41,645 nt of DNA, from positions 1 through 41,645 of the forward strand of contig JAFWTC010000053.1 of assembly GCA_017519045.1 (NCBI GenBank), given 5' to 3'. A program made the position numbers and the translations under genes. The stretch is from Candidatus Methanomethylophilaceae archaeon. GTDB taxonomy: Archaea; Thermoplasmatota; Thermoplasmata; Methanomassiliicoccales; Methanomethylophilaceae. The notes under the pieces were generated by a model. That model saw nothing but the letters and a program-made list of their open reading frames with translations, was not told the origin of the DNA and did not search any database. Of the stretch, positions 1 through 41,645 are shown piece after piece (position 1 is the first letter of the stretch; each line of letters opens with the position of its first letter).

Positions 1-1
1 C

Positions 2-241
2 TCGAAGAGGGTGGGGATAACCAACGTCAACCTCTCCAAGCTGAAGACGGGCAAGGTCAGCGCGATCAGGCTCTCCACGCTGGAGGCCATATGCGACGTC
101 CTCGACTGCCAGCCCGGGGACATCCTGGAGTTCAGGAGGGAAGAGGGCCCGGATGTGGAGGAGGAGCCTAGCGACGAGGACGTCACGGCTTCCTCTGATT
201 CCGTCGAAGACAGGCAGGATGTCCGCCCGGCCGGGTTGTGA
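2..241 (+). CDS. XRE-family HTH regulator, C-terminal part
   Basis: This is the end of a small DNA-binding regulator of the Cro/CI (XRE) type; its start lies before the window. The visible part holds the recognition half of the helix-turn-helix, with the motifs VNLSKLKTGK and STLEAICDVLDCQPGDIL. These are typical of the short regulators (about 70-80 residues) that end soon after CQPGDIL. Here a further acidic tail of roughly 35 residues (EEGPDVEEEPSDEDV) follows, which is longer than usual. The frame is open from base 2 to a TGA. The target cannot be told, and the downstream neighbour is a tRNA on the other strand. Confidence 0.85.
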   Translation, partial: SKRVGITNVNLSKLKTGKVSAIRLSTLEAICDVLDCQPGDILEFRREEGPDVEEEPSDEDVTASSDSVEDRQDVRPAGL

Positions 242-435
242 GCCATTCAGGCACGCACGCACGCCTTCAACGTACGCGATCAGCGTCTTTTCCATAGCGA
301 TCGTCTCGGCAGTCGTTTTGCGGCGTGACTATTATCATGGAGTCACCTCCAACCGCTTTTTCTTTGTCTAATCGCTTAGGAGCGAAGCGCCCTTTTGGGC
401 ACAACGCCGGAATAATTGAATTCAGAGCCAGAAGC

Positions 436-440
436 AAAAA
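436..440 (-). terminator. T-run terminator of tRNA-Ser
   Basis: On the minus strand five T residues follow the tRNA CCA end directly. This is the usual archaeal oligo-T termination signal. Confidence 0.5.
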
Positions 441-528
441 TGGCGTGGAGAGGGGGATTCGAACCCTCGGGTCGCATAGCGACATAGGATTAGCAGTCCT
501 ACGCCTTACCAGGCTGGGCCATCTCCAC
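441..528 (-). tRNA. tRNA-Ser (anticodon GCT)
   Basis: This is a class II tRNA reading AGC/AGU serine codons. Read on the minus strand, the acceptor stem GTGGAGA pairs with TCTCCAC. The anticodon stem TAGGA/TCCTA encloses the loop CTGCTAA (anticodon GCT). A long variable arm (GTCGC-TAT-GCGAC) marks it as serine, and the T loop is TTCGAAT. The CCA end is encoded (441-443). The T stem has one apparent A-C mismatch at its second pair. No intron is seen. Confidence 0.95.
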
Positions 529-553
529 AGCAATCGCCCTAACAATAACCTTA

Positions 554-561
554 CTAATAAA
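554..561 (-). promoter_or_regulatory. TATA box of tRNA-Ser
   Basis: The minus strand reads TTTATTAG, centred about 30 bases upstream of the first tRNA base, in an AT-rich patch. The spacing fits an archaeal TBP/TFB promoter that starts at or near the mature 5' end. Confidence 0.6.
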
Positions 562-695
562 CATTTGCGACAGGCCCGCATCGTCGGATGTATCGTGGGC
601 ATCTTCCATCACGCGTTTCGACAGAGAAGGTTCAAAAGGCCTGTTTCATAGTAAAAAGACTATAGTTCTACGTTAGTTTTCGTCCACGTCACAGG

Positions 696-703
696 TTTTA
701 TAC
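696..703 (+). promoter_or_regulatory. TATA box of the Na/Pi transporter gene
   Basis: TTTTATAC lies about 44 bases before the ATG at 744. It predicts a start near 726 and a short leader that contains a GAGAGG ribosome-binding sequence. Confidence 0.5.
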
Positions 704-743
704 AAGTACCTCGTTAGGAAACCGTCGCGAGAGGACTGGACTG

Positions 744-2438
744 ATGGACGCGGTGACAGCAGGCTCGGCTATTCTGACCCTTATCGCGGGAATAGGCGTT
801 TTCCTCATCGCATGCACCATGATGAGCTCCAATCTGGAGTCCGCCTGCAGCAACAGGCTGAAGAATCTCTTCTCCAAGGCCTCCGACAACAAGCTTCTGG
901 GCGTCGGCATCGGTACCGTGGGGACGGCCGCCATACAGAGCTCGGGGGCGATGACCGTCCTGGTCATAGGTTTCGTGAACGCCGGGATAATGTCGCTGAC
1001 CCTCGCCGCCGCGATCATCTACGGGGCGAACATAGGGACAACGGTCACCGCCCAGATTGTCGCCTTGGGGATGTTCGGCTCGGACACCGTCTCCCTGACG
1101 CTGATATTCGCCGCCCTGGCCGGAGTGGGCGCCTTCATAAACGTGTTCGCCAAGAAGGACTCCGCCAAGAAGATGGGCGGGATCCTGGCCGGGTTCGGGA
1201 TGCTGTTCGTCGGATTGGAGATGATGAGCGGCTCCATGGAGGCCTTCGCGGAGCTGGATTCCGTGAAGGAGTTCCTGGCCGGCATAGACAACATCTTGCT
1301 TTTGGTGGCCATAGGCGCCGCGCTGACCGCAGTGATACAGAGCTCGTCCGTGATGACCTCCGTCGCTATCACCATGCTGGTGGCCGGCCTCATCGACCTG
1401 GAGCAGGGGATCTACCTGACCATGGGATCGAACATAGGGTCGTGCATAGTGTCGATCCTGGCCGGTCTATCGAGCGGTTTGAACGCGAAGAGGACCGCGC
1501 TGATGCATCTGACGTTCAACGTCGTCGGAGTGATCCTGTTCGTCTCCGCAGGTGCCGTGATCGGGTTCGCGACAGCAGGAGACGTGACCTACGGGACCTT
1601 GTTCGCAAGTCTTTTCCCCGATGCCCCTCAGACCCAGCTCGCCATGTTCCACACGTTCTTCAACGTGGCCACCGTGATGATCATGCTTCCGCTGACGTCC
1701 AAGCTCGTCGCGTTCGTCACCAGGGCGATTCCCGACTCCGGGACGGAGGAGCCCATAGACCCCTCCGCCCCCAGGCTGTTCTACATCAACGACTACATGC
1801 TGAAGACCCCTCCGATAGCGGTGCTGGAGGTGAAGAACGAGATCGTCAACATGGCCAAGATCGCCATGGAGAATTTCTCCCTGTCCTGCCGCATTGTCTG
1901 CACCTTGGACTTCTCCGAGGCGGAGAGGTTCAGGGCCAACGAGAAGGAGCTCAACTTCCTGAAGAAGCGCATAACCAAGTTCCTCGTGAAGCTCTCCAAC
2001 CTCCAGCTGAACGCCAAGGACAACGCGTACGTGTCGGCAGCATTCCGTACGGTGACGGACCTGGAGCGCATCGGAGATTACGCAGAGAACATCGTGGAGT
2101 ACGCGGAGAAGATGAAGGATACCGGAGAAGGCTTCTCGGACATAGCCAAGAAGGAGGTCGAGGACGTCAGGGCCACGATAGAGGACCTTTACGTCAAGAT
2201 CATGGAGGCCTACGTGAACGTCGACAGGGGGGCCCTGGCGGAGGCCATGGCCATCGAGGACAGGATCGACGACATGACCGACGACATGGCCGAGAAGCAC
2301 ATCAAGAGGCTCAACGAAGGGATCTGCAGCCCCGAGGTCGGCGCTGAGTATCTTTCGCTTTCGTCTGATGCGGAGAGGGTGGCCGACCACTTCGTGAACG
2401 TGGGGAAGGTCATCAAGGACTACGCCAAGGCGGTTTGA
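744..2438 (+). CDS. Na+/phosphate symporter with PhoU-like tail
   Basis: This is a membrane transporter of the Na/Pi cotransporter family (NptA/YjbB type), which moves inorganic phosphate with sodium. The N-terminal 330 residues are strongly hydrophobic. They carry the two inverted-repeat signature motifs, AAIQSSGAMTV near residue 63 and AVIQSSSVMTSV near residue 196, in which the QSS segments form the substrate site. Residues from about 345 to 564 are charged and helical and resemble a PhoU domain, including TVTDLERIGDYAENI and SLSSDAERVADHFVN. That domain is usual in long prokaryotic members and is thought to control transport. The length of 564 residues is normal. The gene stands alone, facing the ABC chimera gene. 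Confidence 0.93.
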   Translation: MDAVTAGSAILTLIAGIGVFLIACTMMSSNLESACSNRLKNLFSKASDNKLLGVGIGTVGTAAIQSSGAMTVLVIGFVNAGIMSLTLAAAIIYGANIGTTVTAQIVALGMFGSDTVSLTLIFAALAGVGAFINVFAKKDSAKKMGGILAGFGMLFVGLEMMSGSMEAFAELDSVKEFLAGIDNILLLVAIGAALTAVIQSSSVMTSVAITMLVAGLIDLEQGIYLTMGSNIGSCIVSILAGLSSGLNAKRTALMHLTFNVVGVILFVSAGAVIGFATAGDVTYGTLFASLFPDAPQTQLAMFHTFFNVATVMIMLPLTSKLVAFVTRAIPDSGTEEPIDPSAPRLFYINDYMLKTPPIAVLEVKNEIVNMAKIAMENFSLSCRIVCTLDFSEAERFRANEKELNFLKKRITKFLVKLSNLQLNAKDNAYVSAAFRTVTDLERIGDYAENIVEYAEKMKDTGEGFSDIAKKEVEDVRATIEDLYVKIMEAYVNVDRGALAEAMAIEDRIDDMTDDMAEKHIKRLNEGICSPEVGAEYLSLSSDAERVADHFVNVGKVIKDYAKAV

Positions 2439-2521
2439 CGAATCTGTGCTTAGATTACGGGCCGTCTCCATCATGGCAGGTCATCGGTCTTGTCAAGATA
2501 CGATTTCGCACGATGTCATCG

Positions 2522-2545
2522 AAAAAGAAGGGGGGGGACCCCTTG
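2522..2545 (-). terminator. Hairpin and T-run after the ABC chimera gene
   Basis: Read on the minus strand, AAGGGG-TCCC-CCCCTT can form a hairpin and is followed by CTTTTTC. It lies about 55-75 bases past the stop of the gene that ends at 2600. It is shaped like an intrinsic terminator. Confidence 0.5.
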
Positions 2546-2599
2546 CGTTTACAGGTTCCAACCGCTCGAGCCCAATTTGGTCATCAGCCCTTGCAAGGT

Positions 2600-3457
2600 T
2601 CACGAGTGCTTCAGGGATCCGTAGGCCACCACGTGCGGGAGCCCGTCACGGTCGTGGATCACTTCTGCGTTGACCTTGTAGACGTTCCTCAGCATTTCTT
2701 CCGTGAAGATGTTCTGGGAGGGCCCTTTGGCATACACCCTCCCTTCCTGGAGCACGACCACCTCGTCCGCGAAGCGGGATGCCAGGTTCAGGTCATGCAG
2801 GATCATCACGGTCACGAGTCCGCGCTGTTCCGACAGGTCTCTTACGACCTCGAACATCTCCAGCTGTTTCTGCAGGTCGAGATTGTTCGTGGGCTCGTCC
2901 ATCAGCAGGAGCTGCGGTTCCTTCACCAGCGCCTGGGCGATGGAGATCATCTGCAGCTGCCCCCCGGACAGCTCGTTGATCTGCTTGTCCGCAATCTTGT
3001 CGACGGTCTCCTCGCTCACCATCCCGTAGGTGTAGCACCACATGGGTATGAACACCGCGTCGGGCTCCATCGAGGCCACCGTCTCCCAGTTGAAGTTGTT
3101 GTCCTGGAAGCTTCCCACGGACTTGGCCTTCTTGAAGTCCATTCCTGCGGCCTCCCACATCCTCTTCACATCCGGGTAGTAGGAGTCGAGGTTGGCGTCG
3201 TAGCCTACGATGACGTCCTTGACCTGGGTCCCGGCGATCGCGGCTATCAGCTCCATGGCTTCCGCGTCTCCGAACACCACCCTCTCCAGGGGGACCTGGA
3301 GCTTCACCTGGCGGCCGGCCAGGTCCGTGATGCTGATCGTCTCCTTCTCCGCAGGACGGTCGCTGCTGCCTCCGTTGTTGTTGGTGACGATGACGACGGC
3401 CGCCGCTATGATCAGAACCGCTGCGACGACGGCGATTATCGCTATCTTCTTGTCCAT
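2600..3457 (-). CDS. Chimera: ABC binding-protein N-half fused to ABC ATPase C-half (Fe/B12 type)
   Basis: This 285-residue open frame joins pieces of two proteins. Residues 1-30 are a membrane-anchor or signal segment, and residues about 40-157 look like the N-terminal lobe of a periplasmic iron-siderophore/cobalamin binding protein (PF01497 type; ITDLAGRQVKL, ASMEPDAVFIP). From about residue 159 it becomes the C-terminal half of the partner ATPase (FecE/BtuD type): signature INELSGGQ, Walker B LLLMDEPTNNLD, H-loop ILHDLN. The ATPase Walker A, the second binding-protein lobe and the whole permease are missing. The probable junction is at IADKQIN (about 2976-2992), a stretch that could resemble both parents. 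The likeliest origin is a deletion of roughly 2 kb inside a binding protein-permease-ATPase operon that left the frame open. It is unlikely to work as a transporter. An assembly collapse is the alternative. Confidence 0.8.
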   Translation of the reverse strand: MDKKIAIIAVVAAVLIIAAAVVIVTNNNGGSSDRPAEKETISITDLAGRQVKLQVPLERVVFGDAEAMELIAAIAGTQVKDVIVGYDANLDSYYPDVKRMWEAAGMDFKKAKSVGSFQDNNFNWETVASMEPDAVFIPMWCYTYGMVSEETVDKIADKQINELSGGQLQMISIAQALVKEPQLLLMDEPTNNLDLQKQLEMFEVVRDLSEQRGLVTVMILHDLNLASRFADEVVVLQEGRVYAKGPSQNIFTEEMLRNVYKVNAEVIHDRDGLPHVVAYGSLKHS

Positions 3458-3468
3458 TTTATCCTTCC

Positions 3469-3517
3469 CAACAAATATCCGGTCTCAACTCGCGGGCGGG
3501 ATTCGTCGGATATGTTG
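3469..3517. promoter_or_regulatory. Imperfect inverted repeat between the ABC chimera and araC
   Basis: CAACAAATATCCG (3469-3481) and CGGATATGTTG (3507-3517) form an inverted repeat with a one-base bulge, centred in the divergent intergenic region. It could be an operator for the AraC-type regulator or a metal-responsive repressor. This is inferred from position and symmetry only. Downstream of it an AT-rich stretch (3540-3570) offers TATA-like sequence for the plus-strand gene. Confidence 0.4.
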
Positions 3518-3599
3518 TCCGGACGGGTTTTCTTCTGATGATAATATTTAATTATGCCTAAATAATACAAATTTTGGAGTTTTTTATTGGAGGAACACC

Positions 3600-4598
3600 G
3601 TGGAAGAGAATGAGGTGAAGATCTACAACGACTTCCGCATAACGCCGTTTCAGGGCGGATTCCGCTATCTCTTGACCAACGAGGGCGGCCAGGTGACCGT
3701 GGACTGCCATCAATTCGATTCCGGATTCGTGGTGAACCACATGCGCGCCGAAACGAGGAGGTTCTCGAACCAGAACCACGTCGGCGAGATGAACTACATC
3801 ATGATAGACGTCACCATCCGCGGGCGCATGGCTATCAGCGGAGGAGGGTCGGCGGATTCGCTGTTCCCCGGCAGGACCCTGATCTACCATCCGATGAACG
3901 TGCGTGCGTTCATGGAGGTCCTGACGGAAAGCTATGAGTCCATCACCGTCGGGATAGACCTCAACAGATTCTGCGCGGAGGAGGGGAACCCGGAGGCGAA
4001 GGGCCTGGAGGAGTTCGCATCCAATCCCCGGAGCATGATGCCGTTCATGCTCTCCGGGAGGGGGATGGCCATCCTGTCTGCGATAAGGGCCATGATCACA
4101 GGGTCGAGGGACGACGGTCTCATGCACAGGCTTGTATCGGACCTGGTCACGGAGGCGAGGTCATGCCAGGACCACAGGATCAAAGTGCATTCAGCGACCG
4201 TTTTCAAGGAGCCCCAGGACATTCTTTACGACAGTTTGGCGAGCGGCGGGAGCGATCAGGACATAGGCAGGCGCTGCGAAGAGCTGGGGATAGACAAGTA
4301 CAACATCAACCGCAAGTTCAGATGCTCGTACGGCGTCACCCCTTACGCGCTTTACAAGAAGATGAGGCTGTGGGACGCCGCGGCGAGGCTGATCCTGAGC
4401 GACGATCCGATAGGGGAGGTCGCGAAGGACGCAGGCTACCTCAAGGAAGGGAAATTCGCATCTGCTTTCAGCAAGGAGGTGGGATGCGCCCCCAGGAGTT
4501 TCAGGGGGGAATACCGCCCGGGGAGGGCCGCCAAGGATCATGCCAGAGCAGTTCGACGAAAGACGAACTCGCATTTCGTATCAACTTTTATAGATTGA
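3600..4598 (+). CDS. AraC-family transcriptional regulator
   Basis: This is a 332-residue regulator with a ligand-sensing N-terminal domain and a C-terminal AraC double helix-turn-helix (about residues 220-305). The second HTH is recognisable as [26 protein letters not shown], quoted here in part: [10 protein letters not shown], then [17 protein letters not shown]. The GTG start at 3600 is preceded by GGAGGA at good spacing. AraC proteins are common in bacteria and uncommon in archaea, so horizontal acquisition is likely. The gene diverges from the remains of an iron/cobalamin-type ABC operon. By analogy with PchR-like regulators it may have controlled that operon in response to a siderophore or metal state (inference). 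A basic tail of about 25 residues follows the HTH. Confidence 0.88.
4585..4592 (+). promoter_or_regulatory. TATA box of ipk operon
   Basis: CTTTTATA inside the last codons of araC is centred 27 bases before the ATG at 4616. This predicts a leaderless transcript and decides that start over the in-frame ATG at 4604. Confidence 0.55.
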
Positions 4599-4615
4599 GA
4601 ATTATGGAGCGAACG

Positions 4616-5386
4616 ATGTTCCTCGTCAAGCTCGGAGGGAGCGTGATCACCGACAAGGCGCGTTACCGCGTCTTCAACAAGGATCGCGTCGCCCGCCTGT
4701 GCTCGGAGATCGCCGAGTCCGGGAAGGACGTGATCGTCGTCCACGGCGCCGGCTCCTTCGGACACGTCCTGGCGAAGCGTCATTCTCTTCAGGACGGGTA
4801 TTCGGACCCGGAGCAGATCCCGGCCGCGGCGCGCGTCCAGCAGGACGTCAGGGAGCTCAGCCTCATGGTCGTCTCCGAACTTCTGGATGCGGGGATCCCG
4901 GCGGTATCCGTGCCTCCTGGCTCCTGCTTCGTCATGGAAGGCGGCAGGCTGGTCGTAGGGGAAGGCGAGGCTCTGAGGTCCCTGAGGAAGACGGGGATCA
5001 TGCCGGTCCTGTTCGGAGACGTCGTGATGGACCGCGAGAAGGGTTTCGGGATATGCTCCGGAGACCAGGCCATGGAGGCCCTGGCGGAGATGTTCAGTCC
5101 TGAGAAGGTCATTTTCGTGTCGGACATCGACGGATTGTATTCATCCGATCCCAAGGTCGATCCCGACGCGGAGTTCTACCCCCTCGTGACCGAGGACATA
5201 CTGAAAGAAGTCTCCACAGACCAGTCCGTGGCCGACGTCACCGGAGGCGTGGCCGGCAAGATGAGGTCGATGCTTAAGATATGCGGGAAGGGGAGGGACT
5301 GCATGCTCATAGACGGCACCGTCCCCGGGAACCTGCTCTCCGCCCTCAAGGGGGAGGAAGTCAAGTGCACCATAGCGAGGATATGA
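4616..5386 (+). CDS. Isopentenyl phosphate kinase
   Basis: The enzyme phosphorylates isopentenyl phosphate to isopentenyl diphosphate, the last kinase step of the archaeal mevalonate route, in the cytosol. It belongs to the amino acid kinase fold. The start [16 protein letters not shown] holds the glycine-rich and lysine residues for [19 protein letters not shown] holds the catalytic histidine region diagnostic of this family, and the C-terminal part has [13 protein letters not shown] and [10 protein letters not shown]. The length of 256 residues is normal. The start at 4616 is chosen from the TATA spacing; ATG 4604 would add four residues. It heads a three-gene isoprenoid operon with only one base before the next gene. 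Confidence 0.95.
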
Positions 5387-5387
5387 G

Positions 5388-6440
5388 ATGTCCATAAAGA
5401 ACAGGAAGGCCGACCATATCGAGATCTGCAAGAACGAGAGGACCGCCCCCGGTTATTGCTACTGGGACGACGTGAGGCTCGTCCACAACGCGCTTCCGGA
5501 GATAGACGCAGACGACATCGACATGTCCTGCGAGCTGTTCGGGAAGAAGCTCAGCTTCCCTCTCATCGTCACGGCGATAACCGGCGGGTTCGACGGCGCC
5601 GTCAAGATCAATTCCAACATCGCCAGCGCCTGCGCCGACCTAGGGATAGGGATGGGCGTCGGAAGCGAGAGGGCGGGCGTGTCCGGGGTGCACCCGGAGA
5701 GCTACTCCGTCATAAAGGACTTCGACGTCCCGCTGGTGATAGGCAACGTCGGCGCTCCCCAGCTGGTGAGGCAGAAGGGAGGCGTCGCATTCGACAGGGA
5801 CACTGTCGCCAAGGCGATCGAGCTCGTGGACGCCGACGTCATGGCGGTCCATCTGAACTTCCTGCAGGAGGTCGTGCAGCCCGAGGGCGACACCAACGCG
5901 GCCGGATGCAGGGACGCCATCCGCGGCCTGGCCAGGGAGTTCCCGGTCATGGTCAAGGAGACCGGCGCGGGGATATCCAAGGACGTCGCGACGAGGCTGA
6001 AGGGCATCGGGATCAAGGGCATAGACGTCGCGGGCATGGGCGGGACGAGCTTCTCCGCCGTGGAGCTGCACCGCGCCGTGGCGGTGGACGACGAGGTCAG
6101 GTCCGCTATGGGCGAGACCTTCCTGGACTGGGGGATACCCGCTCCCGTCTCGCTGATGGAGGCCAGGGTCAGCGGGCTTCCGCTCATCGCGTCGGGCGGG
6201 ATCCTGGACGGGATCCACGTCGCGGCCGCCGTCGCGCTGGGGGCTTCTTGCGCAGGAGTGGCGAACGCGGTCCTCAGGGAGGCCTGCGAGTCCGCGGACG
6301 CGGTCAAGAGGAAATTGACGATTATCATGGAGGAGCTGAGGGCGGCCATGCTGCTCACAGGCTCCAAAGACATCGACAGTCTCTCCAAGGCGAGGCACGT
6401 GGTCCTCGGCGAGAGCAGGAAATGGATGGAGTCGCTATGA
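5388..6440 (+). CDS. fni: Type 2 isopentenyl-diphosphate delta-isomerase
   Basis: This FMN- and NADPH-dependent enzyme interconverts isopentenyl and dimethylallyl diphosphate and so supplies both substrates to the prenyltransferase encoded next. Family marks are ADHIEICKNE at the N-terminus, the FMN-site segment GVGSERAG, the metal and substrate motif HLNFLQEVVQPEGD, and the glycine-rich phosphate loop IASGGILDGIHVA. Its 350 residues match archaeal members. It follows ipk by one base and overlaps the polyprenyl synthase gene by four bases (ATGA), so the three are co-translated. Confidence 0.96.
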   Translation: MSIKNRKADHIEICKNERTAPGYCYWDDVRLVHNALPEIDADDIDMSCELFGKKLSFPLIVTAITGGFDGAVKINSNIASACADLGIGMGVGSERAGVSGVHPESYSVIKDFDVPLVIGNVGAPQLVRQKGGVAFDRDTVAKAIELVDADVMAVHLNFLQEVVQPEGDTNAAGCRDAIRGLAREFPVMVKETGAGISKDVATRLKGIGIKGIDVAGMGGTSFSAVELHRAVAVDDEVRSAMGETFLDWGIPAPVSLMEARVSGLPLIASGGILDGIHVAAAVALGASCAGVANAVLREACESADAVKRKLTIIMEELRAAMLLTGSKDIDSLSKARHVVLGESRKWMESL

Positions 6441-7423
6441 TGGATGCTAAGAGTTATCTCAAGAAGAAGTCCGCCGAGCTGGACGGGCCTATAAAGGAAT
6501 ACATACAGGACGACGAGCCGCCGAACCTCATCGAGGCCTCCAGGCAGTACCCCTACGCCGGAGGGAAGAGGATGCGCCCGGCGATGGTCCTGGCCTGCTG
6601 CGGCGCCGTGGGCGGGAACCCGAAGGACGCGGTCCCGCTGGCGGTGGCGATCGAGTACATCCACAACTTCACGCTGATACACGACGACCTCATGGACGGG
6701 GACGAGGTCCGCAGGGGGATGAAGACCATCCACGTCGGATACGGTATGCCTACTGCGGTCCTGGCCGGCGACTGGCTGTTCTCCAGGGCCTGCGAGATCA
6801 TCAGCAACATGGACATCCCTCCGGAGAAGACCGTCAAGGTCCTGAAGTACGTGACCAAGGCGGTATGCGACCTCGGGCGCGGCCAGCAGATGGACGTGAA
6901 CAACGAGGGCAGGATAGTGTCTGAAGACTACTACATAGAGACGATAAAGCTCAAGACCAGCGTCCTGTTCGCCGCGGCAGCCGCCGGAGGGGCCATAGTC
7001 GGAGGGGCGGACGACGCCACCGCCTAGGCGATCTACGACTACGCCATCGACCTTGGGCTCGGGTTCCAGATGTTCGACGACTACCTCGGAGTGGCCGGAG
7101 ACCCCTCCAAGACCGGAAAGTCGGTCGGGAACGACATACGCAAGGGCAAGTGCACCTGCATGGTCACCCACGCCATAAGGTCGATAAAGGACCCGTCCAC
7201 GCTGGAGGAGTTCAGGGGCATCCTCGGGAAGGCCGACGCCACCGACGCCCAGTGCGCCAGGGCCAAGGAGATACTCGAGAAGGCCGGATCCATCGATTAC
7301 GCGATGTCCCTGGCCAAGAGCAAGGCCGAGTCGGCCATCGCCAGGATAGGGTTCCTGCCGGAGAGCGAGGACAAGGAGTTCATGATCGGCCTCGCCAGGT
7401 TCTCCATAGACAGGGAGTCCTGA
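6437..7423 (+). CDS. Geranylgeranyl diphosphate synthase with in-frame UAG (Pyl?) codon
   Basis: This all-trans polyprenyl diphosphate synthase probably makes geranylgeranyl diphosphate for archaeal lipids. The first aspartate-rich motif HDDLMDGDEVRRG lies near residue 82 and the second, FQMFDDYLG, near residue 214; the substrate-binding KTGKSVGNDIRKGK follows. A TAG codon at 7025-7027 (codon 197) interrupts the frame between the two motifs. Both sides belong to one domain, the frame is unchanged across it, and the protein ends at a TGA after 328 codons, the usual family length. Each half alone lacks one catalytic motif. The simplest reading is UAG decoded as pyrrolysine in a variable helix. 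A nonsense mutation or sequence error is the alternative. The start ATG overlaps the fni stop. Confidence 0.9.
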
Positions 7424-8085
7424 GATCGGACGTCCTCTATCCCGGTCTCCGTTATCCTGTAAGGCGCCGACCTCCCCTCGGGGAGGCTCCGGTGCTTCAT
7501 TATCACGGCGGCGCGCCTGCCGTCCGTCCCTTTGTCCAGACGGATTATCGTCTTCGCGTTGTGGTGCAGCGCATGCCCTCCGAGGAACTCCACCCCGCCG
7601 GTCGTCAGGTTGCTGTAGACCTGCGAGGTGACCAGGACGGCTATGTCGTGCTGCCTGGCCATGTTCAAGAGGGCCTCCGTCTGCCTTATGAAGTCGTTCC
7701 TGACGGCGCTGTCGTCGTGGTTCAGGCGGTAATACATCGTAAGCGAGTCGATGACGACCGCGGAGACCGCACCCGCCGACGCCAGCTTGACGACCTTGTC
7801 CACCCTGTCGGACTGCTCCTCGAAGCTGTGGACCTGGAACACGAGCATCCTCCCCACGGCGTCCTCCAGGCCGGAGAAGACCTGGGATATGCGGTCCGAG
7901 GACAGACCTTCGGAGTCTATGTAGGCTACCCTGTCGCCCCCTTTGGCGACGTTGCGGGCGAATTGGAGGCATACGTTGGTTTTGCCTGCCCCCGCCTCGC
8001 CGTATAGAAGCGTAAGGCTTCCGCCCTCGATTCCTCCGCCCAGGAGGCGGTCGAACTTCTGGCACCCGAGCGGAATCCTCTTCAC
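7297..8085 (-). CDS. radB: RadB, RecA-family recombinase paralogue
   Basis: RadB is the archaeal RadA/Rad51 paralogue that assists homologous recombination. The protein has only the RecA ATPase core: RIPLGCQKFDRLLGGGIEGG at the start, Walker A YGEAGAGKTN, Walker B VSAVVIDSLTMYYR, and the DNA-binding-loop region ending VEFLGGHALHHNAKTI. The GTG at 8085 is chosen because it starts the conserved domain and has a TATA box 26 bases upstream. The normal C-terminus is near TETGIEDV (about 7428). The frame stays open about 40 codons further, to a TAA at 7297, overlapping the end of the GGPP synthase gene by 127 bases. The tail is probably not conserved. Confidence 0.9.
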   Translation of the reverse strand: MKRIPLGCQKFDRLLGGGIEGGSLTLLYGEAGAGKTNVCLQFARNVAKGGDRVAYIDSEGLSSDRISQVFSGLEDAVGRMLVFQVHSFEEQSDRVDKVVKLASAGAVSAVVIDSLTMYYRLNHDDSAVRNDFIRQTEALLNMARQHDIAVLVTSQVYSNLTTGGVEFLGGHALHHNAKTIIRLDKGTDGRRAAVIMKHRSLPEGRSAPYRITETGIEDVRSQDSLSMENLARPIMNSLSSLSGRNPILAMADSALLLARDIA

Positions 8086-8105
8086 GCGACCGCAATCCCC
8101 ACCGC

Positions 8106-8115
8106 GGATAAAAAC
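8106..8115 (-). promoter_or_regulatory. TATA box of radB
   Basis: GTTTTTATCC on the minus strand, centred about 26 bases upstream of the GTG at 8085, predicts a leaderless mRNA. Confidence 0.55.
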
Positions 8116-8138
8116 ATCGCTGACGTTTCTTAGAAAGG

Positions 8139-8166
8139 GAAGAGGTTTGGGAGGGGCCGGAGCCCC
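8139..8166 (-). terminator. Hairpin after small membrane protein gene
   Basis: On the minus strand GGGGC-TCCG-GCCCC lies just past the stop at 8169 and is followed by a pyrimidine tract (TCCCAAACCTCTTCCC). It is a possible terminator separating the AIM24/membrane-protein pair from radB. Confidence 0.4.
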
Positions 8167-8168
8167 GT

Positions 8169-8492
8169 TCAATCGTTCTTGGGATCGTCGGACGACGAGT
8201 TCTCGACAGGCTTGACGTCCTTGAGGTCGTAGTTCCCGGTCGTCTGCGTCTTCTCGCCCTTGACCATGTACATGGGGATGGATATCAGCATGACGACCCC
8301 GAATATGATCGCGCAGACCGCGATTATCCCTATGACGACGTAGGCGGCGATCATTATCACCGACTCGAACACGCCTGGAATCATGAGCGCGTATACGATC
8401 AGGGCGATGGCCGCCACGATGCCTATCGCGATGGCGATCAGTCCGAGGCCGGTCCTCCCGGTCCCCTTCTTTCTCACGTTGTCCGCTTCCAT
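8169..8492 (-). CDS. Small two- to three-helix membrane protein, unknown
   Basis: I do not recognise this 107-residue protein. It has a short charged N-terminus (MEADNVRKKGTG) and two long hydrophobic stretches (about residues 15-42 and 44-76) with many Ile, Val and Ala. A polar C-terminal tail (KGEKTQTTGNYDLKDVKPV) ends in acidic residues and is probably cytoplasmic. It starts 7 bases after the AIM24-like gene stop and is probably co-transcribed with it, so a shared membrane-associated role is possible. No catalytic motif is visible. Confidence 0.75.
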   Translation of the reverse strand: MEADNVRKKGTGRTGLGLIAIAIGIVAAIALIVYALMIPGVFESVIMIAAYVVIGIIAVCAIIFGVVMLISIPMYMVKGEKTQTTGNYDLKDVKPVENSSSDDPKND

Positions 8493-8499
8493 AATATCA

Positions 8500-9180
8500 T
8501 CAGCTGTTGTTGGAGGGCAGGAACGGGCTGAGGGCCATGGCCAGGTCGTACAGGGTCATGGACTGCAGTATGATGCGCCCGGGTCCGGTCAGAGTGGTCA
8601 CGAACAGGCCTTCTCCGCTGAAGAGGACGTTCTTCACGCCTCCGACAGAGCTGATGTCGTAGGTGACGCCGTCCTCCCAGGCGACCACGTGGGAGGTCGA
8701 CACCTTGACCATCTCGCCGGGCTTCAGATCGTACTGGACCAGGTCTCCGCAGGCGTGGGCGAACGCCATCCCGTTTCCGGAGAGCTTCTGCAGGACGAAC
8801 CCCTCCCCTCCGAAAAGGGCGGATCCCAGCTTCTTCTGGAAGGCGATGTCTATCTTCACGTCCCTCTCGGATGCGAGGTAGGACGACTTCTGGCATATCC
8901 AGACCTTCTTGGAGATGTCCAGCTCGATGATCTTCCCGGGCGCGGAGCCGCCGATCCCGACGATCCCGGTGCCGCCCTGGGGCTTGAACTTGACCAGGAA
9001 CATCCCGGCTCCGGAGATGCTGCGTTTCAGCCCGGACATGAAGCCTCCTTCCATCTTCGTCTCCATGGCGACGTTTCCGGTGGTGTACACCATCGCGCCG
9101 CCCGTGGTCACGAGCTCCTCGCCCGCATCCAGCTCTATGTTCGCTATCTGCAGGTTGCTTCCTGTGATGTTGTATTTCAT
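8500..9180 (-). CDS. AIM24/TIGR00266-family protein
   Basis: This 226-residue beta-rich protein belongs to the AIM24 (DUF124) family, found in bacteria, archaea and mitochondria; its biochemical function is not established. Family marks include the N-terminal repeat start GSNLQIANIELDAGEELV, the glycine-rich segment GGFMSGLKRSISGAGMFL, the repeated motif GGEGFVLQKLSG, and FSGEGLFVTTLTGPG near the end. The length is typical. The gene diverges from bud32 across only 35 bases and is followed closely by a small membrane-protein gene. Confidence 0.9.
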   Translation of the reverse strand: MKYNITGSNLQIANIELDAGEELVTTGGAMVYTTGNVAMETKMEGGFMSGLKRSISGAGMFLVKFKPQGGTGIVGIGGSAPGKIIELDISKKVWICQKSSYLASERDVKIDIAFQKKLGSALFGGEGFVLQKLSGNGMAFAHACGDLVQYDLKPGEMVKVSTSHVVAWEDGVTYDISSVGGVKNVLFSGEGLFVTTLTGPGRIILQSMTLYDLAMALSPFLPSNNS

Positions 9181-9202
9181 GGCTAGACGATTGTTTCATT
9201 AT

Positions 9203-9211
9203 CTTAAATAA
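9203..9211 (-). promoter_or_regulatory. TATA box of AIM24-like gene
   Basis: TTATTTAAG on the minus strand, centred 27 bases upstream of the ATG at 9180, predicts a leaderless mRNA. The same AT patch sits only about 9 bases before the bud32 ATG, so it is badly placed for that gene. Confidence 0.5.
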
Positions 9212-9215
9212 CCGT

Positions 9216-9839
9216 ATGGCTGGTATGTCAGGATACTCCAAAGGCGCGGAGGCGACGATATCCCCGGCGGAATATCTGGGGCGCCCTGCCGTCAGGAAGT
9301 CGCGGCCGTCGAAGTCGTACCGCCTTCCCGAGCTGGACTCCCGCATAAGGTCGGTCCGCACGAGGAACGAGGTCCGCATGATGCGCGAGGCCCGCCGTGC
9401 CGGCGTCCGCACCCCGTGCGTCTACGATCTGGACGTCTCGGAATGCTCCATCGTCATGGAAGCCGTGCCCGGACGTACCGCCAAGGAGGTCATCTCCGAG
9501 GGCGGCGAGGAGGCTCTCCGCGTGGCCGTCGAGATAGGTCGCGCCACGGCCAGGCTGCATTCCGCCGGCCTTTGCCACGGCGACCTCACGACGTCCAACG
9601 TGATAGTCCGCCCGGACGGGGAGATATGCCTGATAGACTTCTCCATGGGCCGCTCCAAGGCCACGGTCGAGGACATAGGGGTCGACCTGAGGCTGCTGGA
9701 GAACGCCTTCGCCTCGTCCCATGCCGGGATGGAGGACGTGGGGGAGGCCATGATGTCGGCGTACTTCGAGGGCGTCCGCGACCCGGATGCCGTCAGGAAG
9801 AAGCTGGGGGACATCAGGAACAGGGGGAGGTACACATGA
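9216..9839 (+). CDS. bud32: KEOPS complex kinase Bud32
   Basis: Bud32 is the small atypical kinase/ATPase of KEOPS, which makes N6-threonylcarbamoyladenosine (t6A37) in tRNAs. The 207 residues start with SKGAEATI, the usual glycine-rich opening, and contain the catalytic loop CHGDLTTSNVIV, the metal-binding LIDFSMGRSK (DFS in place of DFG) and the C-terminal IRNRGRYT conserved in this family. In many archaea Bud32 is fused to Kae1; here it stands alone. ATG 9216 or 9225 could be the start. It overlaps the following rdgB by four bases. Another KEOPS subunit gene, pcc1, lies at 28279. Confidence 0.95.
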   Translation: MAGMSGYSKGAEATISPAEYLGRPAVRKSRPSKSYRLPELDSRIRSVRTRNEVRMMREARRAGVRTPCVYDLDVSECSIVMEAVPGRTAKEVISEGGEEALRVAVEIGRATARLHSAGLCHGDLTTSNVIVRPDGEICLIDFSMGRSKATVEDIGVDLRLLENAFASSHAGMEDVGEAMMSAYFEGVRDPDAVRKKLGDIRNRGRYT

Positions 9840-10402
9840 GGCTCAAGGTCATAACGTCGAATCCGGGAAAGGTAGAGGAATACAGGAGGTCGTTCTCCGG
9901 CCTCGGGATAGAGATGGAGCATCTCAGGCTGCCGTACGACGAGGTCCAGACGTCCGACCTGTCCGAGGTGGTCTCCAAGGGCATGGACGAGATAATCGCC
10001 AAGGGCGTCCGCGACTTCATAGTGGACGACTCGGGGCTGTTCGTGGACGCCCTGAAGGGATTCCCGGGGGTGTGGTCCGCATACGCCCAGAAGACCATCG
10101 GGAACAAGGGCATCCTGAAGCTCATGGAGGGCGTCGAGGACCGCGGGGCGGAGTTCAGGTGCTGCATCGGATGCGACATCGCCGGCGAGAGGATCATCGT
10201 CACTGGCGTGTGCAGAGGCGTGATCATCGATTCGGAAAGGGGCGCGGGAGGGTTCGGATTCGATCCCATCTTCTCCCAGGACGGCGTCAGGACGTTTGCG
10301 GAGACCCCGGTGGACGAGAAGAACGAGACGTCCCACAGGGGGAACGCGGTAAGGCTCCTCATGGAGGAGATGAGAAGAAGGGGCCTCGCGCGAGGCCCTT
10401 GA
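9836..10402 (+). CDS. rdgB: XTP/dITP pyrophosphatase (RdgB/HAM1 family)
   Basis: This house-cleaning enzyme hydrolyses dITP, XTP and ITP to monophosphates and keeps deaminated purines out of nucleic acids. Motifs are in the usual order: TSNPGKVEEY at the start, the metal-binding DDSGLFVDALKGFPGV, GFGFDPIF, and SHRGNAVRLL near the end. Its 188 residues are standard. It is translationally coupled to bud32. The last codons lie inside a perfect GC palindrome that may end transcription. Confidence 0.95.
   Translation: MRLKVITSNPGKVEEYRRSFSGLGIEMEHLRLPYDEVQTSDLSEVVSKGMDEIIAKGVRDFIVDDSGLFVDALKGFPGVWSAYAQKTIGNKGILKLMEGVEDRGAEFRCCIGCDIAGERIIVTGVCRGVIIDSERGAGGFGFDPIFSQDGVRTFAETPVDEKNETSHRGNAVRLLMEEMRRRGLARGP
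10381..10398. terminator. 18-bp perfect GC palindrome at the rdgB end
   Basis: GGGCCTCGCGCGAGGCCC is a perfect palindrome in the last rdgB codons, between two convergent genes. It could work as a terminator in both directions, although no strong T-run follows. Confidence 0.4.
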
Positions 10403-10409
10403 AAGGATT

Positions 10410-10799
10410 TCAGATCAGCGGGGTGAAGGGAGGATTGGCGATGATTATGCAGACTCCCAGGGCCAGCGCCAGATAGATCAGGTAGTTCCCGATCATGGAC
10501 TTGGTCTCGAGCATGTCGGGGCGGAATCCCAGAAGGCTGAGTATCCTGGTCATGAGGCCCGCCACGGCGAAGGATATCAGGGTCGCTATGATCCACATGT
10601 AATCCATGCCGTTGCTGAATCCGATGTTGCATAGCACTCCGCCTATGATCCCTACGATGAGGCCCATCAGGAGGGTGACGAGGCACACCTTGGTCCCGTA
10701 CATGTCCTTGAGGATGAACTCCCTCTCGTTGAACTCTGTGGGAGTGAACTTGTAGTTCTCCTCGGGCTCCTCGATTATAAGCCTCCTTTTCTTTGCCAT
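10410..10799 (-). CDS. Three-helix membrane protein, unknown (EMC6-like?)
   Basis: This 129-residue protein starts with a basic, then acidic cytoplasmic segment (MAKKRRLIIEEPEEN), followed by three hydrophobic helices at about residues 38-58, 65-90 and 105-125. The size and three-helix layout recall archaeal EMC6-like proteins, but I see no motif that proves it. A TATA box is centred 27 bases upstream of the ATG, so it has its own leaderless promoter although it lies 46 bases downstream of pgk on the same strand. Confidence 0.75.
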   Translation of the reverse strand: MAKKRRLIIEEPEENYKFTPTEFNEREFILKDMYGTKVCLVTLLMGLIVGIIGGVLCNIGFSNGMDYMWIIATLISFAVAGLMTRILSLLGFRPDMLETKSMIGNYLIYLALALGVCIIIANPPFTPLI

Positions 10800-10820
10800 C
10801 GCGCCCCCATCCTGCAGTTC

Positions 10821-10830
10821 ATTAATAAAT
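10821..10830 (-). promoter_or_regulatory. TATA box of membrane-protein gene
   Basis: ATTTATTAAT on the minus strand is centred 27 bases upstream of the ATG at 10799, in the short gap after pgk. Confidence 0.6.
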
Positions 10831-10845
10831 CTATTGAGGTCCCCC

Positions 10846-12096
10846 TCAGCTCCTTCCCTCGGAGAACGACTTCTTGGAGTACTTCAGCGCCTCTATGACC
10901 GGAAGCGGCTCCCCCAGCAGGAACGTCTCCAGCGCCCCTCCGCCGGTGCTCACGTAGGAGAACCTGTCGGCCAGGTCGAACCTCTCCGCGGCGCCGCCGG
11001 TGTGGCCTCCTCCGATGACGGACTGGCCTCCGCAGTCGGCCATGGCCTCCATTAGAATCCTGGTGCCCACTTCGAACCCGGGCTTCTCTATCATCCCGGC
11101 GGGGCCGGACATGAAGCAGGTCCTGGACGCGCGGATGACCTTGGCGAACTTCTCGGCGGTGGCGTCGCCTATGTCCAACGCGGGCTCGGGGACAGGGAGG
11201 TCGCCGATGTTGACCGACGTCCTGGCGCCGTTTCTCTCGACCGCGACGTCCACAGGCAGAAGCACCCTCTGTCCGTACTTCTCCATGACGTCCTTGGCAG
11301 CCTGGAGGTTCTCGGGGGTCAGCTCGTCCTGAAGGACGGCCTTGCTGGCCTCGCCGATGTCCACCCCCCTGGCGAGGAGGTAGGCGTTGCCTGCGAGCCC
11401 GACCAGTATGACCGTGTCTGCGGTCCCGTTGCCGAGGACGTGGTCGATCATCTCGGACACGTCGCCGAACTTGGCGCCTCCGAGGATGAACACGGAAGGC
11501 CTGCGGGGATCGGAGAAAATGGCGTTGAGGGCGAACATCTCCTTCGCCATGAGCCTCCCGGACGCCGAGGGCACCCTGGCGGAGAATCCCACCAGGGAGC
11601 ACTGGGACCTGTGGGCGGCTCCGAAGGCGTCGCACACGTAGTAGTCTATCAGAGGCGCGAGGGTCTCCACGATCTCCCCGCGGGAGTGTCCCATCATGTC
11701 CGTCTTGGCGGTCTCGGAGTCCAGCGCCCTCACGTTCCCGAGGAGGAGGACCTCCCCGGGGCGCAGGGCCTTGATGGCGTCCACGGCCTTGTCCCCGATG
11801 ACGTCGTCGACGTACTTCACGGGGGCGTTGATGTGGCGGGACAGGCACTCCGCATGCTGGTCCAGGCCGATGAAATCCCATTTCCCCTTCCTGCTCTGGT
11901 GGGCTAGGACCACGAGCTTGGCGCCCTTGCCCATGAGCTCCCTGACGGTCGGCACGACCCTCCTTATCCTGGAGTCGTTGACGATCCTGAGGGTCTCCTT
12001 GTCCAGCGGGCAGTTTATGTCCACCCTGAGCAGGACGGTCTTGCCCTTGTAGTCGAAGTCCTCGAGGTTGTTGAAGTCCTTGGCCGTGGGGAACAC
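10846..12096 (-). CDS. pgk: Phosphoglycerate kinase
   Basis: The enzyme interconverts 3-phosphoglycerate and 1,3-bisphosphoglycerate with ATP; in a methanogen it mainly serves gluconeogenesis. Motifs are VLLRVDINCPLD near the N-terminus, VLAHQSRKGK, LLLGNVRALDSE, FILGGAKFGDVSEM, and the C-terminal nucleotide loop VIGGGHTGGAAE. Its 416 residues match archaeal forms. The GTG start at 12096 begins the conserved sequence (FPTAKDFNNL). It lies directly behind the GAPDH gene, whose product makes its substrate, so the two form one operon. Confidence 0.95.
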   Translation of the reverse strand: MFPTAKDFNNLEDFDYKGKTVLLRVDINCPLDKETLRIVNDSRIRRVVPTVRELMGKGAKLVVLAHQSRKGKWDFIGLDQHAECLSRHINAPVKYVDDVIGDKAVDAIKALRPGEVLLLGNVRALDSETAKTDMMGHSRGEIVETLAPLIDYYVCDAFGAAHRSQCSLVGFSARVPSASGRLMAKEMFALNAIFSDPRRPSVFILGGAKFGDVSEMIDHVLGNGTADTVILVGLAGNAYLLARGVDIGEASKAVLQDELTPENLQAAKDVMEKYGQRVLLPVDVAVERNGARTSVNIGDLPVPEPALDIGDATAEKFAKVIRASRTCFMSGPAGMIEKPGFEVGTRILMEAMADCGGQSVIGGGHTGGAAERFDLADRFSYVSTGGGALETFLLGEPLPVIEALKYSKKSFSEGRS

Positions 12097-12106
12097 CTCG
12101 GTTCTT

Positions 12107-13117
12107 CGAGATTCCGAGCGCGGCGTTCGTCTTCCTTATGGAGGCGCAGGGGTCCTGCTCCGCCTTGCACATGGACCTGATGCAGTCGATGTTCTCGGGG
12201 ATGACGTCCGACTCCTGGTGAACCGCCTGGTAGTAGTACAGGGTGTTCCCGACGACCTTCACGCCGTCCTCCCAGACGACGATCTCGTACATGTCGGACC
12301 TGTCGCGTCCCAGGTCCCTGGCGAGCTCCATGATCTGGGCGGTGGTCTTGATCCCGTCCTTGGATTTGACGAGCCTGACGCGGGGGGCCTTCCTGAGGAC
12401 GTCCAGGACCTCCTCGGTGGTGGCCTCCGTGGCGAGCTGCGCGACGACGGTGTGGACGTGCATGAGGGTGGTGGACGCCTTGATGGCCATGGTGTTGATG
12501 TGCAGCCACGGCATGATGCTCTGGACGTCGGGTCCGTGGTGGGTGGGGAGGCTCACCGAGGGCTCCAGGCCGTTGATCGGACCGTTCTTGCTGTCGCCGG
12601 GGTCGGCCGCGCGCCTGACGATGGTCACGTAGGCGTTCTCGACCTTGAACTTCTTGTCAATCGGGTTCAGCGTCCTGAGCAGTCCGGTGGTGTTGCAGGA
12701 GACGACGCGGGAAAGCTGCGCGCCCCAGGATTCGGAGTAGTTGGCGGTCGAGTTGAACGAGATCCCGGTGAGGCTGTGGTCCTCCCCTCCCTGGAAGATC
12801 GCCTTGACGCCGGCGGCCTTGTACTGGTCCCTGTACATCTCGCCGACGTTCCCGGGGGTGCAGTCGACCATGATGTCCACCTTGGCGTACAGGTCCTTGA
12901 GGGTCCCGGCGATCTTGACGCCGGCATCGGCGAAGGCCTTGACGCTATCGTCCGGGACGTAGATGTCGTATCCTTTCCTGATCGCGGAGAGCGCCTCGAA
13001 GTTCGGCCTGGTCTTGGTGACTCCGATGAGCTCCATGTCGTCCTGCGCGGCCACCGCCGTCGCGACCCTTTTGCCGATTGTTCCGTATCCGTTGACTCCA
13101 ACCCTGATTTTCGCCAT
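12107..13117 (-). CDS. gap: Type II glyceraldehyde-3-phosphate dehydrogenase (stop codon apparently lost)
   Basis: This archaeal NAD(P)-dependent enzyme interconverts glyceraldehyde 3-phosphate and 1,3-bisphosphoglycerate. It opens with the Rossmann motif VGVNGYGTIGKRVATAV, has the catalytic cysteine in RVVSCNTTGLLRTL, and ends with ASIRKTNAALGI, the normal C-terminus at residue 336. No stop follows there. Codon 337 is TCG (12107-12109) and the frame stays open in a shadow of pgk down to 10775, which would give an implausible 780-residue protein. Removing the C at 12108's partner position in ATCTCGAAG would create ATC TGA, a natural stop, without changing the pgk frame. A one-base insertion or a sequencing error is likely. 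I list only the conserved part. Confidence 0.88.
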
Positions 13118-13150
13118 TTCGATAACCTTGCTTTTGTTAAGGCGACGGCA

Positions 13151-13160
13151 TTGAAATAAT
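13151..13160 (-). promoter_or_regulatory. TATA-like box of gap-pgk
   Basis: ATTATTTCAA on the minus strand lies about 38 bases upstream of the gap ATG. It predicts a leader of about 12 bases containing AAGGTTA. Confidence 0.4.
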
Positions 13161-13184
13161 CTGTGGGAGGCGGGACGGTCAAAC

Positions 13185-13192
13185 GTTAAGTA
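13185..13192 (+). promoter_or_regulatory. TATA-like box of phosphoesterase gene
   Basis: GTTAAGTA is centred 26-27 bases before the ATG at 13215, predicting a leaderless mRNA. Confidence 0.45.
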
Positions 13193-13214
13193 CGCATTTC
13201 TGGATTAGAAGCGC

Positions 13215-13877
13215 ATGAGATTCCTGGTCATTTCAGACCTGCATCAGAAGAAGTCCGCGATCAAATGGATCAACGCGGAGATCGAGGCGAGCGGCGCCGA
13301 CGCGGTGCTCTTCCTCGGCGACGTCACCAACTTCGGGACCAAGGAGGAGGCGGCCGACATCGTGTCCTCGATCAATTCCAAGGTCTATGTCATCCCCGGG
13401 AACTGCGACCCGCTGGACCTCCCGGAGGGGATGGCGGACGTCGCGGTCGACATGCATGGGAAGGCGGCCGACGTCGGCGGATACAGGCTGGTCGGCCTGG
13501 GCGGTTCCAACGTGACGATATTCGGGACCCCGTTCGAGCTCTCCGAGGAGGATCTGTACGACGGGCTCAAGAAGAACGCGTCAGAGGGGATGATCCTGAT
13601 GACGCACGCCCCGTCCTACGGGATTCTGGACCAGATCCCTTCCGGAGCCAGCGTCGGCAGCCCCGCGATCAAGAGGATAGTGGACGAGTTCCATCCCATC
13701 CTGGCCCTGTCCGGGCACATCCACGAGGCCGTCGGGGTGGTCGAGCGGAACGGCACGGTGTTCGTCAACCCCGGTCCGGCCAAGAGCGGCCATTACGCCG
13801 TAGCGGACGTCAGCGACGGGAAGGCGGAGGTCCGCCTGGGAAGGCACAAGCGATTAACGTCGTCTGCGAGAAACTGA
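13215..13877 (+). CDS. Metallophosphoesterase, Icc-related
   Basis: This 220-residue calcineurin-like phosphoesterase has all the metal-ligand motifs: VISDLHQKKSA (D and H), FLGDVTNFG (GD), IPGNCDP (GN), LMTHAPSYG and LSGHIHEA (GHxH). It resembles COG2129 predicted phosphoesterases of archaea. The substrate is unknown; phosphodiester or phosphomonoester hydrolysis is expected. It has its own promoter and ends about 40 bases before rps8e. Confidence 0.9.
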   Translation: MRFLVISDLHQKKSAIKWINAEIEASGADAVLFLGDVTNFGTKEEAADIVSSINSKVYVIPGNCDPLDLPEGMADVAVDMHGKAADVGGYRLVGLGGSNVTIFGTPFELSEEDLYDGLKKNASEGMILMTHAPSYGILDQIPSGASVGSPAIKRIVDEFHPILALSGHIHEAVGVVERNGTVFVNPGPAKSGHYAVADVSDGKAEVRLGRHKRLTSSARN

Positions 13878-13880
13878 TAA

Positions 13881-13889
13881 CTATAAATA
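13881..13889 (+). promoter_or_regulatory. TATA box of rps8e
   Basis: CTATAAATA follows directly after the phosphoesterase stop and is centred about 34 bases before the ATG at 13919. It is the strongest TATA match in this part of the window, as expected for a ribosomal protein gene. Confidence 0.65.
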
Positions 13890-13918
13890 CAGAACCATGT
13901 TTAGCGGAGCCGATTACA

Positions 13919-14296
13919 ATGGCACTTTGGCAGGGTAAATCCAACAGAAAGCCCACCGGCGGCAGGCGCGTCGCGTCTCAGGGCAAGAGGAAGTTCGAGA
14001 TCGGCAGGGAGAAGCACTTCACCAAGATCGGTGCACAGCGCCTCAAGCAGTACCGTGGAGCCGGCGGAAGCGTCAAGGTTGGAATGCTCAGCGCAGAGTA
14101 TGCGAACGTCGTCGACAAGAAGACCAACACCGTCAAGAAAGTCAAGATCCTGACCGTGAAGTCCAATCCTGCCGACCCCAACTACGTTCAGCGTAACCTC
14201 ATCAACAAGGGCGCGACCATCTCCACCGAGGCTGGAGACGCGATCGTGACCTCCAGGCCCGGCCAGGACGGCGCCGTCAACGCTGTTCTTCTTTGA
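13919..14296 (+). CDS. rps8e: 30S ribosomal protein S8e
   Basis: S8e is a small-subunit ribosomal protein shared by archaea and eukaryotes. The 125-residue product opens with the hallmark ALWQGKSNRKPTGGRR, followed by SQGKRKFEIGREKHFTKIG. It ends with the family-typical segment VQRNLINKGATISTEAG and VTSRPGQDG. The gene is monocistronic, with a strong TATA box before it and a hairpin plus pyrimidine-rich terminator after it. Confidence 0.98.
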   Translation: MALWQGKSNRKPTGGRRVASQGKRKFEIGREKHFTKIGAQRLKQYRGAGGSVKVGMLSAEYANVVDKKTNTVKKVKILTVKSNPADPNYVQRNLINKGATISTEAGDAIVTSRPGQDGAVNAVLL

Positions 14297-14336
14297 AGCC
14301 TGAGTGTTCCATCTGATCAAACCGATTACCATCCGC

Positions 14337-14375
14337 AAGGATGGCATCCTTCTTTCTTTCCTTTCATTTTCCTTT
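14337..14375 (+). terminator. Terminator of rps8e
   Basis: AAGGAT-GGC-ATCCTT forms a six-pair hairpin. A long T/C-rich tract (CTTTCTTTCCTTTCATTTTC) follows, which is the usual form of archaeal termination signals. Confidence 0.6.
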
Positions 14376-14407
14376 TGAGGCAAGATTCTCAGCATCCTCT
14401 GGAAAAG

Positions 14408-14416
14408 CCTTATTAG
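14408..14416 (+). promoter_or_regulatory. TATA box of srp19-nnr operon
   Basis: CCTTATTAG is centred 27 bases before the ATG at 14439, predicting a leaderless mRNA. Confidence 0.55.
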
Positions 14417-14438
14417 ACTGCGCCCGATTAGGCGTCCC

Positions 14439-14732
14439 ATGGTCTACGATGCGGACGTCGCTATAACGCTCTGGCCCGAATACTTCGACGCGAAGCGCAC
14501 CAGGGCCGAGGGAAGGAGGCTTCCCAAGTCGCTCTGCGTCGATAATCCCAGCCTGGACATCATCGCCAAGGCCGCGATGATCCTCGACCTGGAGTACGAG
14601 GTCCTCGACTCCAAGTGCTACCCGAAGGCGCCCCGCGCCGGCCATGGATGCGTCAAGGTGGAGAAGGGGAAGATCTGCAAGACGGCGCTTCTGCGCAAGG
14701 TCGGCGAGACGCTGGTCAAGAACAAGAAGTGA
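14439..14732 (+). CDS. srp19: Signal recognition particle protein SRP19
   Basis: SRP19 binds 7S RNA and prepares it for SRP54, so it is needed to target membrane and secreted proteins. The 97-residue protein starts with the typical TLWPEYFDAKRTRAEGRRLP and has a basic C-terminus (LLRKVGETLVKNKK). The size is normal for archaea. Its stop overlaps the nnr start (TGATG), so the two are co-translated. Confidence 0.95.
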   Translation: MVYDADVAITLWPEYFDAKRTRAEGRRLPKSLCVDNPSLDIIAKAAMILDLEYEVLDSKCYPKAPRAGHGCVKVEKGKICKTALLRKVGETLVKNKK

Positions 14733-16117
14733 TGGTCTTGATCACCCCGACGGACTCACGTGTCCTGGACGCCAACTCCGCCGCGCTGGGGGTTCCCGTG
14801 GCCGCCCTCATGGAGGCCGCAGGGAGGGCCCTGGCCGATTTTCTGGAAAAGGAGCGTCCCGGCTCCAAGGCGTTATTCGTCTGCGGGACCGGGAACAACG
14901 GAGGGGACGGATTCGCCGCTGCGGTCAGGAGGGATCCCTCCCGCACGAAGGTGGCCCTTCTGAAGAAGCCTTCCGCCATCCGCACAGACGAGGCCCGCTA
15001 GTGCTATTCTGTCCTGGAGTGCCCCGTGGAGGCGTACGCCGGGCCAGAATCGCTCGAAGGATACGACGTCATAGTCGATTGCGCCCTCGGCACCGGGGCA
15101 TCCGGAGATGTGAGAGAGCCCTACCTGGGCTTCATATAGGATGTGAACGCGTCCGATGCCTTCGTGGTGTCAGCGGACGTGCCTTCCGGGTTCGGGACCT
15201 CCGTTCGCGTCAAGCCGGACGCCACTGTCACGTTCCATGACCTCAAGCAGGGGATGGACGAGAGTTGCGGGAGGATAGTCGTGGCGGACATCGGGATCCC
15301 GGAGGACGCCTGGAGGAAGGTCGGCCCCGGGGACATGCTGCGCTATCCCGTTCCCAGGCCTTCCAGCCACAAGGGCGACAACGGGAAGCTGATGATCGTC
15401 GGAGGGGGGCCGTACTTCGGGGCTCCAGCCATGTCCGCCATGAGCGCCCTGCGCATCGGGACCGACAGCGTGCGCGTGTTCACGCCGGAGTCATCCTACA
15501 GGGAGGTCGCGGCCGCATCGCCCGTCCTCATGGCCACCAGGCTTCCGGGAGACCGTCTGGACGGCGGAAGCGTGGACATGCTTCTGAGGGAGTCGGCATC
15601 GTACGGGGCGGTCCTCATCGGCCCGGGGCTCGGAGCCTCCCAAGACACGCTGGAGGCCGCCGCCAGGTTCATGCGCGAATGCAGGGTCCCGATGGTCATA
15701 GACGCCGACGCCATATCCGCCGCCAAGGGCATGAAGGTGGCCGTCCCCACGGTCCTCACGCCCCATGCAGGCGAGTTCGCGAGGATCTCGGATGGAAGGA
15801 GCCCAGAGGAGGTCGCCTCGGCAATGGGCGCCGTGGTGCTTCTGAAAGGCAAGGACGACGTTGTCACCGACGGTTCCAGGACTCGCATCAATTCTTCGGG
15901 GACTCCGGCGATGACCGGCGCCGGAACCGGGGACGTCCTGGCAGGCGCCGTCGCCGGCCTTCTGTCCAAGGGCATGGACGCCTTCGATGCGGCCTGCCTC
16001 GCCGCGTACGTCTGCGGGAAGGCGGGGGAGGAGGCGTTCGAGTCCAAGTCCTACGGCCTCATAGCCACGGACGTCATAGACGGGATCCCGACGGTGCTCC
16101 GGAACGGGTTGAGATGA
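14732..16117 (+). CDS. nnr: Bifunctional NAD(P)HX epimerase/dehydratase with two in-frame UAG (Pyl?) codons
   Basis: Nnr repairs hydrated NADH and NADPH: the N-terminal domain epimerises NAD(P)HX and the C-terminal domain dehydrates it with ADP or ATP. The epimerase half shows CGTGNNGGDGFAAAV, DCALGTGASGDV and SADVPSGFG. The dehydratase half shows GDNGKLMIVGGGP, LIGPGLG, LTPHAGEFARI and PAMTGAGTGDVLAG. Two TAG codons interrupt the epimerase domain: 14999-15001 (codon 90) and 15137-15139 (codon 136). The frame is unchanged through both and conserved motifs flank each one, giving a normal total of 461 residues. The codons fall in variable positions between motifs. Pyrrolysine insertion is the simplest explanation. 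Otherwise the epimerase half is a pseudogene and only the dehydratase (from about 15143) is made. Confidence 0.9.
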
Positions 16118-16971
16118 CCCGCATCCAGCCGGTGCACGGAGTCCCCGCCCTCGCCGTAGGCAACTGCCTCGTGATCGCGGACCTCCACATAGGCGTGGAG
16201 TCCCATCTCCGCTCCAAGGGCTACCATCTGGTCTCCCGCACCGGCGAGATGCTGAAGGCCATCGTGGACTCCGCGGACGACTGCATAGACAGGCTCGCGG
16301 TCCTCGGCGACGTCAAGGATTCGGTTCCTGGGACGTCCAAGCAGGAGTACTCCGAGATCCCGGATTTCTTCGAGAGGCTGTTCGAACGGTTCGACGTGAT
16401 AGACGTTGTCAAGGGGAACCATGACGTCGGCATCGAGGGTTTCCTGCCGGGAAGGGTGAAGGTCCATCCTGCCACGGGGATGCGCCTGGGAGACGTCGGG
16501 ATGGTCCACGGGCACAGATGGCCTTCCAAGGACGTAATGGCCTGCAGGACGCTCGTGATGGCCCACAACCACCCCGCGGTGATGTTCGTGGATGGGGTCG
16601 GGAAGATAACCACCGAGCCATGCTGGATCAGGGGGAGGTTCTCCGCCGTAAGCGACGACGTCTATCCCAGCCTTCCGGAGTCGTTCATAGTGATCCCGGC
16701 GTTCAACAGGATGCTCGGGGGCTCCCCCATGAACTCCGCCGAGACGGAGCCTATAGGGCCGATCCTGGGAAGCGGTCTGGTGGACTTCGACGGCTCCAGG
16801 TTCTACCTCCTGGACGGGGTGGACCTGGGGAGGCGCTCGGACCTCATGACGGACCGATGGATGAGCCCCCTCCGTTTCCACTGGAAAATACCATATTATG
16901 GAATAATCCCGATTTCTGATACGAATGATGTTATGCCATTGAATAAAAATCAGAATCGCATGAATTTTTGA
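16114..16971 (+). CDS. SbcD/Mre11-related archaeal metallophosphoesterase
   Basis: This calcineurin-like phosphoesterase is of the archaeal SbcD-related type (TIGR00024 group), with predicted DNA-related nuclease or phosphatase activity of unknown substrate. Metal motifs are VIADLHIGVES, AVLGDVKDSV, VVKGNHDVGIEG, MVHGHRWPS and VMAHNHPAV. The recognisable domain ends near DVDLGRRSDL/WMSPLRF, about residue 255. The final 30 residues (HWKIPYYGIIPISDTNDV...) come from an unusually AT-rich stretch that contains an inverted repeat and look unrelated to the family. It overlaps nnr by four bases (ATGA). Confidence 0.88.
   Translation: MTRIQPVHGVPALAVGNCLVIADLHIGVESHLRSKGYHLVSRTGEMLKAIVDSADDCIDRLAVLGDVKDSVPGTSKQEYSEIPDFFERLFERFDVIDVVKGNHDVGIEGFLPGRVKVHPATGMRLGDVGMVHGHRWPSKDVMACRTLVMAHNHPAVMFVDGVGKITTEPCWIRGRFSAVSDDVYPSLPESFIVIPAFNRMLGGSPMNSAETEPIGPILGSGLVDFDGSRFYLLDGVDLGRRSDLMTDRWMSPLRFHWKIPYYGIIPISDTNDVMPLNKNQNRMNF
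16910..16958 (+). repeat. Inverted repeat in the 3' tail of the SbcD-like gene
   Basis: CGATTTCTGAT (16910-16920) and ATCAGAATCG (16949-16958) are complementary apart from one bulged T, with a 28-base AT-rich loop and a downstream T-run. It may be a terminator-like structure or the scar of an insertion. Confidence 0.4.
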
Positions 16972-16996
16972 AGAAATAAGAGGTTTGATGTAAGAT

Positions 16997-17018
16997 GAGG
17001 GGTCGCCCCCTCGTTTTT
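16997..17018 (+). terminator. Intrinsic-type terminator of the nnr/phosphoesterase operon
   Basis: GAGGGG-TCGC-CCCCTC forms a six-pair GC hairpin followed by GTTTTT on the plus strand. It sits between the convergent phosphoesterase and mvhA genes. The hairpin may also serve mvhA in the other direction. Confidence 0.65.
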
Positions 17019-17022
17019 CCGC

Positions 17023-18540
17023 TCAGTTGCGGGTGATGGTGTCGTAGACGGTTCCGTCGGCGTTCCTGATCTCGGCGGTCAGAGGCATCTGGCCGGGGAG
17101 GCTGTGGGTAGCGCAGGAGTTGCAGGGGTCGTAGGCCCTGAACGCCATCTCGCACATGTTGAGGAGTCCGGGGGAGACCTCGAAGTTGTGGATGAGCGCT
17201 TTGGCGACCTTCGCGACGTCCATGCAGATGGGACCGTTGTTGTTGGTGGTTCCGACGACCATGTTGCAGGCGGTGACGATTCCGTTCTCGTCGCAGGTGT
17301 AGTCGTGGGTAAGGGTTCCGCGAGGAGCCTCGACGCATCCGACTCCGCGTCCGACGGGGACCAGGTCGGTCTGCTTGATGTCGCCCTTGAAGGCGTCCTT
17401 GTCCTCGCAGTCCTGCAGGCACTTCTCGGCGCAGCACAGCAGCTCGATGATCCTTGCCCAGTGGGTGACCAGGGTGTGCTGGCAGGGTCCGACGACTCCG
17501 GCGTCCTTGAGGATGCCGCGGTACTCGACCAGGGCGTCCTGGGCCAGAGGAGTGGGCATCTCGACGGCGACGTTCAGCCTGGAGAGCGGGGTGGCCCTGT
17601 AGAGGCCGCTGTCGGGTCCGTCGACGAGTCCCTTGTACCCGGGTTTCTTCAGGTAGGGGAATTTCTCGTAGGACCAGGGCTCGACGGCCTCGGAGATGTG
17701 GTCGAGGTAGTCCTTGGGGTCATAGAGGTCGTGCTCGTTGCCCTTCTGGTCGAGCACCCTTATGGGTCCGTCGTGGATCTCGAACTGCTTCTTGGAGTTG
17801 ACCATTCCCATGTGGTAGGTCTCGTGGTAGTAGAGGTCGGGGTTCAGGACGATGCTCATGTAATCCTTGTTGGCGTACACGACGTCCTTGAAGACCTTGA
17901 CGGAGGTCTTGGCGAACTCCAGCATGTCCTTCGCGTTGGCGACCATCTTCTGCCTCTCCTCCTCGGTGACCGATTTGGTGACTCCTCCAGGCACTCCCAT
18001 GACGGGGTGGGTGGCCTTTCCTCCGATGATGCTCTGGATCTCCTGAGCCTCGGCGCGGGCCTTGAGGACGGCTCCTCCGAGCTCCAGTCCGACGCGTCCG
18101 ACGACTCCGAGGACGTTCCTCTCCGCCGCGGGGGCGGCGGGTCCGCACACGAAGTCGGGCGCGGCCAGGGCGTAGAAGTGTGCGATGTGGCTGTGCACGA
18201 AGTGCGCGTTGTAGAACGTGTCCCTCACGTGGTAGGCGGTGGGAGTGGGCTTGGCGCCGAAGCATCCGTCGATGGCCTTGGTGGAGGCTAGGTGGTGCGC
18301 TCCGGGGCAGACTCCGCAGAGCCTGGCGGTGATCTGGTTGAGCTCGGTGACCCTCCTTCCGATGCAGAATCTCTCGAACCCTCTGAGCTCGGGGACCTGC
18401 CAGTAGGCGTTGGTGACGTCTCCCTTGTCGTCGAGGAAGATCTCGATCTTTCCGTGTCCCTCGAGACGGGTGATCGGATCGACGGTCACGCGGTTGCTGT
18501 TGACTTTTTTCTTGTCATCCCAAATGATAGGTGCTGCCAT
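17023..18540 (-). CDS. mvhA: F420-non-reducing [NiFe] hydrogenase large subunit MvhA
   Basis: MvhA carries the NiFe active site that oxidises H2 and feeds electrons through MvhG and MvhD to HdrA. The two Ni-binding motifs are present: ARLCGVCPGAHHLAS near residue 72 (RxCGxCxxxH) and YDPCNSCATH near residue 470 (DPCxxCxxH). About 26 residues (SLPGQMPLTAEIRNADG...) follow the last histidine. Group 3 large subunits are normally cleaved there by a HyaD/FrcD-type protease after nickel insertion, so this tail is probably the maturation peptide. The 505-residue length is somewhat above the usual MvhA. It directly follows mvhG with no spacer and is last in the operon. Confidence 0.96.
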   Translation of the reverse strand: MAAPIIWDDKKKVNSNRVTVDPITRLEGHGKIEIFLDDKGDVTNAYWQVPELRGFERFCIGRRVTELNQITARLCGVCPGAHHLASTKAIDGCFGAKPTPTAYHVRDTFYNAHFVHSHIAHFYALAAPDFVCGPAAPAAERNVLGVVGRVGLELGGAVLKARAEAQEIQSIIGGKATHPVMGVPGGVTKSVTEEERQKMVANAKDMLEFAKTSVKVFKDVVYANKDYMSIVLNPDLYYHETYHMGMVNSKKQFEIHDGPIRVLDQKGNEHDLYDPKDYLDHISEAVEPWSYEKFPYLKKPGYKGLVDGPDSGLYRATPLSRLNVAVEMPTPLAQDALVEYRGILKDAGVVGPCQHTLVTHWARIIELLCCAEKCLQDCEDKDAFKGDIKQTDLVPVGRGVGCVEAPRGTLTHDYTCDENGIVTACNMVVGTTNNNGPICMDVAKVAKALIHNFEVSPGLLNMCEMAFRAYDPCNSCATHSLPGQMPLTAEIRNADGTVYDTITRN

Positions 18541-19833
18541 TTACTGACCTCCGGTCTCTTTGACGGCCTTCTTGATGAGAGCCTTCCCCATGGTGAACGC
18601 GTAGAAGTACCCGAGCGGGTCCTTGATCTCGCTGACGATCTTGATGATCTTCTCCTCGTCGCAGATGGGGTCGTCGTCGAGGATGGGCAGAAGCGAGGCG
18701 ACTGCGGTGAACATGCTCGCTCCCTGCTCCTGGACCTCTGCGGTGGGCCCGTAGCATCCGCGGCAGGGCTGGCCGACCTTGGTGCACTTCGCTCCGCATC
18801 CACCGATGGTGGCGGCTCCGAGGCACAGGATTCCCTGGTCCATCAGGCAGACGCCGTCTTTGACGTTGACCTGGTAGGGGTCCAGGAACTCGGTGATCCT
18901 GGCGTTCTCCTTCTTCCTGGGGCACTCGTCGCACAGGGTCTTGGTGGTGATCCCGATGGTGGTTCCCTTGGGGGGCAGGGCGACGCCCTTGTAGGCGAAG
19001 TCCGCGACGGCCTTCAGCATCTGGCTGATGGTCTCCTGCTGGGGAGGGCACCCGGGGACGTAGTAGTCCACGTCGATGACCTGGTCGAGGGTCTTCACGG
19101 TGTCGTACAGGACGGGCAGGGTGAGCTCTCCCTCGGGCGCCTTGTAGGACGTCTGGGGGATTACGGGGTTGCCTTTGTGGTAGGTCTCCTGGAAGTTCGC
19201 GCTGGTGGGGGTCTTGGTGTAGACGTAGTTGAGAATCTCGTCCTTTCCGTCCGCGACCAGGTTGGCCAGGGCGGGGCTTCCGCCGAAGCAGGCGCAGCTT
19301 CCGTAGGCGACGACCAGCTTGGACTTCTGCCTGAGGAGCTTGACCATGTGCTCGTTCTCGGAGTTCCTGACGGCTCCGGAGATGATGGAGACGGTGATGT
19401 CGCCGTCGTTCATGGCGGCGATGTCCTTCTCCTTTCCGTCGGCGGCGACCGGCCACATGACGATGTTGGCCATGTCTCCGACGGTGAGGATCCTCTCGTT
19501 GACGTCCAGGATGGACACGTCGCATCCTCCGCAGGCCGCGGCCCAGTAGATGGCGAGGTTGATCTTTCCTCCGGAGGGGGCTCCGGGGAGAAGGTCTCCG
19601 AGATCGGCGGCCTCGAGGGTGTGGGTGACCTTGGCGTCGTTGGAGGAGATGGCGGTGGCGACCTTGTCGACGGCGCCCTTGACGGCTCCGTCGGCGGCCT
19701 TCGCGACGTTCTCCGCGGCCTTCACAGTGCTGTTGGCGGCCTTTCCGATGCCGTCCGCGACTTTGTTGGCGGCCTCGTTGACCTTGGCGGCGGGGGCCTC
19801 CTTCTTCTTGAATAATTTGTCTAGGAAGCTCAT
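18541..19833 (-). CDS. mvhG: F420-non-reducing hydrogenase small subunit MvhG with N-terminal helical extension
   Basis: MvhG carries the iron-sulfur clusters between the NiFe site of MvhA and MvhD. The conserved small-subunit core begins near residue 88: NLAIYWAAACGGCDVSILD (cysteines 101 and 104), VAYGSCACFGGSPALANL, DYYVPGCPPQ, then the cysteine-rich LCDECPR, GILCLGAATIGGCGAKC and GQPCRGCYGP that bind further clusters. Residues 1-87 are an extension absent from ordinary MvhG of about 300 residues. It starts with the amphipathic MSFLDKLFKKK and continues as an Ala/Lys-rich, 11-residue-like repeat (AANKVADGIGK, AANSTVKAAEN, VAKAADGAVKG), predicted to be one long amphipathic helix. It may touch the membrane or another complex (inference). 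Its stop is TAA, joined to mvhA. Confidence 0.95.
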   Translation of the reverse strand: MSFLDKLFKKKEAPAAKVNEAANKVADGIGKAANSTVKAAENVAKAADGAVKGAVDKVATAISSNDAKVTHTLEAADLGDLLPGAPSGGKINLAIYWAAACGGCDVSILDVNERILTVGDMANIVMWPVAADGKEKDIAAMNDGDITVSIISGAVRNSENEHMVKLLRQKSKLVVAYGSCACFGGSPALANLVADGKDEILNYVYTKTPTSANFQETYHKGNPVIPQTSYKAPEGELTLPVLYDTVKTLDQVIDVDYYVPGCPPQQETISQMLKAVADFAYKGVALPPKGTTIGITTKTLCDECPRKKENARITEFLDPYQVNVKDGVCLMDQGILCLGAATIGGCGAKCTKVGQPCRGCYGPTAEVQEQGASMFTAVASLLPILDDDPICDEEKIIKIVSEIKDPLGYFYAFTMGKALIKKAVKETGGQ

Positions 19834-20253
19834 TTAGTTCTCCTCCTTCTTGACGGGGGTGGGTCCGAGTTTCTTGATGGTGTCCACGAACTCGTTGACC
19901 GTCTTCTGGAACTTCTCTCCCTCGGACGCGGAGACCCACTCGAGCTTGAGCCTCTTGGGGTCGAATCCGTACTGCTCGAGGACGAGCCTCAGAAGGGCGA
20001 TCCTCCTCCTGGCCCTGTAGTTTCCGCCTATGTAGTGGCAGTCTCCGGGGTGGCATCCGAGAACCATGACTCCGTCGGCTCCTTTGGAGAAGGCCCTGAG
20101 GATGAACTCGGGGTCCACACGGGCGGAGCACATGGTCCTGATGATACGGAAGTTGGTGGGCATCTGAAGCCTGGCGACTCCTGCTCCGTCGGCTCCCGCA
20201 TAGGAGCACCAGTTGCAGCAGAAGGTGACTATTCTAGGTTCGAAATCTGCCAT
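19834..20253 (-). CDS. mvhD: MvhD, hydrogenase-to-HdrA electron-transfer subunit
   Basis: MvhD carries a [2Fe-2S] cluster and docks the hydrogenase to HdrA. The 139-residue protein has the expected cysteine pattern: TFCCNWCSYAGADGAG at the N-terminus, IRTMCSARVDP in the middle, and LGCHPGDCHYIGGN. Its length is standard. It lies 6 bases after hdrA and touches mvhG, so the order hdrA-mvhD-mvhG-mvhA is one transcription unit. Confidence 0.97.
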   Translation of the reverse strand: MADFEPRIVTFCCNWCSYAGADGAGVARLQMPTNFRIIRTMCSARVDPEFILRAFSKGADGVMVLGCHPGDCHYIGGNYRARRRIALLRLVLEQYGFDPKRLKLEWVSASEGEKFQKTVNEFVDTIKKLGPTPVKKEEN

Positions 20254-20259
20254 TTGGAA

Positions 20260-23200
20260 TCACTCTCCTCCAACGGGGTAGTCGAGGCAAGCGTCGATCT
20301 CAGCGATGATCTGCTTGGTCCTGAATCCCTTCTGCTCGAGGGCTCCGGACGGGCACGAGGCGACGCAGCATCCGCATCCCTTGCAGAGACCGGGGTTGAC
20401 CTGGCTCTTGAAGGATCCGTCCGCCTGCTTCACGAGGCTGACCGCGTTGTAGTCGCAGCATCCGACGCAGACTCCGCATCCGTCGCACAGGGACTCGTTG
20501 ACTCCGGCGACGATTCCCTCGGAGATGAGCTTGTCCTTGGAGATGACGGTGAGCATCCTGGAGGCGGCTCCGGAGGCCTGGGCGATGCACTCGTCCATGA
20601 ACTTGGGCCAGTGGGCGGCTCCGGCGACGTAGACTCCCTCGGTGGCGAAGTCGACGGGCCTCAGCTTCTGGTGGGCCTCGAAGTAGAATCCGTCCTTGGA
20701 GATGGGGACCTTGACCATCTTGGCGAGGTTCTCCTTGTTCTCTCTGTCGGGGGCGATTCCGGTGGCGAGGACCAGGGCGTCGACGGGGATCTCGACGTAG
20801 TCGCCGAGGGTGGCGTCGAAGGCCTTCACGCATTTGCCGTCGTACTCGGGCATGGCGTTGGTGACGGGGTACCTGAGGAACTTGACTCCGAGGCAGGAGG
20901 CCTTCTGGTAGAGCTCCTCGCGGAATCCGTAGGTCCTGATGTCCTTGTGCACGATGGTGACGTTCGCCATGGGGTTGGCCATCTTGACCTTGATGGCGTT
21001 CCTGAGGGACGAGGCGCAGCACACGCGAGAGCAGTAGTGGACGCTGTCGTTCCTGGATCCGACGCACTGGATGAAGACCACGTTCTGGGGGCTGTAGCCG
21101 TCCTTGAGCTTGGCCTCGAAGTCGATCTGGGTCATGACCTTGGCGTCTTTTCCGTAGTTGTACTCGGTGGGCTGGTAGGGCTTGGCTCCGACGGCGAACA
21201 GGACGCCTCCGACGGGGTAGTCCTTTCCATCGGACAGCCTCAGGGTGAAGTTGCCGACGAATCCGGGGATGTCCTTGACGGTCACTCCGGTGTGAACGAT
21301 GATGAGCGGGCACTTCTCGACCTTCGCGATGAGCTCGGCGAGGTAGTCCTTGACGCAGATTCCGTCCTCCTTGAAGTTGAAGTTGCGGGCGAATCCTCCC
21401 AGCTCCTTCTCCTTCTCGACGATGTGCACGGGGTATCCCTGGGCGGCGATGTCGAGGGCGGCGTTCATTCCGGTGATTCCTCCTCCGATGACGGCGGCGG
21501 CGTTGGTCACGGGTATCTCGGAACCGACGAGGGGCTCGAGCAGCGCGGCTTTGGCGAGGGCCATCCTGAGGAGGTCCTTGGCCTTGGCGGTGGCGGCCTC
21601 GGGCTGGTGCATGTGGATCCAGGAGCACTGGTCGCGGATGTTGGCCATGTTGAACAGGTATTTGTTCAGGCCTCCGTCCCTGCAGGCCTCCCTGAAGAGG
21701 GGCTCGTGGGTCCTGGGGGTGCACGACGCGACGACGACCCTGTTGAGGTCCTGCTCCACGATGGCCTTGGAGATGGACTCGAGGCAGTCCTGGGCGCAGG
21801 CGTACTGGGACTCGTTGGCGATGATCACGTGGGGCAGGGTCTTGGCGTACTCGACGACCTCGGGGACCTTGACCACGGATCCGATGTTGATACCGCAGTG
21901 GCAGACCCATACTCCGATGCGGGGCTCCTTTCCGATGACGTCCTTCTCGACGGGGTACTTCTTGGGAGCGCAGGGGGTGAAGTCCTTCTTGACGATCCAG
22001 GCTCCGGCTTTTGCGGAGGATCCGCAGGCCTCGGCGACGGAGGTGGGGATGTCCTTGGGGGCCGCGAAGGCGCCGGTGACGAAGATTCCCTTCCTGGTCG
22101 TCTCGAGGGGCTTGAAGACGGAGGTCTTGCAGAAGCCGTAGTTGTTGAGCTCGATTCCGAGGGTCTTGGCGAACTCCTCGGCTCCCTCCGGGGGCGCGAG
22201 TCCGACGGACAGGACGACGATGTCGAAGGTCTCGGACACGCCGTTGTTCTGGTCGTCGGTGTAGTTGATGGTCAGGGACTTGTCAGGGTTCTCCTCGACG
22301 TTGGAGACGCGGGCTCCCCTGTGCATCCTGATTCCGTACTCGTCCTCTCCCCTGTGGATGTAGGCCTCGAACTCCTTTCCGTAGGACCTGATGTCCATGA
22401 AGAAGATGTCCTCCTGGAGGTCTCCGTGCTCCTTGGTGATCATGGCCTGCTTGGTGGCGTACATGCAGCACACGGACGAGCAGTACTTCTTCCAGCCTTT
22501 CTTCTCGGACCTGGATCCGCAGCACTGGATGTACGCGATCTTGGTCGGGTGCTCCTTGGTGTTGTTGTCGACCTTGAAGTAGGGGATGGTGATGTGTCCT
22601 TTGTCGGGTCCGGAGGCGCACATCATCCTCTCGTACTCGATGGCGGTGACGACGTTCTTGTACCTGCCGTAGCCGTACTCGGTGGCTATGGAGGCGTCCC
22701 AGACCTTGAATCCGGGAGCGGCGATGATCGAGCCGACGTCGAGGACGATCTCCTCGTCCTTGTCGTCGTAGTGGATCGCGCCTTTTCCGCAGGCCTTGAA
22801 GCAGTTACCGCACTTGTCCTTGGTGAGCTTCATGCACACGGACTTGTCGATGACGGCAACGCGGGGGACGGCCTGAGCGTGGGGTATGTAGATTGCTTTC
22901 CTGTTGACGAGACCGAACTCGTACTTGTCAGGGATGTTCTTGACGGGACACTTGGCGATACAGTCGCCGCATCCAGTGCATTCCTTGGGGTTGACGTACC
23001 TGGCCTTCTTGAGGACGGTGACCTTGAAGTCTCCGGCCTCTCCATCGACTTTCAGGACCTCGTGGTAGGTCAGAACGTCGATGTTGGGGTGTCCGTTACA
23101 GTCAGCCATTTTAGGCGACAGGATACACGCGGAACAGTCGTTCGTGGGGAAGGTCTTGTCCAGGCGGCACATCACACCACCGATGGTGGGGTCTTTCTCG

Positions 23201-23292
23201 ACGAGATAGACATGAATGCCGCGGTCAGCAAGATCCAACGAAGCCTGGATTCCAGCGATTCCTCCACCGATAACCAATGCCGATTTACTCAA
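20260..23292 (-). CDS. hdrA: Heterodisulfide reductase subunit A, double-length form
   Basis: HdrA is the FAD subunit that bifurcates electrons from MvhD to ferredoxin and to HdrBC. This copy has 1010 residues, against about 650-670 for canonical HdrA. The first part (to about 460) is a full flavin domain with VIGGGIAGIQASLDLADRG, KTFPTNDCSACILSPKM and an inserted ferredoxin (CTGCGDCIAKCPVK). The N-terminal cluster domain of ordinary HdrA appears only at about 475 (VWVCHCGINIGSVVKVPEV). A second flavin domain follows (AVIGGGITGMNAALDIAAQG), lacking the TNDCSxC motif, and the protein ends with two [4Fe-4S] motifs (CDGCGVCVGCC, CKGCGCCVASCPSG). I chose TTG 23292 because GGAGG precedes it; TTG 23313 is upstream. 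hdrB and hdrC are not in the window. Confidence 0.95.
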   Translation of the reverse strand: MSKSALVIGGGIAGIQASLDLADRGIHVYLVEKDPTIGGVMCRLDKTFPTNDCSACILSPKMADCNGHPNIDVLTYHEVLKVDGEAGDFKVTVLKKARYVNPKECTGCGDCIAKCPVKNIPDKYEFGLVNRKAIYIPHAQAVPRVAVIDKSVCMKLTKDKCGNCFKACGKGAIHYDDKDEEIVLDVGSIIAAPGFKVWDASIATEYGYGRYKNVVTAIEYERMMCASGPDKGHITIPYFKVDNNTKEHPTKIAYIQCCGSRSEKKGWKKYCSSVCCMYATKQAMITKEHGDLQEDIFFMDIRSYGKEFEAYIHRGEDEYGIRMHRGARVSNVEENPDKSLTINYTDDQNNGVSETFDIVVLSVGLAPPEGAEEFAKTLGIELNNYGFCKTSVFKPLETTRKGIFVTGAFAAPKDIPTSVAEACGSSAKAGAWIVKKDFTPCAPKKYPVEKDVIGKEPRIGVWVCHCGINIGSVVKVPEVVEYAKTLPHVIIANESQYACAQDCLESISKAIVEQDLNRVVVASCTPRTHEPLFREACRDGGLNKYLFNMANIRDQCSWIHMHQPEAATAKAKDLLRMALAKAALLEPLVGSEIPVTNAAAVIGGGITGMNAALDIAAQGYPVHIVEKEKELGGFARNFNFKEDGICVKDYLAELIAKVEKCPLIIVHTGVTVKDIPGFVGNFTLRLSDGKDYPVGGVLFAVGAKPYQPTEYNYGKDAKVMTQIDFEAKLKDGYSPQNVVFIQCVGSRNDSVHYCSRVCCASSLRNAIKVKMANPMANVTIVHKDIRTYGFREELYQKASCLGVKFLRYPVTNAMPEYDGKCVKAFDATLGDYVEIPVDALVLATGIAPDRENKENLAKMVKVPISKDGFYFEAHQKLRPVDFATEGVYVAGAAHWPKFMDECIAQASGAASRMLTVISKDKLISEGIVAGVNESLCDGCGVCVGCCDYNAVSLVKQADGSFKSQVNPGLCKGCGCCVASCPSGALEQKGFRTKQIIAEIDACLDYPVGGE

Positions 23293-23308
23293 ATCATTGC
23301 CTCCGTAT

Positions 23309-23335
23309 ACCAACTGGTGTTTGGAACATGTTGGT
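23309..23335 (-). promoter_or_regulatory. Inverted repeat in the hdrA leader
   Basis: ACCAAC (23309-23314) and GTTGGT (23330-23335) are complementary and can pair in the predicted leader just upstream of the ribosome-binding site GGAGG. A role in control of translation is possible but unproven. Confidence 0.3.
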
Positions 23336-23369
23336 GTAACTGTTGCGATTTAATAGGTCTATCGTTTTG

Positions 23370-23380
23370 TTTTTTATACT
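23370..23380 (-). promoter_or_regulatory. TATA box of the hdrA-mvhDGA operon
   Basis: AGTATAAAAAA on the minus strand is a strong TATA match. It predicts a start near 23349 and a leader of about 57 bases, unlike the leaderless genes elsewhere in the window. Confidence 0.6.
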
Positions 23381-23576
23381 AAAACAAATCTATTTTTAGT
23401 TTTGAGCGTCTGAAAAATATATTTAGGAAGGGCTAAAAAACATGGTAGCCAGATGTCTCAAACACCCTAGATTCGTTGTATTGCTAAAAACAGTAATGCA
23501 ACGCTTGAAATAGTCGGTTTTTCCGCATGTTTCCGGGGAATCGGCTCCAAGGGTGCGGAGGAGGGTAAGGGATAGA

Positions 23577-23584
23577 TTTATAAA
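23577..23584 (+). promoter_or_regulatory. Orphan TATA box, possible small-RNA promoter
   Basis: TTTATAAA is a good archaeal TATA box with purine-rich GGGTAAGGGATAG before it (BRE-like region). The predicted start is near 23608. The next gene begins 218 bases further on and has its own promoter, so a non-coding transcript is possible. Confidence 0.4.
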
Positions 23585-23632
23585 CAGGTCCCTCATGTGG
23601 GTGCATTTTCAAACCGTCTGGCATGCCGTTTT

Positions 23633-23654
23633 GATGGATGCATGTCCATCCATC
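23633..23654 (+). repeat. Perfect inverted repeat, 8-base arms
   Basis: GATGGATG-CATGTC-CATCCATC lies shortly after the predicted start from the orphan TATA box. It could be an RNA hairpin or an operator. Confidence 0.45.
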
Positions 23655-23659
23655 GGGTG

Positions 23660-23687
23660 AGTAATACGAATTTTGAAATAGTAATAC
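23660..23687 (+). repeat. Direct repeat AGTAATAC, 20-base period
   Basis: AGTAATAC occurs at 23660-23667 and 23680-23687. The 20-base period is about two helical turns, as for a pair of regulator sites on one face of DNA. Confidence 0.4.
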
Positions 23688-23792
23688 ACAATCGGAAGGT
23701 CGTTTTTCATGCGTCTGGCGGTCTTCCGTCCTACCCGAAAAGTGGATGAAATCCGGCTCCGGAGGCCGTTTCGGCCCGAAAACGGACAGGCA

Positions 23793-23806
23793 ACCGTTAT
23801 AACGGT
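23793..23806 (+). promoter_or_regulatory. Palindromic TATA promoter of pop5
   Basis: ACCGTTATAACGGT is a perfect 14-base palindrome centred 26-27 bases before the ATG at 23826. It predicts a leaderless mRNA and fixes that start. Confidence 0.5.
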
Positions 23807-23825
23807 GCAGGGATTGGCCGTCGCC

Positions 23826-24140
23826 ATGGTGGTGAAATCCGTGCGCGGCAGGCGTCGCTACGTCTCCTTCTCGGTCCCTCCGGAGACCTCCCGCGACGAC
23901 GTCCTGGCGGCGCTCTCGGCCGTCGATCCGCCCGTCCCGGACCTCAAGGTCATCACGTGCAAGGACGGGAAGGCCGTGGTGAGGTGCCCTCCCAAGGCCC
24001 GCGAGACGGTCTCCGACACGCTGTCCCGCGCGATCCCGGGGTCCAGGTCCTTGAAGGCCTCAGGCACCCTCCGCGCCCTCAGGACCGCCGATCATGACCT
24101 CAAGGTCCCTGGAAGGAGAAGGCGCCGACACTTATTCTAA
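23826..24140 (+). CDS. RNase P protein Pop5 (Rpp14 family)
   Basis: This 104-residue protein is the Pop5/Rpp14-type subunit of archaeal RNase P, which with Rpp30 helps the RNA cleave tRNA 5' leaders. The opening VVKSVRGRRRYVSFSV matches the usual N-terminus, and CKDGKAVVRCPPKA resembles the conserved core. The C-terminus is basic (PGRRRRRHLF). Position supports it: in archaea pop5 commonly precedes psmA. The frame is open further upstream (23709), but the promoter spacing and family alignment favour 23826. The usual neighbour rpp30 is not here. Confidence 0.82.
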   Translation: MVVKSVRGRRRYVSFSVPPETSRDDVLAALSAVDPPVPDLKVITCKDGKAVVRCPPKARETVSDTLSRAIPGSRSLKASGTLRALRTADHDLKVPGRRRRRHLF

Positions 24141-24144
24141 ACGT

Positions 24145-24152
24145 CTTTATAC
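24145..24152 (+). promoter_or_regulatory. TATA box of psmA
   Basis: CTTTATAC follows the pop5 stop and predicts a start near 24175 with a short leader carrying AAGGAG. It is an extra promoter for the exosome part of the superoperon. Confidence 0.5.
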
Positions 24153-24193
24153 TGCCCCAAACTATCGGCCCACGAAACAAGGAGCGATAGATT

Positions 24194-24919
24194 ATGCAGC
24201 CCGGACAGATGGCATATGACAAGGGTATCAGCGTTTTCTCCCCTGACGGAAGGCTGTTCCAGGTGGAGTACGCCCGCGAAGCCGTTAAGAAGGGATCCAC
24301 AACCATCGGTGTGAAGTACAAGGACGGAGCGGCGTTGATCGTCGACAGGAGGTCGATCAACAGGCTCGTCGAGCCCAAGTCCACCGAGAAGATTCACCAG
24401 ATAGACGATTACATCGGATGCGCCACGTCGGGGCTCGTCGCCGACGCCAGGGTGCTCGTCGACGAGGCCAGGAAGGCCGCCCAGGTGCACAAAGTGAACT
24501 TCGGGGAGAACATCCCCGTGGAGATGCTGGTCAAGAAGGTCTGCGACCACAAGCAGAACTACACCCAGTACGGAGGGGCCCGCCCGTTCGGAACCGCGCT
24601 CCTCGTGGCCGGAACCGACGACCTCGGCGTCCACCTGCTGGAGACCGACCCGTCGGGGGCTCTCATCGCGTACAAGGCGACCTGCATAGGCATCGGTCGC
24701 ACCGCCGCCGTGGAGGTCCTCGAGAAGGACTACCAGGACGACATGGAGTTCGACGACGCGCTGAAGCTGGGCCTCAGGGCCCTCGAGGCCGCCATCGAGG
24801 AGAAGCCCAAGGCAGAGTGCGTCGAGATAGGCGTCGCCGCCGCTGGAAAGAGGTTCTCGAGGCTTCCCGAGGGGAGGATCGCGGACCTCATATCCCAGCT
24901 CCCCGCCGCCGAGAACTGA
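24194..24919 (+). CDS. psmA: 20S proteasome alpha subunit
   Basis: Alpha subunits form the outer gated rings of the archaeal 20S proteasome. The N-terminal gate and signature are present: MAYDKGISVFSPDGRLFQVE then YAREAVKKGSTTIGV. RPFGTALLVAG and DPSGALIAYKATCIG are also typical. Its 241 residues are standard. The gene begins the psmA-SBDS-rrp4-rrp41-rrp42 run known from most Euryarchaeota, which links protein turnover and RNA decay genes. Confidence 0.98.
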   Translation: MQPGQMAYDKGISVFSPDGRLFQVEYAREAVKKGSTTIGVKYKDGAALIVDRRSINRLVEPKSTEKIHQIDDYIGCATSGLVADARVLVDEARKAAQVHKVNFGENIPVEMLVKKVCDHKQNYTQYGGARPFGTALLVAGTDDLGVHLLETDPSGALIAYKATCIGIGRTAAVEVLEKDYQDDMEFDDALKLGLRALEAAIEEKPKAECVEIGVAAAGKRFSRLPEGRIADLISQLPAAEN

Positions 24920-24928
24920 GGCGGGAGC

Positions 24929-25624
24929 ATGGTAAGCCTCGACGACGCCATAATGGCGAGGCTGGAGTCGCACGGGGAGACGTTCGAGATCCTTCTGGAT
25001 CCCAAGGTCGTCGACCTGGTGAAGCAGGGCAAGGAGTTCGACATCGTCGAGTACATGGCGGTGGAGGACGTCTTCAAGAACGCTAGCAAGGGGACCAAGC
25101 CCGCCGAGGACAAGATCAAGGAGGCCTTCGGGACCGACGACATCGGCGAGATAGCCAGGAAGATCGTCGAGAAGGGCGAGATACACATAACCGCCGAGCA
25201 GCGCAAGGAGATGCTGGAGGCGAAGAAGCAGCAGGTCATAGCCTTCATCGCCGCTAACGCCATCAACCCGCAGACCCACACGCCGCACCCCCCTCTGAGG
25301 ATACAGCTGGCGCTGGAGGAGGCCAAGTTCCATGTGGACCCGTTTAAGCCTCTCCAGAAGGAGATCGACGAGGCCATGAAGCTGCTCAGGCCGCTCCTGC
25401 CGATAAGGTTCGAGAAGGCCCGCATCGCGGTCAAGCTCAACGGCGCCGACTACGGCCGCTGCTACGACGACATAATCCATTACGGCATCGTCGAGAGGGA
25501 GGAGTGGACCGCCGACGGAAGCTGGATCGGAGTGATGGAGGTCCCCGGCGGACTCACCAACGAGATCGCGGACAAGCTCAAGCACAAGACCAAGGGCACC
25601 GCGTCCGTGAAACTGATTAACTGA
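24929..25624 (+). CDS. Ribosome maturation protein SBDS
   Basis: This is the archaeal orthologue of SBDS/Sdo1, which helps release the anti-association factor from the large ribosomal subunit. The 231-residue protein has the three usual domains: the N-terminal FYSH-like domain (FEILLDPKVVDLVKQGKE, VEDVFKNASKGTKP), a helical middle (IVEKGEIHITAEQRKEML) with NPQTHTPHPPLRIQLALEEA, and a ferredoxin-like C-terminal domain (LLPIRFEKARIAVKL). It starts 9 bases after psmA and belongs to the superoperon. Confidence 0.97.
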   Translation: MVSLDDAIMARLESHGETFEILLDPKVVDLVKQGKEFDIVEYMAVEDVFKNASKGTKPAEDKIKEAFGTDDIGEIARKIVEKGEIHITAEQRKEMLEAKKQQVIAFIAANAINPQTHTPHPPLRIQLALEEAKFHVDPFKPLQKEIDEAMKLLRPLLPIRFEKARIAVKLNGADYGRCYDDIIHYGIVEREEWTADGSWIGVMEVPGGLTNEIADKLKHKTKGTASVKLIN

Positions 25625-25642
25625 CATTCGAGAAGTGATAAG

Positions 25643-26353
25643 ATGGAAAAAAGAAACGCCAGACCCACTAGGGAAATAGTGGTCCCGGGCGACGTCCTCG
25701 ACGGGACGGGCATGAAGCCCGGCGAGAACGCGTACGTGCTGGACGGCAAGGTCCGCGCCAGCGTCATGGGAGTCAGGAACGTCTTCCAGAACACGGTGGG
25801 AGTGATCCCCCTTAGAGGATGCTACATGCCCGTCTCCGGCGACACCGTCATAGGAGTCATCGTCGACATCGGGCCGTCCAACTGGATGGTGGACATATGC
25901 GCGCCCTACCCCGCGCCCCTGCACGTCAACGAGGTTCCCTGGAAGGTCGAGTTCGGAGACACGTCCAGGTATCTCGGCATGGGCAACGTGGTCCTGCTGA
26001 AAGTGCTGTCCGTGGACGAGAGCAAGAAGATAAACGTCACGATGAAGGACTCCGGCCTCCGCAGGATAGAGGGCGGCAGGCTGGTCAAGATCTCCCATTC
26101 GAAGGTCTCCAGGATAATAGGCAAGAGCGGCTCCATGATCTCGATGCTCAAGAACATGACCGACTGCCGCATAACCGTGGGGCAGAACGGGATGATCTGG
26201 ATCGACGGGGAGGACGAGAACGCCGAGGTGGCGGTCCAGGCCGTCAAGATGGTCGAGGCCCAGGCCCAGGCCGGAAACCTGACCGACAGGGTCAGAGAAT
26301 TCATAGAGAGCAGACTCCCTCAGGACGAGGACGAGTACGATGAGGAGGACTGA
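25643..26353 (+). CDS. rrp4: Exosome RNA-binding subunit Rrp4
   Basis: Rrp4 caps the archaeal exosome ring and binds substrate RNA. Domains in order: N-terminal beta domain ([20 protein letters not shown]), S1 domain (about 65-145; [20 protein letters not shown]), and KH domain (about 150-205; [32 protein letters not shown]). A short acidic tail (DEDEYDEED) closes the 236 residues. It is separated from rrp41 by two bases. Confidence 0.96.
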
Positions 26354-26355
26354 GG

Positions 26356-27105
26356 ATGAGCGGACATACAGATATGGTATTGGTAGACGAGAAAGGCATG
26401 AGGATCGATGGAAGGACCGCGGAGCAGCACAGGCCCATCAAGATAGAGGCGGGCGTGCTCAACAACGCCGACGGCTCCGCTTACGTGGAGATCGGGAAAA
26501 ACAAGGTCCTCGCGGCGGTGTACGGGCCCAGGGAGTGCCACCCCAGGCATCTCCAGGACCCCACCAAGGCGATCGTTCAGTGCAAGTACAACATGCAGGC
26601 GTTCTCCGTCAGCGACAGGAAGAGGCCCGGCCCCGACAGGAGGTCCATCGAGATCTCCAAGATCATCTCCGAGGCCCTCGAGAAGGTCGTCCTGACCGAG
26701 CTCTACCCCCGCGCGTCCATCGACGTGTACATCGAGATCCTCCAGGCCAACGCCGGGACCAGGTGCGCCGGCCTCACCGCCGCCTCCGTGGCCCTCGCCG
26801 ATGCGGGCATACCCATGAGGGACATCGTCCCCGCCATCGCCGCCGGAAAGGCCGACGGCCACGTGCTTCTCGACCTCAACAAGGAGGAGGACAACTTCGG
26901 CCAGGCCGACGTGCCCATAGCCATCGTCCCGTCCACGGACGAGATAGTCCTGCTCCAGATGGACGGCAACATGACCCGCGAGGAGTTCGACCACGCCATC
27001 GAGATGGCGGTAGGGGCATGCCACGAGGTCTACGACCTGCAGAAAGACGCCCTCAAGAGGCGCTATTCCAAAGTCCAGAAGGAGGTGAGCGGCGATGAGC
27101 AGTGA
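26356..27105 (+). CDS. rrp41: Exosome catalytic subunit Rrp41
   Basis: Rrp41 is the RNase PH-like subunit that carries the phosphorolytic 3'-5' exoribonuclease site in the Rrp41/Rrp42 hexamer. Marks are the start [17 protein letters not shown], the phosphate and RNA-binding region [35 protein letters not shown] and the acidic [19 protein letters not shown] near the active site. The 249 residues are normal. The stop overlaps the rrp42 start by 11 bases. Confidence 0.97.
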
Positions 27106-27868
27106 GATAATGTCCGAGATCAAGCGCGACCACATCCTCAAGCTTCTCGAGAACGGGAAGAGGGAGGACGGCCGCGGGGTCGCCGACTACAGGAAGATCC
27201 AGGTCGTCACCGACTGCATCGAGAGCGCCGACGGCTCCGCCAGGGTCAAGATCGGCAAGACCGAGGTCATCGCGGGAGTCAAGATCGTTCCCGGGACCCC
27301 GTTCCCGGACACCCCCAACATCGGGGTCCTTACCACCGGCGCCGAGCTCATCCCCATGGCACACGCGTCCTTCGAGTCCGGACCTCCCGGAGAGGACGCC
27401 ATCGAGCTGGCCCGCGTCGTCGACCGCGGAATACGCGAGTCCGGCATGGTGGACGTCGAGGCCCTCTGCATAGTCCCCGGATCCGAGGTCTGGATGTGCT
27501 TCGTGGACATCTACGCCCTTGACTACGACGGGAACTTGTTCGACGCAGCCAACCTCGCCACCGTGTGCGCGCTCAAGACCGCTGTCATCCCCGGCGAGCA
27601 GTACGGGAAGGGTGAGAACAAGCCTCTGCCCATCACCTGCCTGCCGATTTCCGTGACAGAGGTCAAAGTGGGAAACACTTTAATAGTAGACCCAAATTTC
27701 GACGAAGAAATGATTTCATCCGCCCGCCTGACGGTCACGACCGACGACAACGGCAACTTCAGGGCGATGCAGAAGGGAGGACGCGGTTCGATAACGTTGG
27801 ACGAACTCAGTCTCTGCCTCGACAGGGCCGTGGAGAAGGGCGCGGAGATCAGGAAGATAATCGGGTGA
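27095..27868 (+). CDS. rrp42: Exosome subunit Rrp42
   Basis: Rrp42 is the catalytically silent RNase PH-like partner of Rrp41; it completes the ring and contributes to RNA binding. Marks are [20 protein letters not shown] near the start, [37 protein letters not shown] and [15 protein letters not shown]. The 257 residues are typical. It overlaps rrp41 upstream and the possible GTG start of rpl37ae downstream. Confidence 0.97.
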
Positions 27869-27873
27869 TCACG

Positions 27874-28125
27874 ATGTCAAAGAGAACAGTCAAAGTAGGC
27901 AGCGCCGGAAGGTTCGGCGCCAGGTACGGAGTCATCGTCCGCAACAGGGTCAAGAACATCGAGGCCAAGGAGAAGGCCAGGCACGAGTGCCCGGTCTGCC
28001 ACCACGTGTCCGTGACCAGGGTGAGCTCCGGAATCTGGTACTGCAGCCGCTGCGAGACCAAGTACGCTGCCGAGGCCTACAGCCCCAAGGCCAAGAAGGA
28101 GATCTCCCAGGTCTCCGAGATGTGA
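27874..28125 (+). CDS. rpl37ae: 50S ribosomal protein L37Ae
   Basis: This zinc-ribbon large-subunit ribosomal protein (L43e/L37Ae) has 83 residues. It begins KRTVKVGSAGRFGARYG and carries the zinc finger CPVCHHVSVTRVSSGIWYCS with CSRCETKYA. I chose the ATG at 27874; the GTG at 27865 would add three residues and overlap rrp42. It is a regular member of the superoperon. Confidence 0.96.
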   Translation: MSKRTVKVGSAGRFGARYGVIVRNRVKNIEAKEKARHECPVCHHVSVTRVSSGIWYCSRCETKYAAEAYSPKAKKEISQVSEM

Positions 28126-28140
28126 AGAAGGGTGGTCCGA

Positions 28141-28275
28141 TTGTACAGATGCGCCAAGTGCAAGGAGCCCGTCATGAACGACCCCAAGTCCATCGGCCTC
28201 CAGTGCAAGAACTGCAACTGCAAGATCTTCTTCAAGGACAGGCCTCCGATAAAGAAGACCCTGTATTCCGACTGA
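28141..28275 (+). CDS. rpoP: RNA polymerase subunit P (Rpb12-like)
   Basis: This 44-residue zinc-ribbon subunit of archaeal RNA polymerase corresponds to eukaryotic Rpb12. The two cysteine pairs are visible in YRCAKCKEPV and GLQCKNCNCKIF, and the end RPPIKKTLYSD is typical. It starts with TTG, preceded by GGGTGG. No ATG is in frame upstream before the L37Ae stop. The gene is small and easily missed; its place between rpl37ae and pcc1 is the one common in archaea. Confidence 0.93.
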   Translation: MYRCAKCKEPVMNDPKSIGLQCKNCNCKIFFKDRPPIKKTLYSD

Positions 28276-28278
28276 GAC

Positions 28279-28518
28279 ATGCTGAGCGCCGTGCTCAGGG
28301 TGGACGGCCCCGTCGCAGAGGCGGCGGCCGCCTCCGTCGGTCCCGAGGCGGGAAGGGAGATTCCCCGCACCGCCGTGAAGGTGACGCAGGGAGAGGGGGA
28401 GACGGTCATAGAGGTGACCGCCTCCGACACCTCTGCCATGAGGGCGGCGCTGAACTCCTACCTGGAGTGCATCAAGGTAATCGAAGACGTCCAGAGACTC
28501 ACCGAGGTTAGAAGATGA
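28279..28518 (+). CDS. pcc1: KEOPS complex subunit Pcc1
   Basis: Pcc1 is the dimerisation subunit of KEOPS, which binds Kae1 in t6A tRNA modification. The 79-residue protein has the expected pattern: a first strand with VAEAAAASVGPEA, a middle strand ETVIEVTASDTSAMRAALNS and the C-terminal helix LECIKVIEDVQRLTEV. It starts three bases after rpoP and overlaps the prefoldin gene by four bases. Confidence 0.93.
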   Translation: MLSAVLRVDGPVAEAAAASVGPEAGREIPRTAVKVTQGEGETVIEVTASDTSAMRAALNSYLECIKVIEDVQRLTEVRR

Positions 28519-28862
28519 ACGGAATCAGCCCACAGCTACAGAACCAGATCTCCCAGTTCCAGCAGGTCCAGCAGCAGCTCCAGGCGGTCTCCGGGCAGAA
28601 GGCCCAGATGGAGACCCAGAAGCGCGAGATCGAGAGGACCCTCGAGGAGCTGTCCGGGAGCACCGGCGCGGTATACAAGACCGCCGGCTCGCTCATGATA
28701 AAGGTGGACGACGTGGCGGCTTTGAAGGCCGACCTCGAGGAGTCCATCGAGCTCATGGACGTCAGGATCGGATCCCTCTCCCGTCAGGAGAGCGGCCTCA
28801 GGGAGAGGTACCAGACCCTCCAGGAAGCCATAAACTCCGCCATGGGCAGGACCCAGGAGTGA
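28515..28862 (+). CDS. pfdB: Prefoldin beta subunit
   Basis: Prefoldin is a hexameric chaperone that hands unfolded proteins to the thermosome; beta subunits form four of its six tentacles. The 115-residue product has two long coiled coils (QLQNQISQFQQVQQQLQAV and LSRQESGLRERYQTLQEAI) flanking the conserved beta hairpin with VYKTAGSLMIKVD. It is the last gene of the superoperon and is followed by a hairpin and pyrimidine-rich stretch. Confidence 0.96.
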   Translation: MNGISPQLQNQISQFQQVQQQLQAVSGQKAQMETQKREIERTLEELSGSTGAVYKTAGSLMIKVDDVAALKADLEESIELMDVRIGSLSRQESGLRERYQTLQEAINSAMGRTQE

Positions 28863-28869
28863 AACGGCC

Positions 28870-28910
28870 CTCGCCCCCGCGAGAGCTTCTTTCCCTTTCT
28901 TCCATTCGTC
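28870..28910 (+). terminator. Probable terminator of the exosome superoperon
   Basis: CTCGC-CCCC-GCGAG forms a five-pair hairpin followed by AGCTTCTTTCCCTTTCTTCC. It lies 8 bases past the prefoldin stop and before the promoter of the ABC genes. Confidence 0.45.
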
Positions 28911-28941
28911 CACGCGGCCCCTTCTGCGGGGTCCGGCGCAA

Positions 28942-28950
28942 CTTAATATA
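28942..28950 (+). promoter_or_regulatory. TATA box of ABC-2 exporter operon
   Basis: CTTAATATA is centred 27 bases before the ATG at 28973, predicting a leaderless mRNA. Confidence 0.55.
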
Positions 28951-28972
28951 TTGTATCCAAGTTTTTCAGCCC

Positions 28973-29698
28973 ATGACGGACGCCCTCGTTCTAAAGGATG
29001 TGCGCAAGTCGTACGGCAACAGGGAGGCGGTCCACGGTATATCCCTCGACGTCAAGGAGGGGGAGATATTCGGGCTTCTCGGCCACAACGGGGCGGGGAA
29101 GACGACCACTCTGAGAATGATATCCACGCTTCTACGGATAACGTCCGGGAGCATCTCCGTGTACGGACACGACGTGACCACCGAGCCGGAGAAGGTCAGG
29201 GAGGTCATCAGCTACCTCCCGGAGGACGCAGGGGCCTACAAGGACCTCACCGGGCGGGCCTACCTTGAGTTCATCTCCAAGTTCTACACCACCGGCGAGG
29301 CTCAGAAGGAGATGGTCCGCCGCGGCATCGAGATCGCCGACCTCGGCGACAGGATCGACTCCAAGGTGGATACCTACAGCAAGGGAATGATGCGCCGCCT
29401 CCTCATAGCCAGGGCCATAATGCCCTCGCCGAGGCTGGCGATCATGGACGAGGTCACCAGCGGCCTCGACGTGATAAACGCGTACGAGATCAGGGAGATC
29501 ATCCGCACCATCGCCAGGAACGGCGTCACCGTGATCATGTCGTCCCACAACATGTTCGAGGTCGAGATGCTCTGCGACAGGGTCGGCATGATGGACCAGG
29601 GCAACCTGATTCTCCTCGGGACCCCAGACGAGCTCAAGGAGAAGTTCGGCGCCAAGAACCTCGAGGAGGTCTTCGTGAAGGCGGTGATGAAGGAATGA
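28973..29698 (+). CDS. ABC-2 type exporter ATPase (NatA-like)
   Basis: This is the cytoplasmic ATPase of an ABC exporter of the NatA/CcmA type. Motifs in order: Walker A LLGHNGAGKTTTL near residue 40, Q-loop replaced by YLPEDAG, the signature region YSKGMMRRLLIARAI (an SKGM variant usual in this group), Walker B RLAIMDEVTSGLD and the H-loop MSSHNM. The 241 residues are normal. The stop overlaps the permease start (ATGA), so the pair forms one transporter. The substrate is unknown; sodium or a drug are possibilities by family only. Confidence 0.94.
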   Translation: MTDALVLKDVRKSYGNREAVHGISLDVKEGEIFGLLGHNGAGKTTTLRMISTLLRITSGSISVYGHDVTTEPEKVREVISYLPEDAGAYKDLTGRAYLEFISKFYTTGEAQKEMVRRGIEIADLGDRIDSKVDTYSKGMMRRLLIARAIMPSPRLAIMDEVTSGLDVINAYEIREIIRTIARNGVTVIMSSHNMFEVEMLCDRVGMMDQGNLILLGTPDELKEKFGAKNLEEVFVKAVMKE

Positions 29699-31083
29699 CC
29701 CATCTGACGAACATAGTGAAGAAAGAGCTGAGGGAGCTCCTGACCCCCGGATCGGTGGTCTCGGTACTTCTGATGGTCCTCCTGTTCGCCTTCCTCGGAG
29801 GCATCGTGGGAGGGGAGGTCGACAAGGTGAAGACGCTCTCGCCCATGGCCGTGGTGGACGACGCGAACGGGGAGGTCGACTTCCCGGACGGGACCCATTG
29901 GAGCTTATACGACAACATGGCCAGCATGTACGGCAACATCCCCGAGGGCAAGACCATCGACGACTACCTGTTCCGTCTGAGCTCCGTCACGCTTCCGGAC
30001 GGGAGCATCGACCGGAAGGACCTGGCTTCCAAGATGGCCGAGAAGGGCGTGACCAGCGCCATCCTGGTGCCGGACGACTTCTCCGAGAGGCTGGCCAAGA
30101 AGAGGCAGGCGCACCTGGAGGAGTTCTACCTGTACGAGGCCGAGGGCATGTTCGGGTCGGCCCCGTCGATAACCGCGTCATCCATGGTCGGCAGCCTGAA
30201 CACTCTGCTGTCGGGCTTCCTCGTGGGAGGCGTGGTGGGCGCGGACGCCGCCTTCTATCTCCAGCCGATAAGGCTCAACGAATCCGGCAGCGCCTACATC
30301 GGAACGATGGTCAACGGGAGCTTCGTGCGCGGGGTCACCCCCATGGAGATCTCCAGCCAGGTGTCCTCCCAGACCATGATGGTCCCGCTCGTGATCATGA
30401 TCATAATCATGATGGTCGGAAGCATCGTCATCAGCTCCATGGGCTCCGAGAAGGAGAACAAGACCCTGGAGACGCTGCTCACGCTTCCCATAAGGAGGAC
30501 CGTGATAGTCACCGGGAAGATCGTCGCCGCGGCCATCGTCGGACTGGTCTACGGCCTCGCGTACATGGTCGGGATGAGCTTCTACATGAACGCCCTGACC
30601 AAGGAGATAGTGTCCGGGGTGAACCTCGACGACGTCGGATTGGGCCTGGACCTCGCGGACTACGCCCTCCTGATGACGTCGATGTTCCTGGCCATCGTGT
30701 GCGCATTGGGCATATGCATGATCATGGGGGCCTTCGCGAAGAACTACAAGTCCGCGCAGACCATGACCATGCCCCTGAGCATCCTGTCCATGATCCCGGC
30801 GTTCGTGATAATGTTCTCCGGATGGTACGGGGCTTCGGGCCTGATGCAGGGGATACTGTTCGCCATCCCTTTCTCGCACCCGATGATCGCGATGCAGGCT
30901 CTGATGTACAACGACTACGTCCTGGTCCTGTCGGGAATAGCGTACATGGCGGTGTTCGCCGCAGTCGCGATAGCCGTGACCGTCAGGCTGTACAACTCGG
31001 ACATCCTGATAACCGGCCTGGGCCAGACCTCGATGTCCTCGAAGCTCTTCGGGAACAGGCGCAAGTCCGGCGAAAGCCGATGA
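29695..31083 (+). CDS. ABC-2 type exporter permease (NatB-like)
   Basis: This is the membrane partner of the preceding ATPase. The 462 residues have one N-terminal helix (about 20-40), an extracellular domain of about 170 residues containing DDYLFRLSSVTLPDG, then five or six helices from residue 220 on. The conserved cytoplasmic motif GSEKENKTLETLLTLPIRR, typical of the NatB/ABC2_membrane_3 group, lies before the second membrane block. The layout fits an efflux permease for ions or hydrophobic compounds. A GC hairpin ends the operon. Confidence 0.93.
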   Translation: MTHLTNIVKKELRELLTPGSVVSVLLMVLLFAFLGGIVGGEVDKVKTLSPMAVVDDANGEVDFPDGTHWSLYDNMASMYGNIPEGKTIDDYLFRLSSVTLPDGSIDRKDLASKMAEKGVTSAILVPDDFSERLAKKRQAHLEEFYLYEAEGMFGSAPSITASSMVGSLNTLLSGFLVGGVVGADAAFYLQPIRLNESGSAYIGTMVNGSFVRGVTPMEISSQVSSQTMMVPLVIMIIIMMVGSIVISSMGSEKENKTLETLLTLPIRRTVIVTGKIVAAAIVGLVYGLAYMVGMSFYMNALTKEIVSGVNLDDVGLGLDLADYALLMTSMFLAIVCALGICMIMGAFAKNYKSAQTMTMPLSILSMIPAFVIMFSGWYGASGLMQGILFAIPFSHPMIAMQALMYNDYVLVLSGIAYMAVFAAVAIAVTVRLYNSDILITGLGQTSMSSKLFGNRRKSGESR

Positions 31084-31087
31084 AACA

Positions 31088-31112
31088 GGGGGCCGCGCCC
31101 CCGCTTTCCCTT
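31088..31112 (+). terminator. Terminator of ABC-2 exporter operon
   Basis: GGGGGC-CGC-GCCCCC is a six-pair hairpin 4 bases after the permease stop, followed by GCTTTCCCTT. It precedes the TATA box of the next gene. Confidence 0.55.
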
Positions 31113-31118
31113 CTCAAA

Positions 31119-31127
31119 CATAAAATA
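31119..31127 (+). promoter_or_regulatory. TATA box of DHH phosphoesterase-hpt operon
   Basis: CATAAAATA is centred 26 bases before the ATG at 31149, predicting a leaderless mRNA. Confidence 0.55.
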
Positions 31128-31148
31128 CGCTCCCGACGATTGGATGGC

Positions 31149-32129
31149 ATGTACGATGAAATCGCCGGGCTCCTGAAGGACGGGAGGAAGGCAGTGATGG
31201 TCCACGGCAACGCCGACGTGGACGCCCTCGGATCCGCCTACGCCCTGGCCAGGCTGTTCCCGGAGGCCGACGTGTTCGCCCCCAACGGCATGGACCGCGT
31301 CGCAAGGACGGTGGCCGAGAGGCTCGGGATAACCGTCCTGGAGGAATGCGTCCTGGCCGATTACGACAAGGTCGCTATAGTGGACACGTCCTCTCCGGAG
31401 CAGCTGGAGACCGACCAGCCGGTCCCATCTGACGCCGTCGTCATCGACCATCACGTCCCCACCGGGAGATGGGACGGCCGCCCGGCGCTCATAGACGGCT
31501 CCCGTGTTTCATGCTGCGAGATCGTTCTGGATCTGTACACGCATCTGGGCAAGGTCCCGGACCGCGACGTCGGTTTGGCCCTCCTGGCGGGCATGATCAC
31601 CGACAGCGGGTCGTTCAGGTTCGCGGACCCCCGCCTCCTCCGCTCGTTCGCCGACGTCATGGGGATGTGCGGCATTCATATGGACGAGGCCATGGCTCTC
31701 ACCAAGGCCCCGGAGAGCATCTCCGAGAGGGTGGCCGTCCTGAAGTCGATGGAGAGCATGAAGTTCGACAGGATCGGGCAGTACCTCATAGCGACCTCCC
31801 TGGCCGGAAGCTTCGAGTCCTCCGTGTGCAGGGCGCTCCTGGACGCGGGCGCCGACGTGGCGTTCGTGTGCTCCCAGAGGGACGACTCGTTCCGTCTCAG
31901 CGCCAGGGCCACGCAGGAGGCTGTCAGGAAAGGCCTCAGCCTCGGATCCATCCTGGCGGACGTGGGCGGGGAGACCGGCACGGCGGGTGGAGGCCACGAC
32001 GGCGCCGCAGGGGTCTCCGGGATAGGGGACGCGGAGGCCATGCTTCACATATGCAAGTGCAGGACGATGGACTTCTTCCGCGAGCTGAAGCTGACAGAGG
32101 GAAGGCGATGGGAAGGTATCCGCTCCTGA
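31149..32129 (+). CDS. DHH/DHHA1 family phosphoesterase
   Basis: This 326-residue protein is of the RecJ/NrnA-like DHH superfamily, which hydrolyses short oligonucleotides, cyclic dinucleotide products or single-stranded DNA. The DHH domain has VMVHGNADVDALGSAYALAR (metal ligands), VAIVDTSS and the name-giving VVIDHHVPTGRW, then LAGMITDSGSFRF. The DHHA1 domain ends with the substrate-binding TAGGGHDGAAGVSG. The exact substrate cannot be told. It overlaps hpt by 22 bases, which suggests a link to nucleotide recycling. Confidence 0.93.
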   Translation: MYDEIAGLLKDGRKAVMVHGNADVDALGSAYALARLFPEADVFAPNGMDRVARTVAERLGITVLEECVLADYDKVAIVDTSSPEQLETDQPVPSDAVVIDHHVPTGRWDGRPALIDGSRVSCCEIVLDLYTHLGKVPDRDVGLALLAGMITDSGSFRFADPRLLRSFADVMGMCGIHMDEAMALTKAPESISERVAVLKSMESMKFDRIGQYLIATSLAGSFESSVCRALLDAGADVAFVCSQRDDSFRLSARATQEAVRKGLSLGSILADVGGETGTAGGGHDGAAGVSGIGDAEAMLHICKCRTMDFFRELKLTEGRRWEGIRS

Positions 32130-32671
32130 GGAGATGCTTCGAAGAGGCGCCGGTGGTGGACAAGAACGGGTACGACTACTTCGTGAACCCGATAAGCGAC
32201 GGCGTCCCGAGAGTGGACCCTGACGTGCTGGAGGAGGCCGTGGACGGCCTCGTCTCAGAGGCGTCCTTCGACTGCGACCTCATCCTGGCGCCGGAGGCCA
32301 TGGGGATACCGCTCGCCGCAGGCATATCCTTGAAGGCCCGCATCCCGTTCTCGGTCGTCCGCAAGAAGAGATACGGGCTTCCCGGCGAGATGGAGCTCAC
32401 CCAGAGGACCGGATACTCCAAGGCGGCCATGTTCCTGAACGGGCTGGAGAAGGGGACGAGGGTGGCGATAGTCGACGACGTCCTGGACACCGGCGGGACC
32501 ATATTCGCGGTGGCTTCCGCCGCCAGGGACGCGGGCGCGGTCGTGACCAAGGTCGCCGTGGTGTATGCCATGTCCGACGTCCAGGCCTTCTCCAAGAAGG
32601 TCGGCGCCCCGGTCGTGGCGCTTCTGTCGGTGGGCGTCGAAGGCGGGCGCCCGTTCGTCAGGTCCGCGTGA
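32108..32671 (+). CDS. hpt: Hypoxanthine/guanine phosphoribosyltransferase, archaeal type
   Basis: This purine salvage enzyme joins hypoxanthine or guanine to PRPP. The 187-residue protein matches the methanogen HGPRTase group: CFEEAPVVDKNGYDYFVNPI with SDGVPRVDPD at the start, APEAMGIPLAAGISLKARIP, VVRKKRYGLPGE and the PRPP loop VAIVDDVLDTGGT. An adenine-type enzyme is the alternative reading. The start at 32108 lies inside the DHH gene end, so the two are probably translated together. Confidence 0.9.
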   Translation: MGRYPLLRRCFEEAPVVDKNGYDYFVNPISDGVPRVDPDVLEEAVDGLVSEASFDCDLILAPEAMGIPLAAGISLKARIPFSVVRKKRYGLPGEMELTQRTGYSKAAMFLNGLEKGTRVAIVDDVLDTGGTIFAVASAARDAGAVVTKVAVVYAMSDVQAFSKKVGAPVVALLSVGVEGGRPFVRSA

Positions 32672-32685
32672 CCGCACGCGTCCCC

Positions 32686-32693
32686 CTTTATCC
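32686..32693 (+). promoter_or_regulatory. TATA box of TctA-like permease gene
   Basis: CTTTATCC is centred 27 bases before the GTG at 32717, which supports that start and a leaderless mRNA. Confidence 0.5.
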
Positions 32694-32716
32694 GTCTGGA
32701 CGGCGGGTCCTCCCGC

Positions 32717-34006
32717 GTGGACGTTCTGGACATAGCCGTATGCGCGCTCGCGTCCCTGGCCGGCGCGGGAATGGGGACCTTCAGCGGCCTGGTGCCTGGA
32801 ATCCATGTGAACACCCTGGCGGCCGTGATGCTCGCCTCGTACCCCGCCATGGAGGCCGCCCTGTCCGGATTCATGGATCCCGGCTCCGCCGCGGTCGCCG
32901 CTTGCTGCTGCATCATGTCGGCGTCCGTGGTCCATTCGTTCCTGGACTTCGTCCCGTCCGTGTTCATAGGCGCCCCCGACTCCGAGGACTGCGTGTCCGT
33001 CCTTCCCGGCCACAGGCTCCTGTTGCAAGGCAGGGGGATGGCGGCGGTGAGGTCCGCGGCCATAGGAAGCCTGGTGGGCACCTCCGCCGCCATCCTTCTG
33101 GCCGTTCCTCTCCAATGGCTGATGCTGTCGGGAGCCGACGAGGCCCTGGACAGGATGACTCCCTTCGTCGTCTCCGGCGCCGCCCTGATGATTGTTCTGG
33201 CGCAGTTCAGGAGGGGCTCCGGGCCCGCGGGCATCGCGGCATTTCTGATATCCGGGGCGCTGGGGTTGGCGTTGATGCGGCTCCCGATACCCTCCGAGGG
33301 GATCTTCGGAGAAGGCTCGCTGATGTTCCCGATGCTGTGCGGGCTGTTCGGGATCCCGGTGCTTCTGGGGACGGCGTCGGAGGGGAAGGCCCCGGAGCAG
33401 GAGGACGAGGGGACGGACCCAGAGGTGGCCGGCGCAGGCCTCAGGGGCGTCGCGATGGGGTGCGTGGCCGGATGGTTTCCTGGCATAACCGCGACGGTCG
33501 GGGCGTCCATCTCGGCCTGCTTCATGCCGGAGAACCGCCCGGACCGCTTCATAGCGTCGGTGGCGTCGATAGGGTCGGTCACCGCCGTGCTGTCCCTGGT
33601 GACCCTCTCGGTGTCCGGAAGCGGGAGGTCCGGGACCGCCCTGGTGATCGGGGACATAGCGGGGACGGCGCTGACGGGGATCGCCTCGGAGGCTTTCCTG
33701 ACCCTTCTTCTGTCGGCGGCGGTCGGCTCGCTGTGCGGATACGTCCTCACGATAAGGGCGGGGAAGGCCTTCGCCGCGGTGGCGGGGTCGGTGGACCAGT
33801 CCCGTCTGAGCATGGCGGTTCTGGCCGCCGACGTGGTCCTCGTGCTCGTCCTCACCGGGCCGTTCGGGATCGCGGTCCTGGCGGCGGCCTCGGCGACCGG
33901 GTTCCTCCCTGAGAAGTTCGGGACGGACAGGACGGCCTTGTGCGGATGCCTGCTGCTGCCCGTCCTGGTCAACGAGATCGGAGCCTGGACCCCGCCTTGG
34001 TCATGA
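32717..34006 (+). CDS. TctA-family membrane permease
   Basis: This 429-residue integral membrane protein resembles the archaeal branch of the TctA (PF01970) permeases. It has about ten hydrophobic segments and the two family glycine/proline motifs: FSGLVPGIHVNTLAAVML near the N-terminus and MGCVAGWFPGITATVGASIS halfway, which mark the two inverted halves. The usual partners TctB and TctC are absent, as is common in archaea, so the substrate is unknown. It starts with GTG and its end overlaps the thioesterase gene on the other strand by 38 bases. Confidence 0.85.
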   Translation: MDVLDIAVCALASLAGAGMGTFSGLVPGIHVNTLAAVMLASYPAMEAALSGFMDPGSAAVAACCCIMSASVVHSFLDFVPSVFIGAPDSEDCVSVLPGHRLLLQGRGMAAVRSAAIGSLVGTSAAILLAVPLQWLMLSGADEALDRMTPFVVSGAALMIVLAQFRRGSGPAGIAAFLISGALGLALMRLPIPSEGIFGEGSLMFPMLCGLFGIPVLLGTASEGKAPEQEDEGTDPEVAGAGLRGVAMGCVAGWFPGITATVGASISACFMPENRPDRFIASVASIGSVTAVLSLVTLSVSGSGRSGTALVIGDIAGTALTGIASEAFLTLLLSAAVGSLCGYVLTIRAGKAFAAVAGSVDQSRLSMAVLAADVVLVLVLTGPFGIAVLAAASATGFLPEKFGTDRTALCGCLLLPVLVNEIGAWTPPWS

Positions 34007-34361
34007 AGCGGGCCGAGTCCACGCGCACGCGCACGTGGGTCCCGCGCCCTATCGGTCCCGCCGAGTCGCTGGCGGTTATCGAGAACGTCAGGGACCTCCC
34101 GTCTATTCCGACGAGTTCCGTCTCGCAGACCGCGACGGCCCCGACCGGAGAGGGCGCGGTGTGCTCGAACTCCATGCGCGCGCCCACGGTGCTCTCCCCG
34201 TCGTTTAGAAACGGCGCCACGCTGTCGGATGCCGCGGCCTCGGCCATCGAGATGAGGACGGGCGTCGCCAGCACCTCCAGGGTCCCGCTTCCCACGGCCT
34301 TGGCGGTCATCTCCGGGGTCACTTTCCTCTCCGACTTGCCCTTGATTCCGATTTCAAGCAT
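33969..34361 (-). CDS. Hotdog-fold thioesterase (FlK-like)
   Basis: This 130-residue protein has the pattern of the fluoroacetyl-CoA thioesterase/acyl-CoA thioesterase group: an opening strand KGKSERKVTPEMTAKAVGSG, the hotdog helix PVLISMAEAAASDSVAPFL, then STVGARMEFEHTAPSPVG, and a final RGTHVRVRVDSARFM. It probably hydrolyses a small acyl-CoA. ATG 34361 is chosen because the domain starts there and a TATA box lies 27 bases upstream; an ATG at 34430 is also in frame. The convergent overlap with the TctA-like gene is 38 bases. Confidence 0.87.
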   Translation of the reverse strand: MLEIGIKGKSERKVTPEMTAKAVGSGTLEVLATPVLISMAEAAASDSVAPFLNDGESTVGARMEFEHTAPSPVGAVAVCETELVGIDGRSLTFSITASDSAGPIGRGTHVRVRVDSARFMTKAGSRLRSR

Positions 34362-34383
34362 GTCCCTGGGTATGCCGCGGCCG

Positions 34384-34392
34384 ATGATATAC
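34384..34392 (-). promoter_or_regulatory. TATA-like box of thioesterase gene
   Basis: CGTATATCA on the minus strand region is centred 27 bases upstream of the ATG at 34361. Confidence 0.45.
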
Positions 34393-34471
34393 GTCTCGGC
34401 CACTTTCGGGCACCCCGGTCTTAGATTCAAATACGGACCGGACGTGGTCGTGACGGTTGCCAGGAGGATAC

Positions 34472-37400
34472 ATGTTTACCGCTTGCACAGACCAGGCCCG
34501 GTTCGAAGGGGCGCCAGCCGCCGACGCGTTGGAGGAGCTGGCCCGCGTGAGGGAAGCCTTCCGCCAGGAGTCGGCCAGAGCCTGCCAGGCATGCTCGGAC
34601 TCCGTGCTCGAGGAGATGGCGCGCCGCCTTCCCACGAGGGCGGAGGACCTCGACGCCATCCCCGGCGTGGGGCAGCGCTTCGCGGAGCGCTACGGCGAGG
34701 CGTTCCTGGAGGTCACCAGGAGATACGCGGCGGAGAGGTCGGGAGCGACGGGGCTGCGCTGCGAGACCGCCGAGTCCCTGAGGAGGCTGGGGAAGAACCT
34801 CACTGATCTAGGCAGGGGGAACCGCATGCTCTTCCAGCCGCGCATGTACCGCACGGGAAGCATCGACGTGCTCGACATCCCAGGCGCCGACGTCCTGGCG
34901 ACATTGTTCAGGGGCGGGTCGTTCGACACCGGCGATTCGGACGAGGCTGTCCGCAGGCATGTGACGGAGATAGTCCGCGAGGCCAACAGGGAGTACCGCG
35001 ACAAAGGGGGCTTCGACCTCTATCTGGCCTATCCGTTCGTCGAAGGCCGCCTATGCGACGGCTTCCCGGTCAGGGCCCCGCTGGCGCTGTTCCCTGTCGA
35101 GATCCGCAGGGAGAAGGGAATCGTGAGCGTGACCGTGGACGGATCGAGGGACCCCATATTCAACAGCACGCTGGTCCTGGCCAACATGAAGGCGTCCGGC
35201 GAGGACGGCCCCCTTCCGGATCCTATTATTGAGGACGTGTCGGAGGACGGGTTCGCCGAGAGGCTGACGTGCTTCTATGCGGAGGCCGGCATGCGGCTGT
35301 CCTGGACGGATCCCGGGCCGGCGCCGTTCCGCGGAGGGGACGCTGACAGGATGCCGCATTATTTCGACGGCGAGCTCAAGACGATGCCGTTCGCGGTCCT
35401 AGGGAGATATCCGCTGTACTCGAGCTGCGTCCAGAGGGATTTCAACTCCATACTCTCCGGAAGCCTCGTCAGCGGCATACTGGACCGCATGGCCGGCGCC
35501 CCCCGTCGCGTCCCGGACATGCCGGAGGGGAGGATCCGGGAGAGGGACGTCATGTGCGCCAACCCCCTGGATTCGGCCCAGGAGAGGATAATCGCGGCGC
35601 TGGAGGACTCGGACGGGCTCGTCATCCAGGGTCCGCCCGGGACCGGGAAGTCCCAGGTCATCGCGGAGGTGGTGACGTCGGCGGCCGTTAGGGGGATGAA
35701 CGTTCTCGTCGTGTCAGAGAAGAAGACGGCGCTGGACGTGGTCCTGTCGCGCCTAGGCTCCCTGTCTAGATACTGCATGCTGATTGACGACGCCGGCGAC
35801 AAGGACTCCTTCTACTCCAGGCTGTCCTCCATGCTGTCCGCCGAGGCGCCATTCGACGTCCCCGACTTAGGGGCCGCGACGGAGGAGGCGGAGCGCTCGA
35901 TCGGCGCCCTGGACGACATAGCCGCGTCCGTCTACGAGGAGAGGGGATCTGGAATGTTGCCGATCAGGCTGTACTCCGAGGACCTGGAGCGCAGGACGTC
36001 CGGCCGCGCCGTCCCGGAGGTCCTGGAGGAGAACGTCGCGGCCAGGGCCAGGAGGCTGGAGTACTCCGAGGCCGCCGAGATGCACAGGCTGTTCTCAGAC
36101 CCCGGTTCCGCGCAGGCGTATCTGAGGTACAGGAGGGCTGCCAGGGAGCATCCCGTGCTCATGGCTATGAAGGACGGCCTGACCGTCAAGGACCTGAAGG
36201 ACCTGGGGGCCGACCTGGACCGGACGTCCCGTCTGTGGAGGGAATGGTCGTCCGGCATCAGGGCGATGGACAGGATGGCGATGGAGAAGGAGGCCTACTC
36301 CGTACTGGGGAGGTACTTCGACGGACTCGGCCGGGACGTGCTTGGGGCGGTCCTCAGGAATCCGGAGGACGTCGCCGCCGCCCTGCCCTCCTACGGGGAC
36401 TATTCCGAGGGGTCCAGGATGTTCGGCGGCCTGGAGCCGGCATGGAAGTCCTACGGGAACGGGATGCTGGAGGTCTCCGCGGAGCTCGGGACGAGCCTGA
36501 CGGAGGCGGAGGCCGGGATGTTCGGGCTCGTGGAGGCGGAGCAGGCCGCCATGTTCGACGAGACGTTCGACCCTTCGGGCATGGAGTCGTTCGAGGATTC
36601 GCTGGCGAGGGCGGAGGCCGCCATGTCCGCGAAGCGCGAGGCCGTCCGCGGGCTGGCCGAGTCCCGCCTGCAGGAGGCCCTCGGGCGGATCAGGGAATCC
36701 AGGAGGTTCGGCGACATGTCCCGCATAGCCTCCTCCAGAAGGAGATGGAGCCCCGGAAGGTTCGTCAGGAGGTTCGGATACGAGATGCTCGGAGGCGTCC
36801 GCGTCTGGCTGATGACGCCCGAGGCTGTCTCGGAGGCGCTTCCGCTGGAGGCCGGGATGTTCGACCTCCTGGTGTTCGACGAGGCCTCGCAGATGTTCCT
36901 GGAGAGGGGCGTCCCGGCGATGCAGCGCGCCAGGAGGATCGTGGTCGCCGGAGACCATATGCAGCTGCGTCCCTCGGCCGTCGGATTCGCCAGATACGAG
37001 GACTCCGAGGGCGGGAGCCTCCTGGATTCGGCGAGGTCCAGGTTCAGGTCGTTCATGCTGGACCATCACTACAGGTCCCTCCGCTCGGAGCTGATAGCGT
37101 TCTCCAACAGGGCGTTCTACGACGGGAGGCTCCGCGTGGCGCCGAATCCAGGGCTCGCGGGGACTCCGCCCATAGAGGTCCGCGTCACCGACGGGGTATG
37201 GGAGGACCGCCGCAACAGGAAGGAGGCCGAGGAGACGGTCAAGGTCCTCAAGGAGCTCCTGGGCGGGGACGACACCGTCGGGGTCATAACCTTCAACTCG
37301 TACCAGAGGGACCTGGTCACGGACCTGCTGGAGGAGGAGTGCGCCTCCGACCCGGCGTTCGGCAGGAAGGTGTCGAGGGAGGTCCGCAGGAAGCGCGGCG

Positions 37401-38086
37401 GAGAGGACGTCGGGCTGTTCGTGAAGAACGTCGAGAGCGTCCAGGGGGACGAGAGGGACGTGATAGTGTTCTCCGTCGGGTACGGAAGGGATGCCGAGGG
37501 CAGGTTCGCCCAGAGGTTCGGATGGCTCAACGCCGAGGGCGGGGAGAACCGCCTGAACGTGGCCGTCACCAGGGCCAGGCGCAGGATGGTGGTCATCAGG
37601 TCGTTCGATCCGGCGGAGATCCGCTCCGACGCCGGCGGCCCGGGTCTGTTCAAGGCGTTCCTGAGATACGCCGACGCGGTGTGGTCCGGTGACTCCGACG
37701 GGGCGGCCAGGATATTGGACTCGGTGGGGCCGGCGGCTCCGGAGCGCCGTTCCTGCGGGATGTGCGCCGCCGCCTCCCTCGCCGAGTCCGCCCTCAGGCG
37801 CGCGGGGTTCGGGGTGGAGTGCGACGTGGGGGCCGAGGGATGCGTCCTTGACCTGGTCGCGGTCCGCGACGGCAGAAGGGTGCTCGGGATCGAGGTGGAT
37901 GAGGGCCTGTACGCCTCGGACCCGGATTCCAGGACCAGGGACTGCCTCCGCCGCAGATATCTGGAGTCGAGGGGGTGGAGGACTGTCCGTCTCTGGATTC
38001 CGATGATGTGGAGGGACCCGGAGAAGGAGTGCGCCCGCATCGTCAAGGAGGCGGAATCGGCGTCCGCAAGGATAATTAACGTGTGA
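34472..38086 (+). CDS. HRDC + DUF4011-like + SF1 helicase + Vsr-like nuclease protein
   Basis: This is a 1204-residue multidomain protein, probably a nucleic-acid-processing helicase-nuclease. Residues about 20-80 look like an HRDC domain ([20 protein letters not shown]). A DUF4011-like segment follows ([16 protein letters not shown]). The SF1 helicase core (COG1112 type) has Walker [15 protein letters not shown] near 386, a helical insertion of about 400 residues, Walker [12 protein letters not shown] near 800, [12 protein letters not shown], and motif [19 protein letters not shown] near 1026. The end (about 1113-1204) fits the MTES_1575/DUF559 nuclease fold: [42 protein letters not shown] 34472 has AGGAGG before it. 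Related proteins occur in anti-phage systems, but no defence partners lie nearby. Confidence 0.88.
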
Positions 38087-38101
38087 AATGGTCTGGAGCA
38101 T

Positions 38102-38323
38102 ATGGTCAACACCGTTCTCAAGATAGAGGGCATGATGTGCGAAGGCTGCGTTTCCAGCGTGAAATCGGCTCTGGAGGCCGTCGACGGAGTCGCATCCGCG
38201 GATGTGAATCTGAAGAAGGGCACGGCGACCGTCTCGCACGACGGCGTGCCTCAGGAGAAGCTCATAGGCGCCGTGGTCGACGCCGGCTTCAGGGCCTCGG
38301 TGAAGAAAGGTCTGTTCTCATGA
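38102..38323 (+). CDS. copZ: CopZ-like copper chaperone (HMA domain)
   Basis: This 73-residue protein is a single heavy-metal-associated domain with the metal site [16 protein letters not shown] (MxCxxC) and the ferredoxin-like pattern [12 protein letters not shown] and [10 protein letters not shown]. It would carry Cu(I) in the cytosol to the ATPase encoded next. The stop overlaps the copA start (ATGA), a typical copZA arrangement. Confidence 0.93.
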
Positions 38324-40548
38324 CCAAGAAGGTCTTCCGCATAGGCGGGATGTCTTGCGCCGCATGCGTGGGCAGGGTGGAGTCCGCCATCTCCTCGGTC
38401 AATGGCGTGGAGTCGGCGGAGGCCAACATAGGAAGCTGCACCGCGGTCGTGGAATACGACGGGTCCCGCGAGACCGAGAGGGCCATCGCCGACGCGGTGA
38501 GGGCCGCAGGGTACTCTGTCGTAAGCGATGATCGCGACGAGGCCGCCGCGGAGGCGGAGAAGGCCCTGTCGGCCCAGTTCAGGGACCTGGTCATCGCGAT
38601 AGCGTTCGCGATCCCGTTGGCGGTCCTTTCTATGGGGCCCATGCTCGGGCTGTTCGAGCCGTTCCTGGACATGCTCCCCTACGGGCTGCTCCAGGCGGTT
38701 CTGTGCGTCCCGACGCTCATCGCGGGAAGGAGGTTCTTCCTCAGGGGGTATCCCGCGCTCGCGTCCAGGCATCCTACCATGGACTCCCTGATAGCGCTGG
38801 GGGCAACGGCCTCCGTCCTGCTCGGGACATACAGCCTTTACAGGATCTGGCTGGGTGACATGGACGCCATGTCCGGCATCTGCTACGACTCCGCCTCGAT
38901 GATCATCGCGCTGGTCAGCGTGGGGAAGTACGTGGAGGCCAGGTCCAGGCATCGCACCGACGATTCCGTGAGGAGGCTGCTCTCCGCCGCCCCCGACGAG
39001 GCCACCGTGATCAGGGACGGTTCCGAGGCGAGGATCAAGGCATCGGAGCTGGCGCCCGGGGACGTCATGGTCGTCCGCCCCGGAGAGAGGGTGCCGGCCG
39101 ACGGCGTCGTGGTCTCCGGCGAGTCGTCGGTCAACGAATCGATGCTGACCGGCGAGAGCATGCCTGTGGACAAGCGTCCCGGCGACACCGTGTACGGGGC
39201 CACCGTCAACGGCTCCGGAAGGCTGGAGGTCAAGGCCGAGAAGACCGGGGAGGACACGGTCCTGTTCCAGATAGCCAGGATGATCGAGATGGCCAGAGGC
39301 ACCAAGGCGCCGGTGGCGTCCCTGGCGGACAGGGTGTCCGCGGTGTTCGTCCCCGCGGTCATCGCCGTCGCCGTCGCATGCTTCATAGCATGGTCTCTGG
39401 CCGGCAGGGACGTCCAGTTCTCGCTGACCGTGGCGATATCCGTGCTGGTCATCTCCTGTCCCTGCGCCCTAGGCCTGGCCACCCCGCTGGCGATCGTCGT
39501 TGGAACGTGGAAGGGGTCGGAGCACGGGATACTGTTCAAGACCGCCTCCGCCGTCGAGGCATCCTCCAAGGCGGAAACCGTCGTGCTGGACAAGACCGGC
39601 ACGTGCACCCTCGGGGAGCCGTCCGTCCGTCGCGTCGAGGCGGAGGACGAGGCGGGTCTGATAGGGCTGGCCGCCTCCGCGGAATCGGGGTCCGAGCATC
39701 CCATAGCCAAGGCGGTCATGAGGCATGCGGCCGAGGCCGGGGTCGAGATCCCGCCCCTGGAGTCGTTCTCCGGAAGGTCCGGGTACGGGATATCGTGCGT
39801 ATGTGGCGGCAGGAGGGTGCTGGTCGGGAACTGGGCGCTCATGGAGGACGAGGCCGTGGAGGTTCCGGACCTTCCCGACGCCCCGGGGATGACCCGCATA
39901 CTCGTGGCCGCCGACGGCTCCTATCTCGGCTCGATTCTGGTGGCGGACGCCGTGAGGCCGGAGGCTCCGGAGGCCGTGGCGCATCTCCGTTCAGACGGAC
40001 TGAGGACGATAATGGCCACCGGGGACGGGAGGTCCGCCGGAGAGGCGATCGCGTCCGAGATAGGCGTCGACGAGGTCCGCGCGGAGATGAGGCCCGGGGA
40101 CAAGCTCAGGCTGGTCAAGGACCTCCAGATAGCCCAGAGGAGGGTCGCGATGGTCGGAGACGGGATAAACGACTCCCCCGCGCTCACCCAGGCCGACGTG
40201 GGGATCGCCGTGGGCTCCGGGACCGACGTCGCCATCGAATCCGCCGACGTGGTCCTGATGAGCGGGGACCTCCGCTGCGTCCCGGCCGCCTTGGAGACGG
40301 GGAAGGCCGTCATGCGCACGGTCCGCCAGAACCTGGCGTTCGCATTCATCTACAACGTCGTCTGCATACCCATTGCCGCCGGGCTTCCGGTGCTGTTCGG
40401 ATACGAGGACCTGGTCAGCCGCATGCCGATGTTCGCGGCGGCCGCGATGTCCATGTCCTCGATCTCGGTCGTCGCCAACACGCTGAGGCTCCGGAGGTTC
40501 CGTCCGAAGGCCCTGTCCTCGGAACGAGGGATGCCGATTCCACCCTGA
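38320..40548 (+). CDS. copA: Cu+-exporting P1B-type ATPase
   Basis: CopA pumps Cu(I) (or Ag) out of the cell. The 742 residues show one N-terminal HMA domain ([12 protein letters not shown]), transmembrane helices from about 80, the actuator motif MLTGESMPV, the transmembrane metal site [11 protein letters not shown], the phosphorylation site [14 protein letters not shown], the nucleotide-binding SEHPIAKAV and the hinge [17 protein letters not shown]. The phosphorylation motif reads DKTGTCT in place of the usual DKTGTLT. The last 45 codons overlap the dph6 frame on the opposite strand. Confidence 0.96.
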
Positions 40549-41185
40549 GGGTCCCGCCGCCTCTGGACCATTCCCTCCTCGAGGAGTCGATGGACAGCGG
40601 CAGGCGGTACAGCGGGGAGTCGATAGTCAACGACTCGTACTCCCCTCCCTCCCCCAGGATGCTTATCCCGGTCTTCGCGCGTATCCTCCTCAGCTCCTCG
40701 GCGGCGGAGCGGTCGATCTCCCGCCCGAGCCATTCCTCGCCGAGCCCTTCGGCATAGCAGCCCACGATGATTGCGCGTATCCCGGAAGCCAGGAGCTCAT
40801 CCATGACCATGTCCTGGTCCTTCCTCCACAGGGGGGAGACGACCTTCAGGCCCAGGTCCCCGCATACCAGGTTCATCCTGTCCCACTGGTAGTCAGACCA
40901 TATGGCCCCGGTGACTACCCCGTCCACGTCCAGCCCTTCCAACGCATTCCGGAGGCCCGCCATGTCCCCCTCCTCCGATCCGGTGCTGGGGGCGGTTATC
41001 AGCCTCTTCCCCATGGACTCCGCCATCAACGGCACTACGCCGAGGTTGGGGGTGTGGAAGATCCATGACGCCTCGTCCTCCGGCATGATGTTGACGATGC
41101 AGGGCACCTCGTGCCCCATCTGCTCGGCCAAGTAAAGAGAGAACGCGGAATCCTTCCCTCCGGAGTACAACGAGGCCAATATCAT
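40415..41185 (-). CDS. dph6: Diphthine--ammonia ligase (Dph6 family)
   Basis: Dph6 completes diphthamide on elongation factor 2 by ATP-dependent amidation. The 256-residue frame has the PP-loop [14 protein letters not shown] at the N-terminus, [15 protein letters not shown] and the family end motif [19 protein letters not shown] 41185 begins the domain and has a TATA box 26 bases upstream. The natural C-terminus should be near [12 protein letters not shown] (about 40540). The frame stays open another 40 codons into the copA antisense, giving a convergent overlap of 134 bases and an Arg/Ser/Pro-rich tail that looks like a shadow sequence. Confidence 0.92.
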
Positions 41186-41206
41186 GCCGATGTATTCGTA
41201 TTGCTC

Positions 41207-41215
41207 GCTAATAAC
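41207..41215 (-). promoter_or_regulatory. TATA box of dph6
   Basis: GTTATTAGC on the minus strand is centred 26 bases upstream of the ATG at 41185. Confidence 0.5.
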
Positions 41216-41234
41216 ATGTCGCAATTCTCGTTAA

Positions 41235-41244
41235 GTTTTTATCC
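41235..41244 (+). promoter_or_regulatory. TATA box of rpiA
   Basis: GTTTTTATCC predicts a start near 41266. The rpiA ATG at 41277 follows GGAGG (41266-41270). The dph6 and rpiA promoters share this short divergent gap. Confidence 0.5.
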
Positions 41245-41276
41245 AGCCGAGCGTAATCGAGGGGCGGAGGCCTGCT

Positions 41277-41645
41277 ATGCCGGAGAGCTCCTTGGATGTC
41301 GCCGATATGAAGAGGATCGTCGCTGAGAACGCCGTCGATTCGTTCGTCAAAGACGGTATGATAGTGGGTCTTGGCACAGGCTCCACCGCGTATTACGCCA
41401 TCAGGCGCGTGGGGGAGCTGGTCGCGGAAGGCTACGACCTGACGTGCGTGGCGACCTCGTCCCAGAGCGAGGCCCAGGCCCAGGCGCTCGGAATAAAGGT
41501 CGTGGACCTGGACGTCGCCGAGAAGGTGGACGTCACCATAGACGGCGCCGACGAGGTGGACCCGTCTATGCAGCTGATCAAGGGCCTCGGAGGCGCTCTC
41601 CTCAGGGAGAAGATCGTCGCGGCCGCGACCGTGAAGGAGATCATA
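41277..41645 (+). CDS. rpiA: Ribose-5-phosphate isomerase A, N-terminal part
   Basis: RpiA interconverts ribose 5-phosphate and ribulose 5-phosphate, supplying ribose for nucleotides. The 123 residues inside the window include the substrate loop VGLGTGSTAYYAIRRVGEL, TSSQSEAQAQALGI, the catalytic DVTIDGADEVDPSM and LIKGLGGALLREKIVAA. The gene runs off the window end. A ribosome-binding sequence GGAGG precedes the ATG. Confidence 0.96.
   Translation, partial: MPESSLDVADMKRIVAENAVDSFVKDGMIVGLGTGSTAYYAIRRVGELVAEGYDLTCVATSSQSEAQAQALGIKVVDLDVAEKVDVTIDGADEVDPSMQLIKGLGGALLREKIVAAATVKEII

What the first reader, a model, noticed from the sequence alone, without database searches (positions are those of the whole stretch)
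14999..15139. Two in-frame UAG codons in nnr, both inside the epimerase domain
TAG codons at 90 and 136 interrupt the NAD(P)HX epimerase half while every conserved motif before, between and after them stays in frame (NNGGDGF, ALGTGASG, DVPSG). Both are UAG; none is UGA or UAA. Two pyrrolysines 46 residues apart in a metabolite-repair enzyme would be striking. Alternatively the organism makes a short N-terminal fragment plus a dehydratase started near 15143, so UAG could act as a partial switch that depends on the pyrrolysine supply.
Basis: partly seen in the sequence, partly recalled or inferred. Interest (0 to 1): 0.82.

Follow-up and report, generated by a model that had tools for sequence, protein, structure and literature searches.

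The report
Pyrrolysine-encoding UAGs in a repair enzyme
A methane-making archaeon of a gut lineage carries two UAG 'stop' codons inside an intact NAD(P)HX repair enzyme, and the evidence says the cell reads them as the rare amino acid pyrrolysine, as it seems to do in many other ordinary genes.

Summary
In detail: nnr (14732-16117, +) has TAG at 14999-15001 and 15137-15139, both in the epimerase half, and no other in-frame stop. The genome encodes the whole pyrrolysine system: tRNA-Pyl(CUA), PylS, PylB, PylC, PylD, and mtmB and mtbB with in-frame TAG. In 36% of the genome TAG ended 7 of 357 coding stretches but lay inside coding sequence at 22-25 places. The sister species (86% identical, water-buffalo rumen) has the same TAG at codon 90 and GAC at 136. 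In 28 other same-genus nnr genes codon 90 is Glu, Gln, His, Phe or Asp. Codons 91-205 are under strong purifying selection between the two TAG-bearing species (dN/dS 0.09), with no acceleration seen after UAG136. So both UAGs are most likely sense codons for pyrrolysine at tolerant helix positions. The 'switch' idea finds no support. This is a new member of a known kind, as predicted for 'Ca. M. alvus' in 2014. Side lead: the release factor's NIKS motif reads NIRS in this genome and one relative, against NIKS in 45 of 47.

The parts
14732..16117 (+). nnr: bifunctional NAD(P)HX epimerase / NAD(P)HX dehydratase, read through two UAG codons; likely true start TTG 14738
   Evidence: YjeF_N plus Carb_kinase; TIGR00197 128.9 bits (cut-off 88.6), TIGR00196 217.9 bits (cut-off 129.85)
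14801..15253 (+). epimerase domain (YjeF_N), spanning both UAGs
   Evidence: E 1.8e-28, profile positions 2-169 of 169, 2 TAG inside
14999..15001 (+). UAG codon 90 (88 from TTG 14738), shared with the sister species G001
   Evidence: TAG in L002 and L003; GAG/GAA in the five next-closest species
15137..15139 (+). UAG codon 136 (134 from TTG 14738), only in this genome among those compared
   Evidence: GAC in the sister, very variable column in the genus
15392..16090 (+). dehydratase domain (Carb_kinase), residues 221-453
   Evidence: E 2e-47
14727..14733 (+). Shine-Dalgarno-like AAGTGAT upstream of TTG 14738
   Evidence: by eye in 30 same-genus genes
6437..7423 (+). polyprenyl synthetase gene with one in-frame TAG at 7025-7027: a second UAG-bearing gene in the window
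   Evidence: PF00348 spans it; the orthologous codon is Glu, Lys, Arg or Gln in 17 same-genus relatives

Best explanation
Both UAG codons of nnr are sense codons decoded by tRNA-Pyl(CUA), so the gene makes one full-length Nnr with two pyrrolysines at tolerant positions, in helix 86-93 and helix 131-140. The genome belongs to a Methanomethylophilaceae-type, probably gut-dwelling lineage with methylamine methyltransferases, in which pyrrolysine is probably made all the time (inference), and UAG is hardly used as a terminator. A point mutation that makes UAG in a tolerant codon therefore behaves as a missense change to Pyl and can persist. UAG90 arose once, most simply by GAG to TAG (Glu to Pyl), before this species split from its sister. 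UAG136 is younger or was lost in the sister. Shown here: the codons, the complete pyl machinery, the use of UAG in a 36% sample of the genome, the shared ancestry of UAG90, and selection after it. Inferred: actual incorporation of Pyl, its efficiency, and a neutral rather than a functional role.
For: Pyl machinery: tRNA-Pyl with CUA anticodon; PylS_Cterm 258.3, PylB 426.5, PylC 306.6, PylD 200.5 bits, all above NCBIfam cut-offs; mtmB and mtbB with in-frame TAG. The sister has 2.9 kb of the same operon at 86% DNA identity, covering most of pylB, pylC and pylD. UAG as sense: in 688,706 bases (36.1%; 2,947 of them N) TAG was terminal 7 times against TGA 321 and TAA 29, and internal 22 times plus 3 unclear; of 12 TAG sites in the first sample, 8 (in 7 genes) lie inside a single Pfam domain, one of them an archaeal UMP kinase (TIGR02076). 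Shared origin: L002+L003 have 100/99 support and the five next relatives have GAG/GAA. Selection: codons 91-205 dN 0.093, dS 1.057, ratio 0.088, between the ratio of codons 1-89 (0.049) and that of the dehydratase (0.124); binomial chance under neutrality 7e-14. After UAG136: 1 change on the G000 branch, 2 on the G001 branch. Fold intact: pLDDT 94.2 with Lys in place of Pyl; best PDB match 2ax3, TM0922 Nnr, E 8.8e-38.
Against: No protein or RNA data. The genome is an assembly in 86 contigs, 91% complete; UAG136 rests on this one assembly. 7 of 357 terminal stops are TAG (12 of 381 with looser limits), so UAG may still terminate sometimes. No TAG in the nnr match of the 55 other genomes with one, so Pyl is not required for Nnr function. 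pylS and tRNA-Pyl of the sister lie outside the matched stretch, and no PylS over cut-off was found in that 61%-complete assembly. Codons 137-205 have the highest ratio of the segments, 0.178 (0 to 0.155 in four TAG-free pairs). Relative-rate counts are small; codons 3-89, before any UAG, show 4 changes on the G000 branch against 0 (p 0.125). The whole-length TM-score to TM0922 is only 0.56 with rmsd 17, so the two domains seem to lie differently.
Confidence: 0.9

Rival explanations
1. UAG as a partial switch: with little pyrrolysine the cell makes a short N-terminal fragment and a dehydratase restarted downstream; with enough pyrrolysine it makes full Nnr.
For: Competition between release factor and tRNA-Pyl is possible in principle; several in-frame GTG/ATG codons follow the UAGs.
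Against: GTG 15143 has no Shine-Dalgarno-like match of 4 or more bases in its upstream window. The best matches among candidate starts in residues 85-235 are 5 bases: GTG 184 in G000 (none in the sister) and ATG 221 in the sister (none in G000). Residue 138 is Val only in the two TAG-bearing species and one other of 30. UAG is mainly sense in the sampled genome. The RNA after the two UAGs is not unusually folded (z -0.61 and -1.44). Only 2 of 57 genomes with nnr have any UAG in it.
Confidence: 0.04
2. The epimerase half is decaying: the UAGs are nonsense mutations in a pseudogene-like domain and only the dehydratase is used.
For: Two in-frame stops in one domain; NAD(P)HX can also epimerise without enzyme (recalled); ratio 0.178 in codons 137-205.
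Against: dN/dS 0.09 after the shared UAG90 at dS about 1; the epimerase residues that are invariant in 46 sequences are kept; no acceleration after UAG136; no TAA or TGA.
Confidence: 0.02
3. Sequencing or assembly error.
For: Assembly of many contigs; UAG136 is seen in one genome only.
Against: UAG90 is present in a separate assembly of a sister species with nearly saturated synonymous sites. Internal TAGs recur in the sampled genome, 8 of the first 12 inside one protein domain.
Confidence: 0.02
4. A variant of the best explanation: Pyl at residue 90 is selected, because it gives Nnr a property (charge, regulation, stability).
For: UAG90 was kept although synonymous sites are nearly saturated; at an unconstrained codon retention would be unlikely (inference).
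Against: 42 of 65 columns of similar variability are also unchanged between the two species, so retention is ordinary. The site is variable elsewhere and lies outside the invariant motifs.
Confidence: 0.05

Closest known systems
Pyl-containing proteins predicted in 'Candidatus Methanomethylophilus alvus' (Borrel et al. 2014, PMC4153887; passages read)
   Same: A Methanomassiliicoccales archaeon with a complete pyl system; TAG rare as terminator (1.6% there); in-frame TAG in non-methyltransferase genes, half of which have homologues without it (16 there, e.g. Cas1, MtxX).
   Different: The passages seen do not name nnr; the table was not read in full. Here one TAG is shared by two species and tested for selection, and there are more sites: 22-25 in 36% of the genome, methyltransferases included.
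Archaeal code with TAG read as pyrrolysine throughout (report of 2025 by Kivenson and colleagues; recalled only, nothing of it seen; searches did not find it)
   Same: TAG as a general sense codon in archaea, with proteomic proof as I recall it.
   Different: Not checked here. This window would be one more example.
MtmB / MtbB / MttB methylamine methyltransferases
   Same: In-frame UAG decoded by the same machinery; MtmB and MtbB genes in the same genome.
   Different: There Pyl is catalytic and conserved across homologues (recalled); in Nnr it is lineage-specific and outside the conserved motifs.
TM0922 (2ax3), bifunctional Nnr of Thermotoga maritima
   Same: Same two-domain enzyme; best sequence and fold match.
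   Different: About 31% identity; whole-length TM-score 0.56, so the domains seem to be placed differently in the model.

Membership tests
UAG-as-pyrrolysine gene in a Pyl-decoding archaeon | genome encodes tRNA-Pyl(CUA), PylS and PylBCD | tested here: met
UAG-as-pyrrolysine gene in a Pyl-decoding archaeon | one conserved protein domain spans the UAG in frame | tested here: met
   YjeF_N spans both
UAG-as-pyrrolysine gene in a Pyl-decoding archaeon | coding constraint continues after the UAG | tested here: met
UAG-as-pyrrolysine gene in a Pyl-decoding archaeon | UAG rare as terminator, frequent as internal codon | tested here: met
   36% of the genome: 7 of 357 terminal stops; 22 internal plus 3 unclear
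UAG-as-pyrrolysine gene in a Pyl-decoding archaeon | pyrrolysine found in the protein | not testable with these tools
   needs mass spectrometry
Bifunctional Nnr | YjeF_N epimerase and Carb_kinase dehydratase domains with conserved motifs | tested here: met
Bifunctional Nnr | epimerase and dehydratase activity | not testable with these tools
   needs enzyme assay
Catalytic-Pyl enzymes (MtmB type) | UAG conserved at one position across homologues | tested here: not met
   UAG in 2 of 57 genomes with nnr
UAG-regulated two-product switch | conserved internal start with ribosome-binding site after the UAG | tested here: not met

The most novel reading that the evidence does not exclude
In this lineage UAG is on the way to full capture as a pyrrolysine codon, helped by a weakened release factor. 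aRF1 reads NIRS instead of NIKS at the stop-codon-contact motif, written AGG in this genome and CGT in relative G005. Ordinary housekeeping genes (nnr, UMP kinase, polyprenyl synthetase) thereby become dependent on pyrrolysine.
Probability: 0.13. Interest if true: 0.7.

Novelty: new member of a known kind. Interest (0 to 1): 0.42.

Why it matters
It gives an evolutionary test, not only an in-frame codon: the same UAG in two species with nearly saturated synonymous sites and strong constraint downstream. It shows a repair enzyme found in 57 of 60 genomes examined tolerating a 22nd amino acid at non-catalytic sites, and tells annotators that nnr, UMP kinase and others in such genomes are wrongly split when UAG is read as stop.

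Tried and rejected
Chance argument from 'both are TAG': weak, since 55-66% of single-step new stops in this gene are TAG. Downstream RNA element: none seen; three 100-base folds have z -0.61, -1.44 and +1.23. Sharing of other TAGs: the polyprenyl synthetase, UMP kinase and larC TAGs were sought in 31 genomes each, this one included. For the first two, no other genome has a TAG in its best match. For larC, 16 of 31 genomes match, and G005 also has one TAG, whose position was not compared. The sister assembly (61% complete) gave no orthologue of these three (only weaker paralogue hits for the first two), so sharing could not be tested there. Correlation of NIRS with TAG use: sampled G005 (NIRS; 188,959 bases) had 0 terminal and 3 internal TAG; G017 (NIKS; 200,000) 4 terminal, 5 internal, 1 unclear; G026 (NIKS; 183,675) 3, 4 and 1. 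All three have internal TAGs, so no link is shown.

Results dropped: minus-strand loci not turned; redone; codon model trained on shadow frames; replaced; row L154 (wrong coordinates). Two partial aRF1 loci (L194, L199) lack the motif region. 2,947 of the sampled bases read N.

Considered: the seven 'terminal' TAGs. Four are followed by an in-frame TGA within 0-9 codons (L086, L088, L162, L176); one looks like a continuing protein by eye (L173); one lies in an alpha/beta hydrolase gene on a 3.2 kb contig (L085); one follows only five codons after the first start in its frame (L181).

Full report
Observation. The window is the whole contig C52 of a 1.91 Mb, 91%-complete assembly. nnr runs from 14732 (or TTG 14738) to 16117, with TAG at 14999-15001 and 15137-15139 and no other in-frame stop. 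Pfam's YjeF_N model matches over positions 2-169 of 169 across both TAGs, and Carb_kinase follows. NCBIfam gives NAD(P)H-hydrate epimerase and dehydratase above cut-off.

Machinery. The same genome holds tRNA-Pyl with CUA anticodon, followed on the same strand by pylS, pylB, pylC and pylD, all above NCBIfam cut-offs. mtmB and mtbB with their in-frame TAG lie in the same 19.9 kb stretch, not directly adjacent. The sister genome has 2.9 kb of the operon at 86% identity; pylT and pylS lie outside the matched part, and no PylS over cut-off was found in that 61%-complete assembly.

How UAG is used. With a codon-usage frame test I classed every stop triplet that follows coding sequence. In 325,517 bases (17.1%) TAG was terminal 3 times, internal 10 times and unclear twice, one of these being nnr codon 90. 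In 688,706 bases (36.1%, 2,947 of them N) the counts were: TGA 321 terminal, TAA 29, TAG 7; TAG internal 22, unclear 3. 'Internal' TGA and TAA (19) need not be read-through: the 8 in the window and the pyl locus fall at the junction of two genes in one frame; the other 11 were not examined one by one. In the first sample the 12 internal or unclear TAGs lie in 10 genes. One Pfam domain spans 8 of these sites in 7 genes: nnr (two sites), polyprenyl synthetase, MtmB, MtbB, UMP kinase, LarC and an alpha/beta hydrolase. One gene had no family (L079), in one the best-matching stretch lies elsewhere (L097), and one was not scanned (L089). The 13 further internal or unclear sites were judged by codon usage only. 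With looser limits the counts for G000 are 12 terminal, 24 internal and 1 unclear, and three sampled relatives also have internal TAGs.

Relatives. nnr was found in 57 of 60 genomes, this one included; only this one (2 TAG) and G001 (1 TAG, 86% identity) have stops inside their nnr match. G001 has TAG at the same codon 90 and GAC at 136. In the other 28 same-genus genes codon 90 is GAG/GAA, CAG, CAC, TTC or GAT, and codon 136 is very variable. The tree joins the two TAG-bearing genes with 100/99 support; the five next relatives all have Glu. One G-to-T change on their common branch explains UAG90.

Selection. Between the two species, codons 1-89, 91-205 and 206-461 have dN/dS 0.049, 0.088 and 0.124 at dS 0.8-1.1. 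Within 91-205, codons 137-205 alone give 0.178, the highest segment; four pairs of TAG-free genes give 0 to 0.155 there. Under neutrality the low share of non-synonymous change has binomial probability 7e-14 in 91-205 and 3.5e-5 in 137-205. Codons 137-205 show 1 change on this genome's branch and 2 on the sister's, so there is no sign that UAG136 released the rest of the epimerase domain; the counts are small. Of 65 columns about as variable as column 90, 42 are identical in the two species, so keeping UAG90 does not by itself show that Pyl is needed.

Structure. With Lys in place of Pyl the model has mean pLDDT 94.2. Residue 90 lies in helix 86-93 and 136 in helix 131-140. The best PDB match is TM0922 (E 8.8e-38; TM-score 0.56 over the whole length with rmsd 17, so the domains seem differently placed). 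Exposure was not computed; the variability of both columns suggests surface positions (inference).

The switch idea. GTG 15143 has no Shine-Dalgarno-like match in its upstream window, and no candidate start in residues 85-235 of either species has a match longer than 5 bases. The RNA after the UAGs is not unusually folded.

Known or new. Borrel et al. 2014 (PMC4153887, passages read) predicted 16 extra Pyl proteins in 'Ca. M. alvus' and explained them as stable mutations where suppression is efficient; this case fits that account. A 2025 report of a code with TAG as pyrrolysine throughout is recalled, not seen: searches for 'Kivenson' with pyrrolysine and archaea and for 'Pyl code' in the held library did not find it. 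A search for pyrrolysine, Nnr and epimerase together found no paper.

Side lead. The class-1 release factor of this genome has NIRS (AGG); the other 29 of 30 loci have NIKS. In a second set of relatives 16 have NIKS, G005 has NIRS with another codon (CGT), and two partial loci lack the region. So 2 of 47 have Arg. G005's factor is 96% identical over 271 residues but only 64% at third codon positions, so it is a second case and not the same sequence. In human eRF1 the NIKS lysine is the residue whose hydroxylation aids termination (PMC3991326, passages read). No link with TAG use could be shown.

Noticed in passing
L157 (G000:C4:6367-7563) and L200 (G005): Archaeal release factor aRF1 has NIRS instead of the NIKS motif, with different Arg codons (AGG, CGT); 45 of the 47 genomes with the region have NIKS.
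   Followed up: partly
window 7025-7027: In-frame TAG in the polyprenyl synthetase gene (6437-7423); the codon is Glu, Lys, Arg or Gln in the 17 same-genus relatives compared.
   Followed up: yes
window 2600-3457, - strand: ORF that looks like the start of a substrate-binding protein (by eye) fused to the second half of an ABC transporter ATPase (the 25 NCBIfam matches shown begin at residue 146 or later): deletion or misassembly.
   Followed up: partly
L081 7743-8471 (G000:C4): The archaeal UMP kinase gene, next to aRF1, carries an in-frame TAG spanned by TIGR02076.
   Followed up: partly
L089 12432-20000 and L172 near its right end: A very large surface-protein-like gene and a partial similar one each carry two TAGs in matching sequence contexts, suggesting duplication after the TAGs arose.
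   Followed up: no
G000 loci L086, L088, L162, L176: Four of the seven coding stretches that seem to end in TAG have an in-frame TGA within 0-9 codons, as if backed up.
   Followed up: no
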